Positions 1-64,000 of a stretch of 64,000 nt of DNA are shown here, piece by piece. The notes under the pieces are model-generated. The model worked only from the letters and a program-made list of their open reading frames with translations, ran no database searches and had not been told where the DNA came from. The position numbers and the translations under genes are program-made. How positions within the stretch are numbered: the stretch's first letter is position 1; each line of letters opens with the position of its first letter. The stretch lies in contig SHVL01000001.1 of NCBI GenBank assembly GCA_009694305.1, positions 62,001 to 126,000 on the forward strand, written 5' to 3'. This DNA is from Thermoleophilia bacterium (GTDB lineage Bacteria > Actinomycetota > Thermoleophilia > Gaiellales > Gaiellaceae).

Positions 1-1
1 C

Positions 2-415
2 GAGAGCCAGGCACGCGCAGCCGAACGCCGCTCGGGAGAGATCACCGCTGCCGCCGTCGGTGCTGCACCCGCCGCCGCACCGGTACAGGTCGAGTCGGGC
101 GAGGCGCCCTCCGCGGAGGCGCCGGCGCCGGTCGCGTTGCCCACCACGGGGACACGCACGTTCGTCGCCGATGCGGTCGCCTATCACCTCCCGGGGAAGA
201 CGGCGAGCGGCCTCCCCGTCGGGGTCGGCGTGATCGCCGTCGACCCGACCGTGATTCCCCTCGGCACACGCGTGTTCATTCCCGGCTACGGGCCGGCGGT
301 AGCGGCAGATGTGGGAACGGCGATCAAGGGGAACATCATCGACCTCTGGATGCCGAGCACTGCGCAGGCACGAACCTGGGGACGGCGTACGGTCACGATC
401 ACGATCTACGGTTGA
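2..415 (+). CDS. 3D (Asp-Asp-Asp) domain protein, C-terminal part (5' truncated by window edge)
   Basis: Frame open from base 2; DPTVIPLGTRVFIPGYGPAVAADVGTAIKGNIIDLW...WGRRTVTITIYG matches the 3D-domain pattern. Confidence 0.8.
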   Translation, partial: ESQARAAERRSGEITAAAVGAAPAAAPVQVESGEAPSAEAPAPVALPTTGTRTFVADAVAYHLPGKTASGLPVGVGVIAVDPTVIPLGTRVFIPGYGPAVAADVGTAIKGNIIDLWMPSTAQARTWGRRTVTITIYG

Positions 416-472
416 GCCTGCGGGTACCCGGGCGTGCGCGTCAGGCACGAGAAGCCTTTCCTACCTGATCCC

Positions 473-3109
<2,637 letters not shown>

Positions 3110-3113
<4 letters not shown>

Positions 3114-3880
3114 CCCTCGATCGTATCGACGTCGGCTACCGCGTACTCCACGTGCTCCAGATAGAGGCCCCACGGGGGAGCCGTCGCCCCACCTTCGAGG
3201 CGCGGACGTCCCTCGACCAGATGTGCGAATCGCTCCGGGCTGCTCTGGAGCATCGTGCCGACGAGCGTGCGCACCATATGCCGGAGAAACGAGTCCGCCG
3301 AGACGGTGAAGTGGAGGTGGTCGCCATGGCGCTCCCACGCAGCGTCACGCACGATGCGGACGAATACCTCGTGCTGGCTGTCGGCCGGGGTGAACGCCGT
3401 GAACTCGTGCTCGCCCGGCAGGAACGCGGCGCATACCTGCAATCGGTCGAGGTCGAGGGCACGCGGCCACCAGAGAGACCGTCCCACGTCGAGGGCCGAA
3501 CGGGCCGGACGGTTGAGCACGATGTACCGGTACGACCGACCCGTAGCCGAAAACCGTGCGTGGAAGCCCTCGGGTGCGTCGTCGGCTGCAAGAACCGAGA
3601 CGTCCGGAGGCAGCGCGGTGTTCAGTGCTTCCGCGGCCTTCGACGCAGGCGCGCCGGCCGTGACGTTCACGCTCGCAACCTGTCCCGTCGCGTGCACTCC
3701 GGTGTCGGTGCGGCCTGCGACGGCAAGGTCGTCCCACCCGCGCGGATAGATGGTGTCGAGAGCTTCGCGGAGCACTCCCTCTACCGTGCGCTGTCCCGGC
3801 TGCCTCGCCCAGCCGTGAAAACCACCCCCGTCGTATTCGATGGTGAGCCGGAGGACTCGCGCGGCCGGTCCCTCTCCCAC
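3110..3880 (-). CDS. truA: tRNA pseudouridine(38-40) synthase TruA
   Basis: LTIEYDGGGFHGWARQPGQRTVEGVL and AGRTDTGVHATGQVAS motifs. Confidence 0.93.
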
Positions 3881-3883
3881 CGT

Positions 3884-4297
3884 TCAGCCTGGCCGCGCGG
3901 GATCGACCTCGAGCACGAGGCCGTCAACGGCGCGAACGACGATGCTCGAACCTCGTTCGATCGCTACGTCGGTTCGGGCACCCCAGATCTCTCCACTCAC
4001 CCGCACCTGGCCCACGGCTTCGGGAACGCCGGGGGTGAGCCGGGCCAGTGCTGTACCGCGTCGGCCGACAAGCGCTTCCACACCCACCTCGGGTGGTCCT
4101 CTGCGTCGGCGGCGGCGCGACCACCAGACAAAGACTCCTATCTCGCCGATGTCGATCAGTACGGCCACGGCGACGAGCAGGAAGCTCCACGGCGGCGAGA
4201 GGAAGAGGAGCGCGACGACGGCTGCAATGATGATAAGCATTGGTGCAGCGTACGGGTCACTGGCTCCTCCGCGGAGGGCGAGAATGGCGAAGGGCAC
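3884..4297 (-). CDS. NfeD-like membrane protein with OB-fold-like C-terminus
   Basis: N-terminal TM segments followed by GRRGTALARLTPGVPEAVGQVRVSGEIWGAR, typical of the NfeD C-terminal domain. Confidence 0.7.
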   Translation of the reverse strand: MPFAILALRGGASDPYAAPMLIIIAAVVALLFLSPPWSFLLVAVAVLIDIGEIGVFVWWSRRRRRRGPPEVGVEALVGRRGTALARLTPGVPEAVGQVRVSGEIWGARTDVAIERGSSIVVRAVDGLVLEVDPARPG

Positions 4298-4349
4298 CCA
4301 CAGGCGCCCTTCGCAACGATCTCTCGGTTGTCAGGCCGTGGATCCAGGC

Positions 4350-4718
4350 TCAGGCTGCCGGGTCGTGATCGACGAACTCGAGCAGCACCATCGGTGCAGC
4401 GTCGCCCTGACGCGGGCCGAGCTTGACGATGCGCGTGTAACCACCCTTCCGCTCCGCGAAGCGCGGGGCAACGTTCAGGAACAGGTGATGGACGACATCA
4501 TTCGAACGAAGCTCTGCCATCGCGAGTCGCCGTGCGTGGAGATCTCCACGCTTGCCGAGCGTGATCATCTTCTCGGCATACGGCTTGACTGCCTTGGCCT
4601 TGGCTTCGGTCGTCTGGATCCGGCCGTGCTGGATCAACGCTCCCGCGAGGTTGGAATACAACGCCTTGCGATGCGCTGAATCCCGGCCGAGCTTCTTGCC
4701 TGCGCGTGCATGCCGCAT
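4350..4718 (-). CDS. rplQ: 50S ribosomal protein L17
   Basis: [56 protein letters not shown]. Confidence 0.97.
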
Positions 4719-4721
4719 GAG

Positions 4722-5693
4722 TTAGCCGAGCTCCTCGCCCTTGAGTGTGAGACCGTGCGCGGCAAGCGTGTCGCGCACCTCATCGACAGACTTGCGACCG
4801 AAGTTCGGGATAGCGGCGAGCTCGGCCTCCGACTTCGAGGTCAGCTCGCCGATCGTCTCGACGCCGACGCGCTTGAGACAGTTATAGGAGCGGACACCAA
4901 GCTCGAGCTCCTCGATCGGGAAGTTCTCCATCCCGTGCGAGGTCGTCGCCTCGGCAGCCGCCTCGATCTCGCCGGGGGTGAAGACCGCGATCGAGTCGAG
5001 ATCGGTGAAGATCGCAAGCTGCCTGATGAGAATATCGGCGGCCTTGCCGATCGCATCCCGCGGCTCGATCGATCCGTCGGTCGTGACGTCGAGCACGAGC
5101 TTGTCGAAGTCGGTGCGTTGGCCGACACGCGCGGACTCCACCTCGTAGGAGACACGCCGGACAGGCGAGAAGATCGAGTCGATCGGGATAACACCAATTG
5201 GCACCTCCACACCACGGTTCTGGTCGGCGGGCACGTAGCCGCGGCCTCGGCCGATGGTGAGTGTCATCTCGAGCTTGCCCTTGGCCGCGAGTTGTGCGAT
5301 CTCGAGCTCCGGGTTGAGGATGTCGAGATCGGCCGGCGCCTCGATGTCGGCGGCCGTAACGTTGCCGGGCCCCTTCTTCGAGATGTGGACCTCGACCTCG
5401 GGTGACTCGCCATGCAACACGCAGATGAGGCTCTTCAGGTTGAGAATGATGTCGGTGACGTCCTCGCGCACGCCGGGAAGCGTGGTGAACTCGTGTGAGA
5501 CACCCTCGATCTTGACGGCGGTCACGGCGGCCCCCTCGAGCGAGGAGAGAAGCACGCGGCGAAGCGAGTTTCCGAACGTGTAACCAAACCCGCGGTCGAG
5601 GGGCTCGATCGCGAAAACGCCGCGATGATTGTCGCCCTCTTCGCTGACGATGCGGGGAATCTGGAAGTCCATCAGGCTAGTACGGGTTGCCAA
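4722..5693 (-). CDS. rpoA: DNA-directed RNA polymerase subunit alpha
   Basis: RpoA NTD (GFGYTFGNSLRRVLLSSLEGAAVT) and alpha-CTD (ELGVRSYNCLKRVGVETIGELTSKSEAEL); TTG start preceded by AAAGGA. Confidence 0.96.
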   Translation of the reverse strand: MATRTSLMDFQIPRIVSEEGDNHRGVFAIEPLDRGFGYTFGNSLRRVLLSSLEGAAVTAVKIEGVSHEFTTLPGVREDVTDIILNLKSLICVLHGESPEVEVHISKKGPGNVTAADIEAPADLDILNPELEIAQLAAKGKLEMTLTIGRGRGYVPADQNRGVEVPIGVIPIDSIFSPVRRVSYEVESARVGQRTDFDKLVLDVTTDGSIEPRDAIGKAADILIRQLAIFTDLDSIAVFTPGEIEAAAEATTSHGMENFPIEELELGVRSYNCLKRVGVETIGELTSKSEAELAAIPNFGRKSVDEVRDTLAAHGLTLKGEELG

Positions 5694-5776
5694 TGCGATC
5701 CTTTCGTGTTCTTCACAACGGATGAGGCTGTGCCTCACCCGTCCGATCAGGAGGAGAGGCGCGGCCTCTCCGCCAT

Positions 5777-6397
5777 CTACTTTGAGTAGAGCTCGACGAT
5801 GAGTGACTCCTGCACGGGGGTGTCGATCTCCGCGCGTTCGGGCCACCGCAGAACCTTGCCCGCGAGACCCTCGTGATCGGCCTGCAGCCATGGTGAGACC
5901 GATGCCGTGAGGTCGGTTGCGTCACGGACGAGCGGGGCCGCAGCGCTTCCCGACTTCAGGGTGATCACGTCGTTCGGACGCACGGCGAAGCTTGGAATGT
6001 TCACCCGCCTGCCGTTGACCTGGAAGTGGCCGTGACGGACGAGTTGGCGTGCCTGCGCACGGGAGCCTGCGAACCCGAGTCGGTAGACGACGTTGTCGAG
6101 ACGCGTCTCGAGCATCCGGAGCAGGTTCTCACCCGGCGCACCGGTACCACGGGTCGCCTTCTCGTAGGTGTTACGGAACTGCTTCTCGAGAAGGCCGTAG
6201 TAGCGACGCGCCTTCTGCTTCTCGCGCAACTGCAACAGGTACTCACTCTGCTTGATCCGGCCACGGCCGTGCTCACCCGGCGGATATGCGCGGCGTTCGA
6301 TTGCACACTTCTCCGTCAGGCAACGCTCACCCTTGAGGAACAGCTTGATGCCCTCGCGACGGCAGAGCCGACACTTGGGGCCGAGGTCTCTAGCCAC
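5777..6397 (-). CDS. rpsD: 30S ribosomal protein S4
   Basis: [26 protein letters not shown]... and S4 RNA-binding domain. Confidence 0.97.
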
Positions 6398-6804
6398 TAG
6401 ACGCGCCTCCGCTTCTTCTGCCGCACGCCGTTGTGGGCCTGCGGGGAGACGTCCTTGACCCCGAGGATCTCGAGTCCCGCCGCCTGCAACGAACGGATCG
6501 CAGTCTCGCGACCGGAGCCCGGGCCCTTGACAAAAACCTCGACCTTCTGAAGACCGTGCTCCATTCCCTTGCGCGCACAGTTGTCTGCCGTGACCTGCGC
6601 TGCGAACGGGGTGGACTTGCGGGATCCCTTGAACCCGGCCGAGCCGGCGGACTCCCAGGCGATCACGTTGCCGTCCTTGTCGGTGAGCGAGACGATCGTG
6701 TTGTTGAACGACGTCTTGATGTGCGCCTGACCGATAGCAATATTCTTTTTGACGCGGCGGCGCGTACGACCGCGAGCGGCCGAAGCTTTACGAGGAGGTG
6801 CCAT
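6397..6804 (-). CDS. rpsK: 30S ribosomal protein S11
   Basis: [47 protein letters not shown]. Confidence 0.97.
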
Positions 6805-7179
6805 CTACTTCCCCTTCTTTCCGCGTCCGACCGTCTTCTTCGGCCCCTTGCGTGTACGCGCATTGGTCTTGGTGCGCTGTCCGCGAACAGGAAGGCCGCG
6901 CCGGTGCCGGATTCCGCGATAGCAGCCGATCTCGGCCAGTCGCTTGAGTGCCTGTGAGCGTTCGCGCCGGAGGTCGCCCTCTACCTCGACGTTCGCGTCG
7001 ATGTAGGTGCGGAGCTTCGTGACCTCGTCGTCGGTCAAATCCTTGATCTTCTGGTCGAGATCGAGCTCCAGGTCCTTGCAGATCTTCTGCGCGGTCGACT
7101 GGCCGATCCCGTAGATGTAGGTGAGCCCGATCTCCAGACGCTTCTGGTTCGGGAGGTTGACGCCTGCGATGCGAGCCAC
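6805..7179 (-). CDS. rpsM: 30S ribosomal protein S13
   Basis: [33 protein letters not shown]...[24 protein letters not shown] start. Confidence 0.97.
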
Positions 7180-7292
7180 TAACCCTGCCTTTGCTTGTGG
7201 CGTGGGTTGACACAGATAACCATGGTGCGCCCGTGCCGCTTGATAACGCGGCAGCGTTCACACATTTGCTTGACGGATGGGCGAACTTTCAT
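7179..7292 (-). CDS. rpmJ: 50S ribosomal protein L36 (not in the supplied ORF track)
   Basis: Manual translation [37 protein letters not shown]. Confidence 0.95.
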
Positions 7293-7312
7293 AGAGGATT
7301 CCTCGTGGTGGC

Positions 7313-7534
7313 TCAGCGGTGACGAAACGTGATGCGGCCGCGCGTCAGGTCGTAAGGAGAGAGCTCGACCTTGACCCGGTCGCCGGGGAGGATGCGAATG
7401 TAGTGCTTCCGCATCTTCCCGGAGATCGCGGCGAGAACCGTGTGTCCTTCATCGAGCTGCACCCTGAACATCGTGCTCGGGAGCGCCTCGACGACCTCGC
7501 CTTCGACCTCGATCTTGTCTTCCTTGACTGCCAC
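7313..7534 (-). CDS. infA: Translation initiation factor IF-1
   Basis: [76 protein letters not shown] start. Confidence 0.96.
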
Positions 7535-7635
7535 CCTTCCCTCGCGCGAACGCCTCGTTGTGTGTGTGAGCTCCCGGACTGCAGAGCACCGAACAAAAAG
7601 CCTGGAGAACCGATCCCTGTCTGACAAATCCCGTC

Positions 7636-7655
7636 GCGCGGCAAAACAGCCGCGC
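7636..7655. other. Perfect 7-bp GC hairpin in the map/infA intergenic region
   Basis: gcgcggc-aaaaca-gccgcgc; no U-tract. Confidence 0.35.
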
Positions 7656-7665
7656 CGCGGGCTGC

Positions 7666-8451
7666 TTACTGTAGCAAACTCGCGCTCTCGACCGCGATCC
7701 CTACTCTCGGAGTGAGAATCCGGGGTCCTGCGCCGGTGATCGCGACGGTGTGCTCGTAGTGGGCAGCGAGAGAACCGTCCTCGGTCGAGATAGACCAACC
7801 GTCGTCATGGAGGTAGACATCGGGCGACCCGACGGTGATCATGGGCTCGATTGCAATCGTCATTCCCTCGGTGAGCTTTGGCCCACGCCCCGGCTGGCCG
7901 AAGTTCGGGACATGTGGATCCTCGTGGTAGTGGCGCCCCACACCGTGCCCGACGAGACTGCGGACGACCGAGAAACCCGCCTCCTCGACGACGGACTGCA
8001 CCGCGAACGAGATATCGCCGATGCGGTTGCCAGGCTGCGCCTGCGCAATCCCCGCGGCGAGTGCCTCGAGGCAGGTGTCGAGCAGGTGTCGAGCCACCGG
8101 GTCGATCTCACCGACGCCGAAGGTGTAGGCGCTGTCGCCGATCGCCCCCTCGAGCACGACACCGACATCGATCGTGATCAGGTCGCCGTTCTTGACCACG
8201 TACGGACCGGGAATGCCGTGAACGATCATCGAATTCGGCGAGATACAGATCTCGGCGGGATACGTCCCGTGATAGCCCTTCGACGCGGACACGCCTCCGT
8301 GTGCCGTGACGAACGCGCCGGCGATATCGTCGAGTTCGAGCGTCGTGATGCCCGGACGGATGTGGTCGCCGACGTGCGCGATGGTCGCGGCCACGAGGTC
8401 GCCTGCGCGCGCGATTCGCTCGATCTCCTCTGGCCCCTTGCGAATGATCAT
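7666..8451 (-). CDS. map: Type I methionyl aminopeptidase
   Basis: [18 protein letters not shown] and [20 protein letters not shown] motifs. Confidence 0.95.
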
Positions 8452-9026
8452 CGGGCGAGCCAGCCGAATGCGGCGGAGATCTCGGCGAAGACATCGTCAA
8501 CGCTCCTGGCGGCGTTGATCTCGTGCAGCGTTCCCGTGGCTCGGTACCGCGCGACGACGGGCGCTGTCTGCTCATGATAGATGGCAAGCCGCCGTGCGAT
8601 CACCTCCGGCGTGTCGTCCACCCGTGCTTCCCTGTTGGCCCGCTCGAGGGCGCGTGTGGTGGCCGTGGCGTCGTCGAGGTCGAAGAAGAACACCCTGTCG
8701 AGAGGACGTCCGATCACCTCGAGCATCCGGTCGAGAGACTCGGCCTGCGCAATGTTGCGCGGGAACCCGTCGAGGATGAAGCCTGCCTGCGCGTCATCTT
8801 TCGCGATCCTGTCACGGATGAGGGCGACCGTCAGCGCGTCCGGGACGAGCTCTCCCGCGGCCACGATCGGCTCCACCTCGCGACCCAGAGCTGTCTGCTC
8901 CGCTATCGCGGCGCGAAACATATCTCCCGTGGACACGTGGGGAACCCCGTGAGCTGCGCAGATCCGCGTTGCCTGCGTACCCTTCCCGGATCCCTGTGGC
9001 CCGAGGAACAGGACGTTGATCGTCAC
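8448..9026 (-). CDS. adk: Adenylate kinase (short form)
   Basis: LFLGPQGSGKGTQATRI P-loop and FILDGFPRNIAQAESLD. Confidence 0.95.
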   Translation of the reverse strand: MTINVLFLGPQGSGKGTQATRICAAHGVPHVSTGDMFRAAIAEQTALGREVEPIVAAGELVPDALTVALIRDRIAKDDAQAGFILDGFPRNIAQAESLDRMLEVIGRPLDRVFFFDLDDATATTRALERANREARVDDTPEVIARRLAIYHEQTAPVVARYRATGTLHEINAARSVDDVFAEISAAFGWLAR

Positions 9027-10279
9027 TATTTGAGGAAGCCCTCGTAGTTGCGCATCATCATCTGGCTCTCCATCTGGCGCATCGTATCGAGTGCAACACC
9101 GACCGCGATCAGGACAGATGTACCGCCAAGCGCGCCGGAGCTTGCCTGGGAGAATCCGAAGAATCGAATGAAGAGGCTCGGCGCGATCGCGACGAGTGCA
9201 AGGAAAAGCGCACCGGGAAGCGTCAGTCGGGTCATGACCCGGTCGAGGTACTGCGCCGTCGGAGGGCCGGGTCGAATGCCCGGGATATACCCACCGTACT
9301 TGCGGAGATTATCGGCCTGCTCGACGGGATTGAACTGTACGGCGGTGTAGAAATACGTGAACAGGATGATCAGCGAGGCCTCGATAAAGAGGTACGTGAG
9401 GTTGCCGGGCTGGAAGTGGTCGTTGACGAATTCCTGCGTCGCCGGGAAGTACTGGGCGATCGTCGCCGGGAAAGCGAGCAGCGCCGCAGCGAAGATGACC
9501 GGGATCACGCCCGCCATGAGGATGCGCAACGGTAGGTAGGTGGCACCGCCCGTCGTCATTCGCCGCCCGACCATCCGCCGTGCGTACTGGATGGGAATCC
9601 GACGCTGCCCTTCCTGGACGAACACCACGGAGGCAACGATGGAGATGGCAATGAGCGGGAAGAAAATCCGCTCCATGGGTCCACCGTTCCACCAGGCGCT
9701 GATTCCGAGCGGGAGGCTCGTCAGGATCGACGCGAGGATGAGGATCGAGATGCCGTTGCCGATGCCACGCTTCGTGATCTGCTCACCGAGCCACATCAGG
9801 AGCACGGTGCCCGTCGTCAGGGTGACGACGATCAGGGTCATCCGCCCGGCGTTTGCCTGGAGGGCATCCTGCCGCTGAAAGAGCACCGCGTACCCGAACG
9901 CCTGGAGGGCGGCGAGGATCACCGTGAGGTACCGGGTGTACTGGTTGATCTTGGCGTACCCGGCCTCGCCTTCCTTCTGCAACTCGGCGAGTCGCGGGAC
10001 GGCGACCGTCATCAACTGGACGATGATCGATGCCGTCACATACGGCATGATCCCGAGCGCGAAGAGCGAGAACTGGGAGAGAGCACCACCGGAGAACAGG
10101 TTCAGCAATCCGAGGATCGAGCCGCCGTTGCCGGAGAAGTAGTTCTCGATCGCGGCCGCGTCAACGCCCGGTGCCGGCAGCCAGGAGCCCAGTCGGTAGA
10201 CGGCGAGGATGAACGCCGTGAAAAGGATTCGGCGCCGGAGTTCGGGGACGCGCCAGGCGTTTCCAAGCCAGCTCAGCAT
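9026..10279 (-). CDS. secY: Preprotein translocase subunit SecY
   Basis: LRRRILFTAFILAVYRLGSWLPAPGVD and multiple TM segments, spc operon context. Confidence 0.96.
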   Translation of the reverse strand: MLSWLGNAWRVPELRRRILFTAFILAVYRLGSWLPAPGVDAAAIENYFSGNGGSILGLLNLFSGGALSQFSLFALGIMPYVTASIIVQLMTVAVPRLAELQKEGEAGYAKINQYTRYLTVILAALQAFGYAVLFQRQDALQANAGRMTLIVVTLTTGTVLLMWLGEQITKRGIGNGISILILASILTSLPLGISAWWNGGPMERIFFPLIAISIVASVVFVQEGQRRIPIQYARRMVGRRMTTGGATYLPLRILMAGVIPVIFAAALLAFPATIAQYFPATQEFVNDHFQPGNLTYLFIEASLIILFTYFYTAVQFNPVEQADNLRKYGGYIPGIRPGPPTAQYLDRVMTRLTLPGALFLALVAIAPSLFIRFFGFSQASSGALGGTSVLIAVGVALDTMRQMESQMMMRNYEGFLK

Positions 10280-10929
10280 TACTCAGCCGGTGCCTCGTTC
10301 TTCGAGGCCGGTCCATCGTCCTCGGAGGCGGTAGCGTCGCCGGCCGGAGCCTGCGTCGCCTCTACCGCGATCTCGGCCGGTGTCTCCTCGACGACCTCGG
10401 GGCGTCTCGCCTTTGCCTTCTTCTTCTTCTTCTTGGCGACCGGTTCGCCTCGCATCCACGTGATGCTCCCACCCGCGGCCTCGATCTTCTCCTTTGCCGT
10501 CTTCGAGAAGCCGTGCGCCGTGACGGAGAGGCTCTTCGTGAGGTCACCGGATGCGAGAATCTTGATGTCGATCTTCGTGTTCTTGATCAGCCCGACTGCA
10601 ATGAGCGCGTCGGGTGTCACCTCGGCACCGGCCTCGAAACGAGCCTCGAGGTCGCGGAGGTTCACGGGCTGCGTCGATGTCCGGAAAGGCCCGATCGGCA
10701 TCGCGTCGGCCGACGTGTTGCCCCGGAGTTTCGGGAGCCGCATGTCGATCGGCATCTGCCCGCCCTCGAAACCTGCGGGCATGTAGTGCGAGCCGGACCG
10801 TGACTTCTGGCCCTTGATCCCGCGACCGGAGTACCGGCCCTTGCCGGAGCCCATCCCGCGGCCGACTCGCTTTCGTGCCTTCCGCGGCTGCGCCGGGGAG
10901 AGGCTGTGGAGATTGAGCTCCTCGGCCAT
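10279..10929 (-). CDS. rplO: 50S ribosomal protein L15 with C-terminal low-complexity extension
   Basis: LHSLSPAQPRKARKRVGRGMGSGKGRYSGRGIKGQKSRSG...; extra Lys/Ala/Glu-rich tail. Confidence 0.95.
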   Translation of the reverse strand: MAEELNLHSLSPAQPRKARKRVGRGMGSGKGRYSGRGIKGQKSRSGSHYMPAGFEGGQMPIDMRLPKLRGNTSADAMPIGPFRTSTQPVNLRDLEARFEAGAEVTPDALIAVGLIKNTKIDIKILASGDLTKSLSVTAHGFSKTAKEKIEAAGGSITWMRGEPVAKKKKKKAKARRPEVVEETPAEIAVEATQAPAGDATASEDDGPASKNEAPAE

Positions 10930-10931
10930 GA

Positions 10932-11117
10932 CTACGCGTCCTTCCCTTCGACCCTGACGAGGTGAGCGACATGGCGCAGCTGGCCAGCCAACTCGGGACA
11001 TTCCGTGTGCTCTGCGGTGCGGCCGATCTTGCCGAGGCCGAGCGCGCGGATCGTCCCGTGATGCGCCTTGCTCTGGCCGATCGTGCTCCGTACCTGGGTG
11101 ACCTTCACCGTGCTCAC
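10932..11117 (-). CDS. rpmD: 50S ribosomal protein L30
   Basis: [33 protein letters not shown]. Confidence 0.95.
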
Positions 11118-11710
11118 GCGCGTACCTCCACCGCTTCGACATCGGCTGAAGCGCCGGCCTCTGCCTCTGCAGCAGCAGCGACCTTGACCGCGTCGTAGCC
11201 CCGCGGCAGCGGCAGCACCTCACGGATCGTCTTGCCGCGCTGCCGGGCGATGTCTTCCGGCCGCCGCAGGCGCTTGAGGCCGTCCACGGTCGCCTTCGCC
11301 ATGTTGATCGGGTTCGTGGTGCCGAGGCTCTTGGCAAGAACGTCGCGGATGCCGGCTAGCTCGAGTACGGCACGGACTCCGCCGCCGGCGATGACACCGG
11401 TTCCCTCGCTGGCGGGGCGCAAAAAGACGCGCGCGGCACCGAACTCTCCGAGGATCTCGTGCGTGATCGTCGTGCCGTGCTTCGGCACCGTGAACAGGTT
11501 CTTCTTCGCGTCGTCAACGGCTTTTGAGATGGCGAGTGGAACCTCGCGCGCCTTCCCGTATCCGACACCGACCCGGTCGGTCTCGTCTCCGACGACGACG
11601 AGTGCCGTGAACGAGAACCGCCGTCCACCCTTGACGACCTTGGCGACGCGATTGATCTCGATCACGCGTTCTTTCAGCTCACGCGTCTCGGCTACCCCAG
11701 ACGTGCTCAA
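11114..11710 (-). CDS. rpsE: 30S ribosomal protein S5
   Basis: [51 protein letters not shown]. Confidence 0.96.
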
Positions 11711-12060
11711 AACTCAAGTCCTCCTTCGCGCGCACCGTCGGCGAGCGCTTTGACACGTCCGTGGTAGAGGTAGCCGCCGCGGTCGAAGACGCAGGCGGTG
11801 ATGCCCGCCTCCTTCGCTGACGCAGCAAGCTGCTTGCCCACCTCGGCCGCCTGTTCGGTCTTGTTGCCGGAAAAACCCTTCAGCTGCAGCCACCCTGAGG
11901 CCGCGAGCGTACGCGCAGTCCGATCGTCTACCAGCTGGGCAAAGATGCCCCTGTTCGATCGGAAGACTGCGAGGCGAGGGCGCTCTTGAGTCCCCGACAC
12001 CTTCCCGCGGATGCGGCGGTGGCGCCGAAGACGTGCCTCACGCGTCGACAAAGAGCTCAT
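11707..12060 (-). CDS. rplR: 50S ribosomal protein L18
   Basis: [35 protein letters not shown]...[28 protein letters not shown]. Confidence 0.96.
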
Positions 12061-12593
12061 GCGCGCTTACCAACCTTTCTCCGTACCTGCTCGTCGCGGT
12101 AGCGGATCCCCTTGCCCTTGTAGGGCTCGGGAGGCCGTACCTTGCGAATCTCGGCAGCGATCTGGCCGACCGCCTGCTTGTCTGTGCCCTTCACGATGAT
12201 CTCCGTCGGAATCGGCACCTCGAACCTGATTCCGTCGCGCGGGATGACCGTCACGGAGTGCGAGTAGCCGACGGCGAGCTCTAGGTCGTTGCCCTTGAGC
12301 TGTGCCCTGTAGCCGACCCCCTGGATCTCGAGATGCTTCTCGAAGCCCTTTGTCACGCCTTCGACCATGTTCGCGACGAGCGTCCGCGTCAAACCGTGCA
12401 GCGCCCTGTCCTCGCCGCGGTCGGTCGGGCGGATGACGTTGAGCACGCCTTCCTCCTGCACGATCGAGATCCGGGCGGGAACCTGTTGCTCGAGGTTCCC
12501 GAGCGGGCCCTGAACGTTCACCGTTCCACCGGGCGAAACCTGGACTGTAACCCCACTCGGAACCTCGATTGGCTTGCGGCCGATACGACTCAT
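12057..12593 (-). CDS. rplF: 50S ribosomal protein L6
   Basis: [19 protein letters not shown]...[23 protein letters not shown]. Confidence 0.96.
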
Positions 12594-12597
12594 GGCG

Positions 12598-12993
12598 CTA
12601 CCAGACGAAGGCGAGAACTTCGCCGCCAACGCCGCGCTCGGCGGCCTGACGGCCGGTGATCACGCCGGTCGAGGTGGACAGGATTGCGGTGCCGAGCCCG
12701 CCGAGTACGCGCGGCAATCTGTTCTTGGGGGCGTACACACGCCGGCCCGGCTTCGAGATGCGCTTCAGATCGGTGATCACACGCTCCCGGTTTCGACCGA
12801 ACTTGAGCTCCACCACGAGCGTGGAGAACGGCGTGCCCTCGACGACCCGGAAGTCCTTGATGTACCCCTCGTCCCTGAGGAGACGCGCGATCTCCTCCTT
12901 CATCCGCGAGGAGGGCATCTGGGTGCTGTCGTGCATCGCCTTGTTGGCGTTTCGAATCCGGGTCAGCATGTCTGCGATTGGGTCAGTCAGCAT
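12598..12993 (-). CDS. rpsH: 30S ribosomal protein S8
   Basis: [19 protein letters not shown]...[26 protein letters not shown]. Confidence 0.96.
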
Positions 12994-13033
12994 TACTCGC
13001 TCCGTGAAAATACTCGGTGGGCGGGACAACTGT

Positions 13034-13050
13034 CGGCTCGAATCGAGCCG
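13034..13050. repeat. Palindrome in the rpsZ-rpsH intergenic region
   Basis: CGGCTCGA-A-TCGAGCCG, perfect 8-bp arms. Confidence 0.6.
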
Positions 13051-13138
13051 AATCTCTTCCCTTGAATACGGTTCTCCAGCTGTCCGCCGGAGGCGGAACA
13101 GTAGGCATCGAGAAGTGGTACGGGTGGTATGGCTTTCA

Positions 13139-13324
13139 TCACCAGGAGCTCTTCGTCATGCCGGGGATCGCTCCCTGATGCGCCAGTTCCCGTAGACAGA
13201 TCCGGCACAGCTTGAACTTCTTGTAGACGGCCCGCGGGCGCCCGCAGCGGTTGCACCGCGTGTACGCCTGGGTCTTGTACTTTGGTGTCCGCTTCTGCTT
13301 GACACGGAGTGAGGTCTTGGCCAT
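13139..13324 (-). CDS. rpsZ: 30S ribosomal protein S14 type Z (zinc-binding)
   Basis: 61 aa with [28 protein letters not shown] zinc ribbon. Confidence 0.95.
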
Positions 13325-13327
13325 GCC

Positions 13328-13903
13328 TTAGTCCCTTCTGCTTTCGGCAGCGAACGCCATACCGAGGTGGCGCAGGAGTGCGCGCGCCTGGTCGTCGTTC
13401 TCCGCCGTTGTGGTGATGGCGATATCGAGGCCGCGGACCGACTGCACGCTGTCGTAGTCGATCTCGGGGAAGATGATCTGCTCCTTGATGCCGAGCGAGT
13501 AGTTCCCCCGCCCGTCGAACGAATCCGGGTTGAGGCCCCGGAAGTCGCGGATGCGCGGGAGCGAGATCGAGACGAGCCGGTCGAGGAACTCGTACATCAT
13601 GGTGCCGCGGAGGGTGACACGCGCACCGACCGCCATCCCCTCACGGAGCTTGAAGCTCGCGATCGACTTGCGGGCACGGCGCACCTGCGCGTGTTGGCCC
13701 GCGATCGTGGAGAGCTCCTCGATCGCCGCATCCATTGCCTTGGCGTCGGTCTTTGCCTCCCCGACTCCCATGTTGAGAGTGATCTTCGTTACCCGGGGCA
13801 CCTGCATGATCGAGTCGAGCTCGAGCTCGTCCTTGAGGGCCGGCCTGATCTCGTGCTCGTAGCGCTGCTTCAGGCGCGCAACGTATGTTTCGGTGGTCGC
13901 CAT
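13328..13903 (-). CDS. rplE: 50S ribosomal protein L5
   Basis: [16 protein letters not shown]...[21 protein letters not shown]. Confidence 0.96.
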
Positions 13904-14268
13904 CAGCGATCGATCTCCTCGTTACAGCGCTTGCAACAGCGGACACGAACGGTGGTGCCCTTGATCTCCTTGACGTGCACGGCTGTGCGCGATGCCTGCT
14001 TGCAGGTCGGACACACGAGCATGACGTTGCTGACATCGAGGGGAGAGGGCTTCTCGAAGATGCCACCCGGCGTCATCTGCGCTCCGCCCATGCGCGACGT
14101 GTCGCGCACCGGCGCCGGCTTGCGGTGCCGCTTGACAAGGTTGAGGTTCTCGACGATGACGCGGCCCTCGCTCGGGCGCGCCTCGATAACCCGGCCTTGC
14201 TTGCCGCGGTCCTTGCCGGACAGCACCTGCACGGTGTCGCCCTTCTTGATCTTCATCGCTGCTGCCAT
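13903..14268 (-). CDS. rplX: 50S ribosomal protein L24
   Basis: [43 protein letters not shown]. Confidence 0.96.
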
Positions 14269-14270
14269 CT

Positions 14271-14639
14271 CTAGAGAACCTCGGGTGCCAGGCTGACAAT
14301 TTTCATGAAATTCTTCTCGCGCAACTCCCGCGCGACAGGCCCGAAGATGCGGGTTCCGCGCGGATTCAACTGGGCGTCGATGATGACGGCGGCGTTCTCG
14401 TCAAACCCGATGAGCGTGCCGTCGCTGCGACCGTAGGGCTTCTTCGTCCGGACGATGACGGCTTTCACCACTTCGCCCTTCTTGACCGTGCCCTGCGGAG
14501 TCGCGGCCTTGACGGTAGCAACGATGATGTCGCCGACGCGGGCGTACCGGCGATGAGAACCTCCCATCACGCGGATGCAGAGAATCTCGCGAGCACCGGT
14601 GTTGTCGGCGACCTTGAGGCGGCTTTCCTGCTGGATCAT
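14271..14639 (-). CDS. rplN: 50S ribosomal protein L14
   Basis: [44 protein letters not shown]. Confidence 0.97.
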
Positions 14640-15751
14640 TTCGCAACCTCGACGATCTCGGTAAGGCGCCAGCGCTTGGTGGCAGACAGCGGCCGTGTCT
14701 CGACGATCCGGACGATATCGCCGACATTGGCCGTGTTGCCCTCGTCATGCGCATGAAACTTGACCGACCGACGAACGACCTTCTTGTACTTCCGATGCGA
14801 CTTGGTCACCTCGACCTTGACGACGATCGTCTTGTCCATCGCCGACGAGACGACGGTACCCTGTCGCTCCTGGCTGCGTCCGCGCTCGTGCTCGGGCTTC
14901 TCGAGCCGCACGATCGGCTTGCGCTCCGTCGCCTTCTCACGCTCGGGGCGCGTCTTCTGCGGCCGCAGTGAACGCGGCAGTCGCTTCTTCTTCTGCTTGA
15001 GACCGGACTGTGGGGCAGGAACCTTCTCCTCGATTGCCTCGACGACCGCGGCAGCGACGACGATCTCCTCGGCAATCACCTCGGCAGCAGCCTCCTCGAG
15101 CGCCTCCTCGACGACAGCGGCCTCCACGATCTCCTCGGCTATCACCTCGGCAGCAGCCTCCTCGAGCGCCTCCTCGACGACAGCGGCCTCCACGATCTCC
15201 TCCGCTATCACCTCGGCAGCAGCCTCCTCGAGCGCCTCCTCGACGACAGCGGCCTCCACGATCTCCTCGGCAATCACCTCGGCAGCAGCCTCCTCGATCG
15301 CGTCGATCGCCTCGGCGCCTTCCTCGGGCGTGAGCGTGCCTTCGGCCACAGCTTCCACGATGGCCTCCTCCGCCTCGGCGCCTGCCTCGAGATCAGCTAT
15401 CACGGCCTCTGCTGCAACCTCCTCGATAACCTCTTCCAGAGCCACAACCTCGGCAGCGATCTCGATGATGTCCTCGGCGACGGCGTCCTCGATGGCGTCC
15501 TCGGCAACGGCGACCTCTACAACGATTTCGACGGCGTCCTCGGCGACGGCGTCCTCGATGGCGTCCTCGACCGCAACGACCTCCGCGGCGATTTCGACGG
15601 CGTCCTCGGCCACGGCCTCCTCGACGGCGTCCTCGACCGCAACGACCTCCGCGGCGATCTCGACGGCGTCCTCGGCCACGGCCTCCTCGATGGCGTCCTC
15701 GACCGCGTCAGCCGGGGCCTTCTCGGTTGTCTTCTTCTTTCGTTCTGCCAT
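14636..15751 (-). CDS. rpsQ: 30S ribosomal protein S17 with a roughly 295-aa acidic repetitive N-terminal extension
   Basis: C-terminal ~75 aa [75 protein letters not shown] is S17; the same frame is open back to MAERKKK at 15751, abutting rpmC. Confidence 0.9.
15051..15310. repeat. 66-bp tandem repeat family A inside rpsQ (three full copies plus partials)
   Basis: tcggcagcagcctcctcgagcgcctcctcgacgac... begins at 15081, 15147, 15213 and 15279; full copies differ by 1-2 nt. Confidence 0.95.
15460..15720. repeat. 66-bp tandem repeat family B inside rpsQ
   Basis: tcgaccgcaacgacctccgcggcgat at 15567 and 15633, with diverged flanking units at the same period; encodes [22 protein letters not shown]. 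Confidence 0.88.
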
Positions 15752-15752
15752 C

Positions 15753-15953
15753 TCAGATCTTCCCCAGTCGTTCACGCTCGGTCTTCACGGTCAGGATTCG
15801 GGCAATCTCACGCTTGGCCGACTGCAGCCGGGCGCTGTTCTCGAGCGCGCCGGTGGCCGACTGGAAGCGGAGATTGAAGAGCTCCTTGCGGGTTGCGACC
15901 ATCTTGTCCTCGAGCTCCTCGTCTGTCATTACACGTAGCTCTCTAGCTTTCAA
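15753..15953 (-). CDS. rpmC: 50S ribosomal protein L29
   Basis: [56 protein letters not shown]. Confidence 0.95.
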
Positions 15954-16368
15954 AGAGATCAGTCTCCCGTCGCACGAACTTCACCTTGATGGGGAGCTTC
16001 TGGGCGGCGAGGCGAAGAGCCTCGCGGGCCAGCGCCTCTTCGACGCCCGCGAGCTCGAAGAGCACGCGCCCCGGCTTGACGACGGCGACCCATCCCTCCG
16101 GCGATCCTTTTCCGGAGCCCATCCGCGTCTCGGCGGGCTTCTTGGTGAAGGGCTTGTCGGGGAAGATGTTGATCCACACCTTGCCGCCTCGCTTGATCTT
16201 GCGCGTCATGGCGATACGAGCGGCCTCGATCTGCCGGTTGGTGATCCAACCGTCCTCGAGCGCCTTGATCCCGTAATCCCCGAACTGCACCGTGGTCTGG
16301 CCCTTCGCAAAGCCGTCACGCCGGCCGCGATGGTGCTTACGATGCTTGGTCTTCTTGGGCAGCAGCAT
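15943..16368 (-). CDS. rplP: 50S ribosomal protein L16
   Basis: [56 protein letters not shown]. Confidence 0.97.
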
Positions 16369-17420
16369 CAGGAGTCAGTCCCCTCGGCCAACGCGTCAGG
16401 TGTCACGTCGGGCGTCGATGCGTCTGTCTCGCCAGAAGCCGGTGGCTCCACGGAACGCGGTGGACGCTGCGACTCACGCGAGCGTCCCCCCTGACCCGAT
16501 GAGGAACGACCGCTCTGACCGCCCTGACCTCCCTGACCTCCGGGCCGCGGGCCGCCACGGCCGGGTGGACGACCGCCACCGCCCGGTGCTCCGCCACCGC
16601 GAGGCGCTCCGCCACCGCCGGGTGGGCGACCGCTCTTCTTCACGAGACCGAGACCTTCACGATCCTGGCTCCTGCCACGGCTGCTGTCACGCGAGGCTCC
16701 AAGGCCTTCCGATACTCCCCCACGCTTCCTGCGCGCCTGATCCTGGTCACCGAGGCGCGTCTCCTTGCCCGTGGAGGTTCCTTCGTAGCCCTCCGGCATG
16801 ATCTCGCCCTTGTTGACCCAGACCTTGACACCGATGCGGCCGTAGGTCGTCTTCGCCTCGGCGGCGCCGTAGTCGATGTCGGCGCGAATCGTATGCAGCG
16901 GCACACGGCCTTCGGTGTAGCGTTCGGTACGGCTCATCTCGCCACCGCCGAGCCGCCCACCGCACTGGATCTTGATCCCCTGGGCCCCCGACCGCATGGC
17001 GGACGCGAGTGCCCGCTTCATGGCACGCCTGAATGAGACGCGGTTCTGCAGCTGTTCGGCGATCGACTGTGCAACGAGTTGCGCGTCGAGCTCGGGCCGC
17101 TTGATCTCGTTGATGTTGATGTGAACCGACTTGCCGGTGATCGAGTGCAGCTCCTTGCGAAGCGCGTCTACCTCGACTCCCGACTTGCCAATCACGATTC
17201 CGGGGCGTGCCGTGTAGATGTCTACCGTGACCCGCTGCTTGTCCTTCCGGATCAGGATGTCCGACAGGCCGGCGTGGGAGAGCTTCCCGTTGATGTGCTC
17301 GCGGATACGCACATCCTCGAGGATGTAGTCGGCGAACTCCTTCTTGCTGGTGTACCAGTTCGACTTCCAGTCGTGGATGACACCGACGCGTAGGCCGCCA
17401 GGATGGATTTTCTGGCCCAT
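16368..17420 (-). CDS. rpsC: 30S ribosomal protein S3 with Gly/Arg/Pro-rich C-terminal extension
   Basis: [36 protein letters not shown]... plus a ~140-aa low-complexity tail. Confidence 0.96.
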
Positions 17421-17911
17421 CAGGCTCGAGCCTCCTTCTTCTTCGCCAGCGACTTGCGCTTCGGCTTCTCGTCGGCAGCGGGAGTCTCGGAGACCGGGGT
17501 GACGGTCGCGGCGGCCTTCTCGGCCGACCGCTTCGGCCGTGCCTGCGCCTTCGGATTCTCACTGACGATCAGGGTGATATGGCACGTACGCTTGCGGATA
17601 CGGTTGACGCGGCCGCGTGCTCTGGCTCGCCAGCGCTTGAGCGTCGGGCCCTCATCCGCGTAGGCGGCAAGGACGATGAGCTCATCGCCGTCGAGAGCAT
17701 GTGCTGACTCTGCGTTCGCGACCGCCGAACGCAAGACCTTCTCGATGTCCACGGCCGCAGCACGCGACGTGAAGGCAAGAATCGTGCGTGCTTCCGGCAC
17801 GCTGCGCCCCCGAATATGATCGAGCACGAGACGGGCCTTCCGCGCCGAGAGGCGGACGTACTTCGCCTCTGCGCGGGACTGGGTCAGGCTGGATGTGTCT
17901 ACGCCGGCCAC
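17420..17911 (-). CDS. rplV: 50S ribosomal protein L22 with C-terminal extension
   Basis: [31 protein letters not shown]...[26 protein letters not shown]. Confidence 0.95.
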
Positions 17912-18195
17912 TAGCGCTTCTTCACCTGGGTCTTGTTGTCACCGGCATGACCGCGGAACGTCCGGGTCGGAGCGAACTCGCCGAGCTTGTGGCCGACCAT
18001 CTGCTCGCTGACGAAGACGGGGACGTGCTTGCGGCCGTCGTGGACGGCGATCGTGTGGCCGACCATGTCGGGGAACACGGTGGAACTGCGCGACCACGTG
18101 CGGATCATCCGCTTCTCGTTTATGGCATTCATCGCCTCGATCCGGCCGAGCAGCCGTTCGTCGATGAAAGGCCCTTTCTTCGATGATCTGGACAT
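17911..18195 (-). CDS. rpsS: 30S ribosomal protein S19
   Basis: [62 protein letters not shown]. Confidence 0.97.
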
Positions 18196-18201
18196 AGGTG
18201 G

Positions 18202-19044
18202 TTAGCGCCTTTCCTTGCCGCGGCGACGGCCGCGAACGATCAGCTTGTCTGATTCCTTGTGCTTGCGACGGGTTCGCTTACCGAGCGTCGGCACGCCCCA
18301 CGGCGTCACCGGATGGCGGCCGCCCTTGGACTTGCCCTCACCACCACCGTGCGGATGGTCTACAGGGTTCATCGCCGAGCCGCGCACCGACGGTCGTTTA
18401 CCGAGCCAACGGCTGCGCCCGGCCTTACCGGACTGCTCATTGGCGTGTTCGGAGTTTCCGACCTGGCCCACCGTGGCACGGCAGGTGAGCGGGACACGAC
18501 GCATCTCGCCGGACGGAAGCCGGAGGACGCCAAAGCCCTGATCCTTCGCGACGAGCTGCACTCCGGCACCGGCCGAGCGCGCCATCTTGGCGCCCTGTCC
18601 GGGCTTGAGCTCGACGTTATGAACGAGCGTTCCCGTCGGGATGTTGTCGAGCGGCAGCGCGTTACCCGCCTTGATATCGGCGGTAGGGCCGGACTCGACC
18701 GACGTGCCGACGCGAAGACCCTGGGGGGCGATGATGTACGCCTTGGCGCCGTCGGCGTAGTGCAGCAGGGCGATTCGGGCCGACCGATTGGGGTCGTACT
18801 CGATGGCCGCAACCTTCGCCGGCACACCGTCCTTGACGCGCTTGAAATCGATCACGCGATACATCCGCTTGTGGCCACCACCCTGGTGGCGCGTGGTGAT
18901 CCGCCCGTTGTTGTTCCGGCCACCCGTCTTCTTGAGCGGCTCGAGGAGCGACTTCTCGGGCGCTGTCCTCGTGACGTCCTCGAAGGAGGAGACCGCCATG
19001 AACCGGCGTCCCGGGCTTGTCGGCTTGTATTTCTTGACTGCCAT
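18202..19044 (-). CDS. rplB: 50S ribosomal protein L2
   Basis: [25 protein letters not shown]...[31 protein letters not shown]. Confidence 0.97.
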
Positions 19045-19050
19045 CAGTGG

Positions 19051-19341
19051 TTAGACCTGTGCCCCTTCGAAGATCTCGATGGACTCGCCCTCACGCAACT
19101 GCACGATGGCCTTCTTCCAGCCGGGCCGGACGCCCTTGAAGACCCCTCGGCGCTTCGGCTTCGCGGGGACCTTGATCATGTGGACGCTCTCCACCTTGAC
19201 CCCGAAAAGCTGCTCCACGGCCTGACGCACCTGCGTCTTGTGCGCATCCTGGTGCACCTTGAACGTGTACTTGCGATCGGCGAGACCGGAGTAGCTCTTC
19301 TCGGAGACGACCGGTGCGATGAGAACGTCGGCAGCGTTCAC
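19051..19341 (-). CDS. rplW: 50S ribosomal protein L23
   Basis: VLIAPVVSEKSYSGLADRKYTFKVHQDAHKTQVRQAVEQLFGVKV; GTG start overlapping rplD stop. Confidence 0.95.
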   Translation of the reverse strand: MNAADVLIAPVVSEKSYSGLADRKYTFKVHQDAHKTQVRQAVEQLFGVKVESVHMIKVPAKPKRRGVFKGVRPGWKKAIVQLREGESIEIFEGAQV

Positions 19342-19976
19342 GATGCCTTCCCTTCGACGAGCGGAAGTGCGGCTTCGCTGACGAGGACAGAGCGCGCCCA
19401 GACGATCGGCGCTACCTCGAGCTCCGATGCGACGGTGACGACGACGCGATCGAGATTGCGGAACGACTTGATCAGCGCCACCTCGCTCTCGTGGGCGACG
19501 ACGACGAGCGGCGTCTCCTTGCCCCACTTCTCGATCAGCGCCTTGGCCTGTTTCGTGGACGGTGTCTCGAAGGCGCCCCCGTCAACGAGCGCAAGCGTCT
19601 CGTTGCCGACGTGGTTCGACAGGGCTCCAGCCAGCGCCGCGCGGCGCACCTTGCGATTCACCTTGACATCGAAGCTGCGCATCCCGAGTGCAAACGCGAC
19701 GCCGCCACCCGTGAAATGCGGGGCGCGAATCGTTCCCTGGCGGGCCCGGCCGGTGCCTTTCTGACGCCACGGCTTCGCACGGCCTCCCGAGACCATCCCT
19801 CTGGTCTTTGCGCCACGCGTGCCTGCACGGTGCGCGTTCAGCTCTGCGCGGACGACCTCGTGCACGATGTGCCGCTTCAACTCGGCTCCGAAGACGGCCT
19901 CCCCGAGCGTGACCGACCTCGTGGCCGTACCGCCCAGGACGTCCGCTTTCAGTATCTGTGGCTTGGACGCTGCCAT
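19338..19976 (-). CDS. rplD: 50S ribosomal protein L4
   Basis: RAGTRGAKTRGMVSGGRAKPWRQKGTGRARQGTIRAPHFTGGGVAF. Confidence 0.96.
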   Translation of the reverse strand: MAASKPQILKADVLGGTATRSVTLGEAVFGAELKRHIVHEVVRAELNAHRAGTRGAKTRGMVSGGRAKPWRQKGTGRARQGTIRAPHFTGGGVAFALGMRSFDVKVNRKVRRAALAGALSNHVGNETLALVDGGAFETPSTKQAKALIEKWGKETPLVVVAHESEVALIKSFRNLDRVVVTVASELEVAPIVWARSVLVSEAALPLVEGKAS

Positions 19977-20593
19977 CAGCCGGTGCTCCTGATCTCGACG
20001 ATGCCGCTCGTCGGGCCCGGAACAGCGCCCTTGACGAGGAGTAGGTTGCGCTCGACATCCACGTCGTGAATGACCAGCCCGAGTTGTGTGACGCGCGTGC
20101 CGCCCATCCGACCCGACATCTTCTGACCGCGGAATACGCGAGACGGGGTCGCCGAGGCGCCGATCGACCCGGGGGCGCGCACATTGTGCGAGCCGTGGGA
20201 GACGGGGCCGCGGCTGAAGTTGTGGCGCTTGATCGTGCCGGCAAAACCCTTGCCGATCGACGTTCCGGCGACCTTGATCGCGTCGCCCGGCTGGAACGCC
20301 TCGACGGTCACGGTGTCTCCGACGGCCAACTCGCTCTCGCCACGGAACTCGACGAGATGCCTGTGGGCTGTGGCGCCCGACTTCTTGAGATGACCGATCT
20401 CGCCCTTGGTTATCTTGCGGTCGGCGACAGGCTCGTAGGCGAGCTGCACCGCGGCGTAACCATCGACGCTCTCGTTACGAACATGCGTGACCGGGCACGG
20501 CCCGGCCTCGATGACCGTGACGGCGGTGACGGCCCCGGTCTCGGGATCGAAGATCTGGGTCATGCCCAGTTTTCTGCCAAGGATGCCTTTCAT
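19976..20593 (-). CDS. rplC: 50S ribosomal protein L3
   Basis: MKGILGRKLGMTQIFDPETGAVTAVTVIEAGPCPVTHVRNE...KMSGRMGGTRVTQLGL. Confidence 0.96.
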   Translation of the reverse strand: MKGILGRKLGMTQIFDPETGAVTAVTVIEAGPCPVTHVRNESVDGYAAVQLAYEPVADRKITKGEIGHLKKSGATAHRHLVEFRGESELAVGDTVTVEAFQPGDAIKVAGTSIGKGFAGTIKRHNFSRGPVSHGSHNVRAPGSIGASATPSRVFRGQKMSGRMGGTRVTQLGLVIHDVDVERNLLLVKGAVPGPTSGIVEIRSTG

Positions 20594-20600
20594 CACAGAC

Positions 20601-20909
20601 CTAGAGCTTGATCTCGATGTCAATGCCGGCGGGAAGGTCGAGGCGCATCAACGAATCGACCGTCTTCGGCGTCGGGCTGTGGATGTCGATCAGGCGCTTG
20701 TGCGTACGCACCTCGAAATGCTCGCGCGAGTCCTTGTCCTTGAAGGGGCTGCGGATCACGCAGTACACGTTCTTCTCGGTGGGCAACGGCACCGGCCCGG
20801 TGATCGTGGCACCGGTGCGCTGTGCCGTCTCGACGATCTGAGACGCCGAGCGGTCGAGCTGCTGGTGGTCGTAGCCCTTGAGCCGGATGCGGATTTTCTG
20901 TTGCGCCAT
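20601..20909 (-). CDS. rpsJ: 30S ribosomal protein S10
   Basis: [52 protein letters not shown]. Confidence 0.97.
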
Positions 20910-20942
20910 GTGCCTGGTCTCTTCTCTGTTGGAAGAGGGAAC

Positions 20943-20984
20943 GTCCCTCCCCGCGCCGTGCGAGGGGAGGGACAGATCCCTCCC

Positions 20985-20987
<3 letters not shown>
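20943..20987 (-). promoter_or_regulatory. Three-arm mutually exclusive hairpin element between tuf and rpsJ (candidate attenuator)
   Basis: Arms gtccctcccc (20943-20952), ggggagggac (20964-20973), tccctcccc (20977-20985); the middle arm can pair with either neighbour. Confidence 0.6.
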
Positions 20988-22175
<1,188 letters not shown>

Positions 22176-22190
22176 CGTACGATCTCCTTC

Positions 22191-24284
22191 TTACGAGCCT
22201 GACTGCGAGTCGACGATGTCGCTCGCGATGGACTGGGGTACTTCGTCGTAGCGGTCGAACTCCATGGTGAAAGCTGCCCGGCCCTGGGACATAGAGCGCA
22301 GGTCGGTGACGTATCCAAACATCTCTGACAGTGGCACGCTCGCCTCGATCGATTGCGAGTTGCCGATCGGCTTGAGCGACTCGACCCGACCGCGCCGGCT
22401 GTTCAGGTTACCCATAACGTCGCCGAGGTAGTCGTCGGGTGTGACGACCTCGACCGCCATGATCGGCTCGAGCAGCTTCGGCTTGGAGCGCTTCAACGCC
22501 TCCTTGAAGGCCATAGAGCCGGCAATCTTGAATGCCCGTTCGCTCGAGTCCACATCGTGATAGGAGCCGTCGATGAGCTCGATCTTGATGTCAACAACGG
22601 GGTACCCCGCGAGAACACCTGCATTCATCGCTTCCTGGATGCCCTCATTGACCGGCTTGATGTACTCCTTGGGAATCTTGCCGCCGACAATCCTGTCAAC
22701 GAACTCGTAACCGGCTCCCGGCTCCTGCGGGAACAGGTTGATCGTGACGTCGCCGTACTGACCCGAGCCACCCGTCTGACGCACGAACCTGCCCTGCACC
22801 TTCTCGGCGGGCTTCCCCGCGGTCTCGCGGTAGGCGACCTGAGGCCGTCCGACATTCGCGTCCACGTTGAACTCACGCATCAGGCGATCAACGATGATCT
22901 CCAGGTGAAGCTCGCCCATCCCTGCGATGAGCGTCTGCCCGGTCTCCTCATCGGAGGTGACCCTGAAGGTCGGATCCTCCTCGGCGAGCCGCTGCAGGCC
23001 CTGCGAGAGCTTGTCCTGATCGCCCTTCGTCTTCGGCTCGATCGCCACGGAGATGACCGGCTCGGCAAACGTCATTCGCTCGAGCACGATCGGCGCCCTA
23101 TCGATTGCGAGCGTGTCGCCCGTCGTTGACTGCTTCAGGCCGACGGCGGCGGCGATGTCACCCGCGCCGATGTCGTCGCGCTCCTCCCGGTGATTTGCGT
23201 GCATCTGGAGGATGCGGCTAATGCGCTCGGTCTTCCCGTTGGTCGTGTTCACGACGCGGTCGCCCGACTTGATCTGGCCGGAGTAGACGCGGAAGTAGGT
23301 CAGCTTGCCGACGAAGGGGTCGGACATAACCTTGAAGACAAGCGCCGAGAAAGGTGCATCGAACGAGGCGGCGCGCGTGATGTCGTCTCCGGTCTTCGGG
23401 TCGATGCCCTGCACCGAGGGGACATCGAGCGGGCTCGGCAGATAATCGACGACTGCATCGAGCAGCGGCTGCACGCCCTTGTTCTTGAAGGCTGACCCGA
23501 GCAGGACGGGCGTGAAGGCGCTCGCGAGCGTCCCGGCCCGGAGCGCACGGCGGATCATCTCGGGCGTGACGGAGTTCTCGTCCTCGAGGTAGCTCTCCAT
23601 CAGCTCATCGTCGAACTCGGCAACGGCGTCGATGAGCGCGTGGTGGTGCTCCCGGGCGAGATCGACAAGTTCGGCCGGGATCTCACCGACGGTGAAGGAC
23701 TCACCGAGATCGTCGTCGTAGGTGATCGTGTTCATCTCGACGAGATCGACGACGCCAATGTGGTGCTCCTCCGCGCCGACCGGGATCTGCACGCAGACTG
23801 CGTTGGCGCCAAGGCGGTCGCGCATCGACTGCACAGCGGAGAAGAAGTCGGCACCCGTGCGATCCATCTTGTTGATGAACGAGATCCGCGGGACGCCGTA
23901 CCGATCGGCCTGCCGCCAGACGGTCTCGGACTGCGGCTGGACGCCGGCGACGGAGTCGAAGACGGCGATCGCACCGTCGAGGACGCGCAGCGAACGCTCG
24001 ACCTCGGCCGTGAAGTCCACGTGCCCGGGCGTATCGATAATGTTGATCCGATGGTCGCGCCACTCGGCCGTCGTCGCCGCAGACGTGATGGTGATGCCAC
24101 GCTCCTGCTCCTGCGCCATCCAGTCCATCGTGGCAGCACCCTCGTGCACCTCACCGAGCTTGTGCGTGCGTCCGGTGTAGTAGAGGATCCGCTCCGTCGT
24201 CGTCGTCTTGCCGGCATCGATATGCGCCATGATCCCGATGTTTCGAACGCGATCGAGTTGAATGCGGGAGGCGGTTGTGCTCAT
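22191..24284 (-). CDS. fusA: Elongation factor G
   Basis: [60 protein letters not shown]. Confidence 0.97.
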
Positions 24285-24295
24285 CGTTGTCAGTC

Positions 24296-24766
24296 CTACC
24301 AGCGGTAGTGTGCGAAGGCCTTGTTGGCCTGTGCCATCCGGTAGATGTCGTCTTTCTTCTTGAAGGCGCCGCCCTGCTGGTTCCCCGCATCCATCAACTC
24401 GCCGGCAAGCTTGTCCCCCATGTGCTTTTCGCGACGGTCACGCGCAAACTGCACGATCCAGCGAATAGCCAGGGTACGGGCGCGCCGGGGCGGCACCTCG
24501 ATCGGCACCTGGTAGTTGGCACCGCCAACACGCCGCGAGCGAACCTCGAGAACGGGGGTGACGGACTTGACTGCGGCCTCGAGAATCTCGAGTGCCGGCT
24601 TGCCGGTCTTCTCCGAGGCGAGGGCGAGGGCGTCATAGACGATCCGCTCTGCCGTTGACTTCTTGCCGTCGAGCATGACGCAGTTGATCACCTGGGTCAC
24701 GAGGACGGAGGAGTAGACCGAGTCGGGCTCGAGTGTACGCGGCTGAATCTCTGCTCGACGTGGCAT
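24296..24766 (-). CDS. rpsG: 30S ribosomal protein S7
   Basis: [47 protein letters not shown]. Confidence 0.97.
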
Positions 24767-25140
24767 TAGCTCGAGTTCTTCTTCGCGCCGTACTTCGAGC
24801 GGCCCTGCCGCCTGTCGGAGACGCCCGACGTGTCGAGCCCACCGCGGATCACCTTGTAGCGGAAACCCGGGAGATCCTTGACCCGGCCACCACGAATCAG
24901 AACGACGGAGTGCTCCTGCAGGTTGTGCCCTTCACCGGGGATATAGACACCGACCTCCATGCCGTTCGTCAGCCGGACGCGCGCGACCTTCCGCAGCGCC
25001 GAGTTCGGCTTCTTGGGCGTTGTGGTGTAGACACGCGTGCAGACCCCACGCTTCTGAGGCGCGCCACGGAGGGCCGGGGTGTTGGTCTTGGCCACGGGCG
25101 CCTTGCGGCCTTTGCGGACGAGCTGATTGACGGTGGGCAC
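24766..25140 (-). CDS. rpsL: 30S ribosomal protein S12
   Basis: [57 protein letters not shown]. Confidence 0.97.
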
Positions 25141-25255
25141 GTTACTCCTGAGGCTCTGGTCGCGGTTCGATAATCACAGGCAGACGGCGGCAGACAAAGA
25201 AACCCGCCACCTGCGGAGAGAGAGTGTAGCTGAGACTACCCACCTCTGATGGGCG

Positions 25256-26428
25256 ATGTGTCTGCTCGACGGCTCCCCGTATACAAAGGCCCGCTTTCCG
25301 CCTACTGTTGGACACAGAAGGGGAGGGATCACGACTGCTGTAATCGTTGCGGCTCTAGGTGCCATCTGTGTTGTCGGCGTGCTCGTCGCGTTCTGGCTCG
25401 CCTCGCGGCGGCCTCTGGATGCGCGCGTCACGAGGGCCTTCGAACAGATGGACGAGCGCCTCGTCTGTATCACCGAGCAGATTGCAACGGCTGCACTGGG
25501 GCCGGTCGAGTCGGCCCGGGGACTCGGCGACGCAATCGGATCGACGATCGACCTGGACGAGGTGCTGCAACGCACGCTTGCCGCGGCAGCGGCCCTACCT
25601 GCAGTAGACGGGAGCTCCGTGAGGGTGCAGCGGAAAAACGGTGCGGTCGAGACGGCCTTCCGAGGCCTCGCTACCGAGGGTGGAGCCGGGTTCCTTGCCG
25701 GCCCGCCCGACGGCGCGCCGTTTGTCGCCGGACTGACCTCGTGGGACACCGAGGGCTCCGATGCACTGCGCACGGGCCTCGTCGTACCGCTCGGGACGGA
25801 TGGCACCGGAACGCTCGCAGTATTCTCGCGCAGCGTGAAGGCTTTCGACGCGGAATCCGTTGCGGTCCTTGCCATGATCGCCCGCTATGCAAGCCCGGCC
25901 GTCCAGAACGCCTTTCGCTTTCTCGATGTTCAGGAACTCGCAGCAACGGATCTGCGCACGGGCGTCGGCAGCGCCCTCGCCTTCGAGGAGGCGTTGCCCC
26001 GTGAGATCAGCGAAGCCCGGCGACATAGCCGACCGCTCTGCCTGATCCAGGTAGACCTCGACGACTTCGGCGAGATCAACAAGCAGCACTCACAGGAGAT
26101 CGGCAACACCGTCCTGACCGAGTTCGGTGAGCGCGTCCGCGCCACGATTCGGGGCAGTGATGCCGCGTTCCGAAACTCCGGCGGCGCCGACGAGTTCTTC
26201 CTGGTCTTGCCCGACACGACCCGTGAGGTCGCGAAGCTCTTCTACGGTCGCCTCACCTTCGAGATCGCGGAGCGCCCGTTTGGTGACACGGGCAAGCTCA
26301 CGATGTCCGGAGGCCTCGTGGAGCTGAGAGCCGATGACACGGCGAAAGCCTTCCAGGCTCGCGCCGGAGCACTCGTGCGAGAGGCAAAGAACGGCAAGAA
26401 CCGACTCTGTGACGACGGGCCACCGTAG
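25256..26428 (+). CDS. Membrane-anchored GAF-like / degenerate GGDEF domain protein
   Basis: N-terminal TM, GAF-like middle region, C-terminal VDLDDFGEINKQHSQEIGNTVL...RNSGGADEFFLVLP; start codon uncertain. Confidence 0.75.
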   Translation: MCLLDGSPYTKARFPPTVGHRRGGITTAVIVAALGAICVVGVLVAFWLASRRPLDARVTRAFEQMDERLVCITEQIATAALGPVESARGLGDAIGSTIDLDEVLQRTLAAAAALPAVDGSSVRVQRKNGAVETAFRGLATEGGAGFLAGPPDGAPFVAGLTSWDTEGSDALRTGLVVPLGTDGTGTLAVFSRSVKAFDAESVAVLAMIARYASPAVQNAFRFLDVQELAATDLRTGVGSALAFEEALPREISEARRHSRPLCLIQVDLDDFGEINKQHSQEIGNTVLTEFGERVRATIRGSDAAFRNSGGADEFFLVLPDTTREVAKLFYGRLTFEIAERPFGDTGKLTMSGGLVELRADDTAKAFQARAGALVREAKNGKNRLCDDGPP

Positions 26429-26465
26429 CCGTCGAGCGTCACGCCAAATCTGGCTCTAGTCCAAA

Positions 26466-26513
26466 ACGATGACGGGGTGTTTCTCGGTCGCCCGAGAGAC
26501 ACCCCGTCATCGT
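26466..26513. terminator. Bidirectional intrinsic terminator between convergent GGDEF gene and rpoC
   Basis: acgatgacggggtgtttctcgg-tcgc-ccgagagacaccccgtcatcgt: 22-bp stem with one mismatch; T-rich run after the stem on the minus strand. Confidence 0.85.
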
Positions 26514-26551
26514 TCGTTCTTCGGTTCCGCACGGCGGAACCGCATCGTGTT

Positions 26552-31087
<4,536 letters not shown>

Positions 31088-31110
31088 CGATTTCACCTCC
31101 GGTGAAATCG
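31088..31110 (-). promoter_or_regulatory. Perfect 10-bp hairpin containing the rpoC Shine-Dalgarno
   Basis: cgatttcacc-tcc-ggtgaaatcg; on the minus strand CGATTTCACC-GGA-GGTGAAATCG immediately precedes TTG. Confidence 0.65.
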
Positions 31111-31229
31111 TTAGCTAGGGCGTTCATCAGTTGCATTGCTCCTCCGGGTGCTCAACTTTTTGGGAATACCATCTGTTCTCACGCCACGTTGCGGGCGCAC
31201 TCTTTCAGGGGGTTCTCGAAGCGGAACCC

Positions 31230-34829
<3,600 letters not shown>

Positions 34830-35018
34830 GATGCGACAGCCTCCCTTGATGGCATGCATTGAAGGAGCGAGAAAGCTCGGGCGGGACGATGGAGAATCGG
34901 GGACGCAAATGTGCCACCGCAACCGCCGGGGGGCGACGTCGGCGGAACCTCCATCAATGACTATAGCGTAAAGGAGCTACGGAACGACGGCTAGGTGGTA
35001 CGTCGGGCCGACGAATGG

Positions 35019-35074
35019 GCCGGGCCGGGCCTTCCGCGTTCCACGAGCGTGGAAGACGGACGACCTGGCCCGGC
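35019..35074 (-). terminator. Intercistronic hairpin / possible partial terminator between rplL and rpoB
   Basis: Outer stem gccgggcc...ggcccggc plus inner ttccacg-ag-cgtggaa. Confidence 0.4.
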
Positions 35075-35089
35075 GAATCCGCGAGGCAC

Positions 35090-35473
35090 CTACTTGAGCT
35101 CGACGCTCGCGCCGGCTTCCTCGAGCTCTGCCTTGAGCTTCTCGGCCTCGTCCTTCGTAACGCCCTCCTTGACCGGGCCGGGCGCTGCATCGACGACGTC
35201 CTTCGCCTCCTTCAGACCGAGGCCGGTGATCGCCCGCACGACCTTGATCACCTGGATCTTCTTGTCGCCGACCGCCGTGAGAACGACGTCGAACGAGTTC
35301 TGCTCCTCGGCGGCACCACCGTCGCCGCCACCCGCTGTTGCGGCCGCAGCAACCGCAACCGGGGCTGCAGCCGTGACGCCCCACTCCTCCTCGATCGCGT
35401 TCTTCAACTCGACGAGCTCGAGCACGGTCATCTTGCCGAGCGTCTCGAGCACCTTTGCCGTATCCGTAGCCAT
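35090..35473 (-). CDS. rplL: 50S ribosomal protein L7/L12
   Basis: [30 protein letters not shown]...[38 protein letters not shown]. Confidence 0.97.
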
Positions 35474-35531
35474 GTGGTGTTTCCTCTCACGTCTGTGGTT
35501 TGTGATGGAGATGGGCGGGATTGTTCCCCCC

Positions 35532-36233
35532 CTACGCCTCCGTGGTTTCTGTCTCGGCCTCGGCCGCCGGTTCAGCGACTGCCTCCGCGACGTCCTCGGT
35601 CGTCGTTTCCGTGACTGCCTCAACGACCGGTTCGTCTGCCACAGCCTCCTCGGCCGCGACCTCGCCGGTTGGCACCTCCGCCGCAGGACTGACGTCCTCG
35701 ACGGCTTCGGCACCACCGAGCTGCGTGATTCTGGCGTCGATCAGGCCCACCAGGTTCCGGAGCGGTGCGTTCAACACCGCAACGAGCTGGCTCAGCGGGG
35801 CGACGATCACTCCGACGAGCTGCGCCTTCAGGACATCGAGCGGCGGCAACTCCGCGAGGCTCTCGATATCGGCTGCGCTGATCGGAGTACCCGACAGCAC
35901 ACCCCCGCGCAGCGTGAGGATATTCGTCTGCTTGGCCGTGTCGCTGAGTGCCTTCGCAACCGCGACCGGGTTCCCGTCAGCTGCCACGAATGCGATAGCC
36001 GTCGGGCCCTCGAGGAGAGCCAGCAACGCATCGGCACCTGCCGCCTCGGCGGCACGCCGGGTGAGCGTATTCTTGACCACGCTCAGCCTGGCACCGTGGT
36101 TCAACAGCTCGACCCGCAGGCTTGCGAGCTGGCTGTTCGTGAGACCACGATAGTCGGCCACGAGCAGCACATCCGCCGACCGGAGTCGCTCGGTCAGATC
36201 CTCGATCAACCTCTCCTTGTCTGCTTTCTGCAT
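35532..36233 (-). CDS. rplJ: 50S ribosomal protein L10 with acidic C-terminal extension
   Basis: [44 protein letters not shown]...; tail [50 protein letters not shown]. Confidence 0.94.
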
Positions 36234-36482
36234 CTTTCACCTCCTCTCGAACATCGAGCCCGCACGGAGGCGGGCTCGAGCGAGTGACGGTGTTGCAGTC
36301 ATTCGTGCGAGGCCACCTCGGCCGGGCTTCTGCGCTGTGTTGGCTGGCGCCGTCTCGCCGCCGCCATGTGACGAAAAATCGTGTCACATGGCTTTGGCGA
36401 TTCGGCGCGAGCTAGCACAAGGCTGCCGGCTGTCTTCGGCGACGGGCATGTCAGAAAAACGTCAACGGGCAAGGCAACGGCC
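36234..36482 (-). promoter_or_regulatory. Structured rplJL leader (candidate L10 leader / attenuator)
   Basis: 249-nt gap between rplA and rplJ with perfect hairpins tcgagcccgc-acggag-gcgggctcga (36254-36279) and ccatgtgac...gtcacatgg (36364-36391). Confidence 0.55.
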
Positions 36483-37217
36483 TCACCCCGTCAGGGCTGC
36501 TGCCTCCTCGAGTTCCTCGACGATCCCGCGTGTGCGCGACGGATCGATGTGCAGGCCCGGGCCCATCGTGGACGTCAGCGTGATGCCCTTGATGTAGCGC
36601 CCCTTGGACGAGGCCGGCTTCGCGCGAACGATCTCGTCCACGAGCGCAGCATAGTTCTCGACGAGCGCCCGCTCGCCGAAGCTCTTCTTGCCGATCGCGA
36701 CGTGCACGTTCGCACCACGGTCGGTGCGGTACTCGAGCTTGCCCGCCTTCGCATCCGAGACGGCCTTCGCGATGTCGAAGGTAACCGTGCCCGTCTTCGG
36801 ATTGGGCATCAACCCACGCGGCCCGAGGACGCGGCCGAGCTTGCCGACGTTGCCCATCTGGTCGGGGGTGGCGATGGCCACGTCGAAGTCCACGAAGCCG
36901 CCCTCGATCCGGGCAGCGAGGTCGGCTGCACCGACGACGTCGGCACCTGCCTCCTCCGCCTCACGGGCCTTGTCACCCTCGGCAAAGACCGCAACTCTCG
37001 TCGTCCGGCCGGTGCCGTGCGGCAGCATCAGGGTTCCACGCAGCTGTTCATCAGCGTGGCGGACGTTCAGGCCGAGCAGGAAATGCACTTCGACTGTCTC
37101 GTCGAACTTCGCGCCCTCGATCTCCTTGAGAATCCTGATCGCCTCGACCGGCGTGTAGAGGTTCTCACGATCGATCTTTGCGCGGGCGGCTGCGTACCGC
37201 TTTCCGTGACCGCTCAT
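36483..37217 (-). CDS. rplA: 50S ribosomal protein L1
   Basis: [32 protein letters not shown]...[48 protein letters not shown]. Confidence 0.97.
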
Positions 37218-37639
37218 GCCTCCACCTCCACGCCCATCGACCGGGCGGTGCCGGCGATCACCTTCATCGCCTGCTCGATGTCGTTGGCGTTCAGATCTGG
37301 CATCTTCGTCTCGGCGATCGAGCGGAGCTGCGCCTGCGAAAGCTTGCCGACCTTCACCCGGTTCGGCTCCGCCGAGCCCGACTGGAGGCTGAGCACCTCC
37401 TTGATCAGGACTGCTGCGGGCGGCGTCTTTGTGATGAACGTGAACGAACGATCCTCGAAGACCGTGATCTCGACCGGGATGATCCGGCCGTTCTCATGGG
37501 CGGTCTGCGCGTTGAACGCCTTGGTGAACTCGACGATGTTGACGCCGTGCTGGCCGAGTGCGGGACCAACGGGCGGGGCCGGGTTGGCCTGGCCACCCGG
37601 AATCTGAAGCTTGATAAGTGTGAGAACTTGTTTTGCCAT
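37214..37639 (-). CDS. rplK: 50S ribosomal protein L11
   Basis: [39 protein letters not shown]. Confidence 0.97.
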
Positions 37640-37698
37640 ATGCGTGAGTGCAGTCGGGGCTGCGCGCCCCTCCTCCCGTCTTGTCGATTACAAAATAG

Positions 37699-38232
37699 TC
37701 AGTCGATCTTTTTGACCTGGTCGAAGGTGAGCTCGACCGGCACCTGGCGCTCGAAGATGTCAACGAGCACTTTGAGCTTCTGCGCCTCGGGATTGACGTC
37801 AACGATCTCGCCGTCGAAGTCGGAGAGCGGCCCCGAGGTGACCTTGACCGACTCGCCGAGCACGAACTGCGCCTGCGACTTCGCTGCTGGCCCGCCGCCG
37901 GCACCCGCCGTGTGCAGGATGCGGTCTACTTCGACCTGGGACAGCGGCACGGGCTTGGCACCTGCGCCGACGAATCCGGTCACACCGGGCGTCCCCTTGA
38001 CCACGATCCACGCCTCGTCGCTCAGATCCATGTTGACAAGGACGTAGCCGGGCAGAACACGCTTCTCTGTCTGCACCTTCTGTCCGTCCTTCGTCTCGAT
38101 CACCTGCTCGGTCGGTACGACGACGCGCCGAAACCGTGGCGACTGGTTCAGAGAAACGATCCGGTGCTCGAGGTTCGTCTTGACCTTTTTTTCGTGCCCG
38201 GAATAGGTGTTGATCACGTACCAGAGAAACAT
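37699..38232 (-). CDS. nusG: Transcription termination/antitermination protein NusG
   Basis: WYVINTYSGHEKKVKTNLEHRI...GYVLVNMDLSDEAWIVVKGTPGVTGFVG and KOW domain. Confidence 0.96.
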   Translation of the reverse strand: MFLWYVINTYSGHEKKVKTNLEHRIVSLNQSPRFRRVVVPTEQVIETKDGQKVQTEKRVLPGYVLVNMDLSDEAWIVVKGTPGVTGFVGAGAKPVPLSQVEVDRILHTAGAGGGPAAKSQAQFVLGESVKVTSGPLSDFDGEIVDVNPEAQKLKVLVDIFERQVPVELTFDQVKKID

Positions 38233-38239
38233 GGTTGCC

Positions 38240-38569
38240 TCACTGCCCGAGAAGGACGTCGCGGACGAAGGGCCGAACCAGCTGGTCGACCCCCCAGAGA
38301 TACGCGCCCACGATGGCGACGGCGATGATGACGGCGACCGTGCCCTGGATCACCTGGGCGCGGTTGGGCCAGTCCACCTTGTGCAGCTCGGCCCAGGACT
38401 CGCCGAGAAAACCGCCGCGCCGCCGGGACTCGTGCTCGACAATGCCTCCGGGCGCGCTACCGCCGCCCGCTGCTTCAGCGGGCTGTGGCACGCTGCGAGG
38501 CTCGCTCGGCTCCTGGTCTCCCGCAGCCCGGCGCGCATCGCGCCTCTGCCTCCGGGTTTCGTCGGCCAT
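38240..38569 (-). CDS. secE: Preprotein translocase subunit SecE
   Basis: FLGESWAELHKVDWPNRAQVIQGTVAVIIAVAIVGAYLWGVDQLV, located between nusG and rpmG. Confidence 0.92.
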   Translation of the reverse strand: MADETRRQRRDARRAAGDQEPSEPRSVPQPAEAAGGGSAPGGIVEHESRRRGGFLGESWAELHKVDWPNRAQVIQGTVAVIIAVAIVGAYLWGVDQLVRPFVRDVLLGQ

Positions 38570-38731
38570 TTAGCGGGTCTCCCGATGGATCGTGTGGGAA
38601 CCGCACCAGCGGCAGTACTTCTTGAACTCGACCCGGTCGGGTGAGTTTCGCTTCGACTTCTCCGTCTGGTAATTCCGCCGCTTGCAGTCGATACAGGCGA
38701 GCGTGATTGCGACTCTGACTCCGGTTGCCAT
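38570..38731 (-). CDS. rpmG: 50S ribosomal protein L33 (not in the supplied ORF track)
   Basis: Manual translation [53 protein letters not shown]. Confidence 0.95.
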
Positions 38732-38768
38732 GGCTTCTTCTCGTAGCGGTGGGAAGGGACGTGCGAGG

Positions 38769-38842
38769 TAGCGGCGGTAGGACTCGAACCTACGACACGC
38801 GGATTATGATTCCGCTGCTCTAACCAACTGAGCTACGCCGCC
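38769..38842 (-). tRNA. tRNA-Met (anticodon CAT), elongator-like, no encoded CCA
   Basis: GGCGGCGTAGCTCAGTTGGTTAGAGCAGCGGAATCATAATCCGCGTGTCGTAGGTTCGAGTCCTACCGCCGCTA folds as a cloverleaf with loop ATCATAA. Confidence 0.95.
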
Positions 38843-39066
38843 GAGCAGCTACCAACTCTAGCAGGGCAGAGTAGCAGTGGCACGGAGGCGCAGGCACCGA
38901 CCCGGTGAGGGGCAGGAACCACTTGTGCAGGCCGCCACACACTAGCGCAGATCGGCGACTCGCCCGCCGCCGAGTAAGAACACCGTCTGCACGCCGAACA
39001 CGCAAACGGACCCGCACCGGTGCCGATCGCGTGATGTTCGCAGTCGTGACCGCCACTCGCACGGGG

Positions 39067-40035
39067 TCAGGGGAGGAGCACGACCTTGCCGAACCCCGCT
39101 CCCTCTTCGAGGTGCCTGAACGCGGCGTGCGCATCGGCAAGCGGAAACTCCGAGTCCACGAGGGGCTTGACGCCCGTCTGCTCGAGAAAGGCGCACATCT
39201 CCTGAAACTCGGCGAACGTCCCCATCGACGAGCCCAGAACAGCGAGTTGCCGCCAGAAGATCCGGGCCAGGTCGGCCGAGGGATCGGGCCCACTCGTTGC
39301 CCCGGCAACAACCACGGTGCCTCCGGTACGCAGAGACTTCAACGAGTGGTCCCACGTCGCCTTGCCGACCGAGTCGAGCACAGCATCCACGCGCGTCGGG
39401 AGGCGGCTGCCCGGCGCGAAGGCGCCGGCCGCACCGAGTTCGAGCGCACGGGCTCGTTTCTCCTCGCTGCGGCTCGTCACGTAGACGACGAGCCCGGCGG
39501 CCCGCCCGAGCAGCAGAGCGGCCGTCGAGACGCCGCCGCCTGCACCCTGGATGAGAACCGACTGGCCCGGTCGGAGGGCCGCCCGGTTGAAGAGCATCCG
39601 GTAGGCGGTCAGATACGCGGTCGGGAGACATGCCGCCTCGGCAAAGGAGAGCGCCGCCGGCTTGGGCACGAGATTCCGTGACGGGGCGGCGACCCTCTGG
39701 GCGAGCGTGCCGGGAACTCCGCGCTCCGAGAGAACGTGAAAGTCGGCCGCGAGCGTCTCGTCTTCCCCGGGGGCCGGGTTCCCGAGGACGGCGTAGATCA
39801 CAACCTCTGTTCCGTCTGCCGTCACGCCCGCGGCGTCCGTTCCAAGAACGACGGGAACCCCGTTCTCGCTCACTCCGATCCCGCGAAGGCTGAAGAGGTC
39901 GTGATGGTTCAGAGCGGCGGCACGCACCTCGACGACCTCCCATCCTGCCGGAGGAGACGGCTCTGGGACGTCGGTGACATCGAGGCCGGCGAGGGGATCG
40001 CCGGGCGAGATCCGGGCGCAGACCGCTGCGAGCAC
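39067..40035 (-). CDS. Zinc-binding-type MDR alcohol dehydrogenase / quinone oxidoreductase
   Basis: VRAAALNHHDLFSLRGIG...LGTDAAGVTADGTEVV...GQSVLIQGAGGGVSTAALLLGRAAG; GTG start chosen. Confidence 0.85.
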   Translation of the reverse strand: MLAAVCARISPGDPLAGLDVTDVPEPSPPAGWEVVEVRAAALNHHDLFSLRGIGVSENGVPVVLGTDAAGVTADGTEVVIYAVLGNPAPGEDETLAADFHVLSERGVPGTLAQRVAAPSRNLVPKPAALSFAEAACLPTAYLTAYRMLFNRAALRPGQSVLIQGAGGGVSTAALLLGRAAGLVVYVTSRSEEKRARALELGAAGAFAPGSRLPTRVDAVLDSVGKATWDHSLKSLRTGGTVVVAGATSGPDPSADLARIFWRQLAVLGSSMGTFAEFQEMCAFLEQTGVKPLVDSEFPLADAHAAFRHLEEGAGFGKVVLLP

Positions 40036-40141
40036 CTTGGAACCTCCGGGGGCAGAATGTGGCCGTCGGCGGCTGCCGGCAGCGTCAGCAGTCGCGAGCG
40101 TACCGGTGCGATGACCCTCCCTGTCGCGTACGCTGGAGTGC

Positions 40142-41122
40142 ATGCGTGCGGTTGTCTTCACGGGGGCCGGCGGGAACGAGGTCATCGAGGTCGTGGAGCG
40201 GCCGGATCCCGTCCCGACCGGGGACGACCTGCTCATCGCCGTGCGGTACGCGGGACTGAATCCCGCCGACCTCGCCCAGCGCGAGGGCCGCTATCCCGCT
40301 CCCCCCGGCTCACCGCCCGACGTTCCCGGTATCGAGGTGTCGGGAAGCGTGATCGCCCGTGGGCCGACGGCGCTCCGATTCGCCGTGGGCTCCCGGGTCT
40401 TCGGCATCGTCGGAGGCGGTGGGTTCGCAGACCGGGTCCTCGTCCATGAACTGCACGTCACCGATGTACCGGAGCGGCTCGACGAGCTCGCTGCCGCGGC
40501 GGTGCCCGAGGTGTTCGTGACCGCCCACGACGCCGTGATGATGCAGGCCCGCCTTCGGCCCGGCGAGCTTCTCGTCGTCAACGGCGCAAACGGCGGAGTC
40601 GGTACTGCAGCCGTACAGATCGCGTCGGTCGCGGGCGCCCGTGTACTCGCAACCGTTCGCAGCGAAGCGCTGCGCGATGACGTGGCCCGGCTCGGAGCAA
40701 CCGTGATCGGGCCGGAGGAACTCGTTGAAAGGGCCGTCGCCGAGGGTGGCGCCGACGTCATTCTCGAGCTCGTCGGCGCACCGAACCTCGGCCCCGACCT
40801 CCGCGCCCTCGCCGTCCGGGGGCGCATCGTGATCGTCGGCATAGGCGCCGGAACGGAGGCTCCACTCGACCTGAGGAAGCTGATGGGACGACGTGCGCAG
40901 ATCATGGGAACCACCCTGCGGGCCCGACCGCTCGAGGAGAAGGCTATTGCAGTCCAGGCCTTTGCCCGTGAAGTCGTGCCGCACCTCGCGGCCGGGCGCA
41001 TCGCTCCGCTCGTCGATCGGGTCTTCCCGGCGAGCGACGTCGCCGCGGCGTTCGACCGGCTGCAGTCACCCGGCAAGCTCGGCAAGGTTTTGCTCGACTT
41101 CGGTGCAACGAGCCGTTCCTGA
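40142..41122 (+). CDS. NAD(P)H:quinone oxidoreductase-like MDR protein
   Basis: MRAVVFTGAGGNEVIEVVERPDPVPTGDDLLIAVRYAGLNPADLAQREGRYPAPPGSPPDVPGIEVSG...VNGANGGVGTAAVQIA. Confidence 0.88.
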   Translation: MRAVVFTGAGGNEVIEVVERPDPVPTGDDLLIAVRYAGLNPADLAQREGRYPAPPGSPPDVPGIEVSGSVIARGPTALRFAVGSRVFGIVGGGGFADRVLVHELHVTDVPERLDELAAAAVPEVFVTAHDAVMMQARLRPGELLVVNGANGGVGTAAVQIASVAGARVLATVRSEALRDDVARLGATVIGPEELVERAVAEGGADVILELVGAPNLGPDLRALAVRGRIVIVGIGAGTEAPLDLRKLMGRRAQIMGTTLRARPLEEKAIAVQAFAREVVPHLAAGRIAPLVDRVFPASDVAAAFDRLQSPGKLGKVLLDFGATSRS

Positions 41123-41166
41123 TCGAGACGCAGAACCTCTGTGGCTACGCTTCCTCCAAGATCATC

Positions 41167-42450
41167 GTGGATAAGCCTGTCTCTAGAACCCGCATCGCCA
41201 CCGAACTCGAGCGGGTTCGCCTGGCGACAGAAGCACTGATCGAACCACTTGGCGATACGGAGCTCCGCCGGCAGGTGTCACCGCTGCAGTCACCGCTCGT
41301 CTGGGACTACGCGCACATCGCATACTTCGAGGAGCTCTGGCTGTCACGGCAGGTCGGCGGCGGCGAACCGATTGCCACGGGCCATGACGACATCTACGAC
41401 GCCTTCCAGCACGAGCGGGACGGACGCGCCGACCTACCTCTCCTCGATCCTTCGGCAGCGCGGGCCTACACCGCCGAAGTCCGTGAACGGACGCTCGAGG
41501 TGCTGGCGGAGGTCGATCTGGAAAGCGAAGATCCGCTCGTGCGTGACGGCTTCGTGTTCGGGATGGTGCTCCAGCACGAGACGCAGCACCAGGAGACGCT
41601 GCTGCAGACGCTCGCGCTCAGGGACGAGGCCTACCCCCTGCCCGAGCGCGCGACGACGACAGCTCCGGCGGGGCCCGAGGACGTGTCCGTCCCGGCAGGG
41701 CCTTTCACCCTCGGCACGTCCGAGCATCCGTGGGCCTACGACAACGAGCGGCAGGCTCACGAGGTCGTGCTCGACGGGTTCCGGATCGACAGGCTGCCCG
41801 TGACGAACGCTCGCTATCTCGACTTCGTCGAGGATCAGGGCTACGACGAGCAGAGCCACTGGAGCGAGCCTGGCTGGGCCTGGCGCCTCGCAGAGAACGC
41901 GACGCTCCCACACGGCTGGCGCGTCAGCGCCGGCGAGAGAGCGCGCCTCCGGTTCGGTCATCTGGAGCCGCTACCGCCGGACGAGCCGGTGCAGCACGTC
42001 TCGTTCTTCGAGGCAGAAGCGTTTGCCCGCTGGGCAGGGAAGCGGCTTGCCACAGAGCAGGAGTGGGAGAAGGCCGCGCGATGCAGACCCGGCGTGGAGA
42101 CGCACGCCGCACGTTTCGCCAACGACGACGACGACGGCCCTGAGGCGAACCTGGGGGGCGCGAGCTTCGGCCCCCTTCCGGCAACGCCCGGGAGCGCCAC
42201 AGCCTGCGGCGCGCTGCAGCTCATGGGCGATGTCTGGGAGTGGACATCCTCGCACTTCCTTCCCTACCCCGGCTTCACGCCTTTCCCCTACCCCGAGTAC
42301 TCCGAGGTGTTCTTCGGCGAGGCCTTCAGGGTGCTGCGTGGCGGCTCGTGGGCATCGGATCCGCTGGTGGCGCGTCCGACTGCACGCAACTGGGACTACC
42401 CTCAGCGCCGTCAGATCTTTGCGGGCTTCCGGTGTGTGACCGATGCTTGA
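41167..42450 (+). CDS. egtB: Ergothioneine biosynthesis protein EgtB (sulfoxide synthase family)
   Basis: DinB-like N-terminus with MVLQHETQHQETLLQTL, then FGE-sulfatase domain (PVTNARYLDFVE, GDVWEWTSSHFLPYPGF, RGGSWAS). Confidence 0.9.
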   Translation: MDKPVSRTRIATELERVRLATEALIEPLGDTELRRQVSPLQSPLVWDYAHIAYFEELWLSRQVGGGEPIATGHDDIYDAFQHERDGRADLPLLDPSAARAYTAEVRERTLEVLAEVDLESEDPLVRDGFVFGMVLQHETQHQETLLQTLALRDEAYPLPERATTTAPAGPEDVSVPAGPFTLGTSEHPWAYDNERQAHEVVLDGFRIDRLPVTNARYLDFVEDQGYDEQSHWSEPGWAWRLAENATLPHGWRVSAGERARLRFGHLEPLPPDEPVQHVSFFEAEAFARWAGKRLATEQEWEKAARCRPGVETHAARFANDDDDGPEANLGGASFGPLPATPGSATACGALQLMGDVWEWTSSHFLPYPGFTPFPYPEYSEVFFGEAFRVLRGGSWASDPLVARPTARNWDYPQRRQIFAGFRCVTDA

Positions 42451-43456
42451 AATGACGCCAAGGGCTCCCCGTGTCCGGATCGACGTCCTCTTCGCAGCCG
42501 ACGACCGCCGTGTGGCGCTTCTCGACGAGGTGTTCTGGAGCCTGCGGGAGACGCCAAAGCAGATCGCGCCCCGGTGGCTGTACGACGAGCGAGGGTCAGA
42601 GCTCTTCGACGAGATAACCCGTCTGCCGGAGTACTACCCGACCCGCACCGAATGGATGATCCTAGAGGGCTGCGCCGCCGAAGTCGCCGAGTTGACCGGG
42701 GCAACGACACTCGTCGAGCTCGGTTCGGGTACCTCCGAGAAGACGACTCTGCTCCTCGATGCGCTCCATGCGGTCGGCACGCTGGCCGTGTTTGCTCCCG
42801 TCGATGTCAGCGAGGAGATACTCTCCCAGAGCGCCAACGCTATAGCGGCACGCTACGAAGGCATCGGCGTCGAGGCGGTCGTAGGGGACTTCGAGAAGCA
42901 CCTGCACTCGATCCCCAAGGGCTCCCCCCGGCTACTCGCGTTTCTCGGAAGCACGATCGGGAACCTCGGCCCTGAGCACCGCGCGCGCTTTCTACGTGCC
43001 GTCTCCGAGACGCTTGCAGCCGATGACCATTTCCTGCTCGGCATCGACCTCGTCAAGAGCCCGGAGCGCCTCGAAGCGGCATACAACGACTCGGCGGGCA
43101 TCACCGAGGCGTTCGTTCGTAATGCGCTGACGGTGCTCGACCGTGAGCTCGGTTCGCGCTTCGACCAGGAGGGTTTCTCGTTCGAGGCGCGCTGGGATGC
43201 AGAGAACGAGTGGGTGGAACTGGGCCTGCGTTCGCTGCGGGCGCAGACGGTCGCGCTACCCGTGCTCGACACGGACGTCTCGTTCGGGGACGGCGAACTG
43301 TTGCGCATCGAGGTGAGCTCGAAGTTCCGGCGCGAGGGGATCGAGAAAGAGCTTGCCGCGGCGGGCCTGACCGTCGAACGCTGGTGGACGGATCCGGACG
43401 GGGACTTCGGCCTCCTGCTTGCCACGCCGGCCGTCAGCGCCAGCGAAACCCCGTAA
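42443..43456 (+). CDS. egtD: L-histidine N(alpha)-methyltransferase EgtD
   Basis: SLRETPKQIAPRWLYDERGSELFDEITRLPEYYPTRTEWMIL...LVELGSGTSEKTTLLLDAL...LLAFLGSTIGNLGP. Confidence 0.93.
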   Translation: MLEMTPRAPRVRIDVLFAADDRRVALLDEVFWSLRETPKQIAPRWLYDERGSELFDEITRLPEYYPTRTEWMILEGCAAEVAELTGATTLVELGSGTSEKTTLLLDALHAVGTLAVFAPVDVSEEILSQSANAIAARYEGIGVEAVVGDFEKHLHSIPKGSPRLLAFLGSTIGNLGPEHRARFLRAVSETLAADDHFLLGIDLVKSPERLEAAYNDSAGITEAFVRNALTVLDRELGSRFDQEGFSFEARWDAENEWVELGLRSLRAQTVALPVLDTDVSFGDGELLRIEVSSKFRREGIEKELAAAGLTVERWWTDPDGDFGLLLATPAVSASETP

Positions 43457-44465
43457 CTCCGGCGACGGGGCCGAAAGGACTCGACGGGAGTCCCGTTCCG
43501 GGCCCGGCGTCGTTGTAGCCCGGCGGCGCAAGGTCGTTCGGAGAGGTCGGGTAGAACAGAGACGCCAGGATCTGCGCCTGACCCCGGCCCGGCCCGATCT
43601 CCGACTGACCACCGCCGTAGACGGGTATCTCGCATCTCGCGCAATGCTCGAGCAGGGAGAGAACGCCCTGGATCGAGCCGATGCGGGCAGGCTTGACGTT
43701 CACTGCCCCGGCGCCAACCGGGACATCGTCCACCGAGCCGACCGGCTCGTCCCAGGCGATGCGCGCCCGATGGGCCGCAAGCACTCGCTCGGTCGCCGGA
43801 GTCAGGCCGGGATCCTCGAGCCAGACATCGGGGAACAGGCGGGCAACACGCTCGTAGATCACGGGGTCGGGCTCGAGATAGACCGAGCTTCCCGGCGAGG
43901 TCCCCTTGAGATCGAGTGTCGCCACGGTGCCACTCGCTGCGATAGCGGCGGCGACTCCCTCCGTCCAGCCCGACGTAACGTCGAGCTTGAGGGACAGGCC
44001 CGGAAAGCGCCGCAGGAGTTCGAGAAAATCCTCCTGTCCGTCCACCCTCCGCGAGACGACGAAGTGGAGTGGGGCAGGAATGCGACCGAGCGCCTCCGCT
44101 ATACCGATGCCGCCCTGGCGCAGGGCCAGGTCGAGCGCGGCTGCCTCGATCGCCCAGAAGCGATAGCGGTGCACAGCCTCCCATCGCGGTCGTGCCGCGG
44201 TGAGCTTGCAGTCCCGGAGCAGAGCCGTTACGTCGCCGACTGTCCGTGCCGCATACAACCCCTCCGGGAGGCCTGCATCGAGAAGAGCACGCCTGTCTGC
44301 GGCGTCGAAGGTCACGTCCTCCCCACGCCCCTCCTCGCCTCGTCCGCAGAGGCGGACGAGGTTCGACCGTCGGACGCCGTCGGCAACCACGCGCTCGAGA
44401 GGAACGATCTCGGAGGCCTCGATCCGAACCGGCAAGGCAAGCAGACGGTCGGGCATGAGAGCCAA
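43434..44465 (-). CDS. Enolase-superfamily (MLE/OSBS-like) protein
   Basis: LSLKLDVTSGW, ATLDLKGT, VWLEDPG, IAWDEPVGS, VNVKPARIGS arranged like the active-site beta strands of the superfamily. Confidence 0.7.
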   Translation of the reverse strand: MALMPDRLLALPVRIEASEIVPLERVVADGVRRSNLVRLCGRGEEGRGEDVTFDAADRRALLDAGLPEGLYAARTVGDVTALLRDCKLTAARPRWEAVHRYRFWAIEAAALDLALRQGGIGIAEALGRIPAPLHFVVSRRVDGQEDFLELLRRFPGLSLKLDVTSGWTEGVAAAIAASGTVATLDLKGTSPGSSVYLEPDPVIYERVARLFPDVWLEDPGLTPATERVLAAHRARIAWDEPVGSVDDVPVGAGAVNVKPARIGSIQGVLSLLEHCARCEIPVYGGGQSEIGPGRGQAQILASLFYPTSPNDLAPPGYNDAGPGTGLPSSPFGPVAGVTGFRWR

Positions 44466-44573
44466 CGCTACCCAACGGCCTGGCTGCAGGCCTCCACTCG
44501 TCTCGCCCGAACGGTGTGGGCCCGGCCCCTGCCGGTCGGGAGAGAGCGACGTTGCCGGTCGGGAGGCCGCGCC

Positions 44574-46256
44574 TCAGCCAGCGTAGGCGCCCGGCGTCGA
44601 ACGGAAGCCGCGGACGACTCCCTTCCGGTCGCGGGGCACCGCATTGGAGAGGTTCCCGACAGGCACGCCTGCCGGAGCATCGGCCCAGCGAAATGCCGGG
44701 GCCGCGACGGTGCGCGCCGAGAGAGCCGCCGCTGAAGCCGTCGTGAGAGCGTAGTCGCCGTCCTCCGGTGAGACGAGCACCGGACGCACGCTGTTGACGC
44801 GGTTCTCGGTCCGGTAGCGGGTGTCGTTGCACGTGGAGTTCTCGTCACGGCAACCGGCGTCGCCGCCCAGGCCGCTCGGATGACCGCGGGGGCCGTCCCA
44901 CACCACGTTGCCGCGGAAGCGGAGGTCGGCGTCGAAGCGGGTAGGGACAGGGACGTTCGAACCGGCCTGCCACTCCCCCGCATAGGGCCGTGCGACGGCG
45001 ATGTGCATGTACCTGCTCTGCGTCCCGGGCGGGTTGAAGATGAGGTTGTCGTAGACGTAGACGTGGTTGTTCGGAATCCGCACGTAGTTCTCGCCGTCGT
45101 CCACCCGCGTCGTACCGAAGCCCCGCCGGGCGAGCCACGCCGCACAGCGCCCGCGTCCGTCGTCGCCCGGCCGGCCGTCGCAGGAGCGGTGGCCGGCAAC
45201 GAACTCGAGCAGATGGTCGCGTGCGCCGACCCGGTAGAGGGTGTTGTACGCGAGGAGCACCGCATAGCCACCGTTGACGCCGAGGCCTGCACCGTCCACG
45301 TCGTGGACGACGTTGTTCGTCACCTTGACGTCGTAGGCCTCGTACTGCAGCCACGGCCAGGTCATGAACTGGAATCCCGTTCCCTGACCCGCGCTGAAGC
45401 CACCCGTGCCGCAGTCGTAGATCTCGTTGCCACTCACCCTGACAGAGGCAGAGCCGCCCTTGACGTAGGCGCACCAGTCGTTGCTGTCGTGGATTCTGTT
45501 GGAGAGAATCGTGGCGTACTGCACGGCCACGAAGTCAACCGCGTTGTCGGATGCCCCGGAGATGTCGTTCGACTCGAGATAGACGTGCTGTGACTGGTTG
45601 ACCTTGAGCAGGTCGCCGACCTTCCAACTCGCACGCGGAGCGCCGCGGACGACGCTGTTGCGCAACAGGAAATGGTCGCATTTCTCGCAGTGCAGGGCAT
45701 CGCCGATGGCCGATGCGAAGCGCAGACCGAGGAGGTAGAGGTACCGCGTGTCGTAGATGTTGGCCGCGGCCAGCGTGACCGTGCCGGGGCCGTCGGCAGC
45801 CTCGATCAGGATCGGGAACCGGTAGGTGCCATGGCGAGACTCGAAGTAGTTCGGCACCCCGGCGGCTCCGAGCGTGCCCGGAGTGATCCGGATCCGGTAC
45901 CCCGTTCCCGTCAGGACGCGGCCACGGGGAATCCTGAGCCATGCCGCAGCGAGGGTGCGCAGTGCCTGCCGCCGCGTCCTGCCGCTACGGCCGTCATTGC
46001 CGCTGCGGGGATCGACCCAGATCGAGCGCAGCACCGGCGAGCCGATCTCGTAGGGCACGGAGACCGGCGGCAGCGCCACGCCCCGGGCGACGCGCCCGAC
46101 ATCTCCGGCCGTGGCAGCCGCCACCTCAGCGCAGGAGAAGGCTGCGGTGACGGCCGCCGCCGAGATACCGCAGGTGACAACTGCCACACGCAGGAGCGTC
46201 TTGCGGGGCCGGCACCGCTGCCGCGCGGAGGAGAAGAGCAGCAATGGTCTCCTCAT
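44574..46256 (-). CDS. Secreted right-handed parallel beta-helix repeat protein
   Basis: N-terminal signal-like segment; IWVDPRSGNDGRSG and repeated beta-helix rungs (VYLESNDISGASDNAVDF, ATILSNRIHDSNDW, VRVSGNEIYDCGTGGFS). Confidence 0.75.
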   Translation of the reverse strand: MRRPLLLFSSARQRCRPRKTLLRVAVVTCGISAAAVTAAFSCAEVAAATAGDVGRVARGVALPPVSVPYEIGSPVLRSIWVDPRSGNDGRSGRTRRQALRTLAAAWLRIPRGRVLTGTGYRIRITPGTLGAAGVPNYFESRHGTYRFPILIEAADGPGTVTLAAANIYDTRYLYLLGLRFASAIGDALHCEKCDHFLLRNSVVRGAPRASWKVGDLLKVNQSQHVYLESNDISGASDNAVDFVAVQYATILSNRIHDSNDWCAYVKGGSASVRVSGNEIYDCGTGGFSAGQGTGFQFMTWPWLQYEAYDVKVTNNVVHDVDGAGLGVNGGYAVLLAYNTLYRVGARDHLLEFVAGHRSCDGRPGDDGRGRCAAWLARRGFGTTRVDDGENYVRIPNNHVYVYDNLIFNPPGTQSRYMHIAVARPYAGEWQAGSNVPVPTRFDADLRFRGNVVWDGPRGHPSGLGGDAGCRDENSTCNDTRYRTENRVNSVRPVLVSPEDGDYALTTASAAALSARTVAAPAFRWADAPAGVPVGNLSNAVPRDRKGVVRGFRSTPGAYAG

Positions 46257-47053
46257 CCTCGACGCACCACTGCGGAAAGGCCCGAGGCTACGAGGAAGAA
46301 TCCTGCGGCGACGAGAACGATCGTGCCTCCCGGTGGCAGGTTCGCGTAGTAGGCGATCGACAGTCCGGCGATGACCGCGCAGACGCCGAACATCATCGAG
46401 AGAGCGAAGGTCGAGCGGAGGCTCCAGGCAACCCGGTTTGCGGCAATCACCGGGAGAACCATAAGCGCCGCGATCAGGAGGATCCCGACGATTCGCATCG
46501 AGACCGCGACGGTGAGGGCCGCCAGCACCGCGACAACGACGTTGAGCCGGGTCACTGGAACGCCCGCCACACGACTCCCTTCACCGTCGAGCACCGTTGC
46601 GACGAGGCCACGAAAGAGAATCGCGATCGTGGTCAGGGCTCCGACACCGAGCACGAGCACCGTCAGGAAGTCGGCACGCGTGACCGTGAGGATCGAGCCA
46701 AACAGGAACTGGAAGAGGTTGACGTTGAGCGCACCCGCCTTCGAGATGAGTACGACGCCGGCAGCGATACCCGTATAGAAGACGAGAGCAAGGGCCTGGT
46801 CGCCGGCGGCTCCACGACGCGTGCGCAACCACTCGATTGCGAGAGCGCCGATCACTGCCGCGACAAGCGCAGTCAGCACCGGCGAGATGCCGAGGAGGTA
46901 CCCCACCGCGACGCCGGCGAACGCGACGTGCCCGAGGCCGTCGCCGACGAGCGAGGCCTGCCGCTCGACGAGGAAGAATCCGACGGCCGGAGCCAGCACT
47001 CCGACGATCACCCCCGTCGCGAGGGCAAGCCGCATGAACTCGAGATCAAGCAT
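46253..47053 (-). CDS. znuB: Zinc/manganese ABC transporter permease (ZnuB-like)
   Basis: ABC-3 permease pattern FFLVERQASLVGDGLGHVAFAGVAVGYLLG; adjacent to ATPase and zinc SBP. Confidence 0.88.
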   Translation of the reverse strand: MLDLEFMRLALATGVIVGVLAPAVGFFLVERQASLVGDGLGHVAFAGVAVGYLLGISPVLTALVAAVIGALAIEWLRTRRGAAGDQALALVFYTGIAAGVVLISKAGALNVNLFQFLFGSILTVTRADFLTVLVLGVGALTTIAILFRGLVATVLDGEGSRVAGVPVTRLNVVVAVLAALTVAVSMRIVGILLIAALMVLPVIAANRVAWSLRSTFALSMMFGVCAVIAGLSIAYYANLPPGGTIVLVAAGFFLVASGLSAVVRRG

Positions 47054-47774
47054 GCGTGTGGGAGGGGTCGTGCCACACACCCGGGAGGCCACTCGGGGGC
47101 CCGTCGTAGACGATGCCTCCACGCACGAGGACGATCCGGTCAACGACGTGCTCGACAGCACCGAACTCGTGGGAGACGTACAGAATCGTCACCCCGAACT
47201 GCGTGCGTAACTCCTCGAGCAGAACACCGAGCGAATCCTGCGACTCGGCGTCTACCCCGGTGGTCGGCTCGTCGAGTGCGAGCAGCGTTGGCTCGGAGGC
47301 GAGGGCCTTGGCGATCAGCGCCCGCTGCTGCATCCCGCCAGAGAGCGTCCTCAGGGGCGAGTCGGCACGGTCGCTGAGTCCGACCGTCTCGATCGCACGC
47401 GCAACTGCCTCACGGTCGGAACGGCGCAACGGCCCCCAGATTCCTGCCGAGGTGAGGCGCCCCGTCGAAACAACCTCGCGCACGGTGACGGGTGCCTCAC
47501 CAACGACACGGGCGCGCTGCGGGAGATAGCCGATCCGCGCGCCGTCCACGCTCTTGCCACCCACTTGCCCGAAGACGCGCACCGTTCCCGTTGTAGGACG
47601 TTCGAGACCGAGCACGAGTCGGAGAAGGGTCGTCTTGCCCCCGCCGTTCGGTCCCGCGATCGCCACGAACTCCCCGGCGGAGACCTCGAAGGACACATCC
47701 TCGAGCACCCGAACGCCCGCCCGATAGGCAAACGAGACGCCCTCGAGCTCGACGACGGAGGTCAGCTCCGGCAT
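47046..47774 (-). CDS. znuC: Zinc/manganese ABC transporter ATP-binding protein (ZnuC-like)
   Basis: GPNGGGKTTLLRLVLGL Walker A, LSGGMQQRALIAKAL signature, LLALDEPTTGVD Walker B. Confidence 0.9.
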   Translation of the reverse strand: MPELTSVVELEGVSFAYRAGVRVLEDVSFEVSAGEFVAIAGPNGGGKTTLLRLVLGLERPTTGTVRVFGQVGGKSVDGARIGYLPQRARVVGEAPVTVREVVSTGRLTSAGIWGPLRRSDREAVARAIETVGLSDRADSPLRTLSGGMQQRALIAKALASEPTLLALDEPTTGVDAESQDSLGVLLEELRTQFGVTILYVSHEFGAVEHVVDRIVLVRGGIVYDGPPSGLPGVWHDPSHTHA

Positions 47775-48652
47775 CCGAGAGCCTTCCCCAGAGCTGCAAG
47801 GTTCGCACGCATGACGGAGAAGTAGTCCGCCCCTGCGGCGACCTCGCCACCGGTCAGCCCTTCCAGCGGGTTCAACACGGCGGTCTCGACCCCCGCCTCA
47901 CGTGCGACCGTCTGCGCGAGCTTCGGTGAGACCAGCGTCTCGAAGAACACCGTTGTCGCGCCGGTTGTCTCGACGAGGCCGGCGAGGCCGGCGATGTCGC
48001 GGGCCGACGGTTCGGCCTCGGGAGAGAGCCCCTCGAGCGGAACCTGTTCGAGGCCGTATCGAGCTGCGAGATACCCGAAGGCCGCATGGCTCGTGACGAT
48101 CTGACGACGCGCGCAGCTCGCAAGCCGTTGCCGGAACACGGCATCGAGCCGCTCGGCCCTGCCGGCGAGACGCTCGGCTCCGGCTCTCTTGTGCAGCGCA
48201 ACCCCGATCGCGCGCACCATGGCGGCGTACCGAACCGGATCGAGCCACACGTGCGGGTCGCGGGCCTTCGCTCCGTCCTCGTCACGACCGGGGCTGAGCA
48301 CCTGATCGGCGAGAAGGTCTACCGAACGCCCACCGCGCTGCTCCACGGCGGTCTCGAGACCCGGCATGAACCCCTCGCCGAGATAGAGGACGAGCGCCGC
48401 GCCGTCCACGTCGCGCACGTCGCCCGGCGTCAGTTCGAGGTCGTGCGGCTCGACACCGGCCGGAGTGAGGTTGCGGACATCGACGCTCTGTCCCGCAATC
48501 TGCTCGACGGCGTAGGCAATGGGATAAAACGCCGTCACGACGCTCTCGTTCGCGCTGACGGCCGTTGTGGTCGAGCCACACCCGGCGAGAGGTACGGACG
48601 CCGCTGTGAGCACAGCGCAGACGCCACTAAAGAGAATGATTCTCGAAAGCAT
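47762..48652 (-). CDS. znuA: Zinc ABC transporter substrate-binding lipoprotein (ZnuA-like)
   Basis: Lipobox LAGCG; FYPIAYAVEQIAGQSVDVRNLTPAGVEPHDLELTPGDVRDVDGA; DPHVWLDPVRYAAMV. Confidence 0.9.
   Translation of the reverse strand: MLSRIILFSGVCAVLTAASVPLAGCGSTTTAVSANESVVTAFYPIAYAVEQIAGQSVDVRNLTPAGVEPHDLELTPGDVRDVDGAALVLYLGEGFMPGLETAVEQRGGRSVDLLADQVLSPGRDEDGAKARDPHVWLDPVRYAAMVRAIGVALHKRAGAERLAGRAERLDAVFRQRLASCARRQIVTSHAAFGYLAARYGLEQVPLEGLSPEAEPSARDIAGLAGLVETTGATTVFFETLVSPKLAQTVAREAGVETAVLNPLEGLTGGEVAAGADYFSVMRANLAALGKALGCRS
48632..48644. promoter_or_regulatory. Candidate Zur/Fur-family operator 1
   Basis: Perfect palindrome GAGAAT-G-ATTCTC overlapping the first codons of znuA. Confidence 0.55.
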
Positions 48653-48672
48653 TACCACAGACTAGCAGCGAG

Positions 48673-48687
48673 TGAGAATCGGTATCA
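48673..48687. promoter_or_regulatory. Candidate Zur/Fur-family operator 2
   Basis: TGAGAATCGGTATCA, imperfect copy of TGAGAAT-N-ATTCTCA overlapping a TATCAT -10-like element of the regulator gene. Confidence 0.4.
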
Positions 48688-48695
48688 TCTATAAC

Positions 48696-49148
48696 GTGTC
48701 CGGGCATCACGAGAACTGGAGTGGCCGCGCGCTCGAGAGCCTCCAGGCGGAGGGGCTCCGCAACGGGGGCTCCCGCCGGGCCGTGATCGAGCATCTCGGG
48801 GCCCAGCCGTGCTGCCATTCGGCGCAGGAGATCTTCGACGACATCCGCGGGCAGGGCAAGCGCATCGGGATTGCGAGCGTCTATCGCGCCCTCGAGCAAC
48901 TCGTCGAGCTCGACCTCGTGCAACGTGTCGAGCTCGGCGACGGGATTGCGCGGTTCGAGCCCGCCCACGCGGGCGGAGAACATCACCATCACCTCGTATG
49001 TGACGACTGCGGCAGGATCGAGCCGTTCTCCGACCCCGGGCTCGAGAAGACGCTCACAGCGGTCGCGGAACGACTCCACTGTGGGATGCGGTCCCACGAG
49101 GTCATCCTCCACGGCAGCTGCGCTGCCTGCCTGACCGCCGCGCTCTAG
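48696..49148 (+). CDS. Fur-family transcriptional regulator (Zur-like)
   Basis: SRRAVIEHLGAQPCCHSAQEIFDDIRGQGKRIGIASVYRALEQLVELDLVQRVELGDG...EHHHHLVCDDCGRIEPF; divergent from znuABC; alternative GTG start at 48672. Confidence 0.88.
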   Translation: MSGHHENWSGRALESLQAEGLRNGGSRRAVIEHLGAQPCCHSAQEIFDDIRGQGKRIGIASVYRALEQLVELDLVQRVELGDGIARFEPAHAGGEHHHHLVCDDCGRIEPFSDPGLEKTLTAVAERLHCGMRSHEVILHGSCAACLTAAL

Positions 49149-50323
49149 CCGGGCGGCGCAGGCGGATCGAGCGGTGCAGCGCTCGCCGTGTCCGCGACCG
49201 GAGCCGACCCTGCCTCCGCAGCCACCTGCCGTCGGAGAATGACGAACCCGATCGCAGACAGGAGCACCAGGCCGACACTGGTTCGGAACATCTGGATCGG
49301 CAGGATCCAGATGAGCAAGAAGATGATCACGGCGTACGAGGCCCAGGCGACTCCGGTACGACTCAGCGCCGGTGCGACAGCGCTCCGAACAGACGTCGCT
49401 CGTTGGCCATGCCCGATCAACCAGGCGCCGAGTGCCACGAGAGCGCCGACGGCAAACGTGACCCACCCTGCGTCGGCCAGCGCCTTCGTGATGATCTGCC
49501 ACGCGTCACTCGCCGCCGGCCTCGCCGCCTCGCTCGTGACGAGGTTCTCGACGAAGTACTTGCCCGCAAAAAATCGCAGGACGAGAACGAGGATCCCGAC
49601 GGCGATGAGGCCGATTCCGAGCGCCCGAACCTCCTGCCGACGTCTACCGCGGGCGAGCCAGATCGCACCGACCCAGGCGGCAACCGCGAGAATCCAGATG
49701 TAGTTCGCAACCTGCTCGAGCCAGCGCGTGATCGTCTGCGCGGTATCCAGGCCGTCGGCGTTCACAATCGTAATCTGCGCCGACCCCTGCGGAATCTTGT
49801 CCGCGAGGTTACTGACGAACCCGAACCTGTCGCCGAACTTCAGCACGAGCGGTGTCAGATCGAGAACGACATTACCGTTCGTCGTACTCACGACCCTCGT
49901 GTTTCCCTGGAGGATCTTCACGACCTGCGACTGGGAGAGCGAGGCAAGCTCGACGAACGCATCCTGGGCGCTCGAACGGGTCAGGAGCTTCTGCGCCGCC
50001 GTATCTGCAAACCCCCGCGAGAGGCCCGTGAGCGGACCGGCGAGCGGCTTGAGGTTCGTCGGAAGGGCGTCCTTCAGCTCGGCAGAGACGTCCACCTTGG
50101 TATAGAACGCGTCAACGAGGCGTGCCGCCACCTGCTCCTGGATCAGGGGGTCCGCGATCAACGCCCGAGAGGTCTGCTTGAACCGGTCGGTGTCGAGTGC
50201 CTCACGTTTGACGTAGGTCGAGAGAATGCTGAGAACGCTGAGCAGAACGCCGAGGACGAGGAGAGCACGCACACCGATGATGCGGCCACGTGACAGAGAG
50301 TGACTTGCGGGGACGTCGGACAC
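49145..50323 (-). CDS. Hypothetical integral membrane protein with large extracytoplasmic domain
   Basis: N-terminal TM, roughly 170-aa soluble region, then several TM segments. Confidence 0.65.
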   Translation of the reverse strand: MSDVPASHSLSRGRIIGVRALLVLGVLLSVLSILSTYVKREALDTDRFKQTSRALIADPLIQEQVAARLVDAFYTKVDVSAELKDALPTNLKPLAGPLTGLSRGFADTAAQKLLTRSSAQDAFVELASLSQSQVVKILQGNTRVVSTTNGNVVLDLTPLVLKFGDRFGFVSNLADKIPQGSAQITIVNADGLDTAQTITRWLEQVANYIWILAVAAWVGAIWLARGRRRQEVRALGIGLIAVGILVLVLRFFAGKYFVENLVTSEAARPAASDAWQIITKALADAGWVTFAVGALVALGAWLIGHGQRATSVRSAVAPALSRTGVAWASYAVIIFLLIWILPIQMFRTSVGLVLLSAIGFVILRRQVAAEAGSAPVADTASAAPLDPPAPPG

Positions 50324-50380
50324 GGAGCTCCTCCTCTACAACAATGACGGCGCGCTTTCCGCCGCACAGCGTAGCCCAAC

Positions 50381-51505
50381 TCAGACGGACGCGACCGGTG
50401 GGTCAGCTGTCGATCGGAGAGCCGCCATGCTGGCGCGCCGCTCCCCGGTGAGCTCTCTGACGACGATCTGGATCGAGGCGATGATCGGAACCGCGATGAT
50501 CGCGCCGACGACGCCGAAGAGCGCTCCGAAGAGCATCACGCTCAGGATCACGAAGAAGCCCGAGATACTGGCGGCCTTGCCGAGGATCGTTGGTTGGAGA
50601 ACGTAGTTCTCGAACTGCTGGTAGACGAGGACGACCGCCAACATGATCAACGCCGGGGTGAGACCCTGCGTGAGCGTTGCCAGCACGAGAATTGTCCCGG
50701 CGATCGTGGCGCCGACCATCGGGACGAGATCGAAGAGCCCCCCGATGACGCCCATCACAACCGGGAACGGCGTCCCGAGGATCCAGGCAGAGACGCCGTA
50801 GATCAGCCCGCAGATGATCGAGATCGCGATGTTGCCGAGCATCGTGCGCGAGACCGCGGTGATGATCCGCTCCGACATGCGGTTCCAGCGATCGGAGTCG
50901 CGCGGGTCGAGCAAGGTGTCAACGGCTGCGATCAGGCGCTGGAGGTCGATCATCAGGAAGAGCGTGAGGAAGACCGTCGTGACGAGCGCGAGGACGAGGC
51001 TGAACGTGGAGATGACGAACCCCGCGAGACCACCGGCGGCAGCCGCTACACCCTGCGCGATCTCCTTCACGTTGGCCTGCGCTGTCTCCGGCGTCTGACT
51101 GTGGGCGTCAACCCACGCACCGACCGAGGAGTTCGTGCTGATGTCCTCGACAATCGACGGCAGCTCGTCAACGAAATCGCTGAACATCTGGGCGAGCGGC
51201 GAGAGGAGCAGGAGCGCGAATCCGATTCCGACAACGGCGAGTCCGAGCAGGAGCAGAACAGCACAGGCGCCGCGGCCGAGGGGCAGCTTGCGCTGCATTC
51301 CCCGCAGCACGGGTTCGAGCACGAGTGCCATGAAGAGAGCCAGGAACAGCGTCATCAGTGCGTCCCGGATATAGACGAACGCCCACGCGAGGCCGACGAC
51401 GGCTGCAACGAGGAACATCGTCCGAGCCGTGAAGTTGACGTTCAATGCTCTCACGCCTGACACCGGAACCTCGGAGGCCGGAGGGGATGCCTGAGACACC
51501 TCCAC
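50381..51505 (-). CDS. AI-2E family transporter (PerM-like)
   Basis: Multiple TMs, ISIICGLIYGVSAWILGTPFPVVMGVIGGLFDLVPMVGATIAG and YQQFENYVLQPTILGKAASISGFFVILSVMLFGALFGVVGAIIAVP; start approximate. Confidence 0.85.
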   Translation of the reverse strand: MEVSQASPPASEVPVSGVRALNVNFTARTMFLVAAVVGLAWAFVYIRDALMTLFLALFMALVLEPVLRGMQRKLPLGRGACAVLLLLGLAVVGIGFALLLLSPLAQMFSDFVDELPSIVEDISTNSSVGAWVDAHSQTPETAQANVKEIAQGVAAAAGGLAGFVISTFSLVLALVTTVFLTLFLMIDLQRLIAAVDTLLDPRDSDRWNRMSERIITAVSRTMLGNIAISIICGLIYGVSAWILGTPFPVVMGVIGGLFDLVPMVGATIAGTILVLATLTQGLTPALIMLAVVLVYQQFENYVLQPTILGKAASISGFFVILSVMLFGALFGVVGAIIAVPIIASIQIVVRELTGERRASMAALRSTADPPVASV

Positions 51506-51557
51506 ACCGTACGCTCCGTCCCGGACGGCCACTCGTGACGAGACATAGGATCTCGAC

Positions 51558-52325
51558 GTGACCTCGTCACCTCTCCCGGCAGCTGTCGCGTATCTCGGGC
51601 ACGCCACCGTTCTCGTCGAGTTGGGCGGCGTCCGACTCCTGACCGACCCGCTGCTCCGCAACCGCGTCGCACACCTGCGTCGTGCCGGCAAGGTTGACTC
51701 CGGCGCCTTGCGGGGCGTCAACGCGGTTCTGATCTCACACCTGCACTACGACCACCTCGACCTGCCCTCCTTACAGAAGCTCGGGCGCGATGTCCCCGTC
51801 ATCGCTCCCCACGGAGCCGGAGCGCTGATCCGGCGCAAGGCGGGTGTGAAGAACGTCGTCGAGTTGCGGGCCGGCGAACAGATCGAGATCGGATCCGTGA
51901 CGGTGCGCGCGACGAGGGCCGAGCACGACACGGGCCGGCTACCGTTCGGCGCACAGGCCGAGCCGCTCGGCTACGTGATCACCGGCGAGGGGCGCTCCGT
52001 CTACTTTGCGGGAGACACCGACCTCTTCCCCGCGATGGCCGAGCTCTCTCCCCTCGACGTTGCCCTCCTGCCGATCTGGGGCTGGGGGCCGACGATGGGG
52101 CCGGGCCACATGGATCCGACCCGTGCGGCACAGGCCGCGGCGCTGCTCGGTGCCCGCCTCGCAATCCCGATCCACTGGGGCACCTACTACCCGATCCACC
52201 TCGGCCTGCAAAGCCCGCCCGGGTTCCTGGAGATGCCGCCCGCCCTCTTCGAGCAGGCTGTCCTCGAGCACGCTCCCTCCACGGCCGTCCGGATTCTCAG
52301 GCCCGGCGAGCAGATCGCAATCTGA
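51558..52325 (+). CDS. MBL-fold metal-dependent hydrolase
   Basis: LISHLHYDHLDLPSL (HxHxDH), YFAGDTDLF, IPIHWGTYYP. Confidence 0.85.
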   Translation: MTSSPLPAAVAYLGHATVLVELGGVRLLTDPLLRNRVAHLRRAGKVDSGALRGVNAVLISHLHYDHLDLPSLQKLGRDVPVIAPHGAGALIRRKAGVKNVVELRAGEQIEIGSVTVRATRAEHDTGRLPFGAQAEPLGYVITGEGRSVYFAGDTDLFPAMAELSPLDVALLPIWGWGPTMGPGHMDPTRAAQAAALLGARLAIPIHWGTYYPIHLGLQSPPGFLEMPPALFEQAVLEHAPSTAVRILRPGEQIAI

Positions 52326-52366
52326 TACCTGCCCCCGCAACGACGACGCGCAGAGCAGGCCGTCTC

Positions 52367-54082
52367 TCAGTCGTGAGCATCGGGCACGCGGGCAAGAAAT
52401 GCCTCGACCCCGTCGTGCAACGACGGATACAGGTGATCGACACCGATCCGGTCGATCAGGCCCGCTCGCAGCAGAGAGTCGTCGAGCGGTGTCGTCGTCC
52501 GGGCAAGCTCGAGGGTTACCCCCTTGGCGGCGAGACGTTCCAGGAGGTCATCGAGCATCCATGCTGCCGTCGCGTCGAGATGGCTGATCGCAGCGGCGTC
52601 AACGAGGACGGTACGCGCGGGGGGGTCGGATGCGTCAACGAGTCGCAACGTCGCGTTGCGAAAGAACGAGGCGTTGGCAAAGAACAACTCGTTCGAGAAG
52701 CGGAAGAGAACGAGCCCGGGGATGGTCTTGCACGCTGGATGACGGTCGATGCTACGGAACATGAAGTCCTCGTCGACACCCGGTTCTCCTTCCAGGCGAC
52801 CGAGCACGGTGATCGTGGGCTTGTACAAACGCCGCACGAGCACGAGCAGCGATGCGAGCACAGCCGTCAGGACGCCGGGCAAGATGCCGAGCAGACACAC
52901 GCTCGCGAACCCGACGACGGCGAGCATCGCGTCTGGCGGATCAATCCGCCAGAGCGTCCGGAAACCACCCACGTCAACGAGTCCGATGACGGCTGCGATG
53001 ATGATTGCCGCGAGCGTCGCCTGCGGCAGGCCGTCAAAGAACGGCGTCAGAAAGAGCATCGTGAGGACGACGAACGCTGCCACGATGAGCCCCGACACAC
53101 GCGTGAGACCCCCGATAGCAACGCCCACGGCGCTCCGGGAGAGGCTGGCGTCGGCCGGGAACCCCTGGAGCAGCCCTGTCCCGACATTCGCCGTGCCGAG
53201 CGCGATGAGCTCCTGATTCGCATCGATGTCATAGCCGCCCTTCAACGCGAGCGACCGCGCGGTACCGATGGACTCGGCGAGGGCAACAAACGCAACGGCT
53301 ATCGCCCCGCTCCAGAGTGCGCTGAACTGATCGAGGCCGAGACCGGGGAGTGCGAAGCTCGGGAGGCCGGCCGGGACATCGGCGATCACCGCGATGCCGT
53401 TGGCGGAGAAGTCGAACGCGCGGCTACAGATGATCGCTACGGCAGTCACACAGAGCGCCCACGGAACACGAGGGGCTAGCCGCCGAAGCACGAGCAGCGC
53501 AAACAACGACACGCAACCGACGGCCGCGGTGTCCCACTTGATGTCAGCGAACGTTTCGGCCTCCCGCCATAGTTCCTCGGGCAGGTTCCCGGTCTCGGCA
53601 GGAATACCGAGAAGCTTCGGGATCTGCCCGGCGATGATCAGGAATGCGACCGCACTGATGAAACCGACGAGCACGGGCCTGGCAAGGAACTCGGATACGA
53701 AGCCAAGGCGAAGCACGCCGGCGATGATGAGCAGAACGCCGGTCAAAACCGCGAGCGCCGCGAGCAGGACGGCGTACGACACATCGGGGTAGAGAGTCAC
53801 GACCGGAACGAGCACCGCAGCTGCCGTCACGGCGGTCATGGAACTCGGCCCGACGTCGAGTTGACGGCACGTGCCGAACACCGCGTACAGCACGCCTGCA
53901 GCAAGGGCAGTTGCGAGTCCGGCGTCCGGCGGCGCACCGGCAAGAGCCGCGTAGCCGACGGCCTGCGGCACGAGCACGGCCCAGACGGCGAGCGCTGCAA
54001 GAAGATCGCGGCCGAAAAACGAGCGACGGTACCCCGGGAGCCAGATAACGATCGGAGCGAACCGTCCAAGACGTTCACGCAT
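52367..54082 (-). CDS. SulP-family anion permease with C-terminal STAS domain
   Basis: LLAALAVWAVLVPQAVGYAALAGAPPDAGLATALAAGVLYAVFGTCRQLDVGPSSM and STAS-like LVDAAAISHLDATAAWMLDDLLERL. Confidence 0.88.
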   Translation of the reverse strand: MRERLGRFAPIVIWLPGYRRSFFGRDLLAALAVWAVLVPQAVGYAALAGAPPDAGLATALAAGVLYAVFGTCRQLDVGPSSMTAVTAAAVLVPVVTLYPDVSYAVLLAALAVLTGVLLIIAGVLRLGFVSEFLARPVLVGFISAVAFLIIAGQIPKLLGIPAETGNLPEELWREAETFADIKWDTAAVGCVSLFALLVLRRLAPRVPWALCVTAVAIICSRAFDFSANGIAVIADVPAGLPSFALPGLGLDQFSALWSGAIAVAFVALAESIGTARSLALKGGYDIDANQELIALGTANVGTGLLQGFPADASLSRSAVGVAIGGLTRVSGLIVAAFVVLTMLFLTPFFDGLPQATLAAIIIAAVIGLVDVGGFRTLWRIDPPDAMLAVVGFASVCLLGILPGVLTAVLASLLVLVRRLYKPTITVLGRLEGEPGVDEDFMFRSIDRHPACKTIPGLVLFRFSNELFFANASFFRNATLRLVDASDPPARTVLVDAAAISHLDATAAWMLDDLLERLAAKGVTLELARTTTPLDDSLLRAGLIDRIGVDHLYPSLHDGVEAFLARVPDAHD

Positions 54083-54199
54083 TCGCGTCGCTTCCTCTCC
54101 GTCCCGCGGCCAGATGTGTCATTGTTGGAAGCGTAACCTTACGGTCGCGTCGGCCTCGGACGGTCTGATGGCGCACCACCCTCGACGAAGGAGATCTCA

Positions 54200-54592
54200 G
54201 TGTTCCCACTAAGTAGCTATCCGTTCCTCGACGCACTCTGGTTGATGATCGTGTTCTTTGCGTTCATCATCTGGATCTGGATCCTGATCACCGTCTTTGC
54301 AGACATCTTCCGCCGCCGCGACATGGGTGGTCTCACCAAGGCAATCTGGATCATCTTCGTCGTCCTCTTCTGGTGGTTGGGTGTCCTCCTCTACCTCATC
54401 ATCAACCACAACGGGATGGCCGACAGAAACGTGGAACAGATGAAGGCGGTAAAAGCGCAGCAGGACGATTACATCAAGTCCGTCGCAGGCCCGTCGCCCG
54501 CAGACGAGGTCGCGCAGGCGAAGTCGCTGCTCGACAGCGGCGCCATCACGCAGGCCGAGTTCGAAACGATGAAGGCGAAGGCACTCGGCTAG
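54200..54592 (+). CDS. Small membrane protein with PLDc_N-like N-terminus and SHOCT C-terminus
   Basis: Two TMs, then ADEVAQAKSLLDSGAITQAEFETMKAKALG (SHOCT motif); GTG start. Confidence 0.78.
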   Translation: MFPLSSYPFLDALWLMIVFFAFIIWIWILITVFADIFRRRDMGGLTKAIWIIFVVLFWWLGVLLYLIINHNGMADRNVEQMKAVKAQQDDYIKSVAGPSPADEVAQAKSLLDSGAITQAEFETMKAKALG

Positions 54593-54603
54593 AGCCGATT
54601 GCC

Positions 54604-54648
54604 TTTCTGCATGGTCGCGGCGGCACTGACGCCGCGACCATGCAGAAA
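54604..54648. repeat. Perfect 19-bp inverted repeat between SHOCT gene and UspA gene
   Basis: tttctgcatggtcgcggcg-gcactga-cgccgcgaccatgcagaaa. Confidence 0.9.
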
Positions 54649-54664
54649 CTGCGATGGTCTCCGT

Positions 54665-55105
54665 ATGGCAAGCACGATCCTCATCGGGTACGACGACTCC
54701 GAAGGCGCCGATCGCGCCCTCGACCGCGCGATCGAGGAGGCGAAGTCCTCGGGGGACTCCCTCGTCGTCCTCTCGGTTTTCGAGATGCTGTTCGACCCCG
54801 AGGGCCCGCAGAACTTCGGCAACATCAACGAGAGAGCCGAGATGATCCCTCTCGTCGAACCCGCCGAGCTCGAGCCTATCTTTGCCCACGCCCGTGTCCG
54901 GATCGAGGCCGCAGGACTCGAAGCCGACTACGTCTGGGCCGTCGGCAACGCCGCCGACAAGATCGCGGCCACCGCACGTGACCGCGGGGCTCGTCTCGTC
55001 GTTCTCGCCGCGCACCACCATGGCTTTCTGAGCCGGTTCCTCGGCACCGACGTGGCCGTCGAGGTCGAGCGCGAACTCGGCTCGCGCGTCCTCGTCGTCG
55101 ACTGA
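54665..55105 (+). CDS. Universal stress protein (UspA) family
   Basis: MASTILIGYDDSEGADRALDRAIEEAK...RLVVLAAHHHGFLSRFLGTDVAVEVERELGSRVLVVD. Confidence 0.85.
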   Translation: MASTILIGYDDSEGADRALDRAIEEAKSSGDSLVVLSVFEMLFDPEGPQNFGNINERAEMIPLVEPAELEPIFAHARVRIEAAGLEADYVWAVGNAADKIAATARDRGARLVVLAAHHHGFLSRFLGTDVAVEVERELGSRVLVVD

Positions 55106-55417
55106 GACGACCACCGACTATCTCCGGGCACGGGCCGGAACAGAAACTGGTTTCCTGCTCTCGGGCACGTCGGCCGTAGGCGACGAACCCCGCCAGGCCG
55201 AGCACGGCTCCGCGCTGCTCTTGCAGGCAGTCAGCGTCGGCCGGGTCTCGACGCGGGCGGGGATCTGACCCACGCGCCACCGGCCCAGCACGTTCGGGCC
55301 GTCAAGACGTGCGAAGGGGTCATCGTCGAAGCCAGAGTCCTGATCTGCGGGAGGAGCGCGGCCGGGGCCTGCAGCAACACCCTCTCTGGGCGCGCTCCTC
55401 CTACAGCTCGGTCTTCT

Positions 55418-55930
55418 CTAGCCGGTGCTGCTTGCTGCAGCGCTCTTGACCTGCTCGACGCTCTCGGCGTCAACCTTGCGCTTGTTGATCTCGCTCGCGT
55501 TCGTGAGCGTCTTGTCTACCTCGACGGCCCACCGCTCCTCGAAGAGCGCGACGATCGCCGAGCTGTTCAGCGGCAGCACGTCCTCGACGTCCTCCTTGAT
55601 CTCCTTCTTCTCGTGATGGGAGCGAAGTCCACCGAGTCCGGCACCGATCCCACCACCGACGACGGCCCCGACGATCAGCCCGGGCGGGAAGATCAGGCCG
55701 ACGACGAGGCCGCCGACGATACCCCAGAGAAGGCCCTTGCGGGTGTCATGCGAGGAATCCTCGACGTGAATCTTCCCGTCGGACTTGCGGCTGACGAGCA
55801 CGAGCCCGTCGATCTTGATCTCGCCCTCGTCGGCAAGCTCCTTGATTGCATCCCAGTCGCCCTGTGCAGCCCCGGCGTCAGGGTAGACGGCGATATACAG
55901 GTCGACTACGACGATCTCTGCTTCTGACAT
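55418..55930 (-). CDS. DUF1269-like membrane protein
   Basis: Glycine-rich helical hairpin GLLWGIVGGLVVGLIFPPGLIVGAVVGGGIGAGLGGLRSHHEKKEIKEDVEDVLP. Confidence 0.72.
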   Translation of the reverse strand: MSEAEIVVVDLYIAVYPDAGAAQGDWDAIKELADEGEIKIDGLVLVSRKSDGKIHVEDSSHDTRKGLLWGIVGGLVVGLIFPPGLIVGAVVGGGIGAGLGGLRSHHEKKEIKEDVEDVLPLNSSAIVALFEERWAVEVDKTLTNASEINKRKVDAESVEQVKSAAASSTG

Positions 55931-56123
55931 ACGTGTGTCCTCCCGGTGCGTTTGTAGACCCGGATCCGCGGCTGCGTACCGGGCACAACGCCCGATGCTA
56001 CTCCTTTCATGTTCCTGATGGAAGACCCACCTCGAAAACACTCGATGTTCACCGGCCGCCGTCGGCGAAGCCGAGCGACGCACGCAAACCGCTCCGCACC
56101 AGGGGTGAGTCCCTACGCGCGCG

Positions 56124-57368
56124 CTATTTGACGAGCGTGAGGAGCTTGAACATCGGGAGGTACATGCTGACGATGATGACCCCGACCATGGCGCCGACGC
56201 CGATCATCATCATCGGCTCGATGATCGATGTCAGAGCCTGGACAGACGCGTCCACCTCGTCCTCGTAGAAGTCGGCCACCTTGGAAAGCATCTTCTCGAG
56301 CTCACCCGTCTCCTCGCCGATCTTCACCATCTGGGCGATCATGGGCGGGAAGATGTCGCTCTCGATCAACGGTGTCGCGATCGCTGTTCCCTCCTCGACA
56401 CGAAGCCGCAGATCGGCAGTCTCCTTCTCGACGACCCAGTTGCCCGAGGTCTGCGCCGTAATCTCGAGCGCACGCATGATGTCTACGCCCGACGCGATCA
56501 ACGTCGCCAGTGTCCGCGACCAACGGGCCATCGCAACCTTGAGGACGACCCCACCGATCTGCATCGGAATCCGGAGCTTGAAGGCATCCCACTTCGCTCT
56601 GCCCCCGTCGGTCTTCTTCCATCGGCGGAAATACCAGAATGCGGTGCCGAGGCCACCGAAGATGAAGACGACGCCCGGGATCGGAACGCCCGGGAACCAG
56701 GGGTAGCGCAACGCGTTCGACGCCTTGAGGACGTACTGCGTCAACAGCGGCAGGTCGCCGCCGAGCTGGTCGAAGATCTTGACGAACACGGGGACGAGGA
56801 ACATCAGCATGCCCGTCATCACGAGGCCCGCGAAGGTGATGACGACCGCGGGGTAGATCATCGCTCCACGGACACGGCGCTTGATTCGCTGCTCCTTCTC
56901 GATCTGGATAGCGACACGATCGAGCACCGTGTCGAGCACACCGGCTGCCTCGCCTGCCTCGACCATTGCGACGAAAAGGCGGCTGAAGACCTCCGGGTGG
57001 AGGGCCATCGCCTCCGAGAGAACCGCTCCGGTTTCGACCTCCTCACGCACGTTCGCAATGACGAGCTTCAGCGGCGGATCGTCACTCTGTTCCTCCAGGA
57101 TGACGAGAGCGCTGACAACCGACAGGCCTGCCTCGATCATCGTCGCGAACTGCCGCGAGAACACCTGCAGCGACTTCGGCTTGACCTTCTTGTCGAAGAA
57201 ACCCGGTTTCTTGACGGTCCGAACCCGGCCCAGTTGTTCCGAGATGACCTCGGCCAGCAGGCCGTTGCCGCGAAGGGCATCACGCGCAGCAGAGATATCG
57301 GCCGCCTGGATCTCGCCCGAGAGCTCGATGCCCTGCGCGTTGATGGCGTTGTAGGCGAAATGCGGCAT
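56124..57368 (-). CDS. pilC: Type IV pilus / type II secretion inner-membrane protein PilC (GspF)
   Basis: Two T2SF-type repeats: FSRQFATMIEAGLSVVSALVIL...EAGEAAGVLDTVLDRVA and RTLATLIASGVDIMRALEI...KIGEETGELEKMLSKVADFYEDEVD. Confidence 0.92.
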   Translation of the reverse strand: MPHFAYNAINAQGIELSGEIQAADISAARDALRGNGLLAEVISEQLGRVRTVKKPGFFDKKVKPKSLQVFSRQFATMIEAGLSVVSALVILEEQSDDPPLKLVIANVREEVETGAVLSEAMALHPEVFSRLFVAMVEAGEAAGVLDTVLDRVAIQIEKEQRIKRRVRGAMIYPAVVITFAGLVMTGMLMFLVPVFVKIFDQLGGDLPLLTQYVLKASNALRYPWFPGVPIPGVVFIFGGLGTAFWYFRRWKKTDGGRAKWDAFKLRIPMQIGGVVLKVAMARWSRTLATLIASGVDIMRALEITAQTSGNWVVEKETADLRLRVEEGTAIATPLIESDIFPPMIAQMVKIGEETGELEKMLSKVADFYEDEVDASVQALTSIIEPMMMIGVGAMVGVIIVSMYLPMFKLLTLVK

Positions 57369-57410
57369 CTCAGGCTCCCGGGGTCGAGCGGTTGAAGCAG
57401 TTGGCAGCGA

Positions 57411-58235
57411 TCACGGCTGTGGGGTGGGCGTGGGGGCTGCGGGGGCAGCCGCCGTGGCAGCTGCAGGGGCCTGGGCTGTGAAGGCAGCGGCGTTCTCCGT
57501 CCGCACGAGCAGTACCTCGTACCGGACGTCGGTTGCGGTATTCACGAGAACGAGCTTCTTGCCGACCTCGAGCTTGACGGTCTCCCCGGTGTCGAACGAC
57601 CCGCCGGAGACGGCGATCTTCGCAGCCTTCTTCGTGAGAGAGACGAGCACGAAGGCCGGATCGTCGGTCGGGAACGTTGCCTTCAGGGTCACCTGCTGCT
57701 CCTTGCCGTCGATCTTGATCGTGGCGCTGTTGAGCGCTGCAGGATGCGGGGCAGCGGCGGTCACGGGTTTCGCGCCCTGCCCGGTGGGCTTGTCTGCGGG
57801 CGGCGGCCCGGCGACGGGCAGCGGCTCGTCGGCCGACGGAATTGCACCCGTATCTCCTACGGTCTCGTTGCCGGCCTGCGGAACGAACGGATCCTTGACC
57901 TCGAACAGCCTGAATGAGGCAAGCTGGTCGGTCGCGACGGCCACGGTCGCCCCCGCCGGCAGAGCCACACCGGCCACGCTGCCAGCTGTTGCACCGGCCG
58001 CCGCTGTGGTCGCGACGCTCGTTCCGGGGGACGTCGTCGAAACAGGTGTGAGCGTCGTCCCGGACTGCGAGGAGGCAACCGGGTCGGCGGCTGTCGCACC
58101 GCCGTGCTTCAGGAGCTTCGGGCCCTGGAGGGCGGCCATCGCGAGCAGGACGACGCAGCCTGCGATCAGGATGGTCTTCTGCTGCTTCGCCTTTGCGGCT
58201 GCCGCGCGATCGGATTTCTGAGGCGTCCTGGACAT
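57411..58235 (-). CDS. T4P-locus membrane-anchored protein, PilP-position
   Basis: N-terminal TM, Ala/Thr/Pro-rich linker, C-terminal beta-rich region; lies between pilO-like and pilC genes. Confidence 0.5.
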   Translation of the reverse strand: MSRTPQKSDRAAAAKAKQQKTILIAGCVVLLAMAALQGPKLLKHGGATAADPVASSQSGTTLTPVSTTSPGTSVATTAAAGATAGSVAGVALPAGATVAVATDQLASFRLFEVKDPFVPQAGNETVGDTGAIPSADEPLPVAGPPPADKPTGQGAKPVTAAAPHPAALNSATIKIDGKEQQVTLKATFPTDDPAFVLVSLTKKAAKIAVSGGSFDTGETVKLEVGKKLVLVNTATDVRYEVLLVRTENAAAFTAQAPAAATAAAPAAPTPTPQP

Positions 58236-58897
58236 CAGGGGGTCACTCCTGCCGCGACCGTCCCACCGGAGGACGAGTCGGTTGCGGTGGGCGCACCGGA
58301 GGTTCCGGGCGGCGTAGCCGGTGGGGCGCTGAAGGCGTAGGCGTTCAACAGGACGTTCGCCCTGACGAGGGGAAACTTCGCCGCCCCTTCGGGGGCGCTG
58401 AGATCGATCTTCGAGACCGAGTAGAGACGACCTCGGGCGTCGAGCCGGCCTCCGCGAACGGAGACGAGCAGGCGCAGTTCGCCGAGGAACCGGGAGACGT
58501 CTGCGAAGCGCCCCTGGAGGCTCACGGCGAGCGGCTGCTTTGTATAGCCGATTCCCGCAACCTCGGGCGCCGGCGTCACGGAGTGGAACGCAAGGTCATT
58601 GCTTCCGGCAAGGCGATTCAGGTCGAGCAGGATCCCAGGCATGTCCGTCTCGTTCGGGAGCGCCTTCGTCAGCCGGAAGAGGTCGGCAGGCCGAACGGTG
58701 ACTGCGACGGAGGGGTTCGCCACTGCCGCGCGACGCGCGAGAAGCTCGGCCCTGGCGATGGCCACCTGCGAGCTCAGGTCGGTCGCCTTCGACCGCTCGG
58801 GAGCGATGACAAGCAGCCAGCAGGCGACGAGCACGAGCAAGCCACCGGCTACAGCCGCCCCGAGCTTGCGCTTCGGGGAAGAGAGCAATGAGCTCAC
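58235..58897 (-). CDS. pilO: PilO-like type IV pilus assembly protein
   Basis: N-terminal TM, coiled-coil, then PGILLDLNRLAGSNDLAFHSVTPAPEV...SLQGRFADVSRFLGELRLLVSVRGGRL, typical of PilO. Confidence 0.75.
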   Translation of the reverse strand: MSSLLSSPKRKLGAAVAGGLLVLVACWLLVIAPERSKATDLSSQVAIARAELLARRAAVANPSVAVTVRPADLFRLTKALPNETDMPGILLDLNRLAGSNDLAFHSVTPAPEVAGIGYTKQPLAVSLQGRFADVSRFLGELRLLVSVRGGRLDARGRLYSVSKIDLSAPEGAAKFPLVRANVLLNAYAFSAPPATPPGTSGAPTATDSSSGGTVAAGVTP

Positions 58898-61626
58898 GAG
58901 GCACCTCCAGCGTTCTTCAGGTCGGCGACGATGACGAAGTGGACGACGTCCTTCGAGCCGACAACGGTCTGTTCGCTGCTGACGAGCGTGACTCTCGCGA
59001 GCGAGGGGACCGTCGCGAGTCGAGCGAGGAGGCGAGCAACGTCCGGCTGCTCGTACGTGAACCCGTCGATGTTGACGGCGGCGGGCGCGGCAGCCGGCTG
59101 GCCGGGGGGAACCGGCACCACTGCTCCCTCTGCGAGACCGACTTGCTCCGGCTGACTGAGGGAGAGTGTCTGGAGCCAGACGTTGGCCGGAAGCACAAGG
59201 GAGAGGTCACGAAAGACAGCGTCCCAGGCGACACGGCCACCGAGAACGCTCGCCACGGCCGTGGCACGTACCACCTCGTCGCCGACGACATTCGCCGCGA
59301 TGCGAGGGGTTGCCGGTGCGGGCAGGCTCGCGACCTCGGCCGCAACAGCGGTGAGCTGGGCCTGGCTGTCCGACGCAGATCCATGCGCGCCGAGATAGAG
59401 AAGGCCGAGTGCGACGAGGGGAACCGCAACAGCGGCGGGGGCAGCGATCGAGAGCGAGAGCGATCGCCGGCTCCTCGTCTTGACGACATCGCCAGGCGTC
59501 AGATTGACGCCCCGGGTTGCGAGGTCTTCGACCGCGAGCCCGATCGAGACGGCCATCGAGCCGATCACGGCTTCGATCGCGGGATCGAATGCGGCCGAGT
59601 GAGTCACGCGGGCGAGTGGATCGCCGATCTCTACATCGACTCCGATCATCTGGCGCAGCTCCGCATCGAGTCCCTCGAGGCCCGATGCGGCACCCGTGAC
59701 GACGATGCCGCCGATGCCCAGTGACTCGGCCTGGGTCTGGTAGAACTGCAGCGAGCTGACGATCTCCCGTGCGAACGGCGTCAGCCGCAGCCGGATCGCG
59801 TCTACTGCGCGCGAGCGCGTCTCGTCGTCGAGTGATTCGAGCCTGAGACCGGGGCCCGACAGGGACATGTGTTGGAGGATCGTTGCCGCTTCCATCCGGT
59901 CGATCTCGAGCGATGTCGCGATCGCCTCCTCGAGCGTCTCTCCACCCCAGTCAAACACGCGGGTGAACTGGCAGGCACCGCCACCGGCGACGAGCAGCGT
60001 CGAAGACTCGCGTCCGATCTCGACGACGATCGTGGCTATGTCATCGACCGCACCGGCAGCGACGGGCCCCGGGCTGACGAATGTGCGCAGGAGAGCGAGA
60101 GCCTCCAGGTCAATGCCCTTGAGCTTCAGGCCCGCGGTGGCAGCTACCCGGGCGTAGGGCTCGACGTGAGCGCGCGGTGCGACGACGAGCAGCACCCGCC
60201 GAACCATCTCGCCTTCCTCGTTCGGTCGCTCTCCGAGCACCCGGTAGTCGAGCACCGACTCCTGGGCCGCGAGCGGCAGCAGTTCGTGGGCCTTGAATCT
60301 GACCGCGTTGCCGAACTGCACCTCATCCTGGATCCCGACGGTGTCGAAGGTGCGAACGCCGATGCGATTGCTCGACACGCCGATGCGCACGCTTTTCCGC
60401 GGCAGCTTCTCGTCGTCGAAGAATGAGCTGAGCGCCAGCGCGAGCGCGTCGGGGTCGCGAACTTCGCCGCCCACGACGATCCCGGGGGCCAGGGGCCGAC
60501 GGGCGAGCTGAACGAGCTCGTGGCCCGTCTGCGTCTCGTTGACGACGGCGGCGGCAATCTGCGACGCGTCGATCTCGAGGCCAACCACCTGGCGCACCTT
60601 CTGACGGCGGGAAGGACGACTCGTGTTTCTCGGCTCACGGCCGGGCCTTCGAAGCCTCGAGAGCCCGGACGACCCGGACGGCCCGGACGGCTCGGACGGT
60701 GCATCCTCGACGGCATTTCCGGGCTCGCCGGCAACCCCGCCGTCCACCGCGGTGCCGGCGTCGATCGGAGAGGGGCCGGGCAGAACGATGTCGCCCAACT
60801 GCTCGTCACGTGTCCAGCCGCTGCCGGCAGCCGACGGCACCAGGGGGGCCTCCGAACCGGGACTCGGTTGCTCCACGGGCGCCGAGGCAACCGGGCTCTC
60901 GCCTGTTGGCTCGGATGCGTCAGAAGCGTCGGGAGCTGTCTCGGCCACTCGCGCAGGAGCCGCTTGCTTGCGTCGGAAGCTGATCTCGCGGCGGTAGAAC
61001 GGGAGAGAATCGGTATCAGATGCATCCCCGACCTCACCGGTGGCCTCGTCGAGGTCGGTGGCGACAGCCTGCTCGGACTCGAGAGCGGGGAAAAGCGCTT
61101 CTGCCTCCACAGGGGTTCCAACCTCCGCCTGGATTTCGGCCACGCCGTCATCGGCCGGTGCCTCCAGGATGACGGGTTCGTCCACGGGGGCTTCGTGCGC
61201 GGAGGACAGCACGTTCTCCTCTGCAGCACGCACGCGATCTCCGGACTCGGAGACAACCCGGTCGGATGCGACAAAATCAGGGGTGGTCTCCTGGGGGGTG
61301 CGCCACGACGCGGGCGCATCGCCTGCCGGCTGGTCCGGAGTCACGCTGGCGCGGGGAGATCCCTCGTGCCGCTTGAACGACAACTCCGTGCTGAAGCGCA
61401 ACTCGGGCCGGTCGTTCTCGGGCGGCGCGAAGCCGATCGGGCGGCGACCCGAGCCGCCGGTTGCGGCAGGAGCATCGACATGGGTCGCGCCGTATGCGAT
61501 CGAGGAAGACTCCCGACCGGGGCTCTGCGAGTCGCCCGTGCGCGACGGATCGAATGCAGAGGATGGCGTCGTCCCGTCGCTCTGGCCGGGGTCGGGGATT
61601 GCGTTCCGTGGATGCAAGAAGGACAT
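58894..61626 (-). CDS. PilM-PilN fusion protein with long disordered N-terminal region
   Basis: VRQVVGLEIDASQIAAAVVNETQTGHELVQLARRPLAPG...IVVEIGRESSTLLVAGGGACQFTRVFDWGG (PilM), then TM LSLSIAAPAAVAVPLVALGLLYLG and VWLQTLSLSQPEQ...VNIDGFTYEQPDVARLLARLATVPSLARVTLVSSEQ (PilN). Confidence 0.85.
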   Translation of the reverse strand: MSFLHPRNAIPDPGQSDGTTPSSAFDPSRTGDSQSPGRESSSIAYGATHVDAPAATGGSGRRPIGFAPPENDRPELRFSTELSFKRHEGSPRASVTPDQPAGDAPASWRTPQETTPDFVASDRVVSESGDRVRAAEENVLSSAHEAPVDEPVILEAPADDGVAEIQAEVGTPVEAEALFPALESEQAVATDLDEATGEVGDASDTDSLPFYRREISFRRKQAAPARVAETAPDASDASEPTGESPVASAPVEQPSPGSEAPLVPSAAGSGWTRDEQLGDIVLPGPSPIDAGTAVDGGVAGEPGNAVEDAPSEPSGPSGSSGLSRLRRPGREPRNTSRPSRRQKVRQVVGLEIDASQIAAAVVNETQTGHELVQLARRPLAPGIVVGGEVRDPDALALALSSFFDDEKLPRKSVRIGVSSNRIGVRTFDTVGIQDEVQFGNAVRFKAHELLPLAAQESVLDYRVLGERPNEEGEMVRRVLLVVAPRAHVEPYARVAATAGLKLKGIDLEALALLRTFVSPGPVAAGAVDDIATIVVEIGRESSTLLVAGGGACQFTRVFDWGGETLEEAIATSLEIDRMEAATILQHMSLSGPGLRLESLDDETRSRAVDAIRLRLTPFAREIVSSLQFYQTQAESLGIGGIVVTGAASGLEGLDAELRQMIGVDVEIGDPLARVTHSAAFDPAIEAVIGSMAVSIGLAVEDLATRGVNLTPGDVVKTRSRRSLSLSIAAPAAVAVPLVALGLLYLGAHGSASDSQAQLTAVAAEVASLPAPATPRIAANVVGDEVVRATAVASVLGGRVAWDAVFRDLSLVLPANVWLQTLSLSQPEQVGLAEGAVVPVPPGQPAAAPAAVNIDGFTYEQPDVARLLARLATVPSLARVTLVSSEQTVVGSKDVVHFVIVADLKNAGGAS

Positions 61627-61632
61627 TGGCGG

Positions 61633-62811
61633 TTAGCTCCCGGCTACCCGCAGCGCCGCGCCGAACGTCGGCGAGGCAGCAGGTGTACCGTCGTTGAACA
61701 TGACAGGGACAGACACTCCGGCGCGCTCGAGTGCCGATACAAGGGCTTCCGGGCGGCCCGAACAGCTGATCGCCTCGTCGAAGGAGATGACATTCTTCTG
61801 CACCAGTTCCGTGAGCGACTGCTCCATGGTCTGCATGCCACGGCGTGTGCCGGTCTGCATGTAGGAGTAGACCTGCTCGATCTTCCCCTGGCGGATCAGG
61901 TTCCTGATTGCGTCGTCGAGGAACAGAATCTCGAGAGCCACGGCTCGCCCCCGCCCGTCGAGGGTCGGGAGCAGGGTCTGGGTGACGATCCCCTGAAGCG
62001 TGTTGGCGAGCTGCATCCGCACCTGCGCCTGCTGCTCTGCCGGGAACACGTCGATGATCCGGTCGATCGTGCTCGGCGCGCTCTGGGTGTGCAGTGTCCC
62101 GAAGACCAGGTGGCCCGTCTCGGCCGCGGTAAGTGCAGTCGAGATCGTCTCGAGGTCACGCATTTCGCCGAGAAGGATCACGTCGGGGTCCTGACGTAGC
62201 GCACCGCGAAGCGCATCTGCGAAGCCGGTTGCGTCCTCGCCGATCTCGCGCTGGTTGACGATGCACCCCTTATGGGAGTGCAGGAACTCGATCGGGTCCT
62301 CGATCGTGATGATGTGATCCGTCCGTGTCCTGTTGATCTCGTCCACGAGCGATGCCAGCGTGGTGGACTTGCCCGAGCCCGTCGGGCCGGTGACGAGAAC
62401 GAGGCCGCGGGGCTTGTTGGTGAGGTCGAGCAAGCTCGAGGGGAGGCCGAGCTCGTCGAGCGACTTGATGTCAGTGGGAATCGTGCGGAAGGCTGCGGCC
62501 AGGCTCCCGCGCTGGAAGTACGCGTTGACCCGGAAACGTGCGAGGCCGCGGATGCCATAGGCAAAGTCCAGCTGGCGCTTCAACTCCAGGTTCTTCTGCT
62601 GCTCGGTTGTAGTGATGCGGTAGACGAGCTGGCGGATGAGATCGGGGTCGAGGAGCGGAAACTCGCCGAGCAGCTCGATGTGGCCGCGCCGGCGAATCGC
62701 CGGGAGGGAGCCCGAGGTCAGGTGCAGGTCGGAGGCACCGAGCGCAACCGTTCGCTCGAGTAGGGCATCAACGGAAACCGAGGTGCCTGATGTGTGCTCC
62801 GACTGTTCCAC
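61633..62811 (-). CDS. pilT: Type IV pilus retraction ATPase PilT family
   Basis: VTGPTGSGKSTTLASLVDEIN Walker A, IEDPIEF Asp box, GEMRDLETISTALTAAETGHLVFGTLHTQSAPSTIDRIIDVFP; GTG start. Confidence 0.93.
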   Translation of the reverse strand: MEQSEHTSGTSVSVDALLERTVALGASDLHLTSGSLPAIRRRGHIELLGEFPLLDPDLIRQLVYRITTTEQQKNLELKRQLDFAYGIRGLARFRVNAYFQRGSLAAAFRTIPTDIKSLDELGLPSSLLDLTNKPRGLVLVTGPTGSGKSTTLASLVDEINRTRTDHIITIEDPIEFLHSHKGCIVNQREIGEDATGFADALRGALRQDPDVILLGEMRDLETISTALTAAETGHLVFGTLHTQSAPSTIDRIIDVFPAEQQAQVRMQLANTLQGIVTQTLLPTLDGRGRAVALEILFLDDAIRNLIRQGKIEQVYSYMQTGTRRGMQTMEQSLTELVQKNVISFDEAISCSGRPEALVSALERAGVSVPVMFNDGTPAASPTFGAALRVAGS

Positions 62812-62818
62812 GTTGCTT

Positions 62819-62846
62819 CTATCGGCAGGGCCCGCGTGAGCCTTGA
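62819..62846 (-). promoter_or_regulatory. Sigma-28/WhiG-type promoter upstream of pilT operon
   Basis: Minus strand TCAA-N16-GCCGATAG, -10 ends 7 nt before the GTG start. Confidence 0.65.
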
Positions 62847-63214
62847 GGGCCTGTTCGCTTCCCGCCCGGGTCGGGAAGGTACGGGGGCTCACTCCCCTTT
62901 CTCTGTCTCACCTCTTTAGATCGCGCGCGCGAGGGAATACACGCGCCGCCTCCGCCGCCTCCGCCGCCTTCACTCTCCGGGAGCTCGGGCGGCCTGGCTG
63001 TCGCCGTACCGGACTGACCCCCGTCCGGACTGACCCCCGTCCGGACGAGACCGAGCCCAAAGAAGAAGCAGCGGCAGTGTGGCACCTACCCGACGAGAAC
63101 GCTTTTGTAGGACCGCCTCACGGAAATGCCTTGCGCGCGCCCAAGAGATGGAGCAAGGCGTCGCCTCTCTCTCACCGCGTGACTCCCTTCTCCGGCGAAT
63201 CACCCGTTCGGGGG

Positions 63215-63243
63215 TATGGGGATCCTCGCGGGCCGTCCGATAC
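63215..63243 (+). promoter_or_regulatory. Degenerate sigma-28/WhiG-type promoter upstream of pilA
   Basis: TATG-N17-TCCGATAC; -10-like element resembles GCCGATAA, -35 weak. Confidence 0.35.
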
Positions 63244-63287
63244 AGGAACAAGTTGGTTCTCTCCCCCCCCAAGCAAGGAGCAAGTAC

Positions 63288-63674
63288 ATGTCTTCGTTCA
63301 TCTCCCGGTTGCAGGCACGGGTCTCCAAGGAGGAGTCGGGCTTCACGCTCATCGAGCTCCTCATCGTGCTCGTCATCATCGGCATTCTGCTCGCGATTGC
63401 AGTGCCGTCGTATCTCGGCTTCAAGGATCGCGCCAACAAGACTGCGGCCCAGGCCAACGTCCGCTCGGCCGTACCGACCATCGAGACCTACTTCGCTGAC
63501 AACAACACCTACGTCGGAATGACAACGACAAACCTGGCCGCCATTGATGCCGGTATCCAGATCACGGTCGTCTCGGGTAGCCTCTCGACGTACTGCGTCA
63601 GCAACACGCAGGGTGGCTTCGCCTACTACAAGAATGGCCCTTCTGGGGCGATCGGCACCACCGTCTGCACCTAG
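63288..63674 (+). CDS. pilA: Type IV prepilin (major pilin-like, PilA)
   Basis: ESGFTLIELLIVLVIIGILLAIAVPSYLGFKDRA prepilin peptidase site and N-terminal helix; two Cys near C-terminus; AAGGAG RBS. Confidence 0.94.
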   Translation: MSSFISRLQARVSKEESGFTLIELLIVLVIIGILLAIAVPSYLGFKDRANKTAAQANVRSAVPTIETYFADNNTYVGMTTTNLAAIDAGIQITVVSGSLSTYCVSNTQGGFAYYKNGPSGAIGTTVCT

Positions 63675-63696
63675 GTCATACCCATCCGGTACGACG

Positions 63697-63730
63697 GAGA
63701 GGGCGCGGAGCGATCCGCGCCCTCTCTTTC
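63697..63730 (+). terminator. Intrinsic terminator downstream of pilA
   Basis: gagagggcgcgga-gcga-tccgcgccctctc followed by TTTCGTT. Confidence 0.88.
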
Positions 63731-63809
63731 GTTGTCGGGCTATGAGAGCCCGCATCACGACAACGCCCTGCGCCCGCCGAGCCGTGAGCAGCTTCGCGTT
63801 GCGGAGCCG

Positions 63810-63837
63810 TAAAGGCCACGGCCCGTTCTGCCGATAG
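63810..63837 (+). promoter_or_regulatory. Sigma-28/WhiG-type promoter upstream of the terminal partial CDS
   Basis: TAAA-N16-GCCGATAG, -10 ends 7 nt before ATG. Confidence 0.7.
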
Positions 63838-63844
63838 GAACACC

Positions 63845-64000
63845 ATGAAAACATTCACCATCACATCCCAGCGCATTCCACGACCCGTTCTGATCGGCAT
63901 CGCAGTGCTGTTTGCCGCCTTTGCCGCACTGATGATCGTCCGCGTCGTCCATCCCGGCGGGCCGTCCTCGACAGCTGCAGCCCCGCCCGCACCGGCGCCG
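63845..64000 (+). CDS. Membrane-anchored protein, 3' truncated by window edge (possibly T4P-associated)
   Basis: MKTFTITSQRIPRPVLIGIAVLFAAFAALMIVRVVHPGGPSSTAAAPPAPAP, open to the window end. Confidence 0.7.
   Translation, partial: MKTFTITSQRIPRPVLIGIAVLFAAFAALMIVRVVHPGGPSSTAAAPPAPAP

Follow-up and report, generated by a model that had tools for sequence, protein, structure and literature searches.

The window, by which we mean the whole stretch of 64,000 nt analysed here, corresponds to C36:62001-126000 of a 2.47-Mb, 98-contig assembly (genome G000), which from its RsiG and WhiG content alone probably belongs to the class Thermoleophilia. The window contains a type IV pilus locus in which pilT and an apparent pilM-pilN fusion lie on the minus strand and a pilA-like pilin gene on the plus strand, followed by a gene that starts at 63845 and runs off the right edge (Table 1). 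The apparent pilM-pilN fusion has a long N-terminal extension. Extending the sequence past 64000, a check proposed in the earlier note, completes the open reading frame at 63845. Its product combines one N-terminal transmembrane helix with a thioredoxin-fold domain (structure model with mean pLDDT 80.6, about 86-97 within the fold domain) and matches thioredoxins with an E-value of 2.5e-5. The protein sequence contains no cysteine and the product is thus unlikely to be a redox thioredoxin; we infer that, next to the pilin, it may act structurally or as a chaperone.

Table 1. Coordinates of features in the window (numbered from its first letter) and of small-RNA candidate copies on other contigs of the same genome
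Feature	Position	Strand	Details
pilM-pilN fused ORF	58894..61626	-	single 910-aa ORF carrying PilM_2 and PilN domains
pilT	61633..62811	-	392 aa from predicted leaderless GTG 62811; TIGR01420 473.9 bits
WhiG-type promoter of pilT	62819..62846	-	TCAAG-N15-GCCGATAG; at least 10/11 at 30/40 pilT/pilT2 loci
pilA-like type IV pilin	63288..63674	+	N_methyl PF07963; TIGR02532
pilA intrinsic terminator	63696..63727	+	14-bp stem; separates pilA from the 63845 transcript
WhiG/sigma-28-type promoter	63810..63837	+	-35 TAAAG, 15-nt spacer, -10 GCCGATAG; conservation 19/22
63845 gene, first 52 codons	63845..64000	+	178 aa in full, to 64381 outside the window
Candidate small RNA, copy 1 (L269)	C42:4634-4722		
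Candidate small RNA, copy 2 (L298)	C74:2744-2838		imperfect -10

The 38 nt quoted earlier for 63810-63847 match the window sequence exactly, and the sigma-28-type geometry described as common to this site and the pilT promoter, TNAA-N16-GCCGATA followed by 7 nt to the start codon, is found at both. The 63810 promoter reads TAAA-N16-GCCGATAG, agrees in 11 of 11 scored positions and places the ATG at 63845 exactly 7 nt past its -10 octamer. On the minus strand, positions 62846-62809 upstream of pilT read TCAAGGCTCACGCGGGCCCTGCCGATAG-AAGCAAC-GTG, again with a 7-nt gap from the -10 octamer to the GTG (62811), and with TCAA in place of TAAA. The 63810 promoter fits the WhiG/FliA requirement for a -35 TAAA and a -10 GCCGATAA with 15-16 nt between them, departing from the consensus in the final -10 base, which is G where GCCGATAA has A. 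The terminator of pilA lies upstream of this promoter, as the earlier note had stated, and its position, together with the gene's own conserved promoter, supports the proposal that the downstream gene is a transcription unit of its own and a member of the regulon. On reading, no promoter of the conserved WhiG type was noticed upstream of pilA in the window. A loose pattern with up to two mismatches and a spacer one base too long shows no excess in the window (6 matches vs 9.0 expected from shuffles), and the case must therefore come from the genome and its relatives. The two window copies from which a real regulon motif had been argued are by themselves insufficient as proof; the motif itself is upheld by the genome-wide and comparative data.

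In the genome, the strict pattern TNAA-N14-18-GCCGATA occurs at 11 sites, compared to 2 for the reversed control pattern. Six of the 11 are CTGCCGATA, found before pilT, the 63845 gene, pilB (C36:129605), a group-2 sigma factor gene (C56) and a gene for a LuxR-type protein (C66), and at C42:4607, with no evident gene behind it. The other five, which have the form TGAA...GCCGATA (C16, C20, C45, C55 and C90), were judged on reading to be probable background. A second pilT (pilT2) is preceded by a further promoter, TAAAG...GCCGATGA, so that four WhiG-type promoters are found in this pilus locus (pilT, the 63845 gene, pilB and pilT2). The promoters of the group-2 sigma factor gene (C56:31509-30617, L020) and of the gene for the 111-aa LuxR-type protein (C66:12353, minus strand, L021) are each separated from the start codon by exactly 7 nt, and the presence of the motif on these two genes suggests a regulatory cascade. 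The predicted regulon is wider than first noted, extending to pilB, pilC, pilD, pilT2, the group-2 sigma factor, the LuxR-type regulator and a candidate small RNA.

Across 81 genomes, the strict motif gives 144 matches against 11 for controls. At PilT loci chosen by protein, the motif lies upstream in most family members, and divergent motif copies adjoin pilA at the same loci. Promoters scoring at least 10/11, a level reached by about 0.3% of random 155-nt windows, precede 30/40 pilT/pilT2, 14/15 pilB, 8/9 pilC and 12/16 pilD genes and 18/18 orthologues of the 63845 gene, in a collection in which some loci had been gathered through the motif itself. For this reason a second test was run with orthologues found by protein. 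A profile of the 63845 protein, run against 81 genomes, retrieves 22 near-full-length orthologues within the family (including the profile's own rows, some of them collected via the motif); 19 carry a promoter of at least 10/11, all 22 one of at least 9/11, and in 17 the gap from the -10 octamer to the start codon is exactly 7 nt. Motif bias is avoided or reduced in this test, in the PilT loci chosen by protein and in the promoter-free small-RNA model described below. Loss of the motif in related genomes, which the earlier note had regarded as decisive against it, is thus not what we find. Chance resemblance in a GC-rich genome, with which the lack of enrichment of the relaxed pattern in the window alone would agree, is hardly credible and is rejected by the 19/22 orthologues and the 144 vs 11 matches.

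The motif also follows the presence of WhiG, with a density of 0.81 per Mb in WhiG-positive genomes vs 0.16 in the WhiG-less genus g39 (p=1e-4), a correlation that is partly phylogenetic because g39 also lacks a close pilT orthologue. Genomes of g39 (G053, G056, G059, G062, G065-G073) match pilT weakly at best and carry the motif at background counts. Searches in this genus gave no RsiG match and no WhiG above the cut-off; judged from these sequences, the whole WhiG/RsiG/motif/pilT module is lost in g39.

The genome under study encodes one WhiG above the curated cut-off (C60:6738-7412), which reaches 360.6 bits with the WhiG equivalog NF004935 (cut-off 343), also exceeds the cut-off of TIGR02479, and has its best PDB matches in 6pfj/6pfv (E about 1e-85), with a match to the WhiG chain 7lq4 as well. 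The presence of whiG, the retention of the motif before orthologous pilus genes and its rarity in the WhiG-less genus support the WhiG-type assignment first made from the window. We find it very unlikely that a different sigma factor reads the motif, such as the group-2 sigma factor on C56, since the motif fits the flagellar/WhiG consensus TAAA...GCCGATAA and not a housekeeping -10 of the TATAAT type, and stays at background density in g39. The gene for this group-2 sigma factor is itself under the motif and could belong to the same circuit, but its motif is seen in this genome only. No match to FHIPEP/FlhA was found in G000, and FlhA is absent from nearly all family genomes; the export apparatus by which we would recognise a flagellar regulon is therefore missing from the search results. 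It is highly probable that the 63810 site is a WhiG promoter, one of a set at the pilus locus, that gives rise to a separate, probably leaderless mRNA and is probably subject to gating through RsiG. A congener, G006, has FlhA, a second FliA/WhiG-type sigma factor and an RsiG-like frame with two matches near one another (C1:402095-402490, 406574-408517, 426872-427549), possibly a separate flagellar sigma/anti-sigma pair.

Among sites with an open reading frame within 40 nt, the commonest distance from promoter to start codon is 7 nt (34 sites). Transcription from sigma-28 promoters starts about 7 nt past the -10 element, and this spacing therefore predicts leaderless mRNAs, suggesting a leaderless start for both the 63845 gene and pilT. 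A start codon 7 nt after GCCGATAN would thus serve as a predictive promoter rule for leaderless transcripts. The distance differs among genes, from 7 to 25 nt, and leaders of 9-25 nt, often containing CTCGTTCGAGGGA or a variant, occur at pilB and, in several genera, at pilC or pilT. We further note a conserved CTCGTTCGAGGGA-like hairpin leader behind the WhiG promoters of pilB (for example L122, L100, L047 and L107) and of some pilT and pilC genes, which possibly overlaps the ribosome-binding site.

Several motif sites that lack a gene precede a conserved intergenic element of about 90 nt, which consists of a core GGGACTGACGGCAATCATCC and a GC-rich hairpin, followed in most copies by a pyrimidine-rich tail. 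The terminator stem of the element shows compensatory changes, and each of four copies tested folds better than all 200 of its shuffles (z -3.6 to -5.1). A covariance model built without the promoter sequence recovers the element from about 33 of the 49 genomes in the family; outside the family its matches are weak (E 0.02 or worse). Among 30 hits outside the model-building set, 25 have a WhiG-type promoter of at least 9/11 immediately upstream, compared to 1.5% of control windows (binomial p about 3e-41, an overstated value as related genomes are counted as independent). This association with a model free of promoter sequence points to the element as probably a WhiG-dependent small RNA, and probably one not previously described. 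Rfam gives nothing over the gathering score and three sub-threshold matches, all on one locus. Predicted base pairing between the small RNA and pilA, pilT or the 63845 gene does not stand out (rank fractions from 0.06 to 0.54 relative to windows of the same 64 kb), and no target emerged.

The element also bears on whether the conserved string could be a transcription-factor operator or a translation-start signal instead of a promoter, as its strong conservation and fixed distance to many start codons might indicate. A translation-start signal is rejected by the occurrence of the motif before a non-coding element. Two blocks separated by 15-17 nt have the geometry of a promoter and the distance to the start codon is not constant among genes, so that the operator or translation-start reading as a whole is highly improbable and the WhiG promoter remains our preferred explanation.

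We infer WhiG recognition, a leaderless start and c-di-GMP gating from sequence, in the following scheme. RNA polymerase carrying WhiG would read 63810-63837 as a promoter and transcribe the gene beside pilA, which encodes the membrane-anchored thioredoxin-fold protein, into an mRNA of its own that probably lacks a leader. The activity of WhiG would probably be gated by the c-di-GMP-dependent anti-sigma factor RsiG, such that at high c-di-GMP WhiG would be held, the pilus regulon would fall silent and pili would be off. Control of type IV pili by a WhiG/RsiG/c-di-GMP switch is already known from Rubrobacter radiotolerans, where transcription starts have been mapped (PMC8325347). As in Rubrobacter, WhiG and RsiG occur together with flagellar-consensus promoters within the cluster of type IV pilus genes, and a flagellar-clade sigma factor is put to non-flagellar use. 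The present system differs in its lineage, in the twin-motif RsiG of the window's genus (g1) and in the many start codons 7 nt past the -10 element, and has as additional targets the thioredoxin-fold gene beside pilA, the group-2 sigma factor, the LuxR-type protein and the candidate small RNA. Unlike in Rubrobacter, we saw no motif site of this genome in front of a diguanylate cyclase or phosphodiesterase gene, whereas in genus g28 an HD_5 response regulator carries the promoter (one of two similar genes scanned). With these results, control of type IV pili by WhiG would reach past Rubrobacter into a large actinobacterial family represented here mostly by fragmented assemblies.

Two further systems offer partial parallels. 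In Actinoplanes missouriensis, as cited in PMC8325347, FliA-type sigma factors drive both flagella and type IV pili, likewise an actinobacterial use of flagellar-clade sigma factors for type IV pilus genes; as far as that citation goes, Actinoplanes has flagella and no RsiG, whereas this genome has RsiG and no FlhA. Sigma-28-dependent small RNAs are described in Escherichia coli and Campylobacter (PMC10578931, PMC11187230), which similarly tie regulon small RNAs to a flagellar-type sigma factor. Compared to what the abstracts of these two papers describe, the present element stands alone between genes, has a conserved core of its own, belongs to a mostly flagellum-less family and has no Rfam match.

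The RsiG homologue of this genome (C56:23449-23934, L171) carries the motif E(X)3S(X)2R(X)3H(X)3D and, tested with E(X)3S(X)2R(X)3[QH](X)3D, has two intact motifs; like the twin-motif RsiG of Streptomyces, it has two c-di-GMP motifs in one chain. In all seven g1 genomes RsiG can be aligned to the two-motif protein from end to end, and both motifs are intact in six; in G005, E replaces the final D of the second motif. The match spans one motif in the class outgroups and in the other family genera with RsiG. Unlike those of Streptomyces RsiG, the g1 halves cluster in a tree of halves with those RsiG proteins of their own family that have one motif (97/81), and are separated from the N and C halves that other members of the phylum contribute. 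The AU test (67 columns) rejects neither a single common duplication (p=0.20) nor a clade of the g1 halves alone (p=0.16), so that independence is argued from the tree grouping (97/81) and the distribution, according to which the g1 twin motif apparently arose by a duplication separate from the Streptomyces one. We lean towards a WhiG pilus regulon that includes a new small RNA and, in g1, a twin-motif RsiG that would have arisen independently of Streptomyces. The outcome is a candidate small RNA and what would be a second, natural occurrence of the RsiG duplication, against which the published view that twin-motif RsiG had a single origin can be tested directly. We also note that RsiG has two motifs in three genera of the sister family f3 (L201, L202 and L203; G050, G064 and G074), and that its C halves there group with the C halves of other phylum members.
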